Origin: Solicola gregarius
GTDB taxonomy: Bacteria; Actinomycetota; Actinomycetes; Propionibacteriales; Nocardioidaceae
Length of the DNA stretch: 64,000 nucleotides
NCBI RefSeq assembly: GCF_025790165.1
Contig: NZ_CP094970.1
Location: 496,001 to 560,000 of the forward strand
Direction: 5' to 3'
The notes beneath the pieces were generated by a model that searched no databases, was not told the origin of the DNA, and saw nothing but the letters and a program-made list of their open reading frames with translations. Positions 1-64,000 of the stretch are shown piece after piece. Both the position numbers and the translations under genes were made by a program. How positions within the stretch are numbered: the stretch's first letter is position 1; every line of letters starts with the position of its first letter.

Positions 1-2
1 GC

Positions 3-389
3 GGCCTGGGCATGCTGTTCATCACCCACGACCTCGGCCTCGCGTCCGCGCTGTGCGACCGGGTCTGCGTCATGTACGCCGGCCGGATCGTCGAGTCACA
101 GCCCGGCGACCGGCTGCTGGTCGGGCCGCGGCACCCGTACACCGCCGGCCTGCGCGACAGCACCCCCGAACTGCTGTCCGGCCGCGCGATCAAGCCGATC
201 GCCGGGGCGCCCCCGTCGCTGGGCGAGTCGGTCGCGGGCTGCGCCTTCGCACCGCGTTGCCCGTACGTCGAGCAGGAGTGCCGTGACGAGGCGCAGCCGC
301 TGCGGCCCGTCGCGGACGACCTCGTCGCGTGTCGACGCCACGATGCCATCGAGCTGGCGGCCGACCACGCCTCGGAAGGAGCGTCATGA
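3..389 (+). CDS. Peptide/nickel-type ABC transporter ATP-binding protein, C-terminal part (DppD/OppD-like)
   Basis: This is the 3' end of an ATPase subunit of an oligopeptide-type ABC importer; its start lies before the window. The visible 128 residues begin just ahead of the H-loop (ITHDLGL, switch histidine) and continue into the C-terminal extension typical of the Opp/Dpp ATPases, with the HPYTAGL motif and a cysteine cluster (CAFAPRCPYVEQEC). Walker A, signature and Walker B must lie upstream. Its stop overlaps the start of the next ATPase gene as ATGA, so the two are translationally coupled and probably form the usual DppD/DppF heterodimer that drives a permease encoded upstream. The substrate cannot be told from the ATPases. 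Confidence 0.9.
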   Translation, partial: GLGMLFITHDLGLASALCDRVCVMYAGRIVESQPGDRLLVGPRHPYTAGLRDSTPELLSGRAIKPIAGAPPSLGESVAGCAFAPRCPYVEQECRDEAQPLRPVADDLVACRRHDAIELAADHASEGAS

Positions 390-1222
390 CCGAGGACACG
401 CCGGTGCTGCGCGTCGATGGGCTCCGCAAGACGTTTCGGTCGCGCGTACGCGACAGCGAATCCGTTATCGCGGTCGACTCCGTTTCGCTCGCGGTCGCAC
501 CGGGAGAGTCGTTGGCGATCGTCGGCGAGTCCGGCAGCGGCAAGACGACCATCGCCCGCATTCTCGTCGGGCTCGAACGCGCCGATGCCGGCACCGTCGA
601 GGTCGCCGGCGCGGACGTGACCGCGCCAGCGCGCAGTCGCCGCGCCCGGCTCAGGCGGGCGCGGGCGATCCAGATGGTGTTCCAGAATCCCTATGGGTCC
701 CTCGACCCGGCGGCGACGATCGAGCAGAGCGTCGCGTACGCCCTCGCGCTGCACGGCGTGCCCGACCGCCGGGTTCGCACGGCCGAGCTACTCGACCGGG
801 TCGGGCTGGGCAAACGGGAACGCGAGGCCCGCCCGGCGTCGCTGAGCGGCGGACAGCTGCAGCGGGCCGCGATCGCGCGCTGTCTGTGCGTCGAACCCGA
901 CGTACTCGTGCTCGACGAGGCGGTCGCAGCGCTCGACGTCTCCATCCAGGCCCAGATCCTGCTGCTCATCGACGAGCTACGAACCGAGCTCGGGCTCACC
1001 TGCGTGTTCATCAGCCACGACCTGGCCGTCGTCGAGGCCGTCAGCGACCGAGTCGCGGTGCTGCTGCGCGGGAAGGTCGTCGAGGAGGGCGACACTGCGT
1101 CGGTGTTGCGAGACCCGCGACACGAGTACACACAGATGCTGCTGGACAGCGTTCCGCGACCCGGATGGGTGCCGACCGGAGGCCGAGCGGACCCGGCCGA
1201 CACGTTCGCGACTCGCCCGTAA
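386..1222 (+). CDS. Peptide/nickel-type ABC transporter ATP-binding protein (DppF/OppF-like)
   Basis: Second ATPase of the peptide-type ABC importer, 278 residues. Walker A is GESGSGKT at about residues 47-54, the signature LSGGQ at 153-157, Walker B VLVLDE at 173-178 and the H-loop histidine at about 211. The D-loop region reads EAVAALDVSIQ where the family often has EAVSALDVSIQ. The ATG at 386 is chosen because it has a GGAAGGA ribosome site five bases upstream and forms an ATGA overlap with the preceding gene; an upstream in-frame start would lie inside that gene. The C-terminal HEYTQMLL replaces HPYT. The next gene, a carboxylase, starts 26 bases later on the same strand but is functionally unrelated as far as can be seen. 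Confidence 0.92.
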   Translation: MTEDTPVLRVDGLRKTFRSRVRDSESVIAVDSVSLAVAPGESLAIVGESGSGKTTIARILVGLERADAGTVEVAGADVTAPARSRRARLRRARAIQMVFQNPYGSLDPAATIEQSVAYALALHGVPDRRVRTAELLDRVGLGKREREARPASLSGGQLQRAAIARCLCVEPDVLVLDEAVAALDVSIQAQILLLIDELRTELGLTCVFISHDLAVVEAVSDRVAVLLRGKVVEEGDTASVLRDPRHEYTQMLLDSVPRPGWVPTGGRADPADTFATRP

Positions 1223-1248
1223 CTCTTCGACGTGGCAGATTCGGGTCC

Positions 1249-4200
1249 GTGACGTTCACTCGTATCGCCATCGTCAACCGCGGTGAGGCCGCCATGCGCC
1301 TCATCAACGCCGTTCGCGACATCAACGCATCGCACCTCGACGACGCACCCGAACTACGGACCATCGCGCTCTACACCGATACGGATGCGGCCGCGATGTT
1401 CGTACGAGAGGCCGACGAGACCTACCTGCTCGGCGCCGCCGCGGACCGCCCGTACCTGGACCTGGTCGTACTCGAGCGGGCGCTCGCCGACTCGAACGCC
1501 GAGGCCGTCTGGGTCGGATGGGGCTTCGTCGCGGAGGATCCGGCCTTCGCCGACCTGTGCGAACGGCTCGGTCTGGTGTTCATCGGCCCGACCTCGGCCG
1601 CGATGCGCCAGCTCGGCGACAAGATCGGCTCGAAGCTGATCGCCGAAGAGGTCGGCGTGCCCGTCGCCCCCTGGAGTCGCGGTGGAGTCGGGACCGTCGA
1701 GGACGCACTCGCCGCCGCCGATGAGATCGGCTACCCGCTGATGCTCAAGGCGACCGCCGGTGGTGGTGGCCGCGGGATCCGGATGGTCTCCGGCGCAGCA
1801 GAGCTGACCGATGCGTACCAACGTACGAGAGACGAGGCCGAGCGTGCGTTCGGAAGCAGCGTCGTCTTCCTCGAGCGCCTCGTCACCGGAGCGCGCCACG
1901 TCGAGGTGCAGCTGATCGCCGACGGCCAGGGCACGGCATGGGCGGTCGGCGTACGGGACTGCTCGGTGCAACGCCGCAACCAGAAGGTGATCGAGGAGTC
2001 CCGCTCACCGCTGCTCGACACGGAACAGACCGACGAACTGAAGGCATCCGCGGAGAGGCTCGCGCTCGCGGTCGGATACCGGGGCGCGGGAACGGTCGAG
2101 TTCCTCTACCACCCGGACGAGAAGACGTTCGCATTCCTCGAGGTCAACACCCGGCTCCAGGTCGAGCACCCGATCACGGAGGCCACCACCGGCCTGGATC
2201 TCGTCCGGCTGCAGCTCCACATCGCGCAGGGCGGCGCGCTGGAGGGCGAGCGTCCCGTCGAGAGCGGCCACGCCGTCGAGGCGCGGCTGAACGCCGAGGA
2301 CCCCGACCGCGACTTCGCGCCCGCCCCGGGACGCATCGCCCGGCTGGAGTTCCCGACCGGCCCTGGCATCCGGATCGACACCGGGGTCGCCGAGAGGGAC
2401 ACCATCGCGGCGGACTTCGACTCGATGATCGCGAAGGTGATCGCGGTCGGTCGCGACCGCGACGAGGCGCTGGCCCGGCTACGCCGGGCGATGGGCGCCA
2501 CGACGGTGGTGATCGAGGGCGGCACCACCAACAAGACGTTCATCCTCGAGCTGCTCTCGCAGCCCGAGGTGGTCTCCGGCACGCCCGCCTGGGCGAGCAC
2601 CGGCTGGATCGACGCCGCCCGCCAGGACGGCCGCCTGGTCGCCGCACGGCACTCGGGGATCGCCCTTGCGGCCGCCGCGATCGAGGCGTACGAGGAGCAG
2701 GAGCGCTACGAGATCGCCCGGCTCCTGGAGACGGCCCGCGGTGGCCGGCCGCAGCTGCAGCACGAGATCGGCCGGGCCATCGACCTGAAGCTGCGCGGCG
2801 CGTCCTACCGGGTCACCGTGATCCAGTCCGGGCCGGATCGTTACCACGTCACGGTCGCTGCGGGCGCCGAGGAACGAACCATCGAGGCGAGCATCGACCG
2901 CCTCGACGACTTCCACGCTCGGATGACCGTGGCGGGACACGCGTACCGACTGGTGACCGCCAGCCACGGTCCCCTGCAGCTCGTCGAGGTCGACGGGGTC
3001 ACGCATCGCGTCAGTCGCGACGAGGGCGGTGTGCTCCGCGCGCAGGCGCCCGCGCTCGTGGTGGCAACACCGGTCGCCGTCGGCGACCACGTCGCCGCTG
3101 GGGCGCCCGTGCTCGTCCTGGAGTCGATGAAGATGGAGACGGTGCTGAATGCCCCGTTCGCCGCGCGGGTCAAGGAGGTCCTCGTACGCACCGGCAGCCA
3201 GGTCGAGACCGGCGCCGCGCTCGCCCGGCTGGAGCCGAGCGGCGACGAGCCCGCGGCCCGCGACGAGCACACCGGCGGACTCGCGACGCTCGAGCTGGCA
3301 CCGTCTCCCGAGCCGTCCTCGGCCGACCAACGACTCGACCGCGCTCGTGCGGACCTCCGTGCGCTGCTCCTCGGGTACGACGTCGACCCCGAGGGCCGAG
3401 GCGAAGTGCTGCGCCGCTACCTGCGCGCACGCGATGAGCTGGCCGTCGACGAGGAGCACCACGTGCACGAGGAGCTGGCGCTGCTCGGGCTGTTCGCCGA
3501 TATCGCCGAGCTGGGCCGCAACCGGCCGGCCGGCGAGGACCTGCACACCGAGCTGCGAGTGCACAGCTCGCGCGAACACCTGCACACGTACCTGCAGAGC
3601 CTCGACGCCGATCGGGTCGGGTTGCCGGCCCAGTTCCGAGAGCGACTGGCGCGGGTCCTCGCCCACTACGGCATTACCGACCTGGAGCGTTCACCCGCGC
3701 TGGAGGAAGCCGTCTTCCGCGTCTTCATCACCCAACAGCTCCCCGCGACCGACGTCGACATCGCGATCGCGCTCCTCCAGCGCTGGTTGCGTAGCCCGGC
3801 GCCGAGCAACGAACTCGCAGCCGCCGCGCGCGGCCTGCTGGAACGCATGGTCCGCGCGACACAGCTGCGGTACCCGGTGGTCGGCGACCTGGCCCGGAGT
3901 ATCCGGTTCCGTTGGTTCGACCAGCCGCTCGTCGACGCCGAGCGACTCACGGTGCTCGGCGGCGTCGCCGACGAGGTGGAGGCGCTGGCGGCCGACCCGA
4001 CGGCCGAGGACCGCGACGAGCGGATCGCGGCCCTGACGGCGATCCCTGAGCAGCTGGTCGGCTTCCTCGCCGCCCGGCTCGAGACCGGGCTGCCCGCGGA
4101 GGAACCTCTCCTCGAGGTGCTGGTCCGCCGGCACTACCTCGAGCACGACCTCCACGACGTACGCACGCACCATGCGGACGGTCGGCCACTCGTCGTCGCG

Positions 4201-6774
4201 CAGTACTCGCTCGACGACAAGGGCCCGACCCATCTGGTCACCACGATCGGGACCTCCGCGGAGCTGGAACGCCCGGCCGGCACCCTGGACCGCGCCATCT
4301 CGGCCCAGCTCAGCACGGACCGAGCCACGGTCGTCGAGCTCTATCTGCACGCTCCGGACGTCGCCGAGCAGGGGGATGCGACGAGCGCCCGGATCCGGGA
4401 CGCGGTCGCCGCGCTCGACGTCGCCCCGCGGGTCCGTCGAGTCACCGTTGCGGTGGCGCCCGGCGACGGACCTGTCGGCTACTACACGTACCGGCCGAAC
4501 GCCGATGGCGTGTACGAGGAGGACACTCTGGTCCGCGGCATGCACCCGATGGTCGGCCGACGCCTCAACCTGTGGCGGCTGAGCGAGTTCGACGTCACTC
4601 GTCTCGAGGCGCCGGCCGATGTGCTGCTGTACGAATGCGTGGCGAGGGAGAACTCCCGCGACCGCCGGCTCGTGGCGATGGCACAGGTACGCCAGCTCGC
4701 CGTCGTACGCGACGAGGAGGGCAAGGTCACCGGCCTCCCCCACGCCGAGCGCGCGGTCGAGAACTGCCTCGAGGCCATCCGCCGGGTACGCACGTCGCGC
4801 GGTTCGGCCGGCAGCAAGCTGGACCGGAACCACGTCTGGGTGACGGTCTGGCCCGTGGTCGAGGCCGATGTCGACCAGCTGACCTCGCTGCAGGCGAAGA
4901 TCACCCCCCTCAGCGAGGGGGCCGGCATCGAGGAGGTGTTGGCACAGGGGCGGGTCGCCGGCCCGGACGGCAGCCTTCAGCCACTGGCGATCCGTTTCCA
5001 CTCACGACCGGGCGCCGGTGTCGTGGCCGATCTCGAGCCGCCGCCAACCGAGCCGCTGCGGCCGCTGGACGACTACGCGAGCAAGGTCCTGCGCGCGCGT
5101 CGCCGTGGGCTCGTTTACCCGTACGAGCTCGAATCGGTGCTGGCCGCCGGAGGCACCCTCGTCGAGTACGACCTCGACGACACGGGACGCCTCGTCGAGG
5201 TCGATCGCCGGCGTGGCCTGAACAAGGCGGGCATCCTGGTTGCGGTCGTGTCGACTCCGACGCCGCTGTACCCGGACGGCATCAAGCGGGTGGTGCTCTG
5301 TGGTGATCCGACCATGGCGCTCGGCGCCGTCTCGGAGCCGGAGTGCGCCCGCATCATCGCCGCCATCGACCTGGCCGAACGGATGCAGGTGCCGATCGAG
5401 TGGTTCGCAATCTCGGCGGGAGCCCGGATCTCGATGGACTCCGGTACCGAGAACATGGACTGGGTCGCCGCGGCGCTGAAGCGGATCGTGGAATTCACCC
5501 AGGCCGGCGGCGAGATCAACGTCGTGGTCGCGGGCATCAACGTCGGAGCTCAGCCGTACTGGAACGCCGAGGCCACGATGTTGATGCACACCCGCGGGAT
5601 CTTGGTGATGACGCCGGACTCCGCGATGGTTCTGACCGGCAAACAGTCGCTGGACTTCTCCGGCGGTGTCTCCGCCGAGGACAACTTCGGCATCGGCGGG
5701 TACGACCGGGTGATGGGACCCAATGGCCAGGCACAGTACTGGGCGCCCGACCTCGCCGGCGCCCTGTCGATCCTGATGAAGCACTACGAGCACACGTACG
5801 TCGAACCGGGCGAGCCCGGTCCGCGCCGCGCGCCCACCGGCGACCCGGCTGACCGGGACGTGTCGTCGTATCCGCACGCGAGCGCCGACAGCGACTTCAC
5901 CACCGTCGGCGAGATCTTCGCGGCCGACCGCAACCCGGACCGCAAGAAGGCCTTCGACATCCGTACCGTCATGCGGGCGGTCGCGGACCAGGACAGCGCC
6001 ATGCTCGAACGCTGGGCCGGCATGGCCGATGCGGACACGGCAGTCGTCTGCGACGCCCACCTGGCGGGCCACTCCGTCGCCCTGCTCGGCATCGAATCAC
6101 GCCCGGTGGCCCGCGGCGGCTTCCCGCCAACCGACGGGCCGAGCACGTACACCGCAGGAACCCTGTTCCCCCGCTCGTCGAAGAAGGTCGCGCGGGCGAT
6201 CAACGCCGCCTCGGGCAATCGTCCCGTGGTCGTACTGGCCAACCTGTCGGGGTTCGACGGGTCACCGGACTCGATGCGCAACCTGCAGCTGGAGTACGGC
6301 GCCGAGATCGGCCGCGCGATCGTGAACTTCGACGGTCCGATCGTCTTCTGCGTCATCTCGCGTTACCACGGCGGTGCCTTCGTAGTGTTCTCCAAGCGCC
6401 TGAATCCGGATCTGACCGTGCTCGCCATCGAGGGCTCGTACGCGTCCGTACTGGGAGGTGCGCCGGCGGCCGCGGTGGTGTTCTCCTCCGAGGTCGACAA
6501 GCGCGCCGCCGCGGACCCTCGGGTCGCCGAGCTGGAGGGTCGGATCGAGGATGCGGCCGGCGCGGAGCGGGCCCGGCTGGGCGTCGAGCTCGCCGACCTC
6601 CGGGCCTCGCTGCGTGCGGACAAGATCTCCGAGGTCGCCGCGGAGTTCGACGCGATCCACAACATCCACCGCGCGGTCGACGTCGGTTCGGTCGACGAAG
6701 TGATCACACCGGCGCGACTGCGTCCGAGGATCATCGAGGTATTGGATCGCTACCTGCGCGGTGCTGGGGGCTGA
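1249..6774 (+). CDS. Single-chain biotin-dependent acyl-CoA carboxylase (BC-BCCP-central region-CT fusion)
   Basis: A 1841-residue multidomain carboxylase that should carry out ATP- and biotin-dependent carboxylation of a short acyl-CoA (acetyl- or propionyl-CoA). The N-terminal biotin carboxylase spans about 1-450, with ATP-grasp lysine 167, a glycine-rich loop (GGGGRG) just after it and EVNTRLQVEHP near 297. The biotinyl domain holds ESMKMET with biotinyl lysine 628. A long alpha-helical stretch (about 690-1180) without recognised catalytic motifs links to the carboxyltransferase (about 1270-1841), which has ARISMDSGTENMDW near 1393 and QSLDFSGGVSAEDN. This BC-BCCP-central-CT order resembles eukaryotic acetyl-CoA carboxylase; most actinobacteria use separate AccA/AccD subunits. 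The GTG start is chosen because it directly precedes FTRIAIVNRGEAA, the normal beginning of a biotin carboxylase, and no clear ribosome site is seen. Its substrate is not resolved. Confidence 0.92.
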   Translation: MTFTRIAIVNRGEAAMRLINAVRDINASHLDDAPELRTIALYTDTDAAAMFVREADETYLLGAAADRPYLDLVVLERALADSNAEAVWVGWGFVAEDPAFADLCERLGLVFIGPTSAAMRQLGDKIGSKLIAEEVGVPVAPWSRGGVGTVEDALAAADEIGYPLMLKATAGGGGRGIRMVSGAAELTDAYQRTRDEAERAFGSSVVFLERLVTGARHVEVQLIADGQGTAWAVGVRDCSVQRRNQKVIEESRSPLLDTEQTDELKASAERLALAVGYRGAGTVEFLYHPDEKTFAFLEVNTRLQVEHPITEATTGLDLVRLQLHIAQGGALEGERPVESGHAVEARLNAEDPDRDFAPAPGRIARLEFPTGPGIRIDTGVAERDTIAADFDSMIAKVIAVGRDRDEALARLRRAMGATTVVIEGGTTNKTFILELLSQPEVVSGTPAWASTGWIDAARQDGRLVAARHSGIALAAAAIEAYEEQERYEIARLLETARGGRPQLQHEIGRAIDLKLRGASYRVTVIQSGPDRYHVTVAAGAEERTIEASIDRLDDFHARMTVAGHAYRLVTASHGPLQLVEVDGVTHRVSRDEGGVLRAQAPALVVATPVAVGDHVAAGAPVLVLESMKMETVLNAPFAARVKEVLVRTGSQVETGAALARLEPSGDEPAARDEHTGGLATLELAPSPEPSSADQRLDRARADLRALLLGYDVDPEGRGEVLRRYLRARDELAVDEEHHVHEELALLGLFADIAELGRNRPAGEDLHTELRVHSSREHLHTYLQSLDADRVGLPAQFRERLARVLAHYGITDLERSPALEEAVFRVFITQQLPATDVDIAIALLQRWLRSPAPSNELAAAARGLLERMVRATQLRYPVVGDLARSIRFRWFDQPLVDAERLTVLGGVADEVEALAADPTAEDRDERIAALTAIPEQLVGFLAARLETGLPAEEPLLEVLVRRHYLEHDLHDVRTHHADGRPLVVAQYSLDDKGPTHLVTTIGTSAELERPAGTLDRAISAQLSTDRATVVELYLHAPDVAEQGDATSARIRDAVAALDVAPRVRRVTVAVAPGDGPVGYYTYRPNADGVYEEDTLVRGMHPMVGRRLNLWRLSEFDVTRLEAPADVLLYECVARENSRDRRLVAMAQVRQLAVVRDEEGKVTGLPHAERAVENCLEAIRRVRTSRGSAGSKLDRNHVWVTVWPVVEADVDQLTSLQAKITPLSEGAGIEEVLAQGRVAGPDGSLQPLAIRFHSRPGAGVVADLEPPPTEPLRPLDDYASKVLRARRRGLVYPYELESVLAAGGTLVEYDLDDTGRLVEVDRRRGLNKAGILVAVVSTPTPLYPDGIKRVVLCGDPTMALGAVSEPECARIIAAIDLAERMQVPIEWFAISAGARISMDSGTENMDWVAAALKRIVEFTQAGGEINVVVAGINVGAQPYWNAEATMLMHTRGILVMTPDSAMVLTGKQSLDFSGGVSAEDNFGIGGYDRVMGPNGQAQYWAPDLAGALSILMKHYEHTYVEPGEPGPRRAPTGDPADRDVSSYPHASADSDFTTVGEIFAADRNPDRKKAFDIRTVMRAVADQDSAMLERWAGMADADTAVVCDAHLAGHSVALLGIESRPVARGGFPPTDGPSTYTAGTLFPRSSKKVARAINAASGNRPVVVLANLSGFDGSPDSMRNLQLEYGAEIGRAIVNFDGPIVFCVISRYHGGAFVVFSKRLNPDLTVLAIEGSYASVLGGAPAAAVVFSSEVDKRAAADPRVAELEGRIEDAAGAERARLGVELADLRASLRADKISEVAAEFDAIHNIHRAVDVGSVDEVITPARLRPRIIEVLDRYLRGAGG

Positions 6775-7089
6775 TCAGACCGCTTCGCGCTCGACGGCGA
6801 CGACCCGGGTCAGGCGGGTCATGGCCAGCGCCCGGCGAAGCTGCAGGCTGCACCCGCGAAGCACCAGACGGTGCCCTCGGCCGGTGACTCGCCGATGGGC
6901 GCCCGCGATCACGCCGAGTCCGGTCGCATCGACGGAGTCGACTCCGGACAGGTCCACGATCAACTCGGTGTCGACACCCTCGCGGAGGCCGTCGATGGCG
7001 TCATACAACTCCCTGCGGACCTCTGAGACCGATGCCCCGTCGAGTCGGCCGTGCAGTCGCAGCACGCGCGACTGTAGTGAGATCACCAT
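6775..7089 (-). CDS. STAS-domain anti-sigma factor antagonist-like protein
   Basis: A 104-residue single STAS domain of the SpoIIAA/RsbV type, which in partner-switching systems binds an anti-sigma kinase when unphosphorylated and frees a sigma factor. The conserved phosphorylation loop reads DSVDATGLGVIAG, with Thr56 where most relatives carry Ser. The ATG at 7089 is preferred to a TTG four codons earlier because a GGGGG stretch lies five bases upstream of it. The gene is convergent with the carboxylase and the two stop codons abut without a gap. The only anti-sigma kinase gene seen in the window is about 51 kb away beside sigF, so pairing the two is speculative. Confidence 0.83.
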   Translation of the reverse strand: MVISLQSRVLRLHGRLDGASVSEVRRELYDAIDGLREGVDTELIVDLSGVDSVDATGLGVIAGAHRRVTGRGHRLVLRGCSLQLRRALAMTRLTRVVAVEREAV

Positions 7090-7198
7090 GTCAACCCCCA
7101 AGCTCTGTGCCGTCCCCCGGTCGCTCCCCCATTGGGCTCTTGAACGTAACGACGTACCAGCGTCCCGTAGGGTTGCCGCCGACCGCAGGCAATCTCGA

Positions 7199-7228
7199 TA
7201 ACATTTGCATCACAAGTGACATTTGCCT
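7199..7228. promoter_or_regulatory. Possible control site: ACATTTGC direct repeat around a TCAC-AA-GTGA palindrome
   Basis: In the divergent gap between the STAS gene and the small membrane-protein gene, ACATTTGC occurs twice with an 18-base period, and the interval holds a short palindrome (TCAC-AA-GTGA). This part is much richer in A and T than its surroundings. It is a plausible promoter or operator, but no regulator is identified. Confidence 0.3.
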
Positions 7229-7251
7229 GTAACGGGCGGGACACTGAGGGT

Positions 7252-7581
7252 ATGGAACTCGCCGTTTCGGCCTCGACCGTGCAGCAGTTGCTCATGCCCG
7301 TGGTCGTCTTCATCGTGATCGGCGCGCTCGCGCTCGTCCTGCGCTGGTCACAGACGCCAGCGCGCAACCGCCGGGCTGCACGACGAGGCCTCTTGGTGAC
7401 GCTGGCGCGGTTACCCACCCAGGACGCCGCCGACCGGGTCACCACGCGACTTCGCCACGGCGGCATCCGGGCGACGTCCTCGCAGGCCGAGAGCGGCGTC
7501 GACGTGCTCGTCTGGCCGGAGGAGTACGGCGAGGCGCGGCTACTCGTACGGGGTGACGAACAGCGCGGCAACGGCGGATAG
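7252..7581 (+). CDS. Small membrane-anchored protein of unknown function
   Basis: A 109-residue protein with one predicted transmembrane segment at about residues 11-32 (a run of V, I, L, A and F after QQLL), followed by a basic stop-transfer stretch (RWSQTPARNRRAARR) and a soluble tail of about 70 residues. I do not recognise the tail. The start ATG has a GAGGG ribosome site two bases upstream; a longer reading from 7216 lacks one. It ends 11 bases before the cobalamin adenosyltransferase gene on the same strand, so the two probably share a transcript, but no functional link is evident. Confidence 0.72.
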   Translation: MELAVSASTVQQLLMPVVVFIVIGALALVLRWSQTPARNRRAARRGLLVTLARLPTQDAADRVTTRLRHGGIRATSSQAESGVDVLVWPEEYGEARLLVRGDEQRGNGG

Positions 7582-7592
7582 TCTGGGCACCC

Positions 7593-8168
7593 ATGGTGAA
7601 CCTGACCCGCATCTACACCCGCACCGGCGACGGCGGCCGCACCAGGCTCGGCGACATGAGCGAGACCAGCAAGGTCGACCTACGCCTGCTCGCGTACGCC
7701 GACGTCGACGAGGCGAACAGCCAGATCGGGTACGCGCTTTCGTTCGGCGAGCTCGATCGGGACGTCGTCGACGTGCTCACGCACGTACAGAACGACCTCT
7801 TCGACGTCGGCGCCGACCTGTCCACCCCGGTGGTTGCCGACCCCGAGTACCCACCATTGCGGGTCGAGGACGACTACGTCCACCGCCTCGAGCAGTGGTG
7901 TGACCACTACCTCGAGCCGTTGCCGAAGCTGCGGTCGTTCATCCTGCCCGGCGGCTCGCGGAGCGCGTCGGTGCTGCACGTCGCCCGCACGGTCGTGCGC
8001 CGCGCCGAGCGCTCGGCGTGGGCTGCGTACGCCGAGCACGGCGAGACCATGAACGAGGCGGCGATCCGCTACCTGAACCGGCTCAGCGACCTGCTGTTCA
8101 TCCTGGCGCGGTACGCGAACCGCGAGCAGGGCGACGTGCTGTGGGTGCCCGGCGGCGAGCGTACCTAG
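7593..8168 (+). CDS. Cob(I)alamin adenosyltransferase, PduO type
   Basis: A 191-residue ATP:cob(I)alamin adenosyltransferase of the PduO family, which transfers adenosyl from ATP to the reduced cobalt to make coenzyme B12. The N-terminal ATP-binding motif TRTGDGGRTRLGD (about 8-20) is intact, as are the later RTVVRRAERSAWA and NRLSDLLFILAR motifs of the active site. Adenosylcobalamin would serve enzymes such as methylmalonyl-CoA mutase; none is in the window, although valine-type catabolism (about 50-55 kb) feeds that route. In mycobacteria a gene of this family also lies just beyond the atp operon, which fits the synteny here. Confidence 0.92.
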   Translation: MVNLTRIYTRTGDGGRTRLGDMSETSKVDLRLLAYADVDEANSQIGYALSFGELDRDVVDVLTHVQNDLFDVGADLSTPVVADPEYPPLRVEDDYVHRLEQWCDHYLEPLPKLRSFILPGGSRSASVLHVARTVVRRAERSAWAAYAEHGETMNEAAIRYLNRLSDLLFILARYANREQGDVLWVPGGERT

Positions 8169-8177
8169 CGCCGCGGC

Positions 8178-8684
8178 TCAGCCGCGGCGAACCTTGACCC
8201 GCCGGGTGTGGTCGCTCGGGCTGCCGCCGGAGTACGAGAAGACCTTGAAGTACGACGCTCGGCCGCCCATCTTCTTCGAACAGCTCCGGGGGACCTTCAG
8301 CTTGCTGATCATCCCCTCGGTGTTCTGCCGCCAGTGCGCCTTCATGCCGCGGCACGTGACCCGCTTGGAGCCATGCGGCGTGATCTTCACCAGCTTCCGG
8401 TGCTTCTTTCCGCTGATGGTGATGCAGGCCCGCGCCGAGTAGTGCACCCGGCCCTTCTTCTTGCCGTAGAGCAATGCCATGCAGATCGTCTGATCGGAGC
8501 TGAGCACCGAGAACGTCCGCGCGCGCACGGTGCGCTTCGCGTACCCGATCTTGGCTCGGCGGATGTCGACGGCATCGAACGATGCCTCATCTCGGATCGT
8601 CTTGCTCTTGGCGGCGCTCGGCGCGGACGTCAGCCCGACGACGACGAGCGCCGAGACGGCGATGACCAGGATGCGCTTCAGCAC
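8178..8684 (-). CDS. Secreted basic protein of unknown function
   Basis: A 168-residue exported protein with a Sec signal peptide (MLKR, hydrophobic core, then TSAPSAA, likely cut after residue 25). The mature part is rich in Lys and Arg and carries four cysteines (in TICMAL, ARACIT, VTCRG and RSCSK), enough for two disulfides, consistent with an extracellular location. No known domain is recognised. A GTG start is chosen because GGAGGGG stands seven bases upstream and the signal peptide begins right there; a longer upstream reading has no signal peptide at its N-terminus. It is convergent with the adenosyltransferase gene, with nine bases between the stops. Confidence 0.75.
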   Translation of the reverse strand: MLKRILVIAVSALVVVGLTSAPSAAKSKTIRDEASFDAVDIRRAKIGYAKRTVRARTFSVLSSDQTICMALLYGKKKGRVHYSARACITISGKKHRKLVKITPHGSKRVTCRGMKAHWRQNTEGMISKLKVPRSCSKKMGGRASYFKVFSYSGGSPSDHTRRVKVRRG

Positions 8685-8747
8685 GTTGGGACCCCTCCCG
8701 TACCAACCATCGGTTGTCGCTGCGACGCTCCCACGGACCGCGAACAT

Positions 8748-8785
8748 GCGCAAGCCGCCGGCGTCGCGACGCCGGCGGCTTGCGC
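8748..8785. terminator. Perfect 38-bp palindrome, probable terminator
   Basis: A perfect inverted repeat with no spacer, symmetrical about 8766/8767, arms beginning GCGCAAGCCGCCGGCGTC. It begins 20 bases beyond the stop of the minus-strand secreted protein gene at 8805-9497 and would form a very stable GC hairpin in its transcript. There is no T-run after it, which is common for actinobacterial terminators. It also lies upstream of the next minus-strand gene, so an operator role is possible but less likely. Confidence 0.65.
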
Positions 8786-8804
8786 GGTTGCTGGTCGGGC
8801 TACC

Positions 8805-9497
8805 TCAGCAGCCGGCCCAGTACTCGACTCCTTGCATGCGCCAGCCGACGATGCGGTTGGCGGCCTTCCGGCTGGGGAAGTGCAGTTTGCGCGACCCCGC
8901 CCGTGTCCAGTCACCGTCCTGCCACCGGAAGTCGACCGCCCGGCCGGTGAACCGCTTGCCTCCGTCGACGCGTCGGACCACCCGATGGGTCAGGTACCGC
9001 CGATTGTGCGCACGATGCTTGGACCAACCGGACTCGATCCCCGGCATGCTGTGCGAACGCCACTGCCTGCCGCCGGTCGGGGCCGCCAGCAGATACAGAT
9101 GGTGCTTGCGGTACGTGAGTACCCGCGCATCCATCCGCGCCCCGTTTTGACCACCCGAGAAGCCGTCTGCGACGACGATCTCCGCGCCCCGCCGGCCGTC
9201 GATCCGGCTTGCACCGAGCGCCTCCACGAAGGAGCCCTTGATCGAACGCCGGAGCGTCTCGCCACCGTTGATCTTCACGATCACGGTCTGGCCCTTGGAG
9301 CCGCCGGACTTGATCGTGTCGCGGCGGCCGTCGCCGTCGACGTCTCGGTGTGAGACGACGTACGACGCACTGCGACCACACATGGGCACGGCATCGCTAC
9401 CGTCCCCGGTCGCCCCGGCGGCACCGGCCGCCGGAAGAAGCGCGCCGCTCGCAAGCGTGGCGGCGCCGGCCGCGACTATCAGAATTCTGTTGCGCAT
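8805..9497 (-). CDS. Secreted protein with a calcium-binding-type FG-GAP motif
   Basis: A 230-residue exported protein. The signal peptide (MRNRILIV, then an Ala/Gly/Leu-rich core) probably ends around residue 27-29. The mature N-terminus carries DVDGDGRRD at 52-60, the acidic loop seen in FG-GAP/VCBS repeats and other calcium-binding sites, followed by beta-strand-like segments. One cysteine near the mature N-terminus (MCGRS) and one as the very last residue (EYWAGC) could link the two ends. The start ATG is preceded by GGGGGTAGAA. Function is unknown; a cell-surface or binding role is only inference. It shares strand with the other secreted gene, but a strong hairpin separates them. Confidence 0.72.
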   Translation of the reverse strand: MRNRILIVAAGAATLASGALLPAAGAAGATGDGSDAVPMCGRSASYVVSHRDVDGDGRRDTIKSGGSKGQTVIVKINGGETLRRSIKGSFVEALGASRIDGRRGAEIVVADGFSGGQNGARMDARVLTYRKHHLYLLAAPTGGRQWRSHSMPGIESGWSKHRAHNRRYLTHRVVRRVDGGKRFTGRAVDFRWQDGDWTRAGSRKLHFPSRKAANRIVGWRMQGVEYWAGC

Positions 9498-9621
9498 TTC
9501 TACCCCCGTTGAATATTCCACCGGCCGGATCTGGCCGGCGTGTATTGCGGAATGACGCGATACTAGGCGATCAGGTTGCCCGGTGAAACGAAAATGCGCG
9601 AGATTGCTCCGCCGGATCTCG

Positions 9622-10080
9622 TCAGATGACTTTCCCGGACTCTCGCCCGGGCGGGCCGGACTCGAGCCACGCGAGCAGAGCGGTCAGCGACTCGGGGCTG
9701 AGGCCGAGCTGGATCGTCTGGTCGGCCGAACGGCACTCGACGATCACATTGCCGGCGTACAGGGCGAACGCCTCGGGGCCAACGGGCTCGCGCCTGCCCG
9801 TGACCTCGACGTGCCCGCGCTCGAGGGTGTACGACGGGCGAATGCCGAGCGAGAAGACTCGAAACCACTCCAGCCGCTCGCCGGCGTACCGGCCGATGCC
9901 GAGGGTCCACCCTCGCGCCGAGCGTCCGCTCGGAGCTGCCGGGCGTTTGTTGAGACTGAGCTCGAATGTTCCGCCACTGCGGGCCAGCAGGCGTCGTCGT
10001 ACGATCATCGCGACACCGACCAGAATCGCAAGGAGTACGAGCACGCCGAAGGAGTCCACGACCCACTCCCATGGCGGCAA
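9622..10080 (-). CDS. DUF2550 family membrane protein
   Basis: A 152-residue protein with one N-terminal membrane segment (about 9-27, FGVLVLLAILVGVAMIV) followed by RRR and a soluble domain with conserved motifs such as WTLGIGRY, EWFRVF and the terminal LSPESLTALLAWLESG. This matches the actinobacterial DUF2550 family, whose members usually lie immediately after atpC, as here. The function is unknown. The TTG start is chosen because GAGGGAG stands seven bases upstream and the membrane segment follows at once; a longer N-terminus has no ribosome site. It is separated from atpC by a strong terminator hairpin, so it is probably transcribed on its own. Confidence 0.8.
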   Translation of the reverse strand: MPPWEWVVDSFGVLVLLAILVGVAMIVRRRLLARSGGTFELSLNKRPAAPSGRSARGWTLGIGRYAGERLEWFRVFSLGIRPSYTLERGHVEVTGRREPVGPEAFALYAGNVIVECRSADQTIQLGLSPESLTALLAWLESGPPGRESGKVI

Positions 10081-10157
10081 CGCAAAACTCCCTCGAAGGC
10101 TGGGAATCGATGAGGACGAGGCTCGCGAACCCGAGAACCGCCCTGCGCACAATATTA

Positions 10158-10189
10158 GGCCCATGCACCATTCACACGGTGCATGGGCC
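10158..10189 (-). terminator. Rho-independent terminator after atpC
   Basis: A 12-bp perfect stem (GGCCCATGCACC and its complement) with an 8-base loop, 21 bases after the atpC stop. On the minus strand it is followed by TAATATTGT, AT-rich for this genome. This fits an intrinsic terminator for the ATP synthase operon. Confidence 0.8.
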
Positions 10190-10210
10190 CAATAGCCGTC
10201 GGTGTCGGCG

Positions 10211-10605
10211 TCAGCCGGCGATCTCGACCGCCCGGATCCGCGCCTCGGCGCGGCGTACGGCCTGCTCGGCCGGCAGGTCGAGCGAACCCGTCTGGCGGGC
10301 CTGCTCCAGGTCGCGCTTCGCCTGCTCGAAATCGATGTCGTGGGACATCTCGGCCTGCTCGGACAGGACGGACACGCGGTTCTCGGCCACGGACAGGAAC
10401 CCCGACTCGACCGCGGCGACCCACGTCTCGTTGTCGGTCGTCTCGATCTCGACGACGCCCTCGACCATCAGCGAGAGCATCGGCGCGTGGTTGGCCAGGA
10501 TGCCGACATCGCCCTCGACCGTGCGGGCGATGAGGTTGGTCGCCTCGCCCGACCACACGACACGGTCGGCGGCTACCAGCTCTACTCGGAGGACGTCGTC
10601 GGACA

Positions 10606-10606
<1 letters not shown>
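10211..10606 (-). CDS. atpC: F1F0 ATP synthase subunit epsilon
   Basis: Epsilon subunit (131 residues) of the central stalk, which couples c-ring rotation to the catalytic head and can inhibit ATP hydrolysis. The N-terminal beta-sandwich is clear (VELVAADRVVWSGEA, GDVGILANHAPMLSLM), and the C-terminal helical hairpin is rich in Ala, Glu and Arg. The ATG overlaps the atpD stop by one base (TGATG), so translation is coupled; the upstream in-frame extension lies inside atpD. It is the last gene of the atp operon, followed by a terminator. Confidence 0.96.
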
Positions 10607-13001
<2,395 letters not shown>

Positions 13002-13007
13002 GGGTCG

Positions 13008-14650
13008 TCAGCCCCTCTTCTGCTTGACGATCTGCTCCTGCTCGACGTCGGAGTCCTCGAAAGTGCCTCGTACTCCTCGCGGCCGGCCTGGATGGTGCCG
13101 CCCTCGCTGGTCTCGAACTGGTCGAGGAACGAGTCGTACGCGCGGTCGACCGACTCCGAGGTGTCGTCCTCGTACTTGCCGGACTCCCGGATCGCGTCGA
13201 GGATGCCGCCCTCGGAACGCTTGACGTAGTCGATGAACTCCTGCTCGAAGCGCAGGACGTCCTCGACCGGCACGATGTCGAGCTTGCCGGACGTACCGAG
13301 GTAGATCGAGAGGACCTGCTCCTCGACCGGGTACGGCGCGTACTGGCCCTGCTTGAACAGCTCCATCAGCCGCTGACCACGCGCCAGCTGCTGCTTGGAA
13401 GCGGCGTCGAGGTCGGACGCGAACATCGCGAACGCCTCCATCGCGCGGAACTGAGCGAGGTCGACCTTCAGCGAACCGGTCACCTTGCGCATGGACTTCG
13501 GCATCGCGGCGCCGCCGACGCGCGACACGGAGATGCCGACATCGATCGCCGGGCGCTGGTTGGCGTTGAACAGGTCGGACTGCAAGAAGATCTGGCCGTC
13601 GGTGATCGAGATGACGTTGGTCGGGATGTACGCCGACACGTCGTTCGCCTTGGTCTCGACGATCGGCAGGCCGGTCATCGAGCCACCGCCCATCTCGTCG
13701 GACAGCTTCGCGCAACGCTCGAGCAGCCGGCTGTGCAGGTAGAACACGTCGCCGGGGTACGCCTCGCGGCCCGGCGGGCGGCGCAGCAGCAGCGAAACGG
13801 CGCGGTACGCCTCGGCCTGCTTGGACAGGTCGTCGAACACGATCAGCACGTGCTTGCTGTCGTACATCCAGTGCTGGCCGATGGCCGATCCGGTGTACGG
13901 CGCGAGGTACTTGAAGCCGGCGGCGTCGGAGGCGGGTGCGGCCACGATCGTGGTGTACTCGAGCGCGCCGGCCTCCTCGAGGGCGCCGCGGACGCTCGCG
14001 ATCGTCGAGCCCTTCTGGCCGATGCCGACGTAGATGCAGCGGACCTGCTTATCGGGATCGCCCGACGCCCAGAACTCCTTCTGGTTGATGATCGTGTCAA
14101 CCGCGATCGCCGTCTTGCCGGTTTGGCGGTCACCGATGATGAGCTGCCGCTGGCCACGACCGACCGGCGTCATCGAGTCGATCGCCTTCATGCCCGTCAG
14201 CAGCGGCTCGTTCACCGACTGCCGCTGGACGACCGACGGCGCCTGCAGCTCGAGGGCGCGGCGACCGGTGGTCTCGATGTCGCCCAGGCCGTCGATCGGC
14301 TGGCCGAGCGGGTTGACGACGCGGCCGAGGTAGCCGTCGCCGACGGGAACCGACAGCACCTCGCCGGTACGGCGGACCGGCTGGCCCTCTTCGATGCCGG
14401 AGAAGTCACCGAGGATGACGACACCGATCTCGCGCGGCTCGAGGTTCAGCGCGAGGCCGAGAGTGCCGTCCTCGAACTCGAGCAGCTCGTTGGCCATTGT
14501 CGAGGGAAGCCCCTCGACGATCGCGATGCCGTCCATCGCCTCCGCGACGACGCCGACCTCTTCGCTCTTGGTGGATTCCGGCTGGTAGTCGGCGACGAAC
14601 GAAGCGAGTGCGTCGCGGATCTCCTCCGGACGGATCGTGAGCTCCGCCAT
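13008..14650 (-). CDS. atpA: F1F0 ATP synthase subunit alpha (one apparent base missing near the 3' end)
   Basis: Alpha subunit of F1, nucleotide-binding but non-catalytic, with Walker A GDRQTGKT at 173-180 and the usual [13 protein letters not shown] before it. Up to YEAL (residue 530) the frame is normal. Beyond this the same frame continues to 12947 with an unrelated Ser/Arg-rich tail, while the expected C-terminus [17 protein letters not shown] followed by a stop lies in another frame. Adding one base to the TTT run at 13060-13062 restores a 547-residue protein of normal length ending six bases before atpG. The coordinates given are those of the restored gene. Whether the indel is real is uncertain, but a sequencing error is likelier because the tail is perfectly conserved and the enzyme is central to energy metabolism. 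Confidence 0.93.
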
Positions 14651-14706
14651 TTCAGTGTTCCTGCCTTCTCATCGGTCTAGCAAAATCTGGTGGTCGCGAA
14701 TGGTGG

Positions 14707-15516
14707 TCAGCCGGCGATGCGCCTGCGGGCGTCCTCGAGTCGACTGGCGACCGTTCCGTCGATGATGTCTTCGCCCACCTCGACGGATACGCCCCCGACG
14801 ACACTCGCGTCGATGACGACGTTGACGTGTACATCGCGACCGTACTTCCGGCCGAGTGCCGCGGCCAACCGCGTCTTCTCGTCGTCCGACAGCGGGGCCG
14901 CGACGCGTGCGGTCGCCACCAGTCGGTTGCGGCGCGATGCCGCGATCTCCGCGAACTCGTCGAGGGTGGCCTCGAAGCCCTTCGCCCGGGCAACCGACGC
15001 CTGTCGTGCGAGCGCAACGGTCGCGGCGGAAGCCTTCTCGGAGAGCAGGTTGCCGACGAGCGTTCGCTTCGGACCGGCCTGCACTCCGCGATCGGTCAGC
15101 GCCGACCGCAGCGCGGCATCGCCCGCGACGACGCGGCCGAACCGGAACAGCTCGTCCTCGACCTCGTCGAGCCTGCCCGCCTTGTCGGCGCCGGCGACGT
15201 GCGCCGTGACGCCCGCCTGCTCGAGACCGTCGGCGAGATCGCGTGCCGCACTCCACCGCCCGCGTACGGCCGCGCCGACGACGTCGAGCGTCGACGCATC
15301 GAGGCGGTCACCGAGGATCTGGCGTACCAGGCCCTCCTGGGCGGCCGTCTCGGTCGACGGGTCGGTGAGGGTCCGGCGTAGCCGCGGCTCCGCGTCGAAC
15401 AGGGCGACGACCTCGAACAGCTCGTCGCCGAGAACATGCGCGTCGGCTCCGCCGGCGACCTGCTGGTCGACGGCCTCGAGCACCGGGATGAGCGACTTCG
15501 CAGAGACTCCTCGCAT
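14707..15516 (-). CDS. atpH: F1F0 ATP synthase subunit delta
   Basis: Delta subunit (269 residues), part of the peripheral stalk that holds F1 to the b subunit. It has the long form usual in actinobacteria (about 270 residues instead of about 180), with an extended N-terminal helical region. The C-terminal conserved domain is clear (ATARVAAPLSDDEKTRLAAAL, then DASVVGGVSVEVGEDIIDGTVASRLEDARRRI). The start codon overlaps the atpF stop by one base (TGATG). Confidence 0.95.
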   Translation of the reverse strand: MRGVSAKSLIPVLEAVDQQVAGGADAHVLGDELFEVVALFDAEPRLRRTLTDPSTETAAQEGLVRQILGDRLDASTLDVVGAAVRGRWSAARDLADGLEQAGVTAHVAGADKAGRLDEVEDELFRFGRVVAGDAALRSALTDRGVQAGPKRTLVGNLLSEKASAATVALARQASVARAKGFEATLDEFAEIAASRRNRLVATARVAAPLSDDEKTRLAAALGRKYGRDVHVNVVIDASVVGGVSVEVGEDIIDGTVASRLEDARRRIAG

Positions 15517-16082
15517 CAGCGAGCCCCTTCGCTGACGCCGCTGTCGCTGCCCTCGAGGTCTTCGATGAAGCGTTCGACGGTGCGACGCTGACGCGTCTCG
15601 TCCTCGAGCGACTCACCGACGATCCGCTCGGCGAGCGTCGTGGCGATGGTGCCGACCTCGCGGCGCACCTGGAGGAGCGCCTGCGACTTCTCCGCCTCGA
15701 CCTGCAGATGCGCGGTCGAGGTGATGCGCTCGGCCTCGGACTGCGCCTGCTCGCGCATCTCTGCGACGATCTGCGCGCCCTGCTCACGCGCCTCCTCGCG
15801 GATGCGGGCCGCCTCGTGGCGAGCCTCCGCGAGCTGGGCGTTGTACTGCTCGAGCGCGGCCTTGGCCTCCTCCTGCGCCTCCTTGGCTTCCTTCATCCCG
15901 CCTTCGATCGCCGACGTACGCTCCGCGTACGCCTTCTCGAAGTTCGGAACCACGAACTTCCAGATGAGTCCGACGAGGATGAGGAAGACGACGACGACGA
16001 GGATGAGCTCCGAGGCGTGCACCGCGAGGGGCTGCGGCTCTTCAGCCGCGAGCTGTGCCCCGCTCATAGCCTGGATTGTCAT
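15516..16082 (-). CDS. atpF: F1F0 ATP synthase subunit b
   Basis: Subunit b (188 residues) of the peripheral stalk. One membrane helix (about 24-44, ASELILVVVVFLILVGLIW) is followed by a long charged coiled coil rich in Glu, Ala, Lys and Arg, as expected for the dimeric stator. The ATG is the first of two in-frame methionines (MTIQAM). It lies 34 bases after atpE and overlaps atpH by one base. Confidence 0.95.
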   Translation of the reverse strand: MTIQAMSGAQLAAEEPQPLAVHASELILVVVVFLILVGLIWKFVVPNFEKAYAERTSAIEGGMKEAKEAQEEAKAALEQYNAQLAEARHEAARIREEAREQGAQIVAEMREQAQSEAERITSTAHLQVEAEKSQALLQVRREVGTIATTLAERIVGESLEDETRQRRTVERFIEDLEGSDSGVSEGAR

Positions 16083-16116
16083 ACCGTGGCCTGCCTTCAG
16101 TTCAGATGGAGTCTGG

Positions 16117-16338
16117 TCACTCGGTGAGCGAACCTGTCAGCACGAACGCGAGCGCGATGCCGATGATCGCGAGCGCCTCGGCGAGGGCGAAGCCGAGAAT
16201 CGCGATGGCCTGCAGTCGCGACTGTGCCTCCGGCTGGCGGGCGACACCGTTGATGTACGCGGCGAAGATCAGACCGATGCCGATACCTGGCCCAATGGCG
16301 GCCAGGCCGTACCCGATCATGTTGAGCGAGCCTCCCAC
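16117..16338 (-). CDS. atpE: F1F0 ATP synthase subunit c
   Basis: Proteolipid c subunit, 73 residues, forming the proton-driven rotor ring. Two hydrophobic helices flank a polar loop with ARQPE (Arg34-Gln35-Pro36). The ion-binding carboxylate is Glu54 in [14 protein letters not shown], without the extra polar ligands of sodium-type rings, so proton coupling is expected. The start is GTG, with AAAGGA six bases upstream. Confidence 0.97.
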
Positions 16339-16424
16339 GGCTTTTCCTTTCGTCGTGACGCTTGTGCGTCGGTGTTGAAACTTCTGGGTAGAAAACTTGT
16401 CGGGTCAGTGTGGCGGACGGGGTC

Positions 16425-17210
16425 TCAGTGCTCGTCGGCGAGCGCGCCGCCGACGTACATCGCGGTGAGCAGCGCGAAGACGTACGCCTGCAGGAACATC
16501 ACCAACAGTTCCAGGAAGCTGACGGCGAGCGCCATCACCAGCGACAGCACGCCGACCGGTGCGTAGACGAGCTTGCCGGACTCGAAGATGAGGTACTCAC
16601 CGCCGAGCACGAACAGGGCGAGCAGCAGGTGGCCGGCGAACATGTTCGCGAACAGTCGCAGGCAGAGCGTGAACGGGCGGACCAGGATGTTGGAGAAGAA
16701 CTCCAGCGGGACGATCAGGCCGAGGATCGGGCCCTTGACGCCGCCGGGGATCGTCTGCAGCTTGAAGTAGCCGCCGAACCCGTGCTTGGCGATGCCCGCG
16801 CCGTTGTAGAGCAGCCAGGTCAGGATCGCCAGCCCGTACGCGAAGCTCGCCCGCGAGAAGGACGGGAACTGCAGCAGCGGCACCATCCCGAACAGGTTGT
16901 TCACGAGCACGAAGAAGAACAGTGCCGTGATGTACGGGACGAACTTGCGGAAGTGCTCGGAGCCGATCGAGTCGCGGGTGATCGAGTTACGCGAGAAGTT
17001 GTACGCGTACTCGCCGGCGAATTGGAGCCGGCCCGGTACGACGGCCGCCTTGCGGGAGGCGAGCCAGAAGAAGCCGAAGACGACGATGACCGACAGCACC
17101 ACGAGCAGCATGGGCTTGGTGACGTCGCCGAACACGGGTGGGAGCTCGAAGGACTCGGGGCCCGGAGCATGGAATCCCTCGGCAAGCACGGTGTTGCTCG
17201 CGGTGGTCAC
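16425..17210 (-). CDS. atpB: F1F0 ATP synthase subunit a
   Basis: Membrane subunit a, 261 residues, which forms the proton half-channels beside the c-ring. The essential arginine lies in FTLCLRLFANMFAGHLLL, and the last helices (LVMALAVSFLELLVMFLQAYVFALLTAMYVG) carry the conserved Glu and Gln. The GTG start is chosen because GAGG stands seven bases upstream and it opens VTTASNTVLAEGFHAPGPESF; the longer in-frame reading runs into the preceding gene. Confidence 0.95.
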   Translation of the reverse strand: MTTASNTVLAEGFHAPGPESFELPPVFGDVTKPMLLVVLSVIVVFGFFWLASRKAAVVPGRLQFAGEYAYNFSRNSITRDSIGSEHFRKFVPYITALFFFVLVNNLFGMVPLLQFPSFSRASFAYGLAILTWLLYNGAGIAKHGFGGYFKLQTIPGGVKGPILGLIVPLEFFSNILVRPFTLCLRLFANMFAGHLLLALFVLGGEYLIFESGKLVYAPVGVLSLVMALAVSFLELLVMFLQAYVFALLTAMYVGGALADEH

Positions 17211-17274
17211 ACGATCACCTCGTCTGATGAGCGGTCGCTGTGGGGGTACACGGGCGATCCGGATATGGCCATCG

Positions 17275-17484
17275 TCAGTTGTCGGGGGTGTTGCGCAATG
17301 TGGCGAACACGGTGTAGAGGCCGAGGGCTGCCCCAAGGACAACCCCGATCGCCACCATGAAGGGCGTACCCCACCATCGGTCGAGTAGGTACCCGATCGC
17401 TCCGTAGAAGAGGACGCCTCCCCCGATCCGTCCGACCGCCGCCCAAGGATCGAAGGAACGGCGCTGCGGCGAGGGTTCGCTCAT
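17275..17484 (-). CDS. AtpZ/AtpI-type small membrane protein
   Basis: A 69-residue protein with two membrane helices (about 21-34 and 41-62), the pattern GGGVLFYGAIGYLLDRWWGTP and the ending FATLRNTPDN. This fits the small AtpZ-like proteins found at the head of bacterial atp operons, which are thought to help c-ring assembly or magnesium supply. GGAG stands four bases before the ATG. It lies between the AtpI-like gene and atpB. Confidence 0.82.
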   Translation of the reverse strand: MSEPSPQRRSFDPWAAVGRIGGGVLFYGAIGYLLDRWWGTPFMVAIGVVLGAALGLYTVFATLRNTPDN

Positions 17485-17508
17485 TGCGCTCCGTACGGTA
17501 GCAGTCGT

Positions 17509-17952
17509 TCACGGTGACGCCTCCCCCAGGTCGTACAGGGGCTCGCGGCGACGGGTCGCGCCGACGATCTCGCCAACCGTCCAGGTCAGCGTGCACACGA
17601 TGACGGTGATGCCGAGGGCCGTGCGGTCGAACGGGTCGTCGACCAGGTCGGCCGCGTTGATCAGGATGAACGCGACGAACAGACCCACGACCTTGGCGCC
17701 GTACAGCGCGAGGGCGACCATCAGGACGAGCAGCGGGTCGGCGGCCCGCGTCGCGCCGAGCACGACCAGGCTGAGACCGAAGAAGGTGAGGACGAGCGCA
17801 ACGCCGAGCAGGGAGCCCCACAGGCCGGTCGTGCCGGCGGCAAGGACGCTGAGCACGACGCTGATGACGGCGACGACGGCGCTCGGCACAATCGCCCCGC
17901 GGAACATGGCACCGGCGGTGGTGTCGCCGAGTGGCTTCGCGGTCGTCATCAT
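17509..17952 (-). CDS. atpI: AtpI-like ATP synthase accessory membrane protein
   Basis: A 147-residue protein with four predicted membrane helices (about 15-40, 43-66, 72-97 and 110-132). Position as the first gene before atpZ-atpB, length and hydropathy fit the AtpI/ATP synthase protein I family seen at this place in actinobacteria, thought to act as a c-ring assembly chaperone. Two adjacent ATG codons begin it and either could be used. The family call rests mostly on context, because these proteins are poorly conserved. Confidence 0.78.
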   Translation of the reverse strand: MMTTAKPLGDTTAGAMFRGAIVPSAVVAVISVVLSVLAAGTTGLWGSLLGVALVLTFFGLSLVVLGATRAADPLLVLMVALALYGAKVVGLFVAFILINAADLVDDPFDRTALGITVIVCTLTWTVGEIVGATRRREPLYDLGEASP

Positions 17953-17984
17953 TGGCGGCCGTCCTGTGCGGGTGGGCGGTCTCT

Positions 17985-18012
17985 GTGCTTGTAAAAGCCG
18001 TGCTTGTGAAAA
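17985..18012. promoter_or_regulatory. Tandem GTGCTTGTRAAA repeat in the atp operon leader
   Basis: Two copies of GTGCTTGTRAAA in direct tandem, 15 bases apart, 33 bases upstream of atpI. On the minus strand they read TTTTCACAAGCAC and TTTTACAAGCAC. The segment is AT-rich for the genome and sits where the atp operon promoter is expected. A binding site or promoter is likely, but no hexamers can be assigned with confidence. Confidence 0.4.
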
Positions 18013-18070
18013 CTAGCACAAAGTTTCGCGCGGTAGCAAAACGGCCCGGGGTCGCGCGTACGGCGCCGAC

Positions 18071-19198
18071 CTACGGGGCGGGTTCCTGACGCCATCGCGG
18101 AAGCAGGAAGGCCACGCCGAGCGTCACGACGGCCAGCACCGCGATGCCCAGCACCGACTGCCAGCCCGCGAACAGGCTCAGAATCACGGTGCCGAAGGCG
18201 ACGAGCGCGGCGACCATGTACATCACCAACACCGCACGCCGCTGGGAGTGCCCGATCTCCAGCAGGCGGTGGTGCAGGTGCATCTTGTCGGGGCTGAACG
18301 GAGAGCGCCCGGCGCGCGTACGCCGCACGACGGCCATGACCAGGTCGAGCAGGGGTACGAGCAGCATCGCGAACGGCAGCAACAACGGCAGCAGGGCGGC
18401 CTGGAAGCCCGCCTGGGCGTCGCCGATGCCCTGCGAGACGTTGGTCTGCGGGAACTGGCCGACGAGCGTGACGGCCGAGCACGCGAGGACCATGCCGAGC
18501 AGCATCGACCCCGAGTCGCCGATGAACATCCGGGCCGGGAAGAAGTTGTGCGGGAGCATGCCGACGCACGCACCCGCGAGTGATGCCGAGAGCAGCGCGG
18601 CCGCGATGGCACGGGGCTGGTTGTTCTCCACGGCGAGGATGAACGCGTAGATGAAGAACGCGCCGGCACCGATCGCGATGACGCCGACGGCGAGGCCGTC
18701 GAGTCCGTCGATGAAGTTGACCGCGTTGGCGGTGAGCACGATCCAGAAGACGGTGAAGATGATCACCTGGATCGGGTCGATGCCCTGCATACCGCCCCTG
18801 GGCAGCGGGATCCACAGGAACTGCACTCCCATCGCGACCACGATGACCGCCGAGAGCACCTGCCCGGCGAACTTGCTCAGGGGGTCCAGCTCGAAGAGGT
18901 CGTCGATCACGCCGACGACGCACATGCACGTACCGCCGACGAGCACCGCGAGGGCGGGGTCGAAGACCTGCTCGTCAGGTGCGAGCGACAGGAACGGCAG
19001 GTGTCGCGCGACGAGGTACGCGGCCCAGAGCCCGCCGAGCATCGCGATGCCGCCGAAGTACGGGATGGGGATCGCATGGACATCGCGGTCGCGCACCCGG
19101 GCGACGGCGTTGAACCGCAGGGCCAGCTCGCGAGCGGCCACGCCGAGCAGGTACGTCACCCCGATGGCGGCGACGAACACCAGCAGATATTCGCGCAT
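18071..19198 (-). CDS. wecA: Undecaprenyl-phosphate N-acetylglucosaminyl-1-phosphate transferase (WecA/Rfe-like)
   Basis: A 375-residue polytopic membrane enzyme of the polyprenyl-phosphate glycosyl-1-phosphate transferase family, related to MraY and WecA. In actinobacteria this gene, next to the atp operon, is thought to start the linker unit that joins arabinogalactan or teichoic acid to peptidoglycan by moving GlcNAc-1-phosphate to the lipid carrier. The magnesium-binding and catalytic motifs are present: GVIDDLFELDPLSKF, AVNFIDGLDGLAVG, GDSGSMLLG and the family HLHHRL. About eleven membrane helices are predicted. It starts three bases after the sua5 stop. Confidence 0.92.
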   Translation of the reverse strand: MREYLLVFVAAIGVTYLLGVAARELALRFNAVARVRDRDVHAIPIPYFGGIAMLGGLWAAYLVARHLPFLSLAPDEQVFDPALAVLVGGTCMCVVGVIDDLFELDPLSKFAGQVLSAVIVVAMGVQFLWIPLPRGGMQGIDPIQVIIFTVFWIVLTANAVNFIDGLDGLAVGVIAIGAGAFFIYAFILAVENNQPRAIAAALLSASLAGACVGMLPHNFFPARMFIGDSGSMLLGMVLACSAVTLVGQFPQTNVSQGIGDAQAGFQAALLPLLLPFAMLLVPLLDLVMAVVRRTRAGRSPFSPDKMHLHHRLLEIGHSQRRAVLVMYMVAALVAFGTVILSLFAGWQSVLGIAVLAVVTLGVAFLLPRWRQEPAP

Positions 19199-19201
19199 GG
19201 G

Positions 19202-19849
19202 TCAGGACACGACCGTCACATGCTCGTTGAACTCCTTGAGGCGATCGAGGGGAATCGCGCCCTCGCGCAGCACGCGCGGGTCGGGTCCGGTGACGTCGAC
19301 GATCGTCGAGGCGGTCGAGTCGGCGCAGGTGCCGCCGTCGAGGTAGACGGCGACGCTGTCGCCGAGCATCTCCTCGGCGGCGTCGACATCGGTCGCGGCC
19401 GGATCACCGTGGGTGTTGGCACTGCTGACGGCCAGCGGCCCGGTCTGCTTGAGCAGCGCAAGCGCGTACTCGTTGTCGGGCATGCGGACGGCGACGGTCT
19501 CGCGGTTGTCACCGAGGTCCCACGAGAGCGACGACTGCTGGCGGCAGACCAGCGTCAGGCCTCCCGGCCACAGCTCGGCGACCATGTCTCTCGCGTACCC
19601 CGGGAGGTTCGTCGCGAGCGCGTCGAGCGTCGTCGTCGCCGCGACGAGCACGGGCGGCGGCATATCGCGCCCGCGGCCCTTGGCGCGCAGCAGCCGGCGT
19701 ACGGCCGCCGGCTCGAACGCGTCGGCGGCGATGCCGTAAACCGTGTCGGTGGGTATCACGACGAGCTGCTCCGACTGCAGCGCGGTCTTGGCCTCGCCGA
19801 GGCCGTCCTTGAGCTGATCGGCGTCCGCGCACTCGTATCGCTTCGTCAC
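19202..19849 (-). CDS. L-threonylcarbamoyladenylate synthase (Sua5/YwlC/YrdC family)
   Basis: A 215-residue YrdC-domain enzyme that makes threonylcarbamoyl-AMP from threonine, bicarbonate and ATP for the t6A modification at position 37 of ANN-decoding tRNAs. Characteristic motifs are VVIPTDTVYGIAADA near residue 31, LRAKGRGRDMPPPVLV, LWPGGLTLV and GPLAVSSANTHGDPAATD. It lacks the long C-terminal Sua5 extension. It sits between prmC and wecA exactly as its mycobacterial counterpart does; a 144-base gap with a long inverted repeat separates it from prmC. Confidence 0.93.
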   Translation of the reverse strand: MTKRYECADADQLKDGLGEAKTALQSEQLVVIPTDTVYGIAADAFEPAAVRRLLRAKGRGRDMPPPVLVAATTTLDALATNLPGYARDMVAELWPGGLTLVCRQQSSLSWDLGDNRETVAVRMPDNEYALALLKQTGPLAVSSANTHGDPAATDVDAAEEMLGDSVAVYLDGGTCADSTASTIVDVTGPDPRVLREGAIPLDRLKEFNEHVTVVS

Positions 19850-19923
19850 GAGGATCTATCGTGCCACGCGGGCGCGTGGACGTTCGCGCACCCCGAGCCA
19901 TGCCTGAACGTGCACCCACCCGG

Positions 19924-19983
19924 GAGTTTGGTGCGAATTGCACCACTGGACGGTCCACGCATGGCGCAATCCGCACCAAACTC
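19924..19983. repeat. 60-base intergenic inverted repeat (12-bp perfect outer stem)
   Basis: GAGTTTGGTGCG and its exact complement bound a 60-base element between prmC and sua5. The complementarity continues inward through ATTGCACC against GGCGCAAT with two mismatches. Such a long imperfect hairpin without an adjacent T-run looks more like a dispersed palindromic repeat than a terminator. The rest of the 144-base gap shows nothing recognisable. Confidence 0.6.
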
Positions 19984-19993
19984 TTCCGCGAGG

Positions 19994-20833
19994 TCACGTC
20001 CGGCGCGCGGTGAGGTAGCGCGGCTTCCCCGCCAGATCGGCGTTGTCGCGTACGTCCGCCCAGCGGCCGGACGCCGAGAAAACACCCGGCGCCGACTCAC
20101 CTTGCACGTCGGCGTGCTCGACGCCGACGACGCCGCCGGGTCGGAGCAGCCGGTACGCGACCCGCTCGATCACCCGGATCGCGTCGAGGCCGTCGTCGCC
20201 CGACCACAGGGCCAGCGCGGGATCGTGGTCGCGCGCCTCCGCGGCGACGCTCTCGTACGCCTCCAACGGGATGTACGGCGGGTTCGCGACGACGACGTCG
20301 ACCCCGTCGTCGAGGTCGGCGAACGCGTCCGCGACGTCGCCGTGCCGCAGGTCGACGCCCGACCCCGCGAGGTTGCGCTCGGCGTACGCGACGGCGTCCG
20401 GGTCGACCTCGACGGCGTGCACGTGCGCGGCCGGGAGCTCATCCGCCACGGCGGCGGCGATTGCTCCCGAGCCGGTGCAGAGGTCAACGACAACCGGCTC
20501 CGGCACAGAACGCTCCGCTGCCTCGATCGCCCAGCCCGCCACGCACTCGGTTTCGGGGCGGGGCACGAACACGCCGGGTCCGACCGCCAGCTCGACGTGC
20601 CTGAAGTGCGCGACCCCGGTCAGGTGCTGCAACGGCTCGCGCGTCGCCCGCCGGCAGACGAGGTCGTCGTACGCCGCCGCCTGCTCGGGCGACGGGTCGC
20701 GTCCCCGACGAAGTGCGGATCGGGGGACGTCGAGGACGTGCTCGAGCAGCAGCTCCGCATCGACGTCCGGTGACGGCACGCCGGCATCGGCGAGGCGCTG
20801 CGTCGCCGACGCGAGCAGGTCGGCGACGCGCAT
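19994..20833 (-). CDS. prmC: Peptide chain release factor N5-glutamine methyltransferase
   Basis: A 279-residue S-adenosylmethionine-dependent enzyme that methylates the glutamine of the GGQ motif in release factors. The N-terminal helical domain is followed by motif I VVDLCTGSGAIAAAVA and the substrate-gripping ANPPYIP motif. Its ATG overlaps the stop of prfA, which encodes its substrate, by one base (TGATG), so enzyme and substrate are co-translated. Length and start fit the family. Confidence 0.95.
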   Translation of the reverse strand: MRVADLLASATQRLADAGVPSPDVDAELLLEHVLDVPRSALRRGRDPSPEQAAAYDDLVCRRATREPLQHLTGVAHFRHVELAVGPGVFVPRPETECVAGWAIEAAERSVPEPVVVDLCTGSGAIAAAVADELPAAHVHAVEVDPDAVAYAERNLAGSGVDLRHGDVADAFADLDDGVDVVVANPPYIPLEAYESVAAEARDHDPALALWSGDDGLDAIRVIERVAYRLLRPGGVVGVEHADVQGESAPGVFSASGRWADVRDNADLAGKPRYLTARRT

Positions 20834-21924
20834 CAGGACGCGTCCGTCGCGCCGGCCTCGACCGCCGACAGCCGGGCGTGCATATCGGCATCGACGCACG
20901 CGGCGATCACGTCGTCGAGCGCGCCGTTCATCACCTGGTCCAGGTTGTATGCCTTGAAGCCCACGCGATGGTCGGAGATGCGGTTCTCCGGGAAGTTGTA
21001 GGTACGGATGCGCTCGGACCGGTCAACCGTGCGCACCTGCGAGCGACGAGCGTCGGACGCCTCGGCGTCGGCCGCCTCCTGTGCCGCACTGAGCAGCCGG
21101 GCCCGCAGGATACGCAGCGCCTGCTCCTTGTTCTGCAGCTGGCTCTTCTCGTTCTGACAGCTCACTACGATGCCGGTCGGCAGGTGCGTGATGCGTACGG
21201 CCGAGTCGGTGGTGTTGACGCTCTGGCCGCCCGGCCCGGAAGACCGGAACACATCGATCCGCAGGTCGTTGTCGTTGATCTCGACGTCGATCTGCTCGGC
21301 CTCGGGAAGTACGAGAACGCCCGCCGCTGACGTGTGGACGCGTCCCTGCGACTCGGTGACCGGCACCCGCTGCACCCGGTGCACGCCGCCTTCGTACTTC
21401 AGCAACGCGTACGGCGCCTCGCCCGGCTCGGGCGTGCCCTTGGCCTTCACGGCGAGGGTCACCGACTTGAACCCGCCGAGGTCCGACTCGGTCGAGTCGA
21501 GCACCTCGACCTTCCAGCCGCGCACCTCGGCGTAGCGGGTGTACATGCGATACAGGTCTCCGGCGAACAGCGCCGACTCCTCGCCGCCCTCGCCGGCCTT
21601 GATCTCGAGGATCGTGCCCAACGAGTCGGCCGGATCTCTGGGTACGAGCATCCGCCGCAGCCGCTCGGCGAGCGCGTCGCGCTCGGTCTCGAGCGACGCC
21701 GCCTCGTCCGCGAAAGCCGCATCGTCCGCGCTCAGCTCGCGGGCGGCCTCGGCGTCGTCACCTGCGCGCTGCCAGTCGTGGTACGCCCGCACGATCGAGC
21801 TGACCTCCGAGTACCGCTGGCCGAGGCGCTTGGCCGTCGCGGGATCCGCGTGCACGTCGGGCTCGGCCAGCCGGCGCTCCAGATCCGCCTGCTCCGCCAC
21901 CAACGACTCGACTGCCTCGAACAT
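20833..21924 (-). CDS. prfA: Peptide chain release factor 1
   Basis: RF1, 363 residues, which ends translation at UAA and UAG. The GGQ loop is intact ([20 protein letters not shown]), as are [20 protein letters not shown] and the C-terminal [18 protein letters not shown]. The ATG that opens [12 protein letters not shown] is chosen because AGAGG stands six bases upstream; a start twelve codons earlier would fall within the rpmE terminator hairpin region. Confidence 0.95.
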
Positions 21925-21961
21925 CTCGTACCTCTCGTAGCGGCCGTACCCGGACATGACG

Positions 21962-22005
21962 ACGGCGCCGACCCGCGAGCGAGGGGCTCGCCGGGTCGGC
22001 GCCGT
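21962..22005 (-). terminator. Terminator hairpin after rpmE
   Basis: A 19-bp nearly perfect stem (one extra base in one arm) with a four-base loop, arms containing GGCGCCGACCCG, eight bases after the rpmE stop and 38 bases before the prfA start. It lacks a T-run. It would separate the highly expressed ribosomal protein gene from prfA, perhaps only partially. Confidence 0.7.
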
Positions 22006-22012
22006 AACGCAG

Positions 22013-22219
22013 CTACTTCTTCGCGTACCGCTTCTCGAAGCGGGCGACGCGGCCACCGGTGTCCAGAATCTTCTGCTTACCGGTGTAGAACGGGTGGCAC
22101 TGCGAGCACACATCGGCGTGCATGACGCCGTCGGACTTGGTGCTGCGCGTCGTGAAGGTGCTGCCGCAGGTACACGTGACCTCGGTCAGCACATACGCAG
22201 GGTGGATGTCGCGCTTCAT
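22013..22219 (-). CDS. rpmE: 50S ribosomal protein L31, zinc-binding type
   Basis: L31, 68 residues, at the central protuberance of the large subunit. The zinc-binding cysteines are present (CTCGSTF and [13 protein letters not shown]), marking the zinc-containing form that is normally made when zinc is sufficient. The C-terminus [12 protein letters not shown] is typical. GAGAGGAAACCCC precedes the ATG. It stands alone between hairpins or gaps and is followed by prfA as in mycobacteria. Confidence 0.96.
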
Positions 22220-22329
22220 GGGGTTTCCTCTCAGACGTGGTGCCCTGGGTCGGGAATCCGTGAACCAGGACCGTCCGCCAGTCTCTCACTGACACCAAAG
22301 TCAACGCCAATCGAGGGGTGGATATTCCG

Positions 22330-22805
22330 CTACAGCAGCGCCTCGACGTCGGCGGCGATCTTGTCCGGCTTCGTGGCCGGCGCGTACCGCTTCACGACGA
22401 AGCCGGCGCGGTCGACGAGGAACTTCGTGAAGTTCCACTTGACCCGGTCGCCGAGCACACCGCCCTGCTCGCCCTTCAGCCAGCGGTACAGCGGATGCGC
22501 GTCGTCGCCGTTGACGTCGATCTTCGCGAACATCGGAACGTCACGCCGTACGTCGTCGAGCAGAAGGCCGCGATCTCGTCCTCGCCGCCGGGCTCCTGGT
22601 GGTTGAACTGGTTGCACGGAAAGCCGAGCACGACGAGACCGCGCTCGGCGTACGTGCGGTACAGCTCCTCGAGACCCTCGTACTGCGGCGTGAAGCCGCA
22701 CTTGGACGCGGTGTTGACGACCAGGAGCACCTTGCCGCGATAGTCCGCGAGCGTACGTTGTGCGCCGTCGATGTCGGTCGCCTCGAAGTCGTACGCCGTC
22801 GTCAT
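22330..22805 (-). CDS. Glutathione peroxidase-family thiol peroxidase (one apparent base missing)
   Basis: A peroxidase of the GPx family, with the peroxidatic cysteine in [20 protein letters not shown] (Cys36, not selenocysteine) and [13 protein letters not shown]. In actinobacteria such enzymes usually use thioredoxin. After TYGVTF the frame breaks: the expected [20 protein letters not shown] and the rest, with [12 protein letters not shown], lie in another frame. Adding one C on the coding strand at 22535-22536 (CC to CCC) restores a 158-residue protein. The start ATG has GAGGAGA four bases upstream and overlaps the preceding methyltransferase stop as ATGA, so the two are coupled. The indel may be a sequencing error. 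Confidence 0.88.
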
Positions 22806-23314
22806 CTGCTCTCCTCGGGTTGCCACGGGGTAAGTCGGGGGTACCAGCCGGGTACGTTCTCACAGTACGTGGCGTACTGCGCGCCGTACCGGCGGCGCAG
22901 CGTCGGCTGCTCGTACGCGACCGTGAACGTCCACACGGCCGCGCAGAACACCACCAGCCAGATCGCAACGCCACGGTCCTCGAAGAACAGTGCCTGGCCG
23001 CCGATCATCGCGGCAACGGCGACGTACATCGGATTGCGGACCCAGCGGTAGAGGCCGCCGACGACGAGGAGCTCGGTCGGCGCCGTGGGGGCCGGCGTGC
23101 CGTGGCCCTCGATGACGAACTGGACGAACGCGGCGACGACGAGCGCGAGTCCGGCCGCCGCGAGAGCGATGCCGGCTCCCTGCGCCCAGCCGAACGGGCC
23201 GTCGTACGCCCAGCCGGTGAGCAACCACGGGACGAGACCGGCCGTGACACCCGGGGCGGCGAGGAAGAACAGGCCGGACATCACGGCGTCGGCTCGGACG
23301 GAGTTGCTCATCAT
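22802..23314 (-). CDS. Isoprenylcysteine methyltransferase (ICMT)-like membrane methyltransferase
   Basis: A 170-residue membrane protein of the ICMT/phospholipid-methyltransferase-like fold. The conserved cofactor region [14 protein letters not shown] and the C-terminal [28 protein letters not shown] are present, with four predicted membrane helices. The substrate in bacteria is unknown; isoprenylcysteine itself is unlikely. Two adjacent ATG codons begin it. It overlaps the glutathione peroxidase gene by four bases and follows the pentapeptide-repeat gene, forming a three-gene insertion in an otherwise conserved actinobacterial order. Confidence 0.82.
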
Positions 23315-23324
23315 GTGATGAATT

Positions 23325-23993
23325 CTACTCCGGTATGTGCGCCCCGGCCGGTGCGATGGCGATGCCGAGCGCCGAGGCGAGCTGGTAGCCGAGGCCGACC
23401 AGGTCGAGCGGGTCGATCGTCGCACCCGCCAGGCTGGTCACTCCGCCGATGCCGTCGAGCACGCAGGCCTCGAACCGCACCCGGTCGAGAGTGACCTCGC
23501 GGAAGTCGGCGCCGGTGAGGTTGCAGTCGACGAAGCGTACGTCGGTGAGAGAAGCGGACGCGAAGTCGCCGCCGGTCACCTTGCAGCCATCGAAGACGAC
23601 CCTGCGAAGGGTGGCGAACCGCCAGTTGGACAGGTCGACGGCACAGCCGGTGAGCCGGACGTTCTGCACGGTGCAGCCGGACAGGTCGATGCCCGTGAGC
23701 CGGCTCCGGGCCACCGCGACCCGCTGCCACCCGCAGTCGGTCATCGCGACATTGCCGAGGTCGCACTCGTCGACGACGGCATCACCGATCACACATCTGC
23801 GCCAGGTCGATGCGGCCCAGCGACTCGCCGCGAACCGGCATTCATCGACTTCGGTGAGCTCGAAGGCCGCACCGCTCAGGTCGAGATCGGCGTACGCCAG
23901 ACCGCTGACCGTCGCGTCGGACCGGATCGGCTCGGCCGCCACCGGCAGCTCGTCGGGCAGGCGTGGTGGCGTGGGAACGCGCGGATCGGTCAC
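23325..23993 (-). CDS. Pentapeptide-repeat protein
   Basis: A 222-residue protein made mostly of degenerate pentapeptide repeats (for example LSGAAF, LTGIDL, LSGCTV, LTGADF), which fold as a right-handed quadrilateral beta helix. Some relatives mimic DNA and protect DNA gyrase from quinolones (Qnr, MfpA), but many have unknown roles, and this one, with many Val, Arg and Cys at repeat positions, cannot be assigned. No signal peptide is seen. The GTG opening VTDPRVPTPP is taken as the start; a longer reading begins 11 codons upstream. It lies between the ICMT-like gene and rho on the same strand. Confidence 0.8.
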   Translation of the reverse strand: MTDPRVPTPPRLPDELPVAAEPIRSDATVSGLAYADLDLSGAAFELTEVDECRFAASRWAASTWRRCVIGDAVVDECDLGNVAMTDCGWQRVAVARSRLTGIDLSGCTVQNVRLTGCAVDLSNWRFATLRRVVFDGCKVTGGDFASASLTDVRFVDCNLTGADFREVTLDRVRFEACVLDGIGGVTSLAGATIDPLDLVGLGYQLASALGIAIAPAGAHIPE

Positions 23994-24053
23994 GGCCACC
24001 AAAGTAGACGACGCCGCCGACAGCACGGGACTGTCGGCGGCGTCGGTGCTCTG

Positions 24054-26009
24054 CTAGTCGTCGCCGTTGTTGCTGCGGCGACCGCTGGCGACCGGAGTCG
24101 TCTTGTTGACCTGCATCAGGAACTCGACGTTGCTCTTGGTGCTCTTGAGCTTCTCCAGCATCAGCTCGAGCGCCTGCTGCCCGTCGAGGCCGGAGAGGAC
24201 GCGGCGGAGCTTCCAGACGACGGCCAGCTCCTCCTTGCTCATCAGCAGCTCTTCGCGACGCGTACCCGACGCATCGACGTCGATGGCCGGGAAGATCCGC
24301 TTGTCGGCGAACTCGCGCCTCAGCCGGAGCTCCATGTTGCCCGTGCCCTTGAACTCCTCGAAGATGACCTCGTCCATCTTGGACCCGGTCTCGACGAGCG
24401 CCGACGCCAGAATCGTCAGCGAGCCGCCATCCTCGATGTTGCGGGCAGCGCCGAAGAAGCGCTTCGGCGGGTAGAGCGCCGACGAGTCGACACCACCGGA
24501 CAGGATGCGCCCGCTCGCCGGAGCCGCGAGGTTGTACGCGCGCCCGAGGCGGGTGATCGAGTCGAGGAGGACGACCACGTCGTGGCCGAGCTCGACGAGC
24601 CGCTTGGCCCGCTCGATGGCGAGCTCCGCGACCGTCGTGTGGTCGTCGGCCGGCCGGTCGAACGTCGACGCGATGACCTCGCCGTTGACCGTGCGCTGCA
24701 TGTCGGTGACCTCTTCGGGCCGCTCGTCGACCAGCACGACCATCAGGTGGCACTCGGGGTTGTTGGTGGTGATCGCGTTCGCGACCGCCTGCATGATCAT
24801 CGTCTTGCCGGCCTTCGGCGGCGACACGATCAGGCCGCGCTGCCCCTTGCCGATCGGCGCGACGATGTCGATGATCCGCGTCGTGTACGCCGTGGCATCG
24901 GTCTCGAGCCGGAGTCGCTCGGAGGCGTACAGCGGCGTGAGCTTGGAGAAGTCGACGCGCTTCTTCGCCTCCTCGACCTCCATGCCGTTGATCGACTCGA
25001 TGCGGACGAGCGGGTTGAACTTCTCCTTGCGCTCGCCTTCACGGGTCTGGCGCACCTGGCCGACGATCGCGTCGCCCTTGCGCAGGCCCCACTTGCGGAC
25101 CATCGACAGCGACACGTACACGTCGTTCGGACCGGGCAGGTAGCCGCTGGTGCGTACGAAGGCGTAGTTGTCGAGAACGTCGAGGATGCCCGCGGCCGGG
25201 ATGAGGACGTCGTCCTCGCCGACGGCCGGCTCGGCCTCGGGACCGCGGCGATCGCGGTTGCGGTTGCGGTTGCGGCTCCGCCGACGACGCCCGCCGCTCT
25301 CGTTGCGGTCGTCGCGATCGCCGCGCTGCTGGTCGTCGCGCTGCTGATCGCCGCGCTTCTGGTCGTCACGCTGCTGATCGTCACGCTGCTGATCGTCACG
25401 CTGCTGATCGCCGCGCTTCTGATCGCCGCGCTTCTGGTCACCGCGCTGCTGATCGTCACGCTTCTGATCGCCGCGCTTCTGGTCACCGCGCTGCTGATCG
25501 TCACGCTTCTGGTCGCCGCGCTGCTGGTCGTCACGCTTCTGGTCGCCGTGCTTGGCGTCGCGCTTCTGGTCGTCACGCTTCTGATCGCCGTGCTTGGCGT
25601 CGCGCTTCTTGTCGTCGCGCGGCGTGTCCTGCGTCTGATCGGCCCGCTCGTCGTCGGCACGGGCGGCGGGCGCCTGCTGCTGGACGATCGCCTCGCTGCG
25701 CGCCGGTTCGGCGGGCGCGGACTCGATCGGAAGCGTCGCCGGCTCCTCACCCGTCGCGGGCTTGGAGGCGGCCGCTGCGACGGTCTGGCCGGATCCGCCC
25801 TGCGCGGCCTGGATGGCCTCGATCAGCGCGCCCTTGCGCATCCGACCGGTGCCCTTGATGCCAAGCCCGCTCGCGATCTGCTGCAGCTCGGCGATCACCT
25901 TGCCGTTGAGTCCCCCTCCGCCACGACGGCGAGGTGCCGACGAAGCCGCTTCTGCGGCCTCGGCACCGGAATCACCAGCGGCCGGGGTGAAAGTTTCTGT
26001 TTCTGACAC
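24054..26009 (-). CDS. rho: Transcription termination factor Rho with a long charged repeat insert
   Basis: Hexameric RNA helicase that ends transcription, 651 residues against about 420 in E. coli. The order is: Rho N-terminal domain (about 31-70, [19 protein letters not shown]), an Ala/Pro-rich linker, a charged pentapeptide-repeat region (131-234), an Arg/Asn-rich stretch ([15 protein letters not shown]), the RNA-binding cold-shock-like domain (about 262-340), and the ATPase with Walker A PPKAGKT (397-403), [14 protein letters not shown] and the Q/R-loop region. The GTG start has AAGGA six bases upstream and opens [12 protein letters not shown]. Extended actinobacterial Rho inserts are known to give extra RNA binding; here the insert is unusually regular. 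The upstream leader may serve autoregulation. Confidence 0.96.
25308..25617 (-). repeat. In-frame 15-base repeat array within rho
   Basis: About twenty imperfect copies of a 15-base unit, coding for DQ(K/Q)R(D/G) pentapeptides. The two last positions of each unit toggle between Asp-Asp and Gly-Asp, and between Gln and Lys. Being in phase with the reading frame and coding for a hydrophilic, charge-balanced stretch, it looks like a repeat expansion tolerated by or selected in the disordered insert. Copy number could vary between strains. Confidence 0.9.
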
Positions 26010-26351
26010 GTGAGGTCCTTCCCACGTTCGGTCGGGAGCGGGTTCGCTGACCGGTCCCGAGTCCTGGACGCATACCGGTATATCCGTGTACGCGGACTCG
26101 CCCGCATCTGGCAGACGAGGTTTGCGAAATCGGTGGATTCTCCGCACGTCATACGAGCCGCACCGCGGCACCGGCAGCCCAAGATCATGCCAGAGCGCCC
26201 GGGAAACCCTCACAACGTGGTGGGAGATAGGTGGCCGAAACGGTTGGGGACATGGATTTCTGCCCCGGTCCGGATTCGGACCACTGACGAAGACTCTAAC
26301 ACTCGAGGCGGCCGCGATGTTCCCAGAGGGGGTAACGACTCGCCGTCGAAA
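26010..26351. other. 342-base rho-thrB intergenic region
   Basis: No convincing gene in either strand. It holds the rho leader and probably its promoter. A palindrome GGTCCG-GATT-CGGACC lies at 26267-26282, and a TTAGAGT sequence on the rho strand near 26293-26300 could be a minus-10 element, although no matching minus-35 is clear. A long leader is common for rho, which is often autoregulated by premature termination. Confidence 0.45.
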
Positions 26352-27257
26352 TCAGGCGTGGATTCGACGCGCACCGACGTTGGTCGCTTCCAGCGCTCGG
26401 GCCGTCCAACCCGTGGGGCTTCTGGCCATCAGGGCGTCGGTGTCCGCGGCATCTCCCGAGAAGGTCAGAACGGTCGGCCCGGCACCGGAGATGACCGCAG
26501 GAACACCGTTCTGTCGAAGCTCGGACATGAACTCGAAGGACTCCGCCATCGCCGGCGAGCGGTACGCCTGGTGCAGGTCGTCCTGAGTCGCGGCGAGGAG
26601 CAGCTCGCGCCTGCCGCCGAGCGCCGTGACGAGCAACGCCGCACGTCCCGCGTTGCGCGCCGCGTCGGCGTGGGGAACGTCGCCGGGCAGCAGCGCGCGT
26701 GCCTCGTCGGTCGACACCTCGTACGGCGGCACGAACACCACGACCGACGCCTCGACGGGGATGTGCACGGCCTCGACGACATCGAGGTCGACCCACGCGA
26801 TCGTCAACCCGCCCAGCAGGGCCGCGGCAACGTTGTCGGGATGCCCCTCGATCCGCGCCGCAAGCGACAGCGCCTCGGTGTCGGGCAGCAGCCGGGCGCC
26901 GCCTTCGACGAGCTCGCGCGCCGCGACGATGCCACCCACGATCGCGGCCGACGACGAGCCCATGCCTCGGGCATGCGGGATACGGTTTGCGCAGCGCACC
27001 CGCAGGCCCGGCGGACGTCCGCCCATGGCGTCGAACGCCGCGAGCATCGAAGCGGCCACCAGGTGCGTCTCGTCCGTCGGCAGCTGATCGGCTCCGACGC
27101 CCTCGACGTCGACCCGGACCCCCGCTCCGGCCGCCTCCGCGGTGATCTCGTCGCCGTACGCGAGTGCGAGACCCATCGCGTCGTACCCCGGCCCGAGGTT
27201 CGCACTCGTCGCAGGGGACGCGATCGTGACGGGACGGGACAGGAACCGCGGGCTCAT
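26352..27257 (-). CDS. thrB: Homoserine kinase
   Basis: GHMP-family kinase, 301 residues, that phosphorylates homoserine to O-phosphohomoserine, the next-to-last step of threonine synthesis. Motif 1 is [18 protein letters not shown], the ATP-binding motif 2 is [16 protein letters not shown], and motif 3 is [10 protein letters not shown]. The ATG overlaps the thrC stop (ATGA), so the product is made together with the enzyme that uses it. It is the last gene of hom-thrC-thrB. Confidence 0.96.
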
Positions 27258-28348
27258 GTCAGTCCAGCCGCCCTTGCCGCCGCGCGTACGTCGGCGTCGA
27301 CGACGTCATCGACGACCGGCCCGCGGCCGGTGAGCGCGGTATCGATGTCCTTGAGGCCATGACCGGTTACGGTCACGACAACCGATTGTCCCGGATCGAG
27401 CTCGCCGCCGTCGGCCGCGGCGACCAGGCCGGCGACACCCGCCGCCGAGCCCGGCTCGACGAAGACGCCCTCGTGCGATGCGAGGTCGCGTTGCGCCTGC
27501 ATGATCTGCTCGTCGGTGACGGCGTCGATGCGTCCGCTCGACTCGTCACGGGCGTTCACGGCGAGGTCCCACGAGGCCGGGTTGCCGACCCGGATCGCCG
27601 AAGCGATCGTCTCCGGATCGGGTACGGGAGCGCCGCGCACGATCGGCGCGGCCCCCTCGGCCTGGAAACCCCACAGTCGTGGCGAGTGCGAGGCCGCGCC
27701 CGCCCGGGCGTACTCGGTGTATCCCAGCCAGTACGCCGAGATGTTGCCCGCGTTGCCGACCGGCATCACGTGGACGTCGGGGGCGTCGCCGATGGCGTCC
27801 ACGATCTCGAACGCCGCCGTCTTCTGGCCCTGCAGCCGCACCCGGTTGACCGAGTTGACGAGGGCGACGGGGTAGTCGTCGGACAGCCCTCGGGCGATCG
27901 CCAGGCAGTCGTCGAAGCCGCCGCGTACCTGGATGACCTGCGCTCCATGCATCAGCGCCTGCGCCATCTTGCCCGCGGCGATGCGACCGTGCGGCACCAG
28001 CACGATCGGGTTCAGACGGGCCCGGACGGCGTACGCCGCCATCGACGCCGACGTATTGCCCGTCGAGGCGCACACGACCGCACGCGCTCCGGCCTCGGCC
28101 GCCTTGGTGATCGCGACCGTCATGCCGCGGTCCTTGAACGACCCGGTCGGGTTGTCGCCCTCGACCTTGAGGCGCACCTCGCAGCGCGTGCGTTCTGACA
28201 GCCACTGCGCCTCGATGAGGGGGGTGCCGCCCTCGCACAGGGTCACCGGCTTCGTGTCCGCGGACACGGGAAGCCACGCTCGGTACTCCTCGATCACCCC
28301 ACGCCACTGATGCGCCCGATGCACTCTTGCATCACCGGTCACCGTCAT
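27254..28348 (-). CDS. thrC: Threonine synthase
   Basis: PLP enzyme, 364 residues, that turns O-phosphohomoserine into threonine. The Schiff-base lysine lies in [15 protein letters not shown], the phosphate-binding loop is later in the chain ([15 protein letters not shown]), and [14 protein letters not shown] is conserved. It is the short actinobacterial type. It is joined to hom upstream and thrB downstream by ATGA overlaps on both sides. Confidence 0.96.
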
Positions 28349-29706
28349 CGTGAGCCTCCTCGGATTGTCGCGCTCGTCGAGCCGCTCGTTCCTCGCTCTC
28401 TCCTCGCCGCTCCGCCTTCGACGCGCATCACCGACGAGACGTCGCGCACCATGGCGAGGTCGCGAAGCTCACGTACTGTCGTCGACAGCGAGGCGTCCTC
28501 GGCCTCGTGCGTCACGACGACGAGCTGCGCGTCGTCACCGCGACCTTCCTGTCGAACGGTCTTGATCGATACGTCGTGCTCGGCGAAGGCGTGCGCGACC
28601 GTTGCGAGCACGCCCGGCTTGTCGTCGACGTCGATCGAGATGTGGAACCGCGTACGAGCGCGGCCGATGTCGAGCACCTCGGCGCGCGCATGCATCGACT
28701 CCGCTGGCCCGCGTACGCCCAGCAGGCGGTGCCGGGCCACGCCCATCAGGTCGCCCATGACCGCGCTCGCCGACGGCGGACCACCCGCACCGGGCCCGTA
28801 GAACATCAGCTGCCCCGCTGACTCGCTCTCGACGAACACGGCGTTGTACGCCTCGCGCACGCTCGCGAGCGGATGGCTGTCGGGGATCATCACCGGATGC
28901 ACGCGCGCCGAGACCGCTGACCCGCTTGGCGTATCGAGACGCTCACAGATCGCGAGCAGCTTGACGACACAGCCCATCTCGGCGGCGGCGCGTACGTCTG
29001 TCGCAGACACCTCGGTGATGCCCTCGCGGTAGACGTCCGCGCTGGTGACGCGGGTGTGGAACGCGAGGCTGGCCAGGATCGCGGCCTTCGCGGCAGCGTC
29101 GAAGCCCTCGACGTCCGCCGTCGGGTCGGCCTCGGCGTACCCGAGCTCCTGCGCCTTGTCTAGCGCGTCGCTGAATCCGGCGCCGGTCGTCGTCATGGCG
29201 TCGAGCACGTAGTTCGTGGTGCCGTTGACGATGCCGAGTACGCGGTGCACGTGGTCGCCGGCGAGCGAGTCTCGTAGCGGCCGCACGATCGGGATCGCAC
29301 CCGCGACGGCGGCTTCGAAGTACAGGTCGCGGTCGGCAGCGGCCGCGGCATCGGCGAGCGTCTCGCCGTCCTCGGCGAGCAGCGCCTTGTTCGCGGTGAC
29401 GACCGACTTGCCGCTGGCGAGTGCGCTCAGGATGAGCTCACGCGCGGGCTCGATGCCGCCGATCACCTCCACCACGATGTCGACGTCGTCGCGGGTGACG
29501 AGGGCTGCCGCGTCCGTCGTCACCAGCGCCGGGTCGAGGTCGACGCCTCGATCACGGTCGAGCCGGCGTACTGCGACGCCCGCGAGCTCGAGCCGGGCGC
29601 CGATGCGTTGCTCCAGCTCGTCGGCGTCGCGGAGCATGATCCGCGCAACGTCGGAACCGACGTTGCCGCAGCCGAGCAGAGCGACCCGCAGCGTCGGGCG
29701 GCTCAT
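28345..29706 (-). CDS. hom: Homoserine dehydrogenase with ACT domain
   Basis: NAD(P)-dependent enzyme, 453 residues, that reduces aspartate semialdehyde to homoserine, the branch point to threonine and methionine. The nucleotide-binding motif is [16 protein letters not shown]; the catalytic core has [25 protein letters not shown] and a conserved lysine in between. The C-terminal ACT domain ([21 protein letters not shown]) suggests feedback control by threonine. The ATG opening [12 protein letters not shown] is used; GTG codons a few residues upstream are alternatives and no start has a strong ribosome site. A 42-base gap separates it from lysA. Confidence 0.95.
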
Positions 29707-29748
29707 GGGGGAGGTCACCCGCACAGCCTATCGGCGGGAAGCCTGAGC

Positions 29749-31146
29749 TCAGTAGCCGACGTCGAGGGCGAGCATCTCGTCCTCGGTCTCGCGGCGAAGC
29801 ATCAGGCGCACCTCGCCCTCGCGCACCGCGACGACCGCAGCCTTGGGCACGTGGTTGTAGTTGCTCGCCATCGAGCGACAGTACGCCCCGGTGCCCGGTA
29901 CCGCGACCAGGTCAGCGATCGCGAGGTCGCCCGGCAGGAACTCGTCCTTGACGATGATGTCGCCCGCCTCGCAGTGCTTGCCGACGATGCGGGTGAGCGT
30001 CGGTTCGACCTCCGAACCTCTCGACGCGAGGGTGCAGGAGTAGTCGGCGTCGTACAACGCGGTGCGGATGTTGTCGCTCATGCCACCGTCGACCGAGACG
30101 TACGTACGCGTGGCGCCGCCGTCGAGCGCGACCGGCTTGACCGTGCCCACCTCGTAGAGCGTGAACGTCGAAGGGCCGGCGATCGCCCGCCCGGGCTCGA
30201 TCGAAAGCCGCGGCATCGCGACACCGAGCGCGCCGCACTCGTACGCGACGATCTCGCGCATCCCCGCCGCCAGTTGCGCCGGCGTCGACGGGTCGTCCTG
30301 GGTGGTGTACGCGATGCCGAACCCGCCACCGAGGTCGAGCTCGGGTGGCGTGTACCCGTACTCCTTGATGATCTGCGCGTGCAGCCCGACGACTCGGCGC
30401 GCCGCGACCTCGAAGCCCGAGGTGTCGAAGATCTGCGAGCCGATGTGGGAGTGCACGCCGAGGAGCGCCATGCTCGGTTCGTCCAGGATGCGGCGTACCG
30501 CGTCGAGCGCTTGGCCGTCGGTGATCGACAGGCCGAACTTCTGGTCCTCGTGCGCGGTGGCGATGTACTCATGGGTGTGCGCCTCGACCCCCGCGGTCAC
30601 CCGCACCATCACCCGGGCGGTGACCCCGAGCTCGGTGGCGACCTCGACGATGCGGTCGATCTCCGCGTGCGAGTCGACGATGATCCGCCCGACACCGGCG
30701 TCCAGCGCGCGTACGAGCTCGCGGCGCGACTTGTTGTTGCCGTGCAGGCCGATGCGCTTCGCCGGTACGCCGGCGCGCAGCGCCACCGCGAGCTCGCCGG
30801 CCGTACACACGTCGAGGTTCAGGCCCTCCTCGTCGACCCAGCGGGCCGTCGCCGTGCATAGGAAGGCCTTGCCCGCGTAGTAGACGTCCCAGCCGACGAA
30901 CGCCTCCCGGAATGCCCGGGCGCGATCGCGGAAGTCCTGCTCGTCCACGACGTACGTCGGCGTGCCGTACTCGCGGGCGATGTCGAGCACCGACACCCCA
31001 CCGGCGGTGAGTACGCCGTCGACCTTCGTGACGGTCGCCGGCCAGAGCTGCGGTACGAGGGCGTTCGGGTCGTCCGGCTGATCGAGCCACGCCGGCCCGC
31101 GCGTACCGGCCTGGCCGTGCAGGGCGCCTGCCTCATGTGCGCGCAT
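29749..31146 (-). CDS. lysA: Diaminopimelate decarboxylase
   Basis: PLP-dependent alanine-racemase-fold enzyme, 465 residues, that decarboxylates meso-diaminopimelate to lysine in the last step of lysine synthesis. The PLP lysine is in DVYYAGKAFLC; HGNNKSRRELVRAL, GSQIFDTSGF, DLGGGFGIAY and the substrate-binding EPGRAIAG are conserved. It lies six bases after argS and before hom, grouping the two branches of aspartate-family synthesis. A lysine-degrading aminotransferase is encoded about 8 kb away. Confidence 0.96.
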   Translation of the reverse strand: MRAHEAGALHGQAGTRGPAWLDQPDDPNALVPQLWPATVTKVDGVLTAGGVSVLDIAREYGTPTYVVDEQDFRDRARAFREAFVGWDVYYAGKAFLCTATARWVDEEGLNLDVCTAGELAVALRAGVPAKRIGLHGNNKSRRELVRALDAGVGRIIVDSHAEIDRIVEVATELGVTARVMVRVTAGVEAHTHEYIATAHEDQKFGLSITDGQALDAVRRILDEPSMALLGVHSHIGSQIFDTSGFEVAARRVVGLHAQIIKEYGYTPPELDLGGGFGIAYTTQDDPSTPAQLAAGMREIVAYECGALGVAMPRLSIEPGRAIAGPSTFTLYEVGTVKPVALDGGATRTYVSVDGGMSDNIRTALYDADYSCTLASRGSEVEPTLTRIVGKHCEAGDIIVKDEFLPGDLAIADLVAVPGTGAYCRSMASNYNHVPKAAVVAVREGEVRLMLRRETEDEMLALDVGY

Positions 31147-31152
31147 CGTGCC

Positions 31153-32818
31153 TCACATCCGCTCGGGAGCGTCGACGCCGAGCAGGTCGAGGCCGTTGCG
31201 GAGAACGATCCGCGTCGCCGCAGTGAGCATCAGCCGTGCCCGATGAAGGTCGGTGGCGTCCTCGTCGCCCATCGGCAGCACCCGGCACTCGTCATAGAAC
31301 TTGTGGAACGTCGACGCCGTTTCTTCCAGGTAGCGCGCGACCCGATGCGGCTCGCGAAGCTCGGCGGCCTTCGCTACCACCCGTGGGAACTCGGCAAGGG
31401 CGCGCAGCAGGGTGCCTTCGCGCTCGTGCGAGAGCAGCGATGCGTCGAGTGTCGCGGGATCGACCGCGAGGCCGAGATCGGTCGCGTTGCGCAGGATCGA
31501 CGACAGGCGGGCGTGCGCGTACTGCACGTAGAACACCGGGTTGTCGCTGGCCTGCCGGGTGATCTCGTCGACGTCGAGGGTCAGCGGCGAGTCGGTCGGG
31601 TAGCGCGTCAGCGAGTAGCGCAGCGAGTCGACGCCGATCAGGTCGACGAGCTCCTGCAACGTGACCAAGGTGCCCGCCCGCTTGGAGAGCTTGAGCTCCT
31701 CGCCGTCCTTGAGAATCTTGACCAGCTGTCCGATCAGGACCTGGAGGTTGCGGTCGGGTTGGTCGCCCGCGCACGCCGCCATCGCCTTCAGCCGCCCGAC
31801 GTACCCGTGATGGTCGGCACCGAGCAGATAGATGCACAGGTCGAACCCGCGCTCACGCTTGTTGACGTAGTACGCCGTGTCGGACGCGAAGTAGGTGTAG
31901 TCGCCGTTGCTCCTGATGAGCACGCGGTCCTTGTCGTCACCGAAGTCGGTCGTGCGCATCCAGACTGCGCCGTCGGTCTCGAAGACGTGGCCCTGCTGCT
32001 TCAGCACGTCGAGCCCGTGCTCGACCGCGCCGGAGTCGTGCAGGCTGCGCTCGGAGAACCACACGTCGAAGTGCGTACGAAACGCGTCGAGCTGCTCGCG
32101 CTGCTCGGTGAGCTGATGCTCGTACCCCGCCTCGCGGAACGCGACGAGCTGCTCGTCGCGCGGCAGGGACGTGATCGCAGGATCGGCGTCGGCGATCGTC
32201 TGCGCCAGTTCGGTGACGTACGCGCCGTGGTAGCCGTCGTCCGGAGTCGGCTCACCCTGCGCCGCGGCCATCAGGGACGCGCCGAAGCTGTCCATCTGGG
32301 TGCCGCGGTCGTTGGTGTAGAACTCGCGGGTGACCTTCGCGCCGGCGGCGATCAGGACGCGCGCCAGGGCGTCGCCGACTGCCGCCCAGCGCGTATGGCC
32401 GATGTGCAACGGGCCCGTGGGGTTGGCAGAGATGAACTTCGAGGTTGACCGACGTACCGGTCAGCGCGTCGCTGGTGCCGTACGCGTCGCCGGCCGCGAC
32501 GACCTGCGCCGCGACCTCGCCCTGCGCGCCGGCCTCGACCCGCAGGTTCAGGAATCCGGGACCGGCGATCTCTGCCGATGCGACACCGTCGGCCGACGCG
32601 AGCTCGTCGGCGAGGAGCTGGGCGAACTCGCGCGGGTTCTGGCCGGCCCGCTTGGCAAGCTGCAGCGCGACGTTCGTGGCGTAGTCACCGTGCTCGCGCT
32701 GCTTCGGTCGTTCCACGCGTACCTGCGTCGGAACGCCGTCGGGCAGCGCGACGTCTCCGCGCTCGACGAGCGTGGTGAGGGCAGAGACGATCACGTCGGA
32801 CAGCTGCTCGGGGGTCAC
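31153..32818 (-). CDS. argS: Arginyl-tRNA synthetase (one apparent extra base)
   Basis: Class I aminoacyl-tRNA synthetase that charges tRNA-Arg. The N-terminal part reads normally to GTSVNLE; there the frame breaks, and the expected FISANPTGPLHIGHTRWAAVGDALA continues in a neighbouring frame. Removing one A on the coding strand from the AA pair at 32438-32439 restores a 554-residue protein of normal length. The HIGH motif (HIGHTRW) is intact; the KMSKS region reads KLSKRAGTL. The C-terminal DALR anticodon-binding domain ends in ATRIVLRNGLDLLGVDAPERM, a standard ending. As sequenced the gene would be split, which is unlikely for an essential enzyme, so a sequencing error is favoured. It heads the housekeeping block and is divergent from a TetR regulator. 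Confidence 0.93.
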
Positions 32819-32943
32819 CGGGCAAGGGTATCCACGGCGGCCACGGGTAGCGCCACCGGTTTGCCTTCGCGTACCGACGGCCGATCGCCCCAGCCGAGCC
32901 GGTGGCGCCAGACCGCGACGGAACTTCGCGGATGCGGGACTCG

Positions 32944-32959
32944 CGCATATCTATATGCG
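32944..32959. promoter_or_regulatory. Palindrome CGCATAT-CT-ATATGCG
   Basis: A perfect palindrome with 7-bp arms and a two-base centre in the argS-tetR divergent gap. It is AT-rich for this genome. It could be an operator or part of the promoter of either gene. A second inverted repeat follows it directly. Confidence 0.45.
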
Positions 32960-32960
32960 T

Positions 32961-32993
32961 CGTGTCTCGCAATATAGGGTCCAACGAGACACG
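32961..32993. promoter_or_regulatory. Inverted repeat CGTGTCTCG-N15-CGAGACACG, probable TetR operator
   Basis: Nine-base perfect arms separated by 15 bases, ending 21 bases before the tetR start. TetR-family regulators commonly bind such repeats in their own promoter, and an autoregulatory operator is the simplest reading. AATATAGGGT lies between the arms and could contain a minus-10 element. Confidence 0.55.
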
Positions 32994-33014
32994 GCGTGCA
33001 GGGACGAGGCGGAA

Positions 33015-33593
33015 ATGGTGAGCGAGCACGGCAAGGTCGGCCGCCCGCGCAGCGAGCAGGCACGCGCCGCCGTCCTGCACGCCGTCGACGATCTCGTGGT
33101 CGAGGTCGGATACGGCGCCGTGACCCTCAAGGGGATCGCGGAGCGTGCCGGCGTGTCGCGTCAGACCGTCTATCGCTGGTGGTCGACCAAGGCCGAGATC
33201 CTGCTGGAGGCCAGCGTCATCGACGCCCGGCAGGAGCTGGACGTTCCCGAACACGACGACCCCGTTGAGGACCTCACCGCCTATCTCGATGCGCTGATCG
33301 TCTTCCTGACGACCTCGCCGGCGGGGGCGGCCTACCGGGCCTTGCTCGGAGAGGCACAGCACGACAACGCCGTACGTGAGCTGCTCGGCAACAACGACCT
33401 GCTCGGCGAGAGCGCAGCGGCGGTCATCGCCCGCGCGATCCCCGAGGCCGAACGGCGAGTCGCCATGACCTGGGCGACGGCACAGCTCGTCGGCCCGGTC
33501 TTCTTCTGGATCCTCAGCGGGCGAGACCCGGACGAGCTCCGGCGCGGCCCCCTTCTCGACGACTTCCTGCGAGCGGTCGCCTCGCGGCGTTGA
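33015..33593 (+). CDS. TetR/AcrR-family transcriptional regulator
   Basis: A 192-residue repressor-type regulator. The helix-turn-helix is typical (VTLKGIAERAGVSRQTVYRWWSTKAEILLEA, about 35-65), preceded by GRPRSEQARAAVLHA. The C-terminal ligand domain is not specific enough to name a ligand. The ATG has GAGG five bases upstream. Two palindromes lie in its promoter region, and the next gene on the same strand, 151 bases away, encodes an SDR enzyme that could be its target. It is divergent from argS. Confidence 0.88.
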   Translation: MVSEHGKVGRPRSEQARAAVLHAVDDLVVEVGYGAVTLKGIAERAGVSRQTVYRWWSTKAEILLEASVIDARQELDVPEHDDPVEDLTAYLDALIVFLTTSPAGAAYRALLGEAQHDNAVRELLGNNDLLGESAAAVIARAIPEAERRVAMTWATAQLVGPVFFWILSGRDPDELRRGPLLDDFLRAVASRR

Positions 33594-33744
33594 CCGCTCG
33601 GCGCCTCCCTCGCCGTCCGTCGAGTGCTCGTCGAACTTTCTAGACACCGTGCACCGTTATCGTGTTACAGTTTCTGAGCACCATGACTCGTAATAGCGGC
33701 TGTGCCCGCTCGTAGCCCGAGAGGGCGGAAGGGAGATCGCGCGC

Positions 33745-34641
33745 ATGCGTGTCTTCGTAACAGGTTCCACCGGCTGGATCGGATCGGCCACGGTCGATGA
33801 ACTGCTCCGATCCGGTCACGAGGTGACCGGGCTCGCCCGGTCAGAGAAGTCCGCGGCGACGCTCGCGGCCAAGGGCGCAGAGGCGCTGCCGGGCGACCTG
33901 GATGACCTCGAATCACTCCGCCGCGGGGCGGCCGGCGCCGACGCGGTCGTGCACCTCGCCAACAAGCACGACTGGGCCGACCCCGTCGGCACCGACCGTG
34001 CCGAGCGGGCCGCCGTCGAGGCGGTCCTGGACGCCCTCGACGGATCCGCGAAACCGTTCGTGATCGCGAACGGCCTGTCGGGGCTGGTCGAGGGGCGCGC
34101 CGCGCTCGAGTCCGACGCGTCGCCCGCCGTCGGTCCGGGCTCCGACCGCGGCGGATCCGAGAACCTCACGCTCGATGCGGTCTCTCGCGGCATCCGTGCC
34201 GTCGCGGTCCGTTTCGCACCCAGCGTGCACGGGCGCGGAGATTGGGGCTTCGTGACCTTCCTCGTCGCCGCCGCCCGCGCCAGCGGCGTCTCCGGCTACG
34301 TCGGCGACGGCACCACCGAGTGGTCGGCCGTGCACGTCAGCGACGCTGCGCACCTGATCCGGCTGGGACTCGAGTCCGCCCCCGGCGGTACCCGAATGCA
34401 CGCGGTCGCCGAGCAGGCGATTCCTACCCGTGCGATCGCCGAGGCGATCGGCGCGGCCCTCGGCCTCCCGGTCACCTCGATCGATCCCGACGACGTCGGA
34501 GATCACTTCGGAATCGTCGGCGACTTCTTCAGCCAGACCCTGACCGGCTCCAGCGAGGCCACTCGCGACCTGCTGTCGTGGTCTCCGACCGGCCCCACCC
34601 TCATCGAGGACATCGCCGCGGGCGCGTACACCGGTGACTGA
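33745..34641 (+). CDS. NAD-dependent epimerase/dehydratase-family (extended SDR) protein
   Basis: A 298-residue extended short-chain dehydrogenase. The Rossmann motif is VFVTGSTGWIGSATV (about 3-17) and a VVHLANK segment follows. The normal YxxxK catalytic pair is not evident; the region after SGLVEGRA runs into GSDRGGSENLTLDA, so catalysis may be altered or lost, and an NAD(P)-binding or reductase role of the NmrA/YwnB type is possible. GAAGGGAG stands nine bases before the ATG. It follows a TetR regulator on the same strand. The substrate is unknown. Confidence 0.8.
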   Translation: MRVFVTGSTGWIGSATVDELLRSGHEVTGLARSEKSAATLAAKGAEALPGDLDDLESLRRGAAGADAVVHLANKHDWADPVGTDRAERAAVEAVLDALDGSAKPFVIANGLSGLVEGRAALESDASPAVGPGSDRGGSENLTLDAVSRGIRAVAVRFAPSVHGRGDWGFVTFLVAAARASGVSGYVGDGTTEWSAVHVSDAAHLIRLGLESAPGGTRMHAVAEQAIPTRAIAEAIGAALGLPVTSIDPDDVGDHFGIVGDFFSQTLTGSSEATRDLLSWSPTGPTLIEDIAAGAYTGD

Positions 34642-34698
34642 GTCCATCCATCAACGCGCATCACAGCAGTGTCCACTCTCGCCATGCTGACCTGCTGC

Positions 34699-35070
34699 TC
34701 AGAGGAGCAGCGACCTGATCGTGTCGACCAACTGGTCCGGGTCGAACGGCTTCACGACGTACGCGTCCGCGCCCGCCGCACGACCTCGTCGGATGTCCGT
34801 CGCCTGCGCCTGCGTCGTCACCATCACGATGGGTACGTACGCGGTCGACTCGCGCGCTCGAAGGGCCTGAACGGTGTCGAACCCGTTCAACTGTGGCATC
34901 ACCACGTCGACGGTGATGAGGTCGGGCGCGATCTCATCGACCCGCTCGAGGCACTCGACCCCGTCGGACGCTTCCTCGACCCGGAACCCCTCGAGCTCGA
35001 GGTTCGTACGGATCAAGAGCCGGATCGACGCCGTGTCGTCCACGACGAGCACGGTGCGTTCGGCCGCCAT
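34699..35070 (-). CDS. Single-domain response regulator (CheY-like)
   Basis: A 123-residue receiver domain without an output domain. The acidic pocket is Asp11-Asp12 (VLVVDDTASIR), the phosphorylation site is Asp55 (LITVDVVMPQLNG), the Thr switch is in IVMVTTQ, and the conserved lysine is in YVVKPFDPDQL. It may act by protein contact, as CheY or SpoIIE-type adaptors do. No histidine kinase is next to it; the only one in the window is PdtaS-like at about 61 kb. The ATG at 35070 is preferred; a start two codons earlier would be a non-ATG codon. It is divergent from tRNA-Arg. Confidence 0.9.
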   Translation of the reverse strand: MAAERTVLVVDDTASIRLLIRTNLELEGFRVEEASDGVECLERVDEIAPDLITVDVVMPQLNGFDTVQALRARESTAYVPIVMVTTQAQATDIRRGRAAGADAYVVKPFDPDQLVDTIRSLLL

Positions 35071-35137
35071 GCGCACAACAGTAGTGCGGTTGGACGTGGC
35101 CGGCGCGCATTACGGTAGGCTTCGGGACGCCCGATGA

Positions 35138-35209
35138 GCCCCCGTAGCTCAGGGGATAGAGCACCGCCCTCCGGAGGCGGGTGCGCAGGTTCGAATCCTG
35201 CCGGGGGCG
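35138..35209 (+). tRNA. tRNA-Arg (anticodon CCG)
   Basis: A complete cloverleaf: acceptor GCCCCCG pairing with CGGGGGC, D-arm GCTC...GAGC, anticodon stem CCGCC/GGCGG with loop CTCCGGA giving anticodon CCG (reads CGG), and T-arm GCAGG-TTCGAAT-CCTGC. The discriminator is G and CCA is not encoded. CGG is a frequent Arg codon in high-GC genomes. Confidence 0.96.
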
Positions 35210-35244
35210 CCCACACATCACCGCAACCCACCCGCCGCCGCCGA

Positions 35245-35292
35245 GACAAATAGACATTTGTTATGCCCTGGCCTAACAAATGTCTATTTGTC
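35245..35292. repeat. 19-bp AT-rich perfect inverted repeat next to tRNA-Arg
   Basis: Arms GACAAATAGACATTTGTTA and its exact complement surround ten bases (TGCCCTGGCC). Each arm is itself a partial palindrome (ACAAAT-N4-ATTTGT). It lies between convergent units, 35 bases beyond the tRNA and 36 bases beyond the Nramp-like stop. A two-way terminator is possible; the low GC and double-palindrome form also fit a protein-binding site. Confidence 0.75.
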
Positions 35293-35327
35293 CGACAGGA
35301 TCGCGGCGTGAGGCCGTCGCCGTTTTC

Positions 35328-36785
35328 TCAGAACAGCGTCTGGTACTGGTCGATCAGCAGGATCACCGAGAAGAACCCGTAGAACAGGATCGCCCACGCG
35401 ATCGCCGCGTACCGGCCGCCCTTCAGCCCGATCTCGCGCGGTAGCACCCGACGGTTCAGCACCATCAGCAGCACCGAGTAGACGAACATCACCAGACCGT
35501 TCAGCGCCGATGCGATGACAAGTAGCACCAGCGGCTGGTCGATCCCCGAGAGCAGAATGATCGACCCGAAGGCGATCTCGAGCCAGACCATCGACAGGTA
35601 GATGCGGCTTTCGCTCCACCGCGTGCTGTCGCGAAGCGGCCCGGTCTTGAGCACGTCGGCCGTGACGCGACCGACCATGTCCAGCACCGTGAGGTTCGTC
35701 GAGAACAACACGATCGTGCCGGTCAGCCAGAACGCCGTCGACAGCCAGTCACCGTACTCGTTGCCGAGCACATCGCCCTGCAGCTTGATGAAGTCGAAGT
35801 CCTCGGCGTCACCGCCGACGCCGAGGGTCGAGTACGTCACCGCCATGAAGACGAGCAGCGTGATACCGCCGATCAGCAGGAACGTGACGACCTGCTCGCG
35901 GTTGGCAACCTTCCACCACCCGTTCCAGCGCCGCAGGTTCTCGGCGTCACGCGGGAAGAAGTAGCCCGTCGTCGGCGCCGCGACCTCCTCGCCGGTCAAC
36001 GGCGAGACCACCTTCGGCAGGCGCTGGCCCATGCCGAGTCCCTTGTCTCGTATCCAGTTCGACTGGGTCAGGTTCATCGCACCACCCGCCCCGGCGAAGG
36101 CGATCGCGCCGAGCAGCGTCGCCGCCCCGATGTCGCTGACTCCACCCGGGATCTCGTCGACGGCCCCGAATCCCTTGGCCAGCTCGAGATAGCCGTCGCC
36201 GCCGATCAGCGCGAACATCGCGTACACGACGAATATGACGATCAGGCTGACCAGGAAGAACTGGATTTTCTCGACAGTCCGGTACACGACCGGAGACAGC
36301 GTCAACACCGCGCCGATCAGGATCAGGATGCCGATCGTCACGTACGGGATCGCGTCTTCGGAGAAGCCAAGGACGAAGCTCAACGTCGTCGTACCGCCAG
36401 TCGCCCATCCCGGCCATGCCCACGGGATGACGGTCATCACGATGAACAACCAACCCCAGTGCTTCCACAGGCGGGTGAAGCCGGTGACCGCCGTCTCGCC
36501 GGTCGCGAGCGTGTAGCGCTCGATCTCCATGTTCAGGAAGTACTGCGTCCCGATGCCCAGGACAACGAGCCAGACCAGCACGAGGCCGACCTGCGAGGTG
36601 ATGTACGGCCACAGCACGTACTCACCGGAACCGAGTGCGCCGGCGAGCAGCAGCACGCTCGGACCGAGCACCTTCTTCATCGGGAGGGGTTCGGGTAGGT
36701 CGGCGTACATCGCCGGCGGGACGTGTTTGCTGGGTAGCTCCTCGACGGGCCCCGATCCGCCAGGACGCTGGGTTGCCTCGGACAT
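35328..36785 (-). CDS. Nramp-family (divergent) metal-ion transporter
   Basis: A 485-residue polytopic membrane protein with about eleven or twelve helices, similar to the Nramp (NRAMP/SLC11) family of divalent metal importers. The first-helix region reads LLLAGALGSGEYVLWP (about 46-60), where manganese and iron transporters have DPGN; the sixth-helix region reads AGAGGAMNLTQSNWIRDKG, not the usual MPHN/AMPH form. The metal-site Asp, Asn and Met of classic Nramp proteins therefore seem absent, as in Nramp-related branches with other substrates (for example the magnesium-transporting NRMT group). Which substrate it carries cannot be told. The ATG has AGAGGAG upstream. It is divergent from a Nudix gene. 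Confidence 0.85.
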   Translation of the reverse strand: MSEATQRPGGSGPVEELPSKHVPPAMYADLPEPLPMKKVLGPSVLLLAGALGSGEYVLWPYITSQVGLVLVWLVVLGIGTQYFLNMEIERYTLATGETAVTGFTRLWKHWGWLFIVMTVIPWAWPGWATGGTTTLSFVLGFSEDAIPYVTIGILILIGAVLTLSPVVYRTVEKIQFFLVSLIVIFVVYAMFALIGGDGYLELAKGFGAVDEIPGGVSDIGAATLLGAIAFAGAGGAMNLTQSNWIRDKGLGMGQRLPKVVSPLTGEEVAAPTTGYFFPRDAENLRRWNGWWKVANREQVVTFLLIGGITLLVFMAVTYSTLGVGGDAEDFDFIKLQGDVLGNEYGDWLSTAFWLTGTIVLFSTNLTVLDMVGRVTADVLKTGPLRDSTRWSESRIYLSMVWLEIAFGSIILLSGIDQPLVLLVIASALNGLVMFVYSVLLMVLNRRVLPREIGLKGGRYAAIAWAILFYGFFSVILLIDQYQTLF

Positions 36786-36992
36786 CTCGTCTCCTCTGGG
36801 CCACACTTCGGTCCCGAGACGGTCTTCATCGAGCCCAGCAATACGAAAGGAAACGTCCGCATCGTGGAACCCGACGGCCCCGGTCGGTACCGTACCGCGG
36901 ATCGCGGTCGACCGCATGGCTGTGCCTACGCTGTCCGCCATGACGACGAACCGACCCCGAATGACCGGCGGTTGCGCTCCGATCGGTGCCCG

Positions 36993-37685
36993 GTGACGAC
37001 GGGCGACGGCGTACGCGGGGCGGACATCCCGGACTCTCGCGGCCGCACGGGTCTCCACCGCGCCGGCCTCGACCTCGACCGAAACCCCGACGTCGTCGTC
37101 CGAGACGTCGCGGTGACGTCCGACGGATGGCATGTCCTGCGCCGTACGACATTCGACTACCGGCGCCGCAGCGGCGAGTGGGTCACCCAGGAACGCGAGA
37201 CGTACGACCGCGGCAACGGGGCGACGATCCTGCTGTACGACCCTGAGCGCCGGATGGTGCTACTCGCCAAGCAGTTCCGGTTCTCGGTGTACGTAAACGG
37301 CCACGCCGACGGAATGCTCATCGAGACCGCGGCCGGCCTGCTCGACAGCGACGACCCCGAGACCGCGATCCGACGAGAGGCGTCCGAGGAGGTCGGGGTT
37401 GCCGTCGGCGAGATGCAACACGTGTTCAACGCCTACATGAGCCCGGGCTCGGTTACCGAGCGCCTGCACTTCTTCGCCGCCCCCTATTCGGCGAGGGACC
37501 GTGGCGCCGGCGGCGGGTTGGAGGCGGAAGGCGAGGACATCGAGGTGTTGGAGGTGCCCGTCGACGAGGCGCTGGCGATGACGCGCGACGGACGGATCAC
37601 CGACGGCAAGACGATCATGCTCCTCCAATGGGCTGTGCTCGACGGGCCGTTCGCGCGGGCGCGCCCGGGCGGCGATGGTCGCTAG
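36993..37685 (+). CDS. Nudix hydrolase (NudK/ADP-ribose-pyrophosphatase-like)
   Basis: A roughly 230-residue Nudix protein. The Nudix box is complete: GLLDSDDPETAIRREASEEVGV, with the REaxEE core; the region before (YDRGNGATILLYDPERRMVLLAKQFRFSVYVNGHADGMLIETAAG) matches NudK/ADP-sugar pyrophosphatases, so a nucleoside-diphosphate sugar is the likely substrate. The start is uncertain: the GTG opening VTTGDGVRGADIPD has no clear ribosome site and the conserved domain begins about 25 residues later, so a shorter protein is possible. It is divergent from the Nramp-like gene. Confidence 0.82.
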   Translation: MTTGDGVRGADIPDSRGRTGLHRAGLDLDRNPDVVVRDVAVTSDGWHVLRRTTFDYRRRSGEWVTQERETYDRGNGATILLYDPERRMVLLAKQFRFSVYVNGHADGMLIETAAGLLDSDDPETAIRREASEEVGVAVGEMQHVFNAYMSPGSVTERLHFFAAPYSARDRGAGGGLEAEGEDIEVLEVPVDEALAMTRDGRITDGKTIMLLQWAVLDGPFARARPGGDGR

Positions 37686-37841
37686 CGGCGCACAACGATC
37701 TCTGCCCCGTACGACTTTTCGCACCGGCGACCGATGAGTTCGAACTCTCGGGTCCGTCTACGTATCAAACGCAGCGACGCGGATCTCGTCTAGATATCGA
37801 ATGTCGTACCCGTTGGAACGCGAAGCCCGGAGGAGGACACC

Positions 37842-38147
37842 ATGCGCGGCACCGAATGCACCGTCACCACCGACCAGCCGCGCCCGATCGTCGGTCGCGA
37901 GCTGGAGCCAACCTCACCTCGCCCTCAGACGCGTCGGCTCCACGTCGACCGGCCGTGCTACGTCGGCCGAGAGGCGACCGGTGCCTGGACCTGGCACTGC
38001 TCGTTGTGCCCGCTGCCGCTCGGCCTCGTCGCCAACGCCGCCGACGGCTGGCACGCCGCGATCGACGAGGCAACCCACCACCTGCGCACTGCCCACGGCG
38101 ATTCCGTGCCGGTGCCGGCGGAGAACGGCTGGCTGCTCGCCGCCTGA
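37842..38147 (+). CDS. Small protein of unknown function
   Basis: A 101-residue soluble protein, not recognised. The middle holds CYVGREATGAWTWHCSLCPLPLG, with three cysteines including a CxxC pair, and a C-terminal HAAIDEATHHLRTAHGD, so a small metal-binding (zinc-ribbon-like) fold of the Cys2-His2 type is possible. A strong GGAGGA ribosome site lies before the ATG, and codon usage is like the neighbours, which supports a real gene. The 156 bases before it show no clear regulatory element. Confidence 0.7.
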   Translation: MRGTECTVTTDQPRPIVGRELEPTSPRPQTRRLHVDRPCYVGREATGAWTWHCSLCPLPLGLVANAADGWHAAIDEATHHLRTAHGDSVPVPAENGWLLAA

Positions 38148-38195
38148 ACGTACGCCGCGGTCGCGTCGCCTCGTCGCGGTGATAGACACGGACTC

Positions 38196-38768
38196 GTGCG
38201 CATCGCCATCTTCACCGGATCCTCCGACGGCCCCGAACCCCACCGTGCCGCCGCGGCCGCTCTCGGCACCCGACTCGCCGAGTCCGGCGTCGGCGTCGTG
38301 TACGGAGGCGCGCACGTCGGCCTGATGGGAGTGCTCGCCGACGCCGCGCTCGACGCGGGTGGCGACGTCACCGGAGTGATCCCCCAGCAGCTCGTCGACT
38401 GGGAGGTGGCACACGATCGGCTGACGCGGATAGAGGTCGTCGACACGATGCACGAACGCAAGGCCCGCATGGCCGACCTCGCCGACGCGTTCGTTGCACT
38501 GCCGGGCGGCGCGGGCACGCTCGAGGAGCTGTTCGAGGTGTTCACCTGGGGCCAGCTCGGCCTGCACACGAAGCCGACCTCGCTGCTCGACGTCGACGGC
38601 TTCTACGAACCGCTGCTCGACCAGCTCCGCCGCATGGTCGAACACGGATACCTCCGCGGCCCGTTCTTGGACGCTCTCGGCGTGGTACGCGACGCCGACG
38701 AGCTGCTCGCGTACATCGCCGACTACCGGCACCCACGCAGAAAGTGGGCGGCCGCGTCCGAACGTTGA
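38196..38768 (+). CDS. LOG-family nucleotide phosphoribohydrolase (TIGR00730)
   Basis: A 190-residue Rossmann-fold protein of the LOG (Lonely Guy) family, which hydrolyses cytokinin nucleotides or similar N6-substituted AMP to the base and ribose 5-phosphate. The signature [12 protein letters not shown] and the nucleotide-binding GSSDG and [11 protein letters not shown] are present. In bacteria the true substrate is often unclear and many were formerly called lysine decarboxylases in error. It starts with GTG 48 bases after the small gene on the same strand. Confidence 0.9.
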
Positions 38769-38806
38769 TCGTTCGGACGCGGCCGCCCCCTGCTCGGCTG
38801 CGCTCG

Positions 38807-40156
38807 TCAGCCCGCGAGCACCTTGTCGAGCGCAGTGAGCGCAACGCCCAGCTCATCGCGCGAGATCGAGAGCGCCGGGCGGAAGCGTACGGACCGCTCG
38901 CCGCTCGGCAGCGCCAGTACGTGCTGCTCGGTGAGTCCGCTGAGCACCGCCGCCCGAGCATCGCCGTCGGGCAGGTCGAACGCGACCATCAGGCCACGGC
39001 CGCGTACGTTGCTCACGGCCGAGTGCCGGCCGGCGAGCTCCTGAAGCTGCTCAACCAGCCATGCGCCGGTCTCGCCCGCGCGGGTCATGTAGTCGTGGCG
39101 CTCGATGATCTCGAGAAGCCGTCGGGCGCGGACCATGTCGACCAGGCCACCGCCCCACGTCGAGTTGATCCGACCCGAGACGTGGAAGACGTTGTCTGCA
39201 ACATCGTCGACGCGTCGGCCGGCCATGATGCCGCCGACCTGCACCTTCTTGGAGAACGCGACGACGTCCGGCTCGAGGCCGAGCTGCTGGTACGCCCATG
39301 GCGCCCCGGTGAAGCCGGCGCCGGTCTGCACCTCGTCGACGATGAACAGCGCGTCGTACTCGTGGCAGAGCGCCTGCATCGCCTGCAGGAACTCGGCACG
39401 CATGTGGTTGTCGCCGCCCTCGCCCTGAATCGGCTCCGCGATGAAGCAGGCGATGTCGTGCGGGTTCGCCTCGAACGCGGCGCGCGCCTGCTCGAGTGCA
39501 TGGGCCTCCGCGGCCTCGACCTCGGCCAGGTGCTCGTCGAGCGGGAAGGTGATCGCCGGGACGTCGATGCGCGGCCAGTCGAACTTCGCGAACCGGTCGG
39601 TCTTGTTCGGGTCGGTGTTGGTCAGCGACATCGTGTAGCCGGTACGACCGTGGAACGCCCGCGTCAGGTGCAGCACCTTGGTGCCCAGGTCACGCGAGCG
39701 CCCGGCGGTTTCGTTCTGCCGGCTCTTCCAGTCGAAGGCGACCTTGAGTGCGTTCTCGACCGCGAGGCCGCCGCCCTCGACGAAGAACAGGTACGGCAGT
39801 GCCGGGTCACCGAGCACGCGGTCGAACGTCTCGACGAACTCCGCGAGCTCGGAGCTGTAGATGTCGGAGTTGGCGGGCTTGTTCGCGGCGATCTTGGCCA
39901 GCTCGGCCATGAACTCCTGGTCCTCGACGAGCTCGGCGGGGTTGCAGCCGAGCGGCGAGGACGCGAAGAACGTGTACAGGTCGAGGAAGCGCTCGCCGCT
40001 CACAGCGTCGACGAGCCACGAGCCCTGCGACGCAACCGGGTCGAGCACCAGCCGGAAGCCGTCGGTCAGCATGTGCCGCGACAGGCTCTCACGCACCTCG
40101 CTCGGCTCAACCCGGGCGGACACCATCTGCGGGGCCACTACAGATTCTGCGGTCAT
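38807..40156 (-). CDS. lat: L-lysine 6-aminotransferase
   Basis: Class III PLP aminotransferase, 449 residues, that moves the epsilon-amino group of lysine to 2-oxoglutarate, giving piperideine-6-carboxylate (alpha-aminoadipate semialdehyde). SDIYSSELAEFVETF, EGGGLAVENALKVAFDWKSR and GRTGYTMSLTNTDPNKTDRF are typical of Lat proteins; the PLP lysine is in FSKKVQVGGIMAG. In mycobacteria it is raised in persistence; in cephamycin producers it feeds antibiotic synthesis, and in others lysine catabolism. No catabolic partner lies beside it. The second of two ATG codons (MSM) is chosen because GAGGAG lies six bases before it. Confidence 0.93.
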   Translation of the reverse strand: MTAESVVAPQMVSARVEPSEVRESLSRHMLTDGFRLVLDPVASQGSWLVDAVSGERFLDLYTFFASSPLGCNPAELVEDQEFMAELAKIAANKPANSDIYSSELAEFVETFDRVLGDPALPYLFFVEGGGLAVENALKVAFDWKSRQNETAGRSRDLGTKVLHLTRAFHGRTGYTMSLTNTDPNKTDRFAKFDWPRIDVPAITFPLDEHLAEVEAAEAHALEQARAAFEANPHDIACFIAEPIQGEGGDNHMRAEFLQAMQALCHEYDALFIVDEVQTGAGFTGAPWAYQQLGLEPDVVAFSKKVQVGGIMAGRRVDDVADNVFHVSGRINSTWGGGLVDMVRARRLLEIIERHDYMTRAGETGAWLVEQLQELAGRHSAVSNVRGRGLMVAFDLPDGDARAAVLSGLTEQHVLALPSGERSVRFRPALSISRDELGVALTALDKVLAG

Positions 40157-40273
40157 GCTCATCTCCTCACGAATATCATCCGGTCATATCGGCGATCTAG
40201 CCGCGATTATTCCAGCATAGCGAGGAAAGCGTGCCCCGTCACGACAGGGCAACAACGAGCTGCGCGCGCCTTC

Positions 40274-40798
40274 TCACGGGCTCTCCAGCCCGGCCCGCAG
40301 GCGCTCGAGCCCGTACTCGAACGCACGATCCACGTCGCCGCCCATCCGGAACGCGCCCGTCAGCTCCATCTGGATGAAACCGGTCATCCAGGCCGTCACG
40401 AGCCGAGCCGCCTCCAAGGCATCGGTGCCCACGAGCCGGCGCGTCGCCGAAAGGACCGGCGCTGCTGCCCGATCCAACGCCTCGCCGGGCGCGAGCGGCG
40501 TGAGCAGCAGGCGGAAGCCCTCGGGCCGCTCGTGGGCGAACGCCCGGTACGCGCGAACGACCGAGTCGAGCGTGCCGTCGGATGCAGCGAGGCGTTCGGT
40601 CAGGTCCCCGGCGGTTGCCGCGGCCACGGCCCGGAGGAGGGCATCGCGATCGCGTACGCGCTTGTACAGCGAGGGCGCCCGGACACCGACCCGCTCGGCG
40701 ACCCGCTGCATGGTGAGCGACGTCGGCCCACCCTCCTCGAGCAGGTCTCGACCGACGGAGACGATCTCCGCGAGCGAGGTGCGATTCGGCGTCGGCAT
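40274..40798 (-). CDS. TetR-family regulator with WHG-type C-terminal domain
   Basis: A 174-residue regulator. The helix-turn-helix segment TSLTMQRVAERVGVRAPSLYKRVRDRDALL (about 26-55) is typical of TetR, and the C-terminal part resembles the TetR_C WHG group (HERPEGFRLLLTPLAPG). It is divergent from the metallo-beta-lactamase-fold gene, with a perfect 18-bp palindrome and a second short inverted repeat between them, a classic arrangement for a repressor and its target. It follows lat downstream at some distance. Confidence 0.87.
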   Translation of the reverse strand: MPTPNRTSLAEIVSVGRDLLEEGGPTSLTMQRVAERVGVRAPSLYKRVRDRDALLRAVAAATAGDLTERLAASDGTLDSVVRAYRAFAHERPEGFRLLLTPLAPGEALDRAAAPVLSATRRLVGTDALEAARLVTAWMTGFIQMELTGAFRMGGDVDRAFEYGLERLRAGLESP

Positions 40799-40816
40799 GA
40801 ACCCACCCTCCGGCTA

Positions 40817-40857
40817 TTGACATTAGCCATGATGGCTACGTACGATAGCTATCGTAC
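40817..40857 (+). promoter_or_regulatory. Promoter TTGACA-N18-TACGAT overlapped by an 18-bp perfect palindrome
   Basis: TTGACA at 40817-40822 and TACGAT at 40841-40846, 18 bases apart, form a plausible promoter for the metallo-beta-lactamase-fold gene. The palindrome GTACGATAGCTATCGTAC (40840-40857) covers the minus-10 and start region. A shorter inverted repeat TAGCCA-TGA-TGGCTA at 40824-40838 lies in the spacer. Repression by the divergent TetR protein is the simplest model. Confidence 0.65.
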
Positions 40858-40883
40858 CACTGCTCAAGACCGAAGGCGCTTCC

Positions 40884-41600
40884 GTGAAGCTCGCACCGAA
40901 CCTCCACCGCATCGGCAACGACATCGTCGCCGCGTACCTCGTCGACACCCCGGACGGCATCACGCTCATCGACGCCGGGCTACCCGGTCTCTGGCGCGAC
41001 CTGCAGAAGGAACTCGCATCGCTGGAGAAGTCGCCCTCCGACATCCGGGGCCTCGTCCTCACGCACGGCGACAGTGACCACATCGGGTTCGCCGAACGGC
41101 TCCGCCGGGAGTACGACGTGCCGGTCTTCGTCCATGCCGCAGACGCCGATCGAGCGCGCACCGGCAAGAAACCCAAGGTCTCGACACCACCGATGCGCGC
41201 AGGCGCAGCGGTCGGGTTCTTCGCCTATGCGCTCCGCAAGAACGGCATCCGCACGAGGTACGTACGCGAGGTCACCGAGATGCACGATGGCGACGCGCTG
41301 GACCTTCCCGGCTCACCCACGATCATCGCAATGCCGGGCCACTCCCCCGGCAGCGTCGCCGTCCACGTCCCCGCCGTGGACGCCGTCTTCGTCGGCGACG
41401 CGCTGACGACGCGGCATGTACTCACCGGCGCCGCCGGGCCGCAGCCCGCGCCCTTCACCGACGATCCGCAGCTCGCTCTCGAGTCGCTCGACCGGCTCGC
41501 AGGCATACAGGCCTCCTGGGTGCTGCCCGGGCACGGCACGCCCTGGCAAGGCTCACCCGCCGACATCGCCGCGGCGGTCCGAGGCAGAGAAGCCCGCTAG
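40884..41600 (+). CDS. Metallo-beta-lactamase-fold hydrolase
   Basis: A 238-residue MBL-fold protein. The metal-binding motif is LTHGDSDHIG (HxDxDH-like, with Gly in the second position of the usual HxHxDH), followed by GHSPGSVAV and VFVGDALTTR and the terminal LPGHGTPW, so the full set of metal ligands is plausible although the first pair is altered. Relatives include glyoxalase II-like and lactonase enzymes; the substrate is unknown. The start is GTG with GAAGG upstream. Its stop codon overlaps that of the convergent LysE gene. Confidence 0.88.
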   Translation: MKLAPNLHRIGNDIVAAYLVDTPDGITLIDAGLPGLWRDLQKELASLEKSPSDIRGLVLTHGDSDHIGFAERLRREYDVPVFVHAADADRARTGKKPKVSTPPMRAGAAVGFFAYALRKNGIRTRYVREVTEMHDGDALDLPGSPTIIAMPGHSPGSVAVHVPAVDAVFVGDALTTRHVLTGAAGPQPAPFTDDPQLALESLDRLAGIQASWVLPGHGTPWQGSPADIAAAVRGREAR

Positions 41601-42241
41601 CTCGTCGCCGGCGAGTGGCGAGCGACCGCCAACCGGACGGCAAGCGCTCCGAGTACGCCGCCCATGACGTACCGCTGAACGCGAAGCCACAATGGCCGCG
41701 CGACCAAGAAGGTCGCGAGACCACCCGCGACGAGCACGATGACGCCGTTCACCGTCACCGCGACTCCGACCTGGATGCTGCCCAGCACCAGGCTCTGCGC
41801 TGCAACGGCGCCGCGTTCATGGTCGATGAACTGCGGCAGCAGCGACACGTACAGGATGGCGATCTTGGGGTTGAGCAGGTTGGTCACCAGCCCCATGACG
41901 AACAGCCGCCGGTTCGAGTCCGGCGCCAGCGCGGCCGGCTCGAAGGCCGAGCGCCCGCCGGGGCGGATGGCCTGCCACGCCAGGTAGAGCAGGTACGCGG
42001 CGCCGACGAGCTTCAGCACCGTGTAAGCGCCGGGCACGGCGACGAACACGGCCGACAGCCCGGCCGTCGCGGCCGCGAGGTAGACCAGGAAGCCGCACGC
42101 AACGCCGAGCAGCGAGACCAGGCCGGCCATCCGTCCTTGGATCATCGACCTCGACACGAGATAGATCATGTTCGGCCCGGGCATCAACACCAGTCCGAGC
42201 TCCACGACCGCGATGCCGATCGCCGCGTCTCGACTCACCAT
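41597..42241 (-). CDS. LysE/RhtB-family exporter
   Basis: A 214-residue membrane protein of the LysE family, exporting amino acids or related compounds. It has six predicted helices, the N-terminal VVELGLVLMPGPNMIYLVSRSM motif and the central FVMGLVTNLLNPKIAILYVSLLPQF motif. The ATG has GGAGGG nine bases upstream, and an adjacent GTG one codon earlier is equally plausible with better spacing. The stop TAG overlaps the convergent stop as the palindrome CTAG. Lysine export would suit the nearby lysine-related genes, but this is only a suggestion. Confidence 0.88.
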   Translation of the reverse strand: MVSRDAAIGIAVVELGLVLMPGPNMIYLVSRSMIQGRMAGLVSLLGVACGFLVYLAAATAGLSAVFVAVPGAYTVLKLVGAAYLLYLAWQAIRPGGRSAFEPAALAPDSNRRLFVMGLVTNLLNPKIAILYVSLLPQFIDHERGAVAAQSLVLGSIQVGVAVTVNGVIVLVAGGLATFLVARPLWLRVQRYVMGGVLGALAVRLAVARHSPATS

Positions 42242-42339
42242 CACGCCATTCCCTCCGTCGCGTCGCGTACCCCTGGACCCGTTCCAACCGGCCGGGACAC
42301 AGTGCCATTCCGCGACGCATGCGAGCGCAGCGGAGAGTG

Positions 42340-43770
42340 CTAGTGCGCGTCGGCAGAGTCCTTGCCCGGCAGGAAGGACGCGACGACAAGGGCGGCCAGC
42401 GCGGCGGCAGCACCGAGGGCCATCACCACACGGAAGCCGTCCTGCGAGGGCACGGCGACGGCACCGAGGCTGAGCGTCATCCCGGCGAGGACCGCGCCGG
42501 CCACCGCGCTCGACACCGAGGTACCGATCGAGCGCATGAGGGTGTTCAGGCTGTTGGCCGCCGCCGTCTCCGAAACCGGAACCGCTGCCATCACGAGAGC
42601 AGGCATGGCGCCGTACGCGAGTCCGATGCCGGCCCCGATGACGCACGACGCCAGCACGAGATGCCAGATCTGCGACATCAGGACGACATTCAGCGCGTAC
42701 CCACACGCGACGACGACAGCGCCCCACATCAGCGTGACCTTGGGCCCGCGGGTACGCGAGATCCGAGCCGACAACGGCGCCATCGCCATCATGACGAGGC
42801 CGGACGGCGCCATCACCAGGCCGACCGTCATCATGCCGCGCCCGAGCCCGAACCCGGTCGCTTCGGGCAGCTGGAGCAGCTGCGGGAGCACCAGCGTCAT
42901 CGCGAACATCGCGAAGCCGAACACCGCCGATGCCGCATTCGTCAGCAGGACCTGCCGCCGCGCGGCCGTACGCAGGTCGACGAGCGGCTCCGACGTACGC
43001 AGCTCCCACCACCCCCACACCAGCAGGACCGACGCGGCGGCGACGAACAGACCGGTCGTGAGCCCACTGGCCCACCCCCAGTCGGCCCCCTTCGAGATCG
43101 CGAGCAACAGGCACACGAGGGCGGCGGAGAGGCCGACGGCGCCGACGGCATCGAACCGCCCGCCCGTCCGCACCTGTGACTCGGGAACGAGGACCAGCAC
43201 GAGAACCAGCGCCAGCCCTCCGAGCACGGCAGCGGTCCAGAACAGCAGGTGCCAGTCGGCGTTCTCCGCCAGAAAGGCCGCCGCGGGCAGGCCGAGCGCC
43301 CCTCCCACGCCGAGCGAGGCACTCATCAGTGCGGTGGCCGAGCCGAGCCGCTCACGGGGCAGCTCGTCGCGCATGATGCTGATGCCGAGGGCGATCACGC
43401 CGGCGGAGAGGCCCTGGAGCGATCTGCCGACGATCATCGGCACCAGGCTGTCGCTCATCGCACCGATGACCGAGCCGACCACCAGGGCGACCAGGCTGAC
43501 CACCAGCATGCCGCGCTTGCCGTACATGTCGCCGAGGCGACCCATGGTCGGTGTCGCCACGGCCGCCGCGAGGAGCGTCGCGGTGATCGCCCACGCCGCA
43601 TCCGAGGAGGAGGCGTGCAGCAGGGAGGGCAGCTCGGGGATCAGCGGTACGACCAGGGTCTGCATCAGCGAGACGACGATGCCGGCGAACGCCAACACCG
43701 CCACGACGACGTTCGCCTGCCGGGCGGGTTGTGTCTCGGCCTCGGCGATCGTCGTCGGGGCATGCGGCAT
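42340..43770 (-). CDS. MFS multidrug-type transporter
   Basis: A 476-residue major-facilitator transporter with about fourteen predicted helices. The conserved motif A of the first loop reads GRLGDMYGKRG, and motif C-like Gly-rich segments occur later (ASLGVGGALGLPAAAFL), both typical of proton-coupled drug exporters of the DHA2 type. It is divergent from a TetR regulator, with a short inverted repeat between them, the common repressor-pump arrangement. The substrate is unknown. Confidence 0.9.
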   Translation of the reverse strand: MPHAPTTIAEAETQPARQANVVVAVLAFAGIVVSLMQTLVVPLIPELPSLLHASSSDAAWAITATLLAAAVATPTMGRLGDMYGKRGMLVVSLVALVVGSVIGAMSDSLVPMIVGRSLQGLSAGVIALGISIMRDELPRERLGSATALMSASLGVGGALGLPAAAFLAENADWHLLFWTAAVLGGLALVLVLVLVPESQVRTGGRFDAVGAVGLSAALVCLLLAISKGADWGWASGLTTGLFVAAASVLLVWGWWELRTSEPLVDLRTAARRQVLLTNAASAVFGFAMFAMTLVLPQLLQLPEATGFGLGRGMMTVGLVMAPSGLVMMAMAPLSARISRTRGPKVTLMWGAVVVACGYALNVVLMSQIWHLVLASCVIGAGIGLAYGAMPALVMAAVPVSETAAANSLNTLMRSIGTSVSSAVAGAVLAGMTLSLGAVAVPSQDGFRVVMALGAAAALAALVVASFLPGKDSADAH

Positions 43771-43806
43771 GGTGTTCTCCTGAAGGAATGGCGGGGCCCG
43801 GGATGC

Positions 43807-43826
43807 TTTAAGTCAACTGACTGAAG
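43807..43826. promoter_or_regulatory. Imperfect inverted repeat TTTAAGTCA-AC-TGACTGAAG, candidate TetR operator
   Basis: Nine-base arms with two mismatches, including a perfect AGTCA/TGACT core, in the divergent gap between the MFS transporter and the tetR gene. AT-rich for the genome. It would cover the promoter of the transporter and is the best operator candidate for the adjacent regulator. Confidence 0.5.
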
Positions 43827-43894
43827 TAGCGTGACGAATCTAGGGTACGGATCAGGTTTCGGAACACAACTTGCTGGTGAGAGGTACGACACAG

Positions 43895-44548
43895 GTGAGC
43901 GCAGCGCGGGACGGTGGCGTACGAACCGATCGGGTCAGTGCAACCCGCGGGCGGATCTTGAACACGGCCGAGCGCCTTTTCGCCGAGCGCGGCGTGTTCT
44001 CCGTGTCGAACCGACAGGTCAGCGTCGCCGCCGGCCAGGGCAACAACACCGCGGTCGGCTACCACTTCGGCGACAAGCTCGACCTCGTAAGCGCGATCGT
44101 CCGTCGGCATTTCGGGCCACTGGAGCAGCGTCGCGAGAGCCTCGTTGCCCGGGCGGGCGAATCCACCGACATCCGCGACTGGGTCGGTTGCCTGGTGCTG
44201 CCGATGACCGCGCATCTGGACGCGCTGGAGGATCCGACCTGGTTCGCCCGCTTCAACGCGCAGCTCACCACCGACCCGGCGCTTCGCGCGCTGATCGTCG
44301 AGGAGGCGTCGACGACGTCCGTACGTGAGGTCGTCGACCGTATTCGCCGCTGCTCGCCCGACCTCCCCGACGACGTACGCGCCGAGCGCCACGACATGGC
44401 CCGCAACCTCATCACGCACATCTGCGCCGAGCGCGAGCGAGCACTCGCCGACGGCACACCGAGCCGCCGCCCGACCTGGGCCGCGACCGGCGCCGGCCTG
44501 ATCGACGCGATCGTCGCGATCTGGCAGGCGCCCGTCACCGAAACCTGA
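43895..44548 (+). CDS. TetR-family regulator, probably of the divergent MFS transporter
   Basis: A 217-residue regulator with N-terminal helix-turn-helix (RILNTAERLFAERGVFSVSNRQVSVAAGQGNNTAVGYHFGDK). The GYHFGDKLDLV segment marks a TetR of the group often controlling efflux. The GTG opening VSAARDGG is taken as start; TTG and GTG codons up to eight residues upstream are alternatives. It is divergent from the MFS gene, which is the likely target, and convergent with the aldo/keto reductase gene. Confidence 0.87.
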   Translation: MSAARDGGVRTDRVSATRGRILNTAERLFAERGVFSVSNRQVSVAAGQGNNTAVGYHFGDKLDLVSAIVRRHFGPLEQRRESLVARAGESTDIRDWVGCLVLPMTAHLDALEDPTWFARFNAQLTTDPALRALIVEEASTTSVREVVDRIRRCSPDLPDDVRAERHDMARNLITHICAERERALADGTPSRRPTWAATGAGLIDAIVAIWQAPVTET

Positions 44549-44560
44549 CGGTCGCTGCGG

Positions 44561-45430
44561 TCAGGAGGCGATGCCGTCCAGCTTCGCCAGCTCGGCCGCA
44601 GGTAGTTCGAGGCCGGCACCAGCGACGTTCTCGCGAAGGTGCGCGACGGACGAGGTGCCGGGTATCAGCAGGATGTTCGGGGAACGCTGCAGCAACCACG
44701 CGAGCGCGACGGCCAGCGGCGATGCCCCGACGTTGGCGGCAACGGTGCTCAGGACCTCGGACTGCAAGGGCGAGAAGCCGCCGAGCGGAAAGTACGGGAC
44801 GTACGCGATGCCCTGCTCGTCGAGAGAGTCGATCAGGTCGTCGTCCGCGCGGTTGGCGATGTTGTAGTGGTTCTGCACGCATACAACCGGCGCGATCGAC
44901 TGCGCCTCGGCAACCTGCTCGGCATTCACCGTGGACACGCCCAGATGCCTGATCAGTCCCTCCTGCTGCAGCTCCGCGAGCGCGGTGAACGGCTCGGCGA
45001 GGGAACCCGGCGAAGGGCTGTCGAAGTCGCCGACCCGCAGGTTGACGACGTCGATCGCTTCCAACCCGAGGTGCTCGAGGTTGTCGTGCACCGCCCGTCG
45101 CAGCTGCTCGGGAGCAAGGGCCGTCGGCCAGCCACCGTCGGCGTCGCGCAACGCCCCGACCTTCGTCACGATGTGCAAGGAGTCCGGATACGGGTGCAGC
45201 GCCTCCCGGATGATCTCGTTGGTGACGTACGGGCCGTAATAGTCGCTGGTGTCGATGTGCGTGATGCCGAGGCGTACGGCCTCCCGAAGCACGGCGAGCG
45301 CCTCGTCGCGGTCGGCGGGCGGCCCGAGCACGTGGGGGCCGGCGAGCTGCATCGCCCCGTAGCCCATGCGGGTGACCGTCAGATCCTCGGCCATCGTGAA
45401 GGTGCCGCCCGGAACAGTGGTGTCGACCAT
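44561..45430 (-). CDS. Aldo/keto reductase family oxidoreductase
   Basis: A 289-residue (beta/alpha)8-barrel NADPH-dependent reductase. The catalytic aspartate and tyrosine are in HIDTSDYYGPYVTNE, the lysine in LHIVTKVG, but the fourth tetrad residue (usually histidine) falls where VVNLRVGD has Asn, as in the AKR groups that lack it. The NADPH-binding region near the C-terminus reads LLIPGTSSVAHLREN. ATG with GAGGG five bases upstream is chosen. It is divergent from kgd. The substrate is unknown. Confidence 0.9.
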   Translation of the reverse strand: MVDTTVPGGTFTMAEDLTVTRMGYGAMQLAGPHVLGPPADRDEALAVLREAVRLGITHIDTSDYYGPYVTNEIIREALHPYPDSLHIVTKVGALRDADGGWPTALAPEQLRRAVHDNLEHLGLEAIDVVNLRVGDFDSPSPGSLAEPFTALAELQQEGLIRHLGVSTVNAEQVAEAQSIAPVVCVQNHYNIANRADDDLIDSLDEQGIAYVPYFPLGGFSPLQSEVLSTVAANVGASPLAVALAWLLQRSPNILLIPGTSSVAHLRENVAGAGLELPAAELAKLDGIAS

Positions 45431-45669
45431 TTGTGCCCTCTCGCTCTCGTACGTCCGCGCTGGTCGGCGCGTTGCGACTCTAGACTCCATCGCACCATGC
45501 CACGTGTACGCCCGGACGCGGGCGATCAGGCCCGAGATCGCGGTCGACTGGGCACCGCCGGACGTGTGCCGGGTCACCCGATCCCGAGTGCGGTTCGCTG
45601 GGGCCACGGGATAGCCTGGAACCACAACTTCTCCCAGCCACACACCCAGCGGAAGAGGCGATCGAGGCC

Positions 45670-49386
<3,717 letters not shown>

Positions 49387-49395
49387 AGTAGGTAG

Positions 49396-49905
49396 GTGCC
49401 CGAGCAGCAGGACCATCCGCGCGACCCCATCTCCGAGGCGCGCCGCCAGTGGGTTGCGCACGGGTGGGGTGACGTCGCCGACGGCATGGCCGCGGTGACG
49501 TCGGTGATGCGAGCCCAGCAGATCATGCTCGCGCGCGTACACGAGGTGCTGAAGCCGTTCGACCTCACCTTCGCGCGGTACGAGCTGCTCGCGTTGCTCT
49601 CGTTCACCCGCAAGGGCGCCCTGCCGATGTCGCGGGCGAGCTCGTTGCTGCAGGTACATCCGACGAGCGTGACGAACGCCGTCGACAGGTTGGAGTCGGC
49701 CGGGCTCGTCCGCCGGCTACCGCATCCCGACGATCGCCGTGGCGTACTCGTCGAGCTGACCGCGGCCGGCCGCGCGAAGTGCAAGGCGGCGACCGGTCAG
49801 CTCAACGCGAAGGTGTTCGCGGAGCCGGGGCTGAAACCCGACGACGTCGACGCCCTCGTCTCGGTGCTCACCAACCTCCGCCGCGACGCCGGCGACTTCG
49901 ACTGA
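49396..49905 (+). CDS. MarR-family transcriptional regulator
   Basis: A 169-residue winged-helix regulator. The core reads LTFARYELLALLSFTRKGALPMSRASSLLQVHPTSVTNAVDRLESAGLVRRLPHPDDRRGVLVELTAAGRA, the usual recognition helix and beta wing of MarR proteins. The GTG start begins nine bases after the kgd stop, so it may be co-transcribed with kgd. It stands ahead of the valine-type catabolic operon, which it could control, although a 208-base gap with a long hairpin lies between. Confidence 0.88.
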   Translation: MPEQQDHPRDPISEARRQWVAHGWGDVADGMAAVTSVMRAQQIMLARVHEVLKPFDLTFARYELLALLSFTRKGALPMSRASSLLQVHPTSVTNAVDRLESAGLVRRLPHPDDRRGVLVELTAAGRAKCKAATGQLNAKVFAEPGLKPDDVDALVSVLTNLRRDAGDFD

Positions 49906-49935
49906 GCTCCGCCCGAGTCTTCGGAGTGCCGGACT

Positions 49936-49998
49936 CGCCGAGGTACGTCCTCCCGCCAATCCGCCCACCCGCTATTGGCCGGACGACGTACCTCGGCG
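49936..49998. repeat. 63-base inverted repeat with 25-bp arms between marR and the ALDH gene
   Basis: Arms of 25 bases, complementary with two mismatches, begin CGCCGAGGTACGTCC and end ACGTACCTCGGCG, around a 13-base C-rich spacer. It begins 31 bases after the marR stop. It may end the kgd-marR transcript, but the length and the perfect outer part recall a dispersed palindromic repeat. No T-run follows. Confidence 0.65.
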
Positions 49999-50113
49999 GT
50001 CTGTTACGGTCCTAGGGTTTCCAATACTTGGAAGTCCTACTATCATCGGCGACGCGGCGCAGTCGTACGCGCACGCCCACGATCCGCACGTATCCCGAGT
50101 GAGCCGAGGAGCC

Positions 50114-51577
50114 ATGACCGAAACAGACATTCGCGAGCAGATGCTGATCGACGGAGCGTGGGTCGACGCGGCCGACGGGCGCGTGATCGAGATCGAGTCG
50201 CCTCGCGACCACGCGGTCATCGGGCAGGTGCCGCGCGGCGGCGAGGCGGACGTGGACAAGGCGGTACGCGCCGCCCGCGCCGCCCAGCCAGCCTGGCGCG
50301 CGACCCCGCCCCGCGAGCGCGGCGACGCGTTCCGGCGCATCGCCGACGCACTCGAACCCGAGCTCGAACGGATCGCGAGGCTCTCCGCGCTCGAGAACGG
50401 CAACGCGATCCGTACGCAGACCCGCGGCGAGTCGGCCTTCGTGGTCGACGCGTTCCGCTACTTCAGCGGGCTCGCCGCCGAGGCGAAGGGCGAGACCCAG
50501 CCCCGAGGCGACCTGATCCTCGACTACACCCGCCGCGAGCCGCTCGGCGTCGTCGGCGCGATCGTCCCGTGGAACGCGCCGCTGATGCTGTCGGCCCTCA
50601 AGATCGCGCCGGCCATCACGATGGGCAACACCCTCGTGCTCAAGCTCGCCGAAGACGCCCCGCTCGCGATCCTGGCCGTCGTACGCAAGTGCCAGGAGCA
50701 CCTGCCCGCCGGCGTCCTCAACGTCGTCACCGGCTACGGCACCGAGGCGGGCGAGGCGCTCAGCCACCACCCGGGTGTCGACAAGCTGTCGTTCACCGGC
50801 TCCACCGCGGTCGGCAAACGGGTCATGGAGGTCGCATCCGAGCGCGTCGTACCCGTCTCCCTCGAGCTCGGCGGCAAGAGCCCGCAGGTGGTGTTCCCCG
50901 ACGCCGACGAGGACTGGGTGGTCGACGGCACGATCGCCGGCGTGCGCTTCTTCCGCCAGGGCCAGTCGTGCACAGCCGGCTCGCGGCTGTTCCTGCACGA
51001 GTCGATCTTCGACAGCTTCATCGACAAGCTCACCGAGCGGCTCTCCAAGCTGGTCGTCGGCGACCCACTCGACGAGGCGACCGATATGGGCGCCATTGTG
51101 AACACCAAGCAGTTCGACAAGGTCTGCGACTACATCGCCGACGGCGAGAGCCAGGCCGGCGCGCGCATCACGATCGGCGGCGTACCACCGAAGGACGGCC
51201 CATTGTCCGGTGGCAACTACGTGCAGCCGACCGTGATCGCGAACGTCGCCAACGACTGGCGCGTCGCCCAGGAGGAGATCTTCGGCCCGGTGGTCGTGGC
51301 GATCCCGTGGAAGGACGAGGACGACGTGATCGCCATGGCCAACGAGACCCACTACGGTCTCGCGGGGTTCGTCTGGTCCCACGACATGGGCGCGGCGCTA
51401 CGTACCGCGCACCGGCTCGACGCCGGGTGGGTCCAGGTCAACCAGGGCGGCGGCCAGGTGCTCGGTCAGTCGTACGGCGGGTTCAAGCAGTCGGGCATCG
51501 GCCGGGAGTTCTCGCTCGAGGGCATGCTCGACAGCTTCACCCAGCGCAAACAGGTGTCGGTCAACCTTGCCCACTGA
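50114..51577 (+). CDS. Aldehyde dehydrogenase
   Basis: A 487-residue NAD(P)-dependent aldehyde dehydrogenase. The catalytic cysteine is in RQGQSCTAGSRLFL and the general base in SLELGGKSP; VPWNAPLMLSALKIAPAITMGNT and SFTGSTAVGKRVME bind the cofactor. The surroundings of the cysteine differ from the methylmalonate-semialdehyde dehydrogenase (MmsA) pattern, so it is not clearly MmsA; its aldehyde substrate is uncertain. The ATG opening MTETDIREQMLIDG is preferred, with GAGGAG close upstream; a GTG five codons earlier is possible. It leads the catabolic operon and overlaps the next gene. Confidence 0.92.
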   Translation: MTETDIREQMLIDGAWVDAADGRVIEIESPRDHAVIGQVPRGGEADVDKAVRAARAAQPAWRATPPRERGDAFRRIADALEPELERIARLSALENGNAIRTQTRGESAFVVDAFRYFSGLAAEAKGETQPRGDLILDYTRREPLGVVGAIVPWNAPLMLSALKIAPAITMGNTLVLKLAEDAPLAILAVVRKCQEHLPAGVLNVVTGYGTEAGEALSHHPGVDKLSFTGSTAVGKRVMEVASERVVPVSLELGGKSPQVVFPDADEDWVVDGTIAGVRFFRQGQSCTAGSRLFLHESIFDSFIDKLTERLSKLVVGDPLDEATDMGAIVNTKQFDKVCDYIADGESQAGARITIGGVPPKDGPLSGGNYVQPTVIANVANDWRVAQEEIFGPVVVAIPWKDEDDVIAMANETHYGLAGFVWSHDMGAALRTAHRLDAGWVQVNQGGGQVLGQSYGGFKQSGIGREFSLEGMLDSFTQRKQVSVNLAH

Positions 51578-52727
51578 GATCTACGGCCTCACCGAGGAGC
51601 AGACGGACCTGTTCGCGCTCGCCGCCGACTTCGGGCGCGAACAGATCGCTCCGTACGCGCTCGAGTGGGACCTCAAGAAGGAGTTTCCGGTCGATGTCCT
51701 ACGCCGTGCCGCCGACCTCGGCATGGGCGGCATCTACGTCGGCGACGACGTCGGCGGGAGCGGGCTGTCGAGGCTCGAGGCGGCGTTGATCATCGAGGGG
51801 CTCGCATACGGCTGCCCGTCGATAGCGAGCTACATCTCGATCCACAACATGGTGGCCGGCATGATCGACCGCTTCGGCAACGACGAGCAGCGCCGGCGCT
51901 GGTTGCCCGACCTGTGCTCGATGGCGGAGTTCGGCAGCTACTGCCTGACGGAGGCGGAGGCCGGGTCCGATGCGGCCGCGCTGCGTACCCGCGCCCGGCG
52001 TGACGGCGATACGTACGTGCTGAACGGCGCAAAGCAGTTCATCTCCGGCTCAGGCACCTCCGGCACGTACGTCGTGATGGCGCGCACCAGCGATGACGGA
52101 GCGCGCGGCATCACCGCGTTCGTCGTCGAGAACGGCACGCCCGGACTCTCGTTCGGCGCCGACGAGCTCAAGATGGGCTGGAACGCCCAGCCCACCCGCG
52201 AGGTGCGTTTCGACGACGTTCGCGTACCGGCCGAGAACCTCCTGGCCGGCGAGGGCATGGGGTTCGCCATCGCGATGAGCGGCCTCGACGGCGGGCGCGT
52301 CAACATCGCAGCATCCTCCCTCGGCGGCGCGCAGGCCGCCTACGACAAGGCGCTCGCGTACGTCGAGCAGCGCAGGGCGTTCGGACGATCGGTCGCGGAG
52401 TTCCAGGCGACGCAGTTCCGCATTGCCGACATGGCCACCGAGCTCGAGGCTGCCCGGCTGCTGCTGCACCGGGCGGCTCGCGCGCTCGACGACGACGACC
52501 GGCGCGCGACCGAGCTGTGCGCGATGGCCAAGCGACACGTCACCGACACCTGCTTCGGCATCGCCAACGACGCCCTGCAGCTGCACGGTGGATACGGCTA
52601 CCTGCACGAGTACGGCATCGAGAAGATCGTCCGCGACCTGCGCGTACACCAGATTCTCGAAGGGACCAACGAGATCATGCGCGTGATCATCTCCCGGGCG
52701 CAGCGCACGCCCAAGGTCGCGTCGTGA
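51567..52727 (+). CDS. Acyl-CoA dehydrogenase (isobutyryl-CoA dehydrogenase-like)
   Basis: A 386-residue flavoprotein that oxidises an acyl-CoA to the 2-enoyl-CoA. CLTEAEAGSDAAALRTRA, QFISGSG and the C-terminal LHGGYGYLHEYGIEKIVRDLRVHQILEGTNEIMRVIISR are conserved; the catalytic glutamate lies in LEGTNEIM. Neighbouring genes for 3-hydroxyisobutyryl-CoA hydrolase and 3-hydroxyisobutyrate dehydrogenase point to isobutyryl-CoA as substrate (valine breakdown). The TTG start overlaps the preceding gene by 11 bases; no better start was seen. The stop overlaps the next start as GTGA. Confidence 0.92.
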   Translation: MPTEIYGLTEEQTDLFALAADFGREQIAPYALEWDLKKEFPVDVLRRAADLGMGGIYVGDDVGGSGLSRLEAALIIEGLAYGCPSIASYISIHNMVAGMIDRFGNDEQRRRWLPDLCSMAEFGSYCLTEAEAGSDAAALRTRARRDGDTYVLNGAKQFISGSGTSGTYVVMARTSDDGARGITAFVVENGTPGLSFGADELKMGWNAQPTREVRFDDVRVPAENLLAGEGMGFAIAMSGLDGGRVNIAASSLGGAQAAYDKALAYVEQRRAFGRSVAEFQATQFRIADMATELEAARLLLHRAARALDDDDRRATELCAMAKRHVTDTCFGIANDALQLHGGYGYLHEYGIEKIVRDLRVHQILEGTNEIMRVIISRAQRTPKVAS

Positions 52728-53755
52728 CGGGCTCCGAGCCGGAGGTCCTGGTAGAGACCAAGGGCCGGCTCGGCCACCTCGTCCTGAACCGCCCGAAGGC
52801 GATCAACGCGCTCACGCTCGCGATGGTCGACACGATGTCGGAGGCGCTCGAGGCCTGGGCCGAGGACGACTCGGTCGAGACCGTTGCGCTCACCGGCGCG
52901 GGTGATCGCGGACTGTGCGCGGGCGGCGACATCCGCACGTTGTACGACGCCACCACCACCGGCGACCTCGACCACGCGGAGACCTTCTGGCGACGCGAGT
53001 ACGCCCTCGACGCGCTGGTCGCGGGCTACCCCAAGCCGTACGTCGCGGTGATGGACGGCGTCGTCATGGGCGGCGGCGTCGGGGTGTCCGCACACGCGAG
53101 CCACCGCATCGTCACGGAGACGACGAAGGTCGGCATGCCCGAGGTGACAATCGGATACACCCCCGATGTGGGCACCAGCATCATCTTGTCGCACTCCCCC
53201 GACGAGCTCGGCACGTACGCCGCGTTGACCGGGATCCCGCTCAACGCAACCGATGCGATCACGGTCGGGCTCGCCGACACGTACGTGCCGAGCGAACGCA
53301 TCGAGGAGCTGGTCCGCCGCCTCGCCGACGAACCCGCCGACGAGGCGATCGCGGCGTTGACCGGTGGCTCGCCGCCGGAGTCCGCGCTCGACCGTACGAC
53401 GATCGGTCGGTGCTTCGCGCACGACACCATCGCAGAGATCCGCGGCGACCTGACACGGGCCGGCGACCGACGTACCCTCGAAGCGCTCGACCGCGCGGCG
53501 CCGTTCTCGCTCGCGGTCACCCTTCGCGCCCTCCGGAACGCGCGCTCGTTCGACCGCGTCGAGCAGTCCCTCGAGCAAGACCTGACCCTGTCGCTCGCGC
53601 TGATCCGCCGCCCCGACTTCCGCGAGGGCGTACGCGCGGCGGTCATCGACAAGGATCGCAACCCCCACTGGCAGCCCGACAGCCTCGCCGACGTCGCCGG
53701 TGCGGACGTCGACGCGGTATTCCAGCCCGACCTCAACCGGAAGGAAAGACGATGA
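52724..53755 (+). CDS. 3-hydroxyisobutyryl-CoA hydrolase / enoyl-CoA hydratase family
   Basis: A 343-residue crotonase-fold protein. Its length and the oxyanion regions (RGLCAGGDIRTLYDATT and VVMGGGVGVSAHASHRIVTE), plus PEVTIGYTPDVGTSIILSH, fit the 3-hydroxyisobutyryl-CoA hydrolase branch, which releases 3-hydroxyisobutyrate, the substrate of the next gene product. The GTG start overlaps the acyl-CoA dehydrogenase stop by four bases, and the stop overlaps the mmsB start (ATGA), so all three are translationally coupled. Confidence 0.9.
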   Translation: MTGSEPEVLVETKGRLGHLVLNRPKAINALTLAMVDTMSEALEAWAEDDSVETVALTGAGDRGLCAGGDIRTLYDATTTGDLDHAETFWRREYALDALVAGYPKPYVAVMDGVVMGGGVGVSAHASHRIVTETTKVGMPEVTIGYTPDVGTSIILSHSPDELGTYAALTGIPLNATDAITVGLADTYVPSERIEELVRRLADEPADEAIAALTGGSPPESALDRTTIGRCFAHDTIAEIRGDLTRAGDRRTLEALDRAAPFSLAVTLRALRNARSFDRVEQSLEQDLTLSLALIRRPDFREGVRAAVIDKDRNPHWQPDSLADVAGADVDAVFQPDLNRKERR

Positions 53756-54651
53756 CCGCCATCGCAGTGATCGGCCTGGGCAACATGGGCCACCACATGT
53801 CCGTCAACCTCACGAAGGCCGGGCACGACGTGCACGGGTACGACATCGTCCCCGAGCTGTGCGAGAAGGCGGCAGCCAAGGGCGTCGGCATCGCGGAGTC
53901 GGCGTCCGTCGCGGCCGCCGGCGCGGACGTCGTCATCACGATGTTGCAGTCCGGCGAGCAGGTTCAGGGCCTCTACGGCGGCCCCGACGGCATCATCGCC
54001 GCGGCCACGCCGGGCACGGCGTTCCTCGACTGCTCGACGATCTCGGTCGACGATGCGCGCGCGGCACATCGACTCGCCCAGGACGCCGGCTTCCTGTCCG
54101 TCGACGCTCCCGTGTCCGGCGGTGTAGTGGGCGCCGAGGCCGGAACGCTGACCTTCATGGTCGGTGGCACGTCGGAGGCGTTCGAGGTCGCGCGCCCGTA
54201 TTTCGAGGTCATGGGCAAACGAGTCGTGCATTGCGGCGATCCGGGTGCGGGCCAGGCCGCCAAGATCTGTAACAACCTCATGCTCGCCATCTCCATGATC
54301 GGCGTCTCCGAGGGCTTCGTGCTCGGCGAGAAGCTCGGGCTGACCCACCAGGCGCTGTTCGACGTCGCGGCCAATGCCTCGGGCCAGTGCTGGGCGTTGA
54401 CGACGAACTGCCCGGTGCCCGGGCCGGTGCCGAGTAGTCCGGCGAACCGCGACTACCAGGCGGGGTTCGCGTCTCAGCTGATGCTCAAGGACCTGCTGCT
54501 CTCCCAGGCCGCTGCGGGGTCGAGCGGTGTGGACACCGAGCTCGGCGCCCATGCGACCAAGATCTACGAGCGGCTCGTGGGCACCCACGACCCGCACAAG
54601 GACTTCTCCGACATCATCAACGACGTCCGCGAACGCTCGCAGGAAGGTTAG
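53752..54651 (+). CDS. mmsB: 3-hydroxyisobutyrate dehydrogenase
   Basis: A 299-residue beta-hydroxyacid dehydrogenase that oxidises 3-hydroxyisobutyrate to methylmalonate semialdehyde with NAD. The dinucleotide motif is VIGLGNMGHHMSVNLTKAGH; the substrate motif is FLSVDAPVSGGVVGAEAGTLTFMVGG, and the catalytic lysine is in GQAAKICNNLML. GGAAGGAAAG lies before the ATG. Its position after the hydrolase gene supports a valine catabolic role. Confidence 0.95.
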   Translation: MTAIAVIGLGNMGHHMSVNLTKAGHDVHGYDIVPELCEKAAAKGVGIAESASVAAAGADVVITMLQSGEQVQGLYGGPDGIIAAATPGTAFLDCSTISVDDARAAHRLAQDAGFLSVDAPVSGGVVGAEAGTLTFMVGGTSEAFEVARPYFEVMGKRVVHCGDPGAGQAAKICNNLMLAISMIGVSEGFVLGEKLGLTHQALFDVAANASGQCWALTTNCPVPGPVPSSPANRDYQAGFASQLMLKDLLLSQAAAGSSGVDTELGAHATKIYERLVGTHDPHKDFSDIINDVRERSQEG

Positions 54652-54654
54652 TGC

Positions 54655-55428
54655 ATGAGCTACGAGACGATCCTGGTCGAGGCCAAGGGGCCCGTCGGCT
54701 GGATCACCCTGAATCGCCCGGAAGCGCTCAACGCCTTGAACTTCGACGTCATGCACGAGGTCGTCGACGCAGCGCGGTCATTCGACGCCGACGAGGCGAT
54801 CGGGTGCATCGTGCTCACCGGCTCCGCCAAGGCGTTCGCGGCGGGCGCCGACATCAAGGCGATGCAGCCCTTGACGTACGTCGACGCGTACGCGGGCGAG
54901 CTGTTCGGCCAGTGGGACCGGGTCGGCGACATCGGGACGCCGATCGTGGCGGCGGTGGCGGGGTACGCGCTCGGCGGCGGCTGCGAGTTGGCGATGATGT
55001 GCGACCTGATCGTCGCCGCCGACTCCGCGAAGTTCGGCCAGCCCGAGATCACGCTCGGCGTCATCCCCGGCATGGGCGGGTCACAGCGCCTCACCCGCGC
55101 CGTCGGCAAGGCCAAGGCGATGGACCTCTGTCTCACCGGGCGGATGATGGACGCCGACGAGGCGGAGCGCTCCGGCCTGGTCGCGCGCGTCGTACCCGCC
55201 GACGACCTGCTCGACGATGCGTCGAAGGTCGCCGCGAAGATCGCCTCGATGTCGCAGGTGGCGGCCAAGGCGGCTAAGGAGGCCGTCAACCGGGCGTACG
55301 AGTCGACACTCACCGAGGGCGTGCGCTTCGAGCGCCGGCTGTTCTACGGCACGTTCGCGACCGAGGACAAGGCCGAGGGCATGGCGGCGTTCGTGGAGAA
55401 GCGCAAGCCCGACTTCAAGCACCGCTGA
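54655..55428 (+). CDS. Enoyl-CoA hydratase
   Basis: A 257-residue crotonase with the two oxyanion-hole segments [12 protein letters not shown] and [21 protein letters not shown] and both catalytic glutamates (in GCELA and [25 protein letters not shown]). It would hydrate methacrylyl-CoA, or a generic enoyl-CoA, between the dehydrogenase and hydrolase steps of valine breakdown. It starts three bases after mmsB and is the last gene of the operon; it is convergent with the quinone-oxidoreductase-like gene. Confidence 0.94.
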
Positions 55429-55430
55429 GT

Positions 55431-56399
55431 TCAGCGGGTGACGACGATCTTGCCGAAGACGCGGCCTTCGTCCATCGCGCGCAGCCCCTGATCGGCCTGC
55501 TCCATCGGCAGCACGCGGTCGATCAGCGGGCGCAGGCCGGAGACGTCCATGAAGTCCGCGAGCGCTGCCAGCTCGCCCTTCGTGCCCATCGTCGAGCCGT
55601 GTACGCGCAGCTGCAGCGCGAAGATGCGGTTCAGCTCGCCACGCTCGGGGGTGAAGCCCGACGTCGCACCGCACATCACGACCGTGCCGCCGGGTCGCAG
55701 CGACTTGATCGAGTGCGACCACGTCGCGGCGCCCACCGTCTCCATCACCGCATCGACGCGGCGCGGCAACCGAGCTCCGGGCTCGAACACGTCGTGCGCC
55801 CCGATCTCCAGCGCCTTGGCGCGTTTCGACTCGTCGCGGCTCGTCGCGTACACCCGCATACCCGCCTCGCGCGCGAGGCTGATCGCGGCGGTCGCCACGC
55901 CACCACCGGCGCCCTGGATCAGCACCGTGTCGCCCGGGTTCAGGTCTGCTTGCGTGAAGAGCATCCGGTACGCCGTGAGCCACGCGGTCGGCAGGCATGC
56001 TGCCTCCTCGAACGACAGCCCGCGCGGCTTCGGCACGACGTTGCGCGCCGGGATCGCGATCTTGTCGGCGAGCGTGCCGTCGTACACCTCGGACAGCAGC
56101 GAACGCTTGGGATCCATCGTCTCGTCGCCCGTCCATGCCGGGTCGCTGATCACCGCGTGCACGATGACCTCGTTACCGTCCTCGTCGTGACCGGCAGCGT
56201 CGCATCCCAGGATCATGGGGAGCGATTCCTCACGCAGCCCGACGCCTCGCAGCGACCAGAGATCATGGTGGTTCAGGGCCGCGGCCTTGACTGTCACAAT
56301 CGTCCAGCCGTCGGGAGCGACCGGGTCGGGACGCTCTCCCAGCACGAGCCCGTCGACCGGCGATTCGGAGCTGAAGGAATTCACGTACGCGGCGAACAT
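55431..56399 (-). CDS. Zinc-containing alcohol dehydrogenase-family / quinone oxidoreductase-like protein
   Basis: A 322-residue medium-chain dehydrogenase. The cofactor motif is VLIQGAGGGVATAAISLAREAG, and the N-terminal GroES-like part (LNHHDLWSLRGVGLREESLPMILGCDAAGH) lacks the cysteine zinc ligands, pointing to the zinc-free quinone oxidoreductase type. It probably reduces a quinone or enone with NADPH. The substrate is unknown. Convergent with the enoyl-CoA hydratase gene, two bases between the stops. Confidence 0.9.
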   Translation of the reverse strand: MFAAYVNSFSSESPVDGLVLGERPDPVAPDGWTIVTVKAAALNHHDLWSLRGVGLREESLPMILGCDAAGHDEDGNEVIVHAVISDPAWTGDETMDPKRSLLSEVYDGTLADKIAIPARNVVPKPRGLSFEEAACLPTAWLTAYRMLFTQADLNPGDTVLIQGAGGGVATAAISLAREAGMRVYATSRDESKRAKALEIGAHDVFEPGARLPRRVDAVMETVGAATWSHSIKSLRPGGTVVMCGATSGFTPERGELNRIFALQLRVHGSTMGTKGELAALADFMDVSGLRPLIDRVLPMEQADQGLRAMDEGRVFGKIVVTR

Positions 56400-56461
56400 G
56401 CCCGCACACTAAGGCATACCCGCCCCACGCGGTCGCGCCGGCCCCGTGCCGCGGAGCGCGC

Positions 56462-56971
56462 TCAGTAGCCGCCGTATCCGCCGCCGTCATCGGAGTCGCC
56501 CGAGCTCGCGGAGCCCGAGGCCGTGACGACGTGCCAGACGAAGTGGCTTCCATGGAAGTCGTCCTCGAATCCGTCGCCCTTGACGGCGTCGGTGCCCTCG
56601 TCGTCCGCGAACGTGTACAGGGCCTGACCATCGAGCGTGACCTGCTTACCGCCGTCGGGACGCATGATCGTCGCGAACCTGCCGTCGACGCCGTCGACCG
56701 AGTCGGGCACATCGCCGTTGGCCTTGACCGGCGGCCAGAAGTCCACACAGGTCTGGACACACTTGATCGTGTCGCGATTCTCGACCTCGTTGGTGTAGAC
56801 CGGGTGACCGTCGGCATCGACCAGCACCGATCCGACATCGCCGACCGTAGCCGTCGTCAGCCCAGCACCGACGTCGTCGCCACCCGACGACGACTCGTCA
56901 TCGCTTCCGCACGCCGACAGGACCAAGAGCGCCACCACGGCGGCGGACGCACTGACCAGTATCGGTCTCAT
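56462..56971 (-). CDS. Lipoprotein with COG4315/PF03640-type repeats
   Basis: A 169-residue exported lipoprotein. The signal peptide ends in the lipobox LSAC, so Cys21 should be lipidated. Two copies of a repeat follow (GSVLVDADGHPVYTNEVENRDTI, KCVQTCVDFWPPV, and later KQVTLDGQALYTFADDEG), as in the secreted-repeat PF03640 family whose function is unknown. The tail is Gly/Ser/Asp-rich. ACGGGGT lies before the ATG; an upstream reading would have no signal peptide at its start. A redox or metal-related surface role has been suggested for relatives but is not shown here. Confidence 0.83.
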   Translation of the reverse strand: MRPILVSASAAVVALLVLSACGSDDESSSGGDDVGAGLTTATVGDVGSVLVDADGHPVYTNEVENRDTIKCVQTCVDFWPPVKANGDVPDSVDGVDGRFATIMRPDGGKQVTLDGQALYTFADDEGTDAVKGDGFEDDFHGSHFVWHVVTASGSASSGDSDDGGGYGGY

Positions 56972-57008
56972 ACCCCGTACTACGTCCAGGTACGACGCGT
57001 GGTTCAGA

Positions 57009-58199
57009 TCAGGCTCGGGCCAGACCGCCCCTGCGGGCGGCGGCGGTGACCGCCGCCGCGACCGACGGCGCGACCCGCTCGTCGAACGCACCCGGAATCA
57101 CGTAGTCCTCGGCAAGACGGTCACCGACCAGGCCGGCTAGCGCCTCGGCCGCCGCGACCTTCATGTCCTCCGAGATCCGCGGAGCGCGTACGTCGAGCGC
57201 ACCACGGAAGATGCCGGGGAACGCCAACACGTTGTTGATCTGGTTCGGGTAGTCGGAGCGTCCGGTCGCAGCGACGCGCGCGTGACGGCGGGCGATATCG
57301 GGATGGACCTCGGGGTGGGGGTTCGCGAGCGCGAACACGATGGCGTCGTCGGCCATCTGCTCGACGGCCTCTTCCGGGACAGTGCCGCCCGAGACGCCGA
57401 TGAACACGTCGGCATCGCGTAGTGCGTCGACGAGCTCACCGGCGCGTGCCCACTCGCTGGTGTCCTGGGCGAGTCGGAGCTTGACCGGCGTCAGATCGGA
57501 TCGGCTGGTGCTGATCACGCCCTGGCGGTCGACCACAGAGATCCGCCGGATGCCGGCGCTCATCAGGATCCTGGTGACCGCGACGCCCGCGGCGCCCGCG
57601 CCGGAGATCACGACCCGCGTCTCGGCGGCTGACCGGCCGGTCAGCCGCAGCGCGTTGAGCAGCGCCGCCAGTGTGACTACCGCCGTGCCGTGCTGGTCGT
57701 CGTGGAAGACCGGGATGTCGAGTCGTTCCTGTACGCGGGCCTCGATCTCGAAGCAACGCGGCGCCGAGATGTCCTCGAGGTTGATTCCGCCAAAACTCGG
57801 TGCGAGCCGTACGACCGTGTCGACGATCTCGTCAGGATCCTGTGTATCAAGGCAGATCGGGATCGCGTCCACGCCGGCGAACTGCTTGAACAGCACCGCC
57901 TTGCCCTCCATCACGGGCATCGCGGCCGACGGGCCGATGTTGCCGAGACCGAGCACCGCGCTCCCGTCGGTGACCACCGCGACCGTGTTCGGTACCCAGG
58001 TGTAGTCGTTCGACGCGTCGGGGTTCTCGGCGATCGCCTCGCATACCCGGGCGACGCCGGGGGTGTACGCGAGCGAAAGGTCATCGGCGTCGTCGAGCGG
58101 AACGGTGCGCGCGATCGCCATCTTGCCGCCGCGATGCAGCGCGAAAGCCGGGTCGTCGGAATAGTCGACGGGCTGGGAGCCGGAGTGATCGGCAACCAT
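57009..58199 (-). CDS. NAD(P)-dependent malic enzyme
   Basis: A 396-residue malate dehydrogenase (oxaloacetate-decarboxylating), which makes pyruvate, CO2 and NAD(P)H from malate. The short form lacks the phosphotransacetylase-like domain found in MaeB. SLAYTPGVARVCEAIAENP, GLGNIGPSAAMPVMEGKAVLFK (catalytic lysine), FHDDQHGTAVVTLAAL (metal) and VVISGAGAAGVAVTRIL (cofactor) are present. It would supply NADPH or link TCA and pyruvate. Two 12-base direct repeats lie just upstream of its start. Confidence 0.94.
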   Translation of the reverse strand: MVADHSGSQPVDYSDDPAFALHRGGKMAIARTVPLDDADDLSLAYTPGVARVCEAIAENPDASNDYTWVPNTVAVVTDGSAVLGLGNIGPSAAMPVMEGKAVLFKQFAGVDAIPICLDTQDPDEIVDTVVRLAPSFGGINLEDISAPRCFEIEARVQERLDIPVFHDDQHGTAVVTLAALLNALRLTGRSAAETRVVISGAGAAGVAVTRILMSAGIRRISVVDRQGVISTSRSDLTPVKLRLAQDTSEWARAGELVDALRDADVFIGVSGGTVPEEAVEQMADDAIVFALANPHPEVHPDIARRHARVAATGRSDYPNQINNVLAFPGIFRGALDVRAPRISEDMKVAAAEALAGLVGDRLAEDYVIPGAFDERVAPSVAAAVTAAARRGGLARA

Positions 58200-58231
58200 G
58201 AGTCAGCACCCCTGGAACTAGATGGATGAGT

Positions 58232-58264
58232 GGGCCTCGAGTGCTGCCGATCGGGCCTCGAGTG
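58232..58264. promoter_or_regulatory. Direct repeat GGGCCTCGAGTG x2, 21-base period, upstream of malic enzyme
   Basis: Two identical 12-base copies start 21 bases apart, that is two turns of the helix, 33-65 bases upstream of the malic enzyme start. Each holds the palindrome CTCGAG. A pair of protein-binding sites on one face of the DNA is possible; no regulator is identified. Confidence 0.45.
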
Positions 58265-58416
58265 GAGACATCGCGGGGGTTGCCCAGAGTCATTGTGTCA
58301 CAGCGGCCAGGCAGCGCCGTTAACAGTTACATCAGGCAGCCGAATCGTCCACAGCGGACCCATCAAACCATAGAGTTCAAATCAAGGCGCCGATCGCGCA
58401 CGAGGGAGGGAGCACC

Positions 58417-58821
58417 GTGCCGTACGAGACGATGCCTGAGCGCCCCGCTGCCGAGGTCACGCTACCTGCCGCGGGTGAGTTTCTGACCGTCCTACGCACT
58501 ACCGCCGCCGCCTTGGCGGCCACCGCAGACTTCATTATCGATGACATCGAGGATCTCCGCATCGCCATCGACGAGGCGTGCTCGGTCCTGATCAGCCGAG
58601 CGATCCCGGGCACCGATCTGCACTGCCGATTCTTCGTGGACGACGGTGCCCTGACGATCGAGGCGAGCGCCCACGTGATCGACCGGCGGCCGCCTCCACG
58701 CTCCGGGTTCGCCTGGATGGTGCTGACCTCGTTGACGACATCGGTCGACGCACACGTACGAGAGCCCGACGAGCTCGTCGTGACGATGACGCGCGCCGGC
58801 TCGAAGGCGAAGGCGGGTTGA
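58417..58821 (+). CDS. Anti-sigma factor kinase (RsbW/UsfX-like)
   Basis: A 134-residue HATPase_c_2 (GHKL) domain that would bind and inhibit the sigma factor encoded next. The ATP-binding N-box region DDIEDLRIAIDEACSVLI is clear; the later G boxes are weak (PPPRSGFAWMVL), as in UsfX-type proteins. The GTG start follows GGGAGGGAGCACC. It ends two bases before the sigma factor ATG, so the pair is translated together. The antagonist that would release it is probably a STAS protein, of which one is encoded at about 7 kb. Confidence 0.9.
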   Translation: MPYETMPERPAAEVTLPAAGEFLTVLRTTAAALAATADFIIDDIEDLRIAIDEACSVLISRAIPGTDLHCRFFVDDGALTIEASAHVIDRRPPPRSGFAWMVLTSLTTSVDAHVREPDELVVTMTRAGSKAKAG

Positions 58822-58823
58822 CG

Positions 58824-59648
58824 ATGACCGTTGACGTCCGATCACAGACTCTCGACGAGCCGACCGCCGGGGAGCACACGGACCTCTCGCCCGACGAGGT
58901 CAAACGCCTTACCCGGCGAGCATTCGACCGACTCATCGCCCTCGGCGACGGCGCCGAGCGGGATCGCGTACGTGCCCAGCTCGTCTCGTTGCACCTCCCC
59001 CTTGTAGAGCATCTCGCCCGCCGCTTCCGCAACCGCGGCGAACCACACGACGACCTGGTCCAGGTCGGGGTCATCGGCCTGATCAAGTCGATCGACCGCT
59101 TCGAGTGCACACGCGGGGTCGAGTTCTCGACGTACGCGACGCCCACCGTCGTCGGCGAGATAAAGCGACACTTCCGCGACAAGGGTTGGTCGATCCGGGT
59201 CCCCCGCCGGCTACAGGAGATGCGGCTCTCGCTGGCGAGCGCGACGGCAGACCTCACCCAGCTACTCGGACGCTCACCCACCGTCGGGGAGCTCGCCGAA
59301 CAGCTCGAGGTCGCCGAGGAGGAAGTCCTCGAAGGCCTCGAGTCGGCGAACGCGTACTCGACGTTGTCGCTTGACGCACCTGAGTCTCGTGGCGAGGACG
59401 GCCCGAGCATGGCCGACGCGATCGGCACCGAGGACAAGGAGCTCGAGCAGGTTGAGTACCGGGAGTCGCTCAAACCCCTGCTGGCCGCGCTCGAACCGCG
59501 AGACCGGCGCATTCTGTCGCTGCGGTTCTTCCATCAGATGACGCAGTCACAGATCGCGCACGAGATCGGCCTGTCGCAGATGCACGTGTCGCGACTGCTC
59601 GCACGCACGCTCGACCAGTTGCGGGTGGGCCTGCAAGACACCGCCTGA
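58824..59648 (+). CDS. sigF: RNA polymerase sigma factor, SigF/SigB/SigG group
   Basis: A 274-residue group 3 sigma-70 factor for stress or stationary-phase genes. Region 2 reads HDDLVQVGVIGLIKSIDRFECTRGVEFSTYATPTVVGEIKRHFRDKGW; region 3 has SIRVPRRLQEMRLSLASATADL; region 4 ends in the helix-turn-helix MTQSQIAHEIGLSQMHVSRLLARTLDQLR. It is encoded right after its anti-sigma kinase, the usual rsbW-sigF arrangement. Its own promoter in the gene upstream was not identified. Confidence 0.93.
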   Translation: MTVDVRSQTLDEPTAGEHTDLSPDEVKRLTRRAFDRLIALGDGAERDRVRAQLVSLHLPLVEHLARRFRNRGEPHDDLVQVGVIGLIKSIDRFECTRGVEFSTYATPTVVGEIKRHFRDKGWSIRVPRRLQEMRLSLASATADLTQLLGRSPTVGELAEQLEVAEEEVLEGLESANAYSTLSLDAPESRGEDGPSMADAIGTEDKELEQVEYRESLKPLLAALEPRDRRILSLRFFHQMTQSQIAHEIGLSQMHVSRLLARTLDQLRVGLQDTA

Positions 59649-59660
59649 GCGGCGGACGGC

Positions 59661-60095
59661 TCAGTCGCCACGCCGGTCGTCGGTCGTCAGCGCCTCCGTC
59701 GTCGCCGGGGCCAGTAGTGCGACCAACGCGATGAGAGCGACGACGAGCAGCACGATGGCAGCGATTGGCGGGGAGAGGGTGCGGAAGTTCCAGGCGAGCC
59801 CGAGCGTGATCAGCTGCGCGAGCACGATGGGCCCTCGGGCCCATGACGCACGTCGCCGCAGCGCGATCGCGCAGACCGCGAGCCCGGCGCCGATCGCGAT
59901 GAAGAACACTCCCGTGCTGATTGCGAGCCCGAGCCGATCCGCCTTTGCAGACAGGAGTTCGAGCACCGCGAACGCGAACAGGGCAACGGCCTGCAGGCCG
60001 ACGACGAGGCAGGCGACGAGCAGGTACGGGCCGGCGGCATCCTTGCCCCCGCCGGGGTCACTCTGCGTCACTTTCGCCCCGCGATCATCGGCCAC
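59661..60095 (-). CDS. Membrane protein of unknown function (four helices)
   Basis: A 144-residue protein with four predicted transmembrane helices (about 23-49, 53-77, 84-103 and 108-128) between short polar ends (MADDRGAKVTQSDPGG and TTEALTTDDRRGD). No family is recognised. It ends 12 bases from the convergent sigF stop. Without motifs no function is proposed. Confidence 0.72.
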   Translation of the reverse strand: MADDRGAKVTQSDPGGGKDAAGPYLLVACLVVGLQAVALFAFAVLELLSAKADRLGLAISTGVFFIAIGAGLAVCAIALRRRASWARGPIVLAQLITLGLAWNFRTLSPPIAAIVLLVVALIALVALLAPATTEALTTDDRRGD

Positions 60096-60345
60096 TCACG
60101 CAGCGTACGCGGCACATGTGATCGACCGAACAGGGCCAACACCCTTGTGTCTTTCGGCAATTGTTGACACGATTGGTGTTAATGCGTCCAAGGCGCGCTT
60201 ACTCGGGGCGCCCTGGAAACGGGATTCACAGGTGCCCAACTGCGTGTATCACATTCAGGGTACCCCCAAGCGTTCGTGAACAGATCACTGACCCTTTCAG
60301 TGCCCGGGAACGTCGGGCCCTGACGAATGAAGAGGAGACGCCCTC

Positions 60346-60597
60346 GTGGATTGGCGTAACCGCTCCGCGTGTCTCGACGAAGACCCGGAGCTGTTCTTCC
60401 CGATCGGCAACACCGGCCCCGCGATCATGCAGATCGAGGAGGCCAAAGTGGTGTGCCGTCGCTGCGAGGTGCGCGAGCAGTGTCTTGCCTGGGCGCTCGA
60501 GTCCGGTCAGGATCACGGCGTGTGGGGCGGAATGTCGGAAGACGAGCGCCGCGCGCTCAAGCGCCGCAACGCACGCGCCCGCATTCGCACCGCTTAG
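60346..60597 (+). CDS. whiB1: WhiB1-type iron-sulfur transcriptional regulator
   Basis: An 83-residue Wbl protein with four cysteines, Cys9, Cys37, Cys40 and Cys46, ligating a [4Fe-4S] cluster, followed by the G(V/I)WGG turn (GVWGGMSEDERR) and a basic C-terminal tail (LKRRNARARIRTA) that contacts DNA. The motif MDWRNRSACLDEDPELFFP and the overall match to mycobacterial WhiB1, which senses nitric oxide and binds the primary sigma factor, support the name. The GTG start has GAGGAG nine bases upstream. The 250-base leader holds a TTGACA hexamer near 60164, without a clear minus-10. A terminator follows. Confidence 0.93.
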   Translation: MDWRNRSACLDEDPELFFPIGNTGPAIMQIEEAKVVCRRCEVREQCLAWALESGQDHGVWGGMSEDERRALKRRNARARIRTA

Positions 60598-60610
60598 CAC
60601 GGAGTCGGCA

Positions 60611-60643
60611 AAGCCCCGCGGTCGCCGTAGGCCCGCGGGGCTT
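60611..60643 (+). terminator. Terminator hairpin after whiB1
   Basis: An 11-bp perfect stem (AAGCCCCGCGG and its complement) with an 11-base loop, 13 bases after the whiB1 stop. It is also between the convergent whiB1 and pdtaS genes. No T-run follows. Confidence 0.8.
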
Positions 60644-60672
60644 ACGCATGTCCGCGTACGCCCACATCGACG

Positions 60673-62133
60673 CTAGGGCGACGGAATCTCCACGGTGACG
60701 ACCGTCCCCGAACCGGGGTCGGACGCGAACGACAGCTCCCCACCCAGCTCCGTCTCCACCAACGCCGACACGATCGAGATGCCGAGGCTGGACAGCGTTG
60801 CGGCGTCGAAGTTCTCCGGAAGGCCACGACCGTCGTCGGCGATCTCGACGACGAGACGCGAAGCGCCTCGGTTGACGTGCATCGCGATCGTCCCGTTCGG
60901 CTCGTCGAAGGCATGCTCGGCGGCATTCTGCATCAGCTCGGTGATCACCATGGCGAGCGGTGTCGCCACCTCACCCGGCAGCACGCCGAAGGAGCCGCTG
61001 CGCGTCGTACGTACGGGCCGCGCCGCCGACGCGACGTCGGCGACCATCGACCCGAGGCGGTCGGCGATGTCGTCGAAGTCGACGGCCTCGTCGAAGCTCT
61101 GGCTCAGGGTCTCGTGCACGATCGCGATCGAACCGACGCGACGTTCGGCCTCTTCCAGCGCCTGCCGGCCCTCGGGCACGTTGATGCGGCGAGCCTGGAG
61201 CCGCAGCAGGGCAGCGACGGTCTGCAGGTTGTTCTTCACGCGGTGATGGATCTCCCGGATCGTCGCCTCCTTGCTCATCAGCTCACGCTCGCGTCTGCGC
61301 AGCTCGGTGACGTCGCGCAGCAGGATGAGCGCGCCGGAGGGCCCCTCGTCGGAGATCAGCGGGATCGTACGCGCCATCAGGAACGCCGCGTCGCTCTCCA
61401 GCTCGACCTCCTGCGGCACCTGCCCCCGGAACGCGGTCACCACCGCCGCATCCGTCGGCGCGCGACCGAGGTCGACCAGCTCGGCGGTGATCTCGGCGAG
61501 CTCCACGTCGAGCAGATCGCCGGTGAGCCCGAGGCGCCGGTATGCCGAGATCGCGTTCGGGCTCGCGTACGTCACGGAGCCGTCCGCGTCGGTACGCAGG
61601 AACCCGTCGCCGACCCGTGGTGAGTCGGCGGTCTCCGAGACCTCGCCTGGCGTCGGGAACCGCCCTGCCGCGATCATCTTCGTCAGCTCGGCGGCGGTGT
61701 CGAGGTAGGACAGCTCGAGGCGGCTCGGGGTGCGTACGCCCAGTAGGTTCGTGTTGCGCGCGATGACGCCGAGCACCCGCTTGCCCCGTCGGACGGGGAG
61801 CGCCTCGACGCGCACCGGCACCTCGTCATGCCACTCGGGATCGCCCTCGCGCACGATCCGCTCCTCGTCCCAGGCCTGGTCCAGGATCGCCCGCCGACCC
61901 TTGGGCACGAACGCACCGACGAGGTCGTCGGGGAACGACGTCGGAGCGGTCGTCGGCCGCATCTGTGCCCCGGCCCAGAACCCCTTGCCCTCCGCATCGG
62001 GAAGCCAGAGGACGAGATCGGCGAAGGAGAGGTCGGCGAGGATCTGCCAGTCGGAGATGAGCCTGTGCAGCCAGTACAGATCGCTGTCGTCGAGGGTGGT
62101 CTGATGCCGCGCAAGATCGTCCAGGGAGGGCAC
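60673..62133 (-). CDS. pdtaS: Sensor histidine kinase, PdtaS-like (HisKA_2 family)
   Basis: A 486-residue soluble kinase. The order is a GAF-like N-terminal domain (about 1-150, with NTNLLGVRTPSRLELSYLDTAAELT), a PAS-like region (about 175-290, FLRTDADGSVTYASPNAISAY, then RDVTELRRRERELMSKEATI), the HisKA_2 phospho-acceptor IREIHHRVKNNLQTVAALLRLQARR, and the ATPase with TELMQNAAEHAF, ADDGRGLPENF and GSGTVVTVEIP. This fits PdtaS, which in mycobacteria pairs with the RNA-binding regulator PdtaR; that gene is not in the window. GTG start; AGGTGG lies upstream. Confidence 0.9.
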   Translation of the reverse strand: MPSLDDLARHQTTLDDSDLYWLHRLISDWQILADLSFADLVLWLPDAEGKGFWAGAQMRPTTAPTSFPDDLVGAFVPKGRRAILDQAWDEERIVREGDPEWHDEVPVRVEALPVRRGKRVLGVIARNTNLLGVRTPSRLELSYLDTAAELTKMIAAGRFPTPGEVSETADSPRVGDGFLRTDADGSVTYASPNAISAYRRLGLTGDLLDVELAEITAELVDLGRAPTDAAVVTAFRGQVPQEVELESDAAFLMARTIPLISDEGPSGALILLRDVTELRRRERELMSKEATIREIHHRVKNNLQTVAALLRLQARRINVPEGRQALEEAERRVGSIAIVHETLSQSFDEAVDFDDIADRLGSMVADVASAARPVRTTRSGSFGVLPGEVATPLAMVITELMQNAAEHAFDEPNGTIAMHVNRGASRLVVEIADDGRGLPENFDAATLSSLGISIVSALVETELGGELSFASDPGSGTVVTVEIPSP

Positions 62134-62185
62134 CCGTCACCACCTGTCTGGTCCGTCACACGGGTGGCGTGCGACGATATGGGCC

Positions 62186-63112
62186 GTGTCCGAATCGTAC
62201 TGGCAAGCCGTCATGAACTCGGGCATGCACGTACCTCGAGACCGCCCTCTGGACGAGCTGACCACCGAGCTCGTCGCCATGCTCGGACACCCGAACCCAC
62301 GATGGCGCGACGACACCGCATACCCGCTGCTCGCGAGCTGGATCCGCGACGGCGAGTACGACGACCTGCTGGTCGGGCTCGGCGACGGCATCGCCCGCGG
62401 GCTTCGCAACGGCCTCGGCGGCGACGGTGACGAGAGCGTGCTGCGCCGTTCGTTCAGCGCGCTGGTGCTCGGGGAGATCATCAACCGCGACAACAACGCA
62501 CTGCTGCTGTCGTCGAGACCGATCATGCGTTGGGGCGACGAGGCCACCTCGTGGCTCGTACGCGAGCAGGACCTTCGCGGCTGGGTCCACGGCCGCGGAT
62601 GGGCCCACGCGATCGCGCACGGCGCCGACCTGTTCGGCGCGCTCGCACGCTCGAGGCACCTTGCGCAGATGGAGCTCACGGTGATGCTCGACGTCATTGC
62701 CGACCGCCTCCTCGCACCGACGAAGTACGTGTGGCGCCACGGCGAGGTCGACCGCCTCGCGTACACCGTGATCGTCATCCTGCAGCGCGGCAAGGTGCCG
62801 CTGAACATCCTCGAGCCCTGGATCGCCCGCCTGGGTGCCGGGGTACGACCCGCGCGTCGTCGCGGTGAGTCACCGAGCGAGTGGCCGACCATCGAGGCCC
62901 AGAACACCTCGAACTTCCTTCGCGGGTTGTACGTTCAGCTCGCCCTCGGCGTCCAAGGGCTCCCCGACCTGCGCGACGATGCGGAGCTGTTCAAGGATCC
63001 GCCGACGAACCGTGCCGACCTGCTGCTGGCGATCCTCGACCAGATCCGCGCCGAGAGTCCGTGGTTGTTCACACCCGGCTCGGGAAGGCGTACGCTCCCT
63101 CCCGGACCGTGA
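62186..63112 (+). CDS. DUF2785-family protein
   Basis: A 308-residue, mostly helical soluble protein. WRDDTAYPLLASWIRDGEYDDLL, SFSALVLGEIINRDN, GRGWAHAIAHGADLF and DRLLAPTKYVWRHGEVDRLAY fit the DUF2785 family, whose role is unknown. The repeated alpha-helical pattern suggests a HEAT- or TPR-like array. GTG start; it is divergent from the pdtaS gene with a 52-base gap. The end is marked by a basic, Pro- and Gly-rich tail. Confidence 0.8.
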   Translation: MSESYWQAVMNSGMHVPRDRPLDELTTELVAMLGHPNPRWRDDTAYPLLASWIRDGEYDDLLVGLGDGIARGLRNGLGGDGDESVLRRSFSALVLGEIINRDNNALLLSSRPIMRWGDEATSWLVREQDLRGWVHGRGWAHAIAHGADLFGALARSRHLAQMELTVMLDVIADRLLAPTKYVWRHGEVDRLAYTVIVILQRGKVPLNILEPWIARLGAGVRPARRRGESPSEWPTIEAQNTSNFLRGLYVQLALGVQGLPDLRDDAELFKDPPTNRADLLLAILDQIRAESPWLFTPGSGRRTLPPGP

Positions 63113-63138
63113 TCTCGCTCACTCCGGACGGAGCCGCC

Positions 63139-63399
63139 ATGGCTGATCGACCTCCCGCGGCGCCACGACGCGGACCCCTGCTGATAGCGGGTGTCTGTCT
63201 GGCGATCGGCATCATTCTTCCGTTGCTCGTCAGCACGTACACGAGGGTCGACCCGCAGCTGTGGGGCATCCCGTTCTTCTACTGGTACCAGTTCCTGCTG
63301 GTCATCATCACGGTCGTGCTGACCTCGATCGCGTACCGGTTCACGCTGCGGTACGAGCAAGCGCGGCGGGCGTATGAGAAGCAGAAGGGGGAGATCTGA
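63139..63399 (+). CDS. DUF3311-family small membrane protein
   Basis: An 86-residue protein with two predicted helices (about 14-34 and 47-70), with PQLWGIPFFYWYQFLLVIITVVLTSIAYRF between them, characteristic of the DUF3311 family. These small proteins are usually encoded right before a sodium:solute symporter and may be an accessory subunit. GGAG lies five bases before the ATG. The stop overlaps the symporter start by one base (TGATG), supporting a pair. Confidence 0.85.
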   Translation: MADRPPAAPRRGPLLIAGVCLAIGIILPLLVSTYTRVDPQLWGIPFFYWYQFLLVIITVVLTSIAYRFTLRYEQARRAYEKQKGEI

Positions 63400-64000
63400 T
63401 GTCGGACGTCGATGGCATCGCCCTCACCGTCTTCCTGTTCTTCTTCATCGTCGTCACCGTGATGGGCTTCCTCGCGGCCAGGTGGCGTCGTGCGACAACC
63501 CTCGACAGCCTCGACGAATGGGGTCTCGGCGGCCGCAAGTTCGGGACGTTCGTCGCGTGGTTCCTGATCGGCGGCGACATCTACACCGCGTACACGTTCA
63601 TCGCCGTGCCGGCAACGCTCTACGCCGGCAGCCTGGTGGGCTTCTTCGCGGTGCCGTACACGATCGTGCTGTACCCGATCATCTTCATCTTCCTGCCCCG
63701 CTTGTGGTCGGTCTCGCACCGACACCGCTACGTGACGCCGGCCGACTTCGTACGCGGCCGCTACGACTCGCGGCCGCTGATGCTCGCGGTCGCCTTCACC
63801 GGCATCCTCGCCACGATGCCGTACATCGCACTGCAGCTGGTCGGCATCCAGGCCGTGCTCGACGTCATGGGCATCGGCGGCGGCGACGCGAACTGGTTCC
63901 AGAAGGACCTCCCGCTGTTCATCGCGTTCGCGATCCTGGCGGCGTACACGTACTCCTCCGGACTACGCGCACCGGCGCTGATCGCGTTCGTCAAGGACGC
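63399..64000 (+). CDS. Sodium:solute symporter (SSS family), 5' part
   Basis: The first about 200 residues of a polytopic transporter; the gene runs past the window. DEWGLGGRKFGTFVAWFLIGGDIYTAYTFIAVPATLYAGS and SVSHRHRYVTPADFVRGRYDSRPL fit the SSS family, in particular those paired with DUF3311, often monocarboxylate or pantothenate type. Six helices are visible so far. The substrate cannot be given from this part. Confidence 0.9.
   Translation, partial: MSDVDGIALTVFLFFFIVVTVMGFLAARWRRATTLDSLDEWGLGGRKFGTFVAWFLIGGDIYTAYTFIAVPATLYAGSLVGFFAVPYTIVLYPIIFIFLPRLWSVSHRHRYVTPADFVRGRYDSRPLMLAVAFTGILATMPYIALQLVGIQAVLDVMGIGGGDANWFQKDLPLFIAFAILAAYTYSSGLRAPALIAFVKD

Follow-up and report, generated by a model that had tools for sequence, protein, structure and literature searches.

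The closest described system is SACE_4237 of Saccharopolyspora erythraea, characterised in 2019 by Livieri et al. (PMC6491548). It is an active homodimer of about 400 kDa with a chain of about 200 kDa, and its kcat/Km values are 0.85 per s per mM for acetyl-CoA and 0.52 per s per mM for propionyl-CoA, and it is inactive on palmitoyl-CoA. SACE_4237 rescues the E. coli accB(Ts) strain L8 and is essential for growth of S. erythraea unless oleic acid is supplied. The same source compared the central region by secondary structure, found in its trees that BC and CT group with eukaryotic ACC, listed orthologues in eight actinobacterial families, Nocardioidaceae included, and proposed that eukaryotic ACC could descend from the bacterial family (PMC6491548). 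Our literature search found no second paper characterising a family of the SACE_4237 type and no paper on multidomain acetyl-CoA carboxylase naming Nocardioides.

We analysed a stretch of 64,000 nucleotides of the Solicola gregarius genome (NZ_CP094970.1, positions 496,001 to 560,000), hereafter the window, in which a single-chain acyl-CoA carboxylase gene lies at 1249-6774 on the + strand. It starts with GTG and translates without internal stop into 1841 residues. On the same strand, Pfam models, each over its cut-off, delimit a BC domain at residues 3-455 (1255-2613; Biotin_carb_N 3-119, CPSase_L_D2 124-332, Biotin_carb_C 344-455), a BCCP domain at residues 604-661 (3058-3231; Biotin_lipoyl), an ACC_central match at residues 1020-1215 (4306-4893) and a CT domain at residues 1343-1831 (5275-6741; Carboxyl_trans). 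The order BC, BCCP, central region and CT within one chain, as the earlier note had read it, is thus borne out by the translation and by Pfam. Between BC and BCCP the alignment leaves a linker of residues 456-603 (2614-3057), partly aligned to 5i6i, which may be the positional counterpart of the BT domain of ACC. Over the whole protein, the urea carboxylase model (NCBIfam TIGR02712) reaches 478 bits against a cut-off of 1303.85 and the pyruvate carboxylase model (NF009554) 475.1 bits against 965, and both identities were rejected.

The motifs of BC, BCCP and CT are known as catalytic from the biotin carboxylase literature, and they are well kept here. The biotin lysine K628 (codon 3130-3132) sits in ESMKMET and is conserved in all 74 aligned rows, and the residues of GGGGRGI (171-177) and EVNTRLQVEH (298-307) in the BC domain are conserved in 73-74 of the 74. 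Three CT motifs (1481-1490, 1665-1673 and 1705-1713) are conserved in 72-73 rows, the locus L088 being broken there. With its biotin lysine and catalytic motifs intact, the enzyme should be active.

The central region, which had previously been described as having no recognised motif, does contain one: PF08326 (ACC_central), at 60.7 bits, clears its cut-off of 23.2. A profile built from the window protein and 23 loci chosen for spread, and covering residues 664-1290 (3238-5118, + strand), matched 11 solved chains up to E 0.01, all of them acetyl-CoA carboxylases. The structure prediction that the earlier note had proposed for the centre was run on the same residues and gave an AlphaFold2 model with a mean pLDDT of 82.1 and a pTM of 0.77, which matches the central domains of eukaryotic ACC. 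All 30 Foldseek matches of this model at E <= 0.001 are acetyl-CoA carboxylase entries, and the next match follows at 7.2e-3 with a probability of 0.25. The best Z in VIA-align was obtained with human ACC1 (8xl2_C; Z 30.5, rmsd 5.3, 502 residues, model residues 27-616), closely followed by yeast AC3-AC5 (5cs4_A; Z 30.1, rmsd 3.4, 354 residues, model residues 235-615). The match to AC1-AC2 (5cs0_B) is weaker, with Z 10.6 over 125 residues, a value that unrelated helical repeats can also attain. Across its 15 best fold alignments, the centre shows 14-19% identity. From the fold and profile matches we conclude that the centre corresponds to the eukaryotic central domain in compact form, with a predicted fold like AC1-AC5. 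The window protein shares with the ACCs of yeast, Chaetomium and human (ACC1) the domain order and, by prediction, the AC1-AC5 fold in the centre; it has 1841 residues, whereas the long ACC chains compared have 2211-2407.

The CT domain also sides with eukaryotic ACC. For the searches we used residues 1290-1841, and a profile was built from the window and 21 loci chosen for spread. Among 38 solved sequences up to E 0.001, the 20 best matches to this profile were ACC chains (3.3e-25 to 9.8e-20), whereas the best beta subunit reached 5.9e-9. These 20 chains are of eukaryotic origin, in part as judged from structure titles. The window CT alone likewise placed 20 ACC chains ahead of the first beta subunit, among 43 matches up to 0.01. 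The beta subunit L089 of the same genome, run as a control, gave PccB-type chains at 5.4e-281, with ACC appearing no earlier than 3.3e-12. When the other four CTs of the genome are included in a CT tree, a branch with support 99/97 has 14 bacterial single-chain rows together with two fungal ACCs on one side; several branches are very long, so that the tree shows the grouping and not its direction. Forcing the fungal CTs to join the genome's three beta subunits gave a p-AU of 0.031. The CT phylogeny proposed in the earlier note therefore groups this domain with fungal ACC and not with the beta subunits of its own genome.

For BC, plain score and trees differ in what they show. By score the closest matches of the domain are alpha subunits (9.5e-107), with the eukaryotic ACC 8xkz behind them (6.8e-80, the last among the best 60 of 76 matches). 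In a tree that adds six other BC domains, in which L119 was reoriented and L120 left out after failing the motif check, the single-chain BCs join Chaetomium ACC with support 98/94, a result that carries a long-branch warning (treekit). A first BC tree contained L119 as a misread row with two stops; there the single-chain rows and Chaetomium ACC did not form one group, and constraining them to do so cost a log-likelihood of 0.01 (p-AU 0.498). Our CT tree and the BC tree with L119 reoriented agree with those described by Livieri et al. (PMC6491548).

We then considered how widely the family occurs. In a contig scan of one genome per species, 417 pattern matches were found, of which 373 encode a relative at E <= 1e-3, a number that may include other biotin enzymes. 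Judged by title, every one of the best 80 of these 373 comes from actinobacteria. Of the 80, 77 match the window protein from residue 5 or earlier to residue 1827 or later, L051, L053 and L071 matching over less. The alignment took 73 of the 80 loci, the other seven being without a start motif in the chosen frame; identity to the window protein is 61.8-74.8% in 72 of the 73 rows, and the broken L088 has 56.7% over 1221 columns. A quick tree of 71 loci and the window (L053 and L088 dropped) placed the window protein in a clade with 12 loci at support 99. Eight of these 12 belong to Propionibacteriaceae, Nocardioides or other Propionibacteriales, and the rest to Jiangella and Flexivirga. Nocardioides immobilis has two single-chain carboxylase copies (L009 and L018), which lie on different branches of the tree.

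A full-length match was present in 9 of the 20 nearest genomes, the own genome included; for the 13 that belong to the same family, some of which are incomplete, the number is 5. Across the phylum, the central profile detected 30 of 396 sampled genomes, namely the own genome, a further 9 from its class and 20 from other classes; the Pfam ACC_central model detected 29 of the 396 and none of 14 named control genomes. The family is thus spread over many groups but patchy, and patchiness even inside one family fits repeated loss or transfer. The families named for SACE_4237 in 2019 are, as far as is known, all of class Actinomycetes, and matches outside the window's class would extend that list.

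Taken together, the window protein is a real but ordinary protein, a further member of an already characterised family, and we assign it, with a probability of roughly 0.9, to the actinobacterial homodimeric multidomain acetyl-/propionyl-CoA carboxylases of the SACE_4237 type. This assignment is based on the domains, the motifs, the predicted fold of the centre and the kinship. Like SACE_4237, the window protein is a single chain of about 200 kDa in which BC and BCCP are followed by an ACC-type central region and CT, and its CT is kin to eukaryotic ACC. Activity, dimer and essentiality are known for SACE_4237. Because the SACE_4237 sequence itself was not located (its published forward primer matched none of 22 Saccharopolyspora genomes at zero mismatches), orthology rests on the copy in the congener S. 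elongata together with the families listed in PMC6491548. That copy (L079/L117) aligns to window residues 2-1837 at 63%, is the single full-length match in its genome and falls in the other main group of the quick tree. The view of the protein as a eukaryote-like single-chain acyl-CoA carboxylase, distinct from the alpha/beta enzymes and from LCC, is supported. Its portrayal as unusual and of unknown substrate type has to be given up, since SACE_4237 has the same architecture and its activity is described (PMC6491548). The earlier note had also allowed that the same order of domains might prove common and characterised, and this holds in substance, both through that paper and through the 77 of 80 loci, yet the family is patchy at 30 of 396 genomes.

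By analogy with SACE_4237 and with what is generally known of biotin carboxylases, the window protein may be expected to form a dimer in which BC would carboxylate biotin on K628 using ATP and bicarbonate, and BCCP would swing the carboxybiotin to CT. CT would then pass the carboxyl group to acetyl-CoA, giving malonyl-CoA for fatty acid synthesis, and propionyl-CoA would be carboxylated with similar efficiency to methylmalonyl-CoA. The central region, with a predicted fold like AC1-AC5 in eukaryotic ACC, would be a non-catalytic scaffold. The most likely function of the enzyme is to supply malonyl-CoA for fatty acids, and judged by S. erythraea it is probably the essential ACC of this genome.

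The same enzyme might instead be a second, non-essential carboxylase here, for example for propionyl-CoA or for a special supply linked to the transporter, with an alpha/beta complex making malonyl-CoA. The genome indeed contains five CTs, and with four besides that of the window the single-chain enzyme need not be the essential carboxylase. L089 is PccB-like, and L090 (with L003) and L091 (with L005) each adjoin a BC gene. L092 (G000:C1:655109-656506, + strand, outside the window) carries AccD-like and AccA-like CT halves in one chain. Relatives also live without the enzyme, as just 5 of the 13 same-family genomes, some of them incomplete, have a full-length match. However, S. erythraea needs SACE_4237 despite several other carboxylase CTs (PMC6491548).

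The gene neighbourhood bears on the same alternative. The carboxylase starts 26 bases past the end of an OppF-like ABC ATPase gene (329-1222, + strand; PF00005 and PF08352; 79% identical in the congener), whose actual start probably lies downstream of position 329, and the end of an OppD-like ATPase gene of an oligopeptide-type ABC transporter (3-389, + strand; PF08352) precedes it. The genes upstream in the same direction encode a C45-type acyltransferase/hydrolase, a solute-binding protein, permeases and the two ABC ATPases. Beyond the transporter lies a methylmalonyl-CoA-mutase-type gene, and further away a two-part 3-hydroxybutyryl-CoA dehydrogenase and NucS. The mutase-type gene encodes a single chain of 660 aa with a B12 domain and is found at G000:C1 about 487782-489764 (- strand; L121:783-2765). 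Downstream of the carboxylase is a gene for a cob(I)yrinic acid a,c-diamide adenosyltransferase of the PduO type (7593-8168, + strand; PF01923, TIGR00636), an enzyme that makes adenosylcobalamin. Several acyl-CoA genes are near the carboxylase, and we draw no functional link from that.

The Solicola congener (G396) keeps this order at 74-93% identity, including the adenosyltransferase downstream and the mutase upstream, which speaks for a link. However, when eight neighbours were used as queries (one a 116-residue frame, a putative gene), all matched the congener, and none was found next to the carboxylase in L158, L159 and L160, which come from three further members of the family. Five window neighbours were further sought in the 80 loci at E up to 1e-8, within flanks of at most 6 kb that are shorter or absent in some. 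The OppD/OppF-like pair occurred in one locus, L049 of Nocardioides, where it ends more than 2 kb upstream; in 11 loci the remaining matches to OppF are to ABC ATPases at 30-37%. Within those flanks none of the 80 loci yielded a match to the adenosyltransferase, to the small gene at 7216 or to atpC, and no transporter genes of the window turned up next to the S. elongata copy. Crude ORF clustering of 82 loci (the 80, the window and the congener) gave no non-carboxylase gene common to more than 10, the 10 loci with the most widely common neighbour being Kribbella. A functional tie to the transporter was rejected, as the arrangement is kept in one congener and not in the other loci seen, the partial case of L049 apart. 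We consider a secondary role of the carboxylase in this genome doubtful.

A bolder reading joins two claims: that the carboxylase is no housekeeping enzyme in the genus, being expressed with the transporter operon (C45 acyltransferase/hydrolase, solute-binding protein, permeases and OppD/F) and supplying malonyl- or methylmalonyl-CoA for an imported acylated substrate, and that the family is an old bacterial one from which eukaryotic ACC could descend, as proposed in PMC6491548, 20 of the 30 positives being in other classes of the phylum. We regard this combination as improbable.

Alpha/beta acyl-CoA carboxylases of the PccB/AccD5 type perform the chemistry predicted for the window protein. 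The BC-BCCP half of the window protein scores close to their alpha subunits, its CT is weakly like their beta subunits, and it does not have the separate PccB/AccD-type CT chain that is their hallmark. These enzymes consist of two or three chains (PMC6491548).

An LCC-type long-chain acyl-CoA carboxylase is very unlikely. LCC is likewise a single chain with BC, BCCP and CT known from actinobacteria, and is cited in the 2019 paper as a hexamer acting on long acyl chains (PMC6491548). Its structure 4rcn has 1093 residues versus 1841, with no room for a central region of some 600 residues such as that bearing ACC_central in the window protein. CT aligns to the C-terminal half of 4rcn, but 4rcn is absent both from the 38 CT-profile matches up to E 0.001, which ACC chains lead, and from the 43 matches of the window CT up to 0.01; SACE_4237, moreover, is inactive on palmitoyl-CoA (PMC6491548). 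The CT aligned to 4rcn_A was that of L089, and it covers residues 562-1037 of the 1093. The earlier description of LCC as shorter and of another order stands for the length, and is doubtful for the order: CT is C-terminal in 4rcn, whereas PMC6491548 states the opposite domain order for LCC.

Two frames are broken elsewhere in the assembly. The OppC frame of the upstream operon breaks midway and runs into OppD, giving an apparent chain of 614 residues (about 494545-496389; L121:7546-9390), whereas OppC and OppD are in different frames in the congener. In one alpha-subunit gene (BC-BCCP; G000:C1 about 3217062-3218870, - strand; L002:1054-2862), about 18 kb from the PccB-like gene, BC and BCCP are in different reading frames, and in the congener (L157) BCCP continues in frame with what precedes it; this is either a sequencing error or a real frameshift. 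Both breaks hint at indel errors in the assembly, but the view that the long carboxylase frame is itself an artefact of assembly or of fusion between neighbouring genes is refuted by the congener, which has the same frame at 85% identity across residues 1-1838, and by the 77 of 80 kept loci (the best 80 of 373 relatives) that match nearly end to end; the BC, biotin and CT motifs are conserved as well.

The SACE_4237-type family bears on the origin of the one-piece eukaryotic ACC, an argument already published (PMC6491548). To this our analysis adds a confidently predicted central fold that matches solved ACC, members in other classes, and a patchy presence, at 5 of 13 genomes, within the family of the organism itself.
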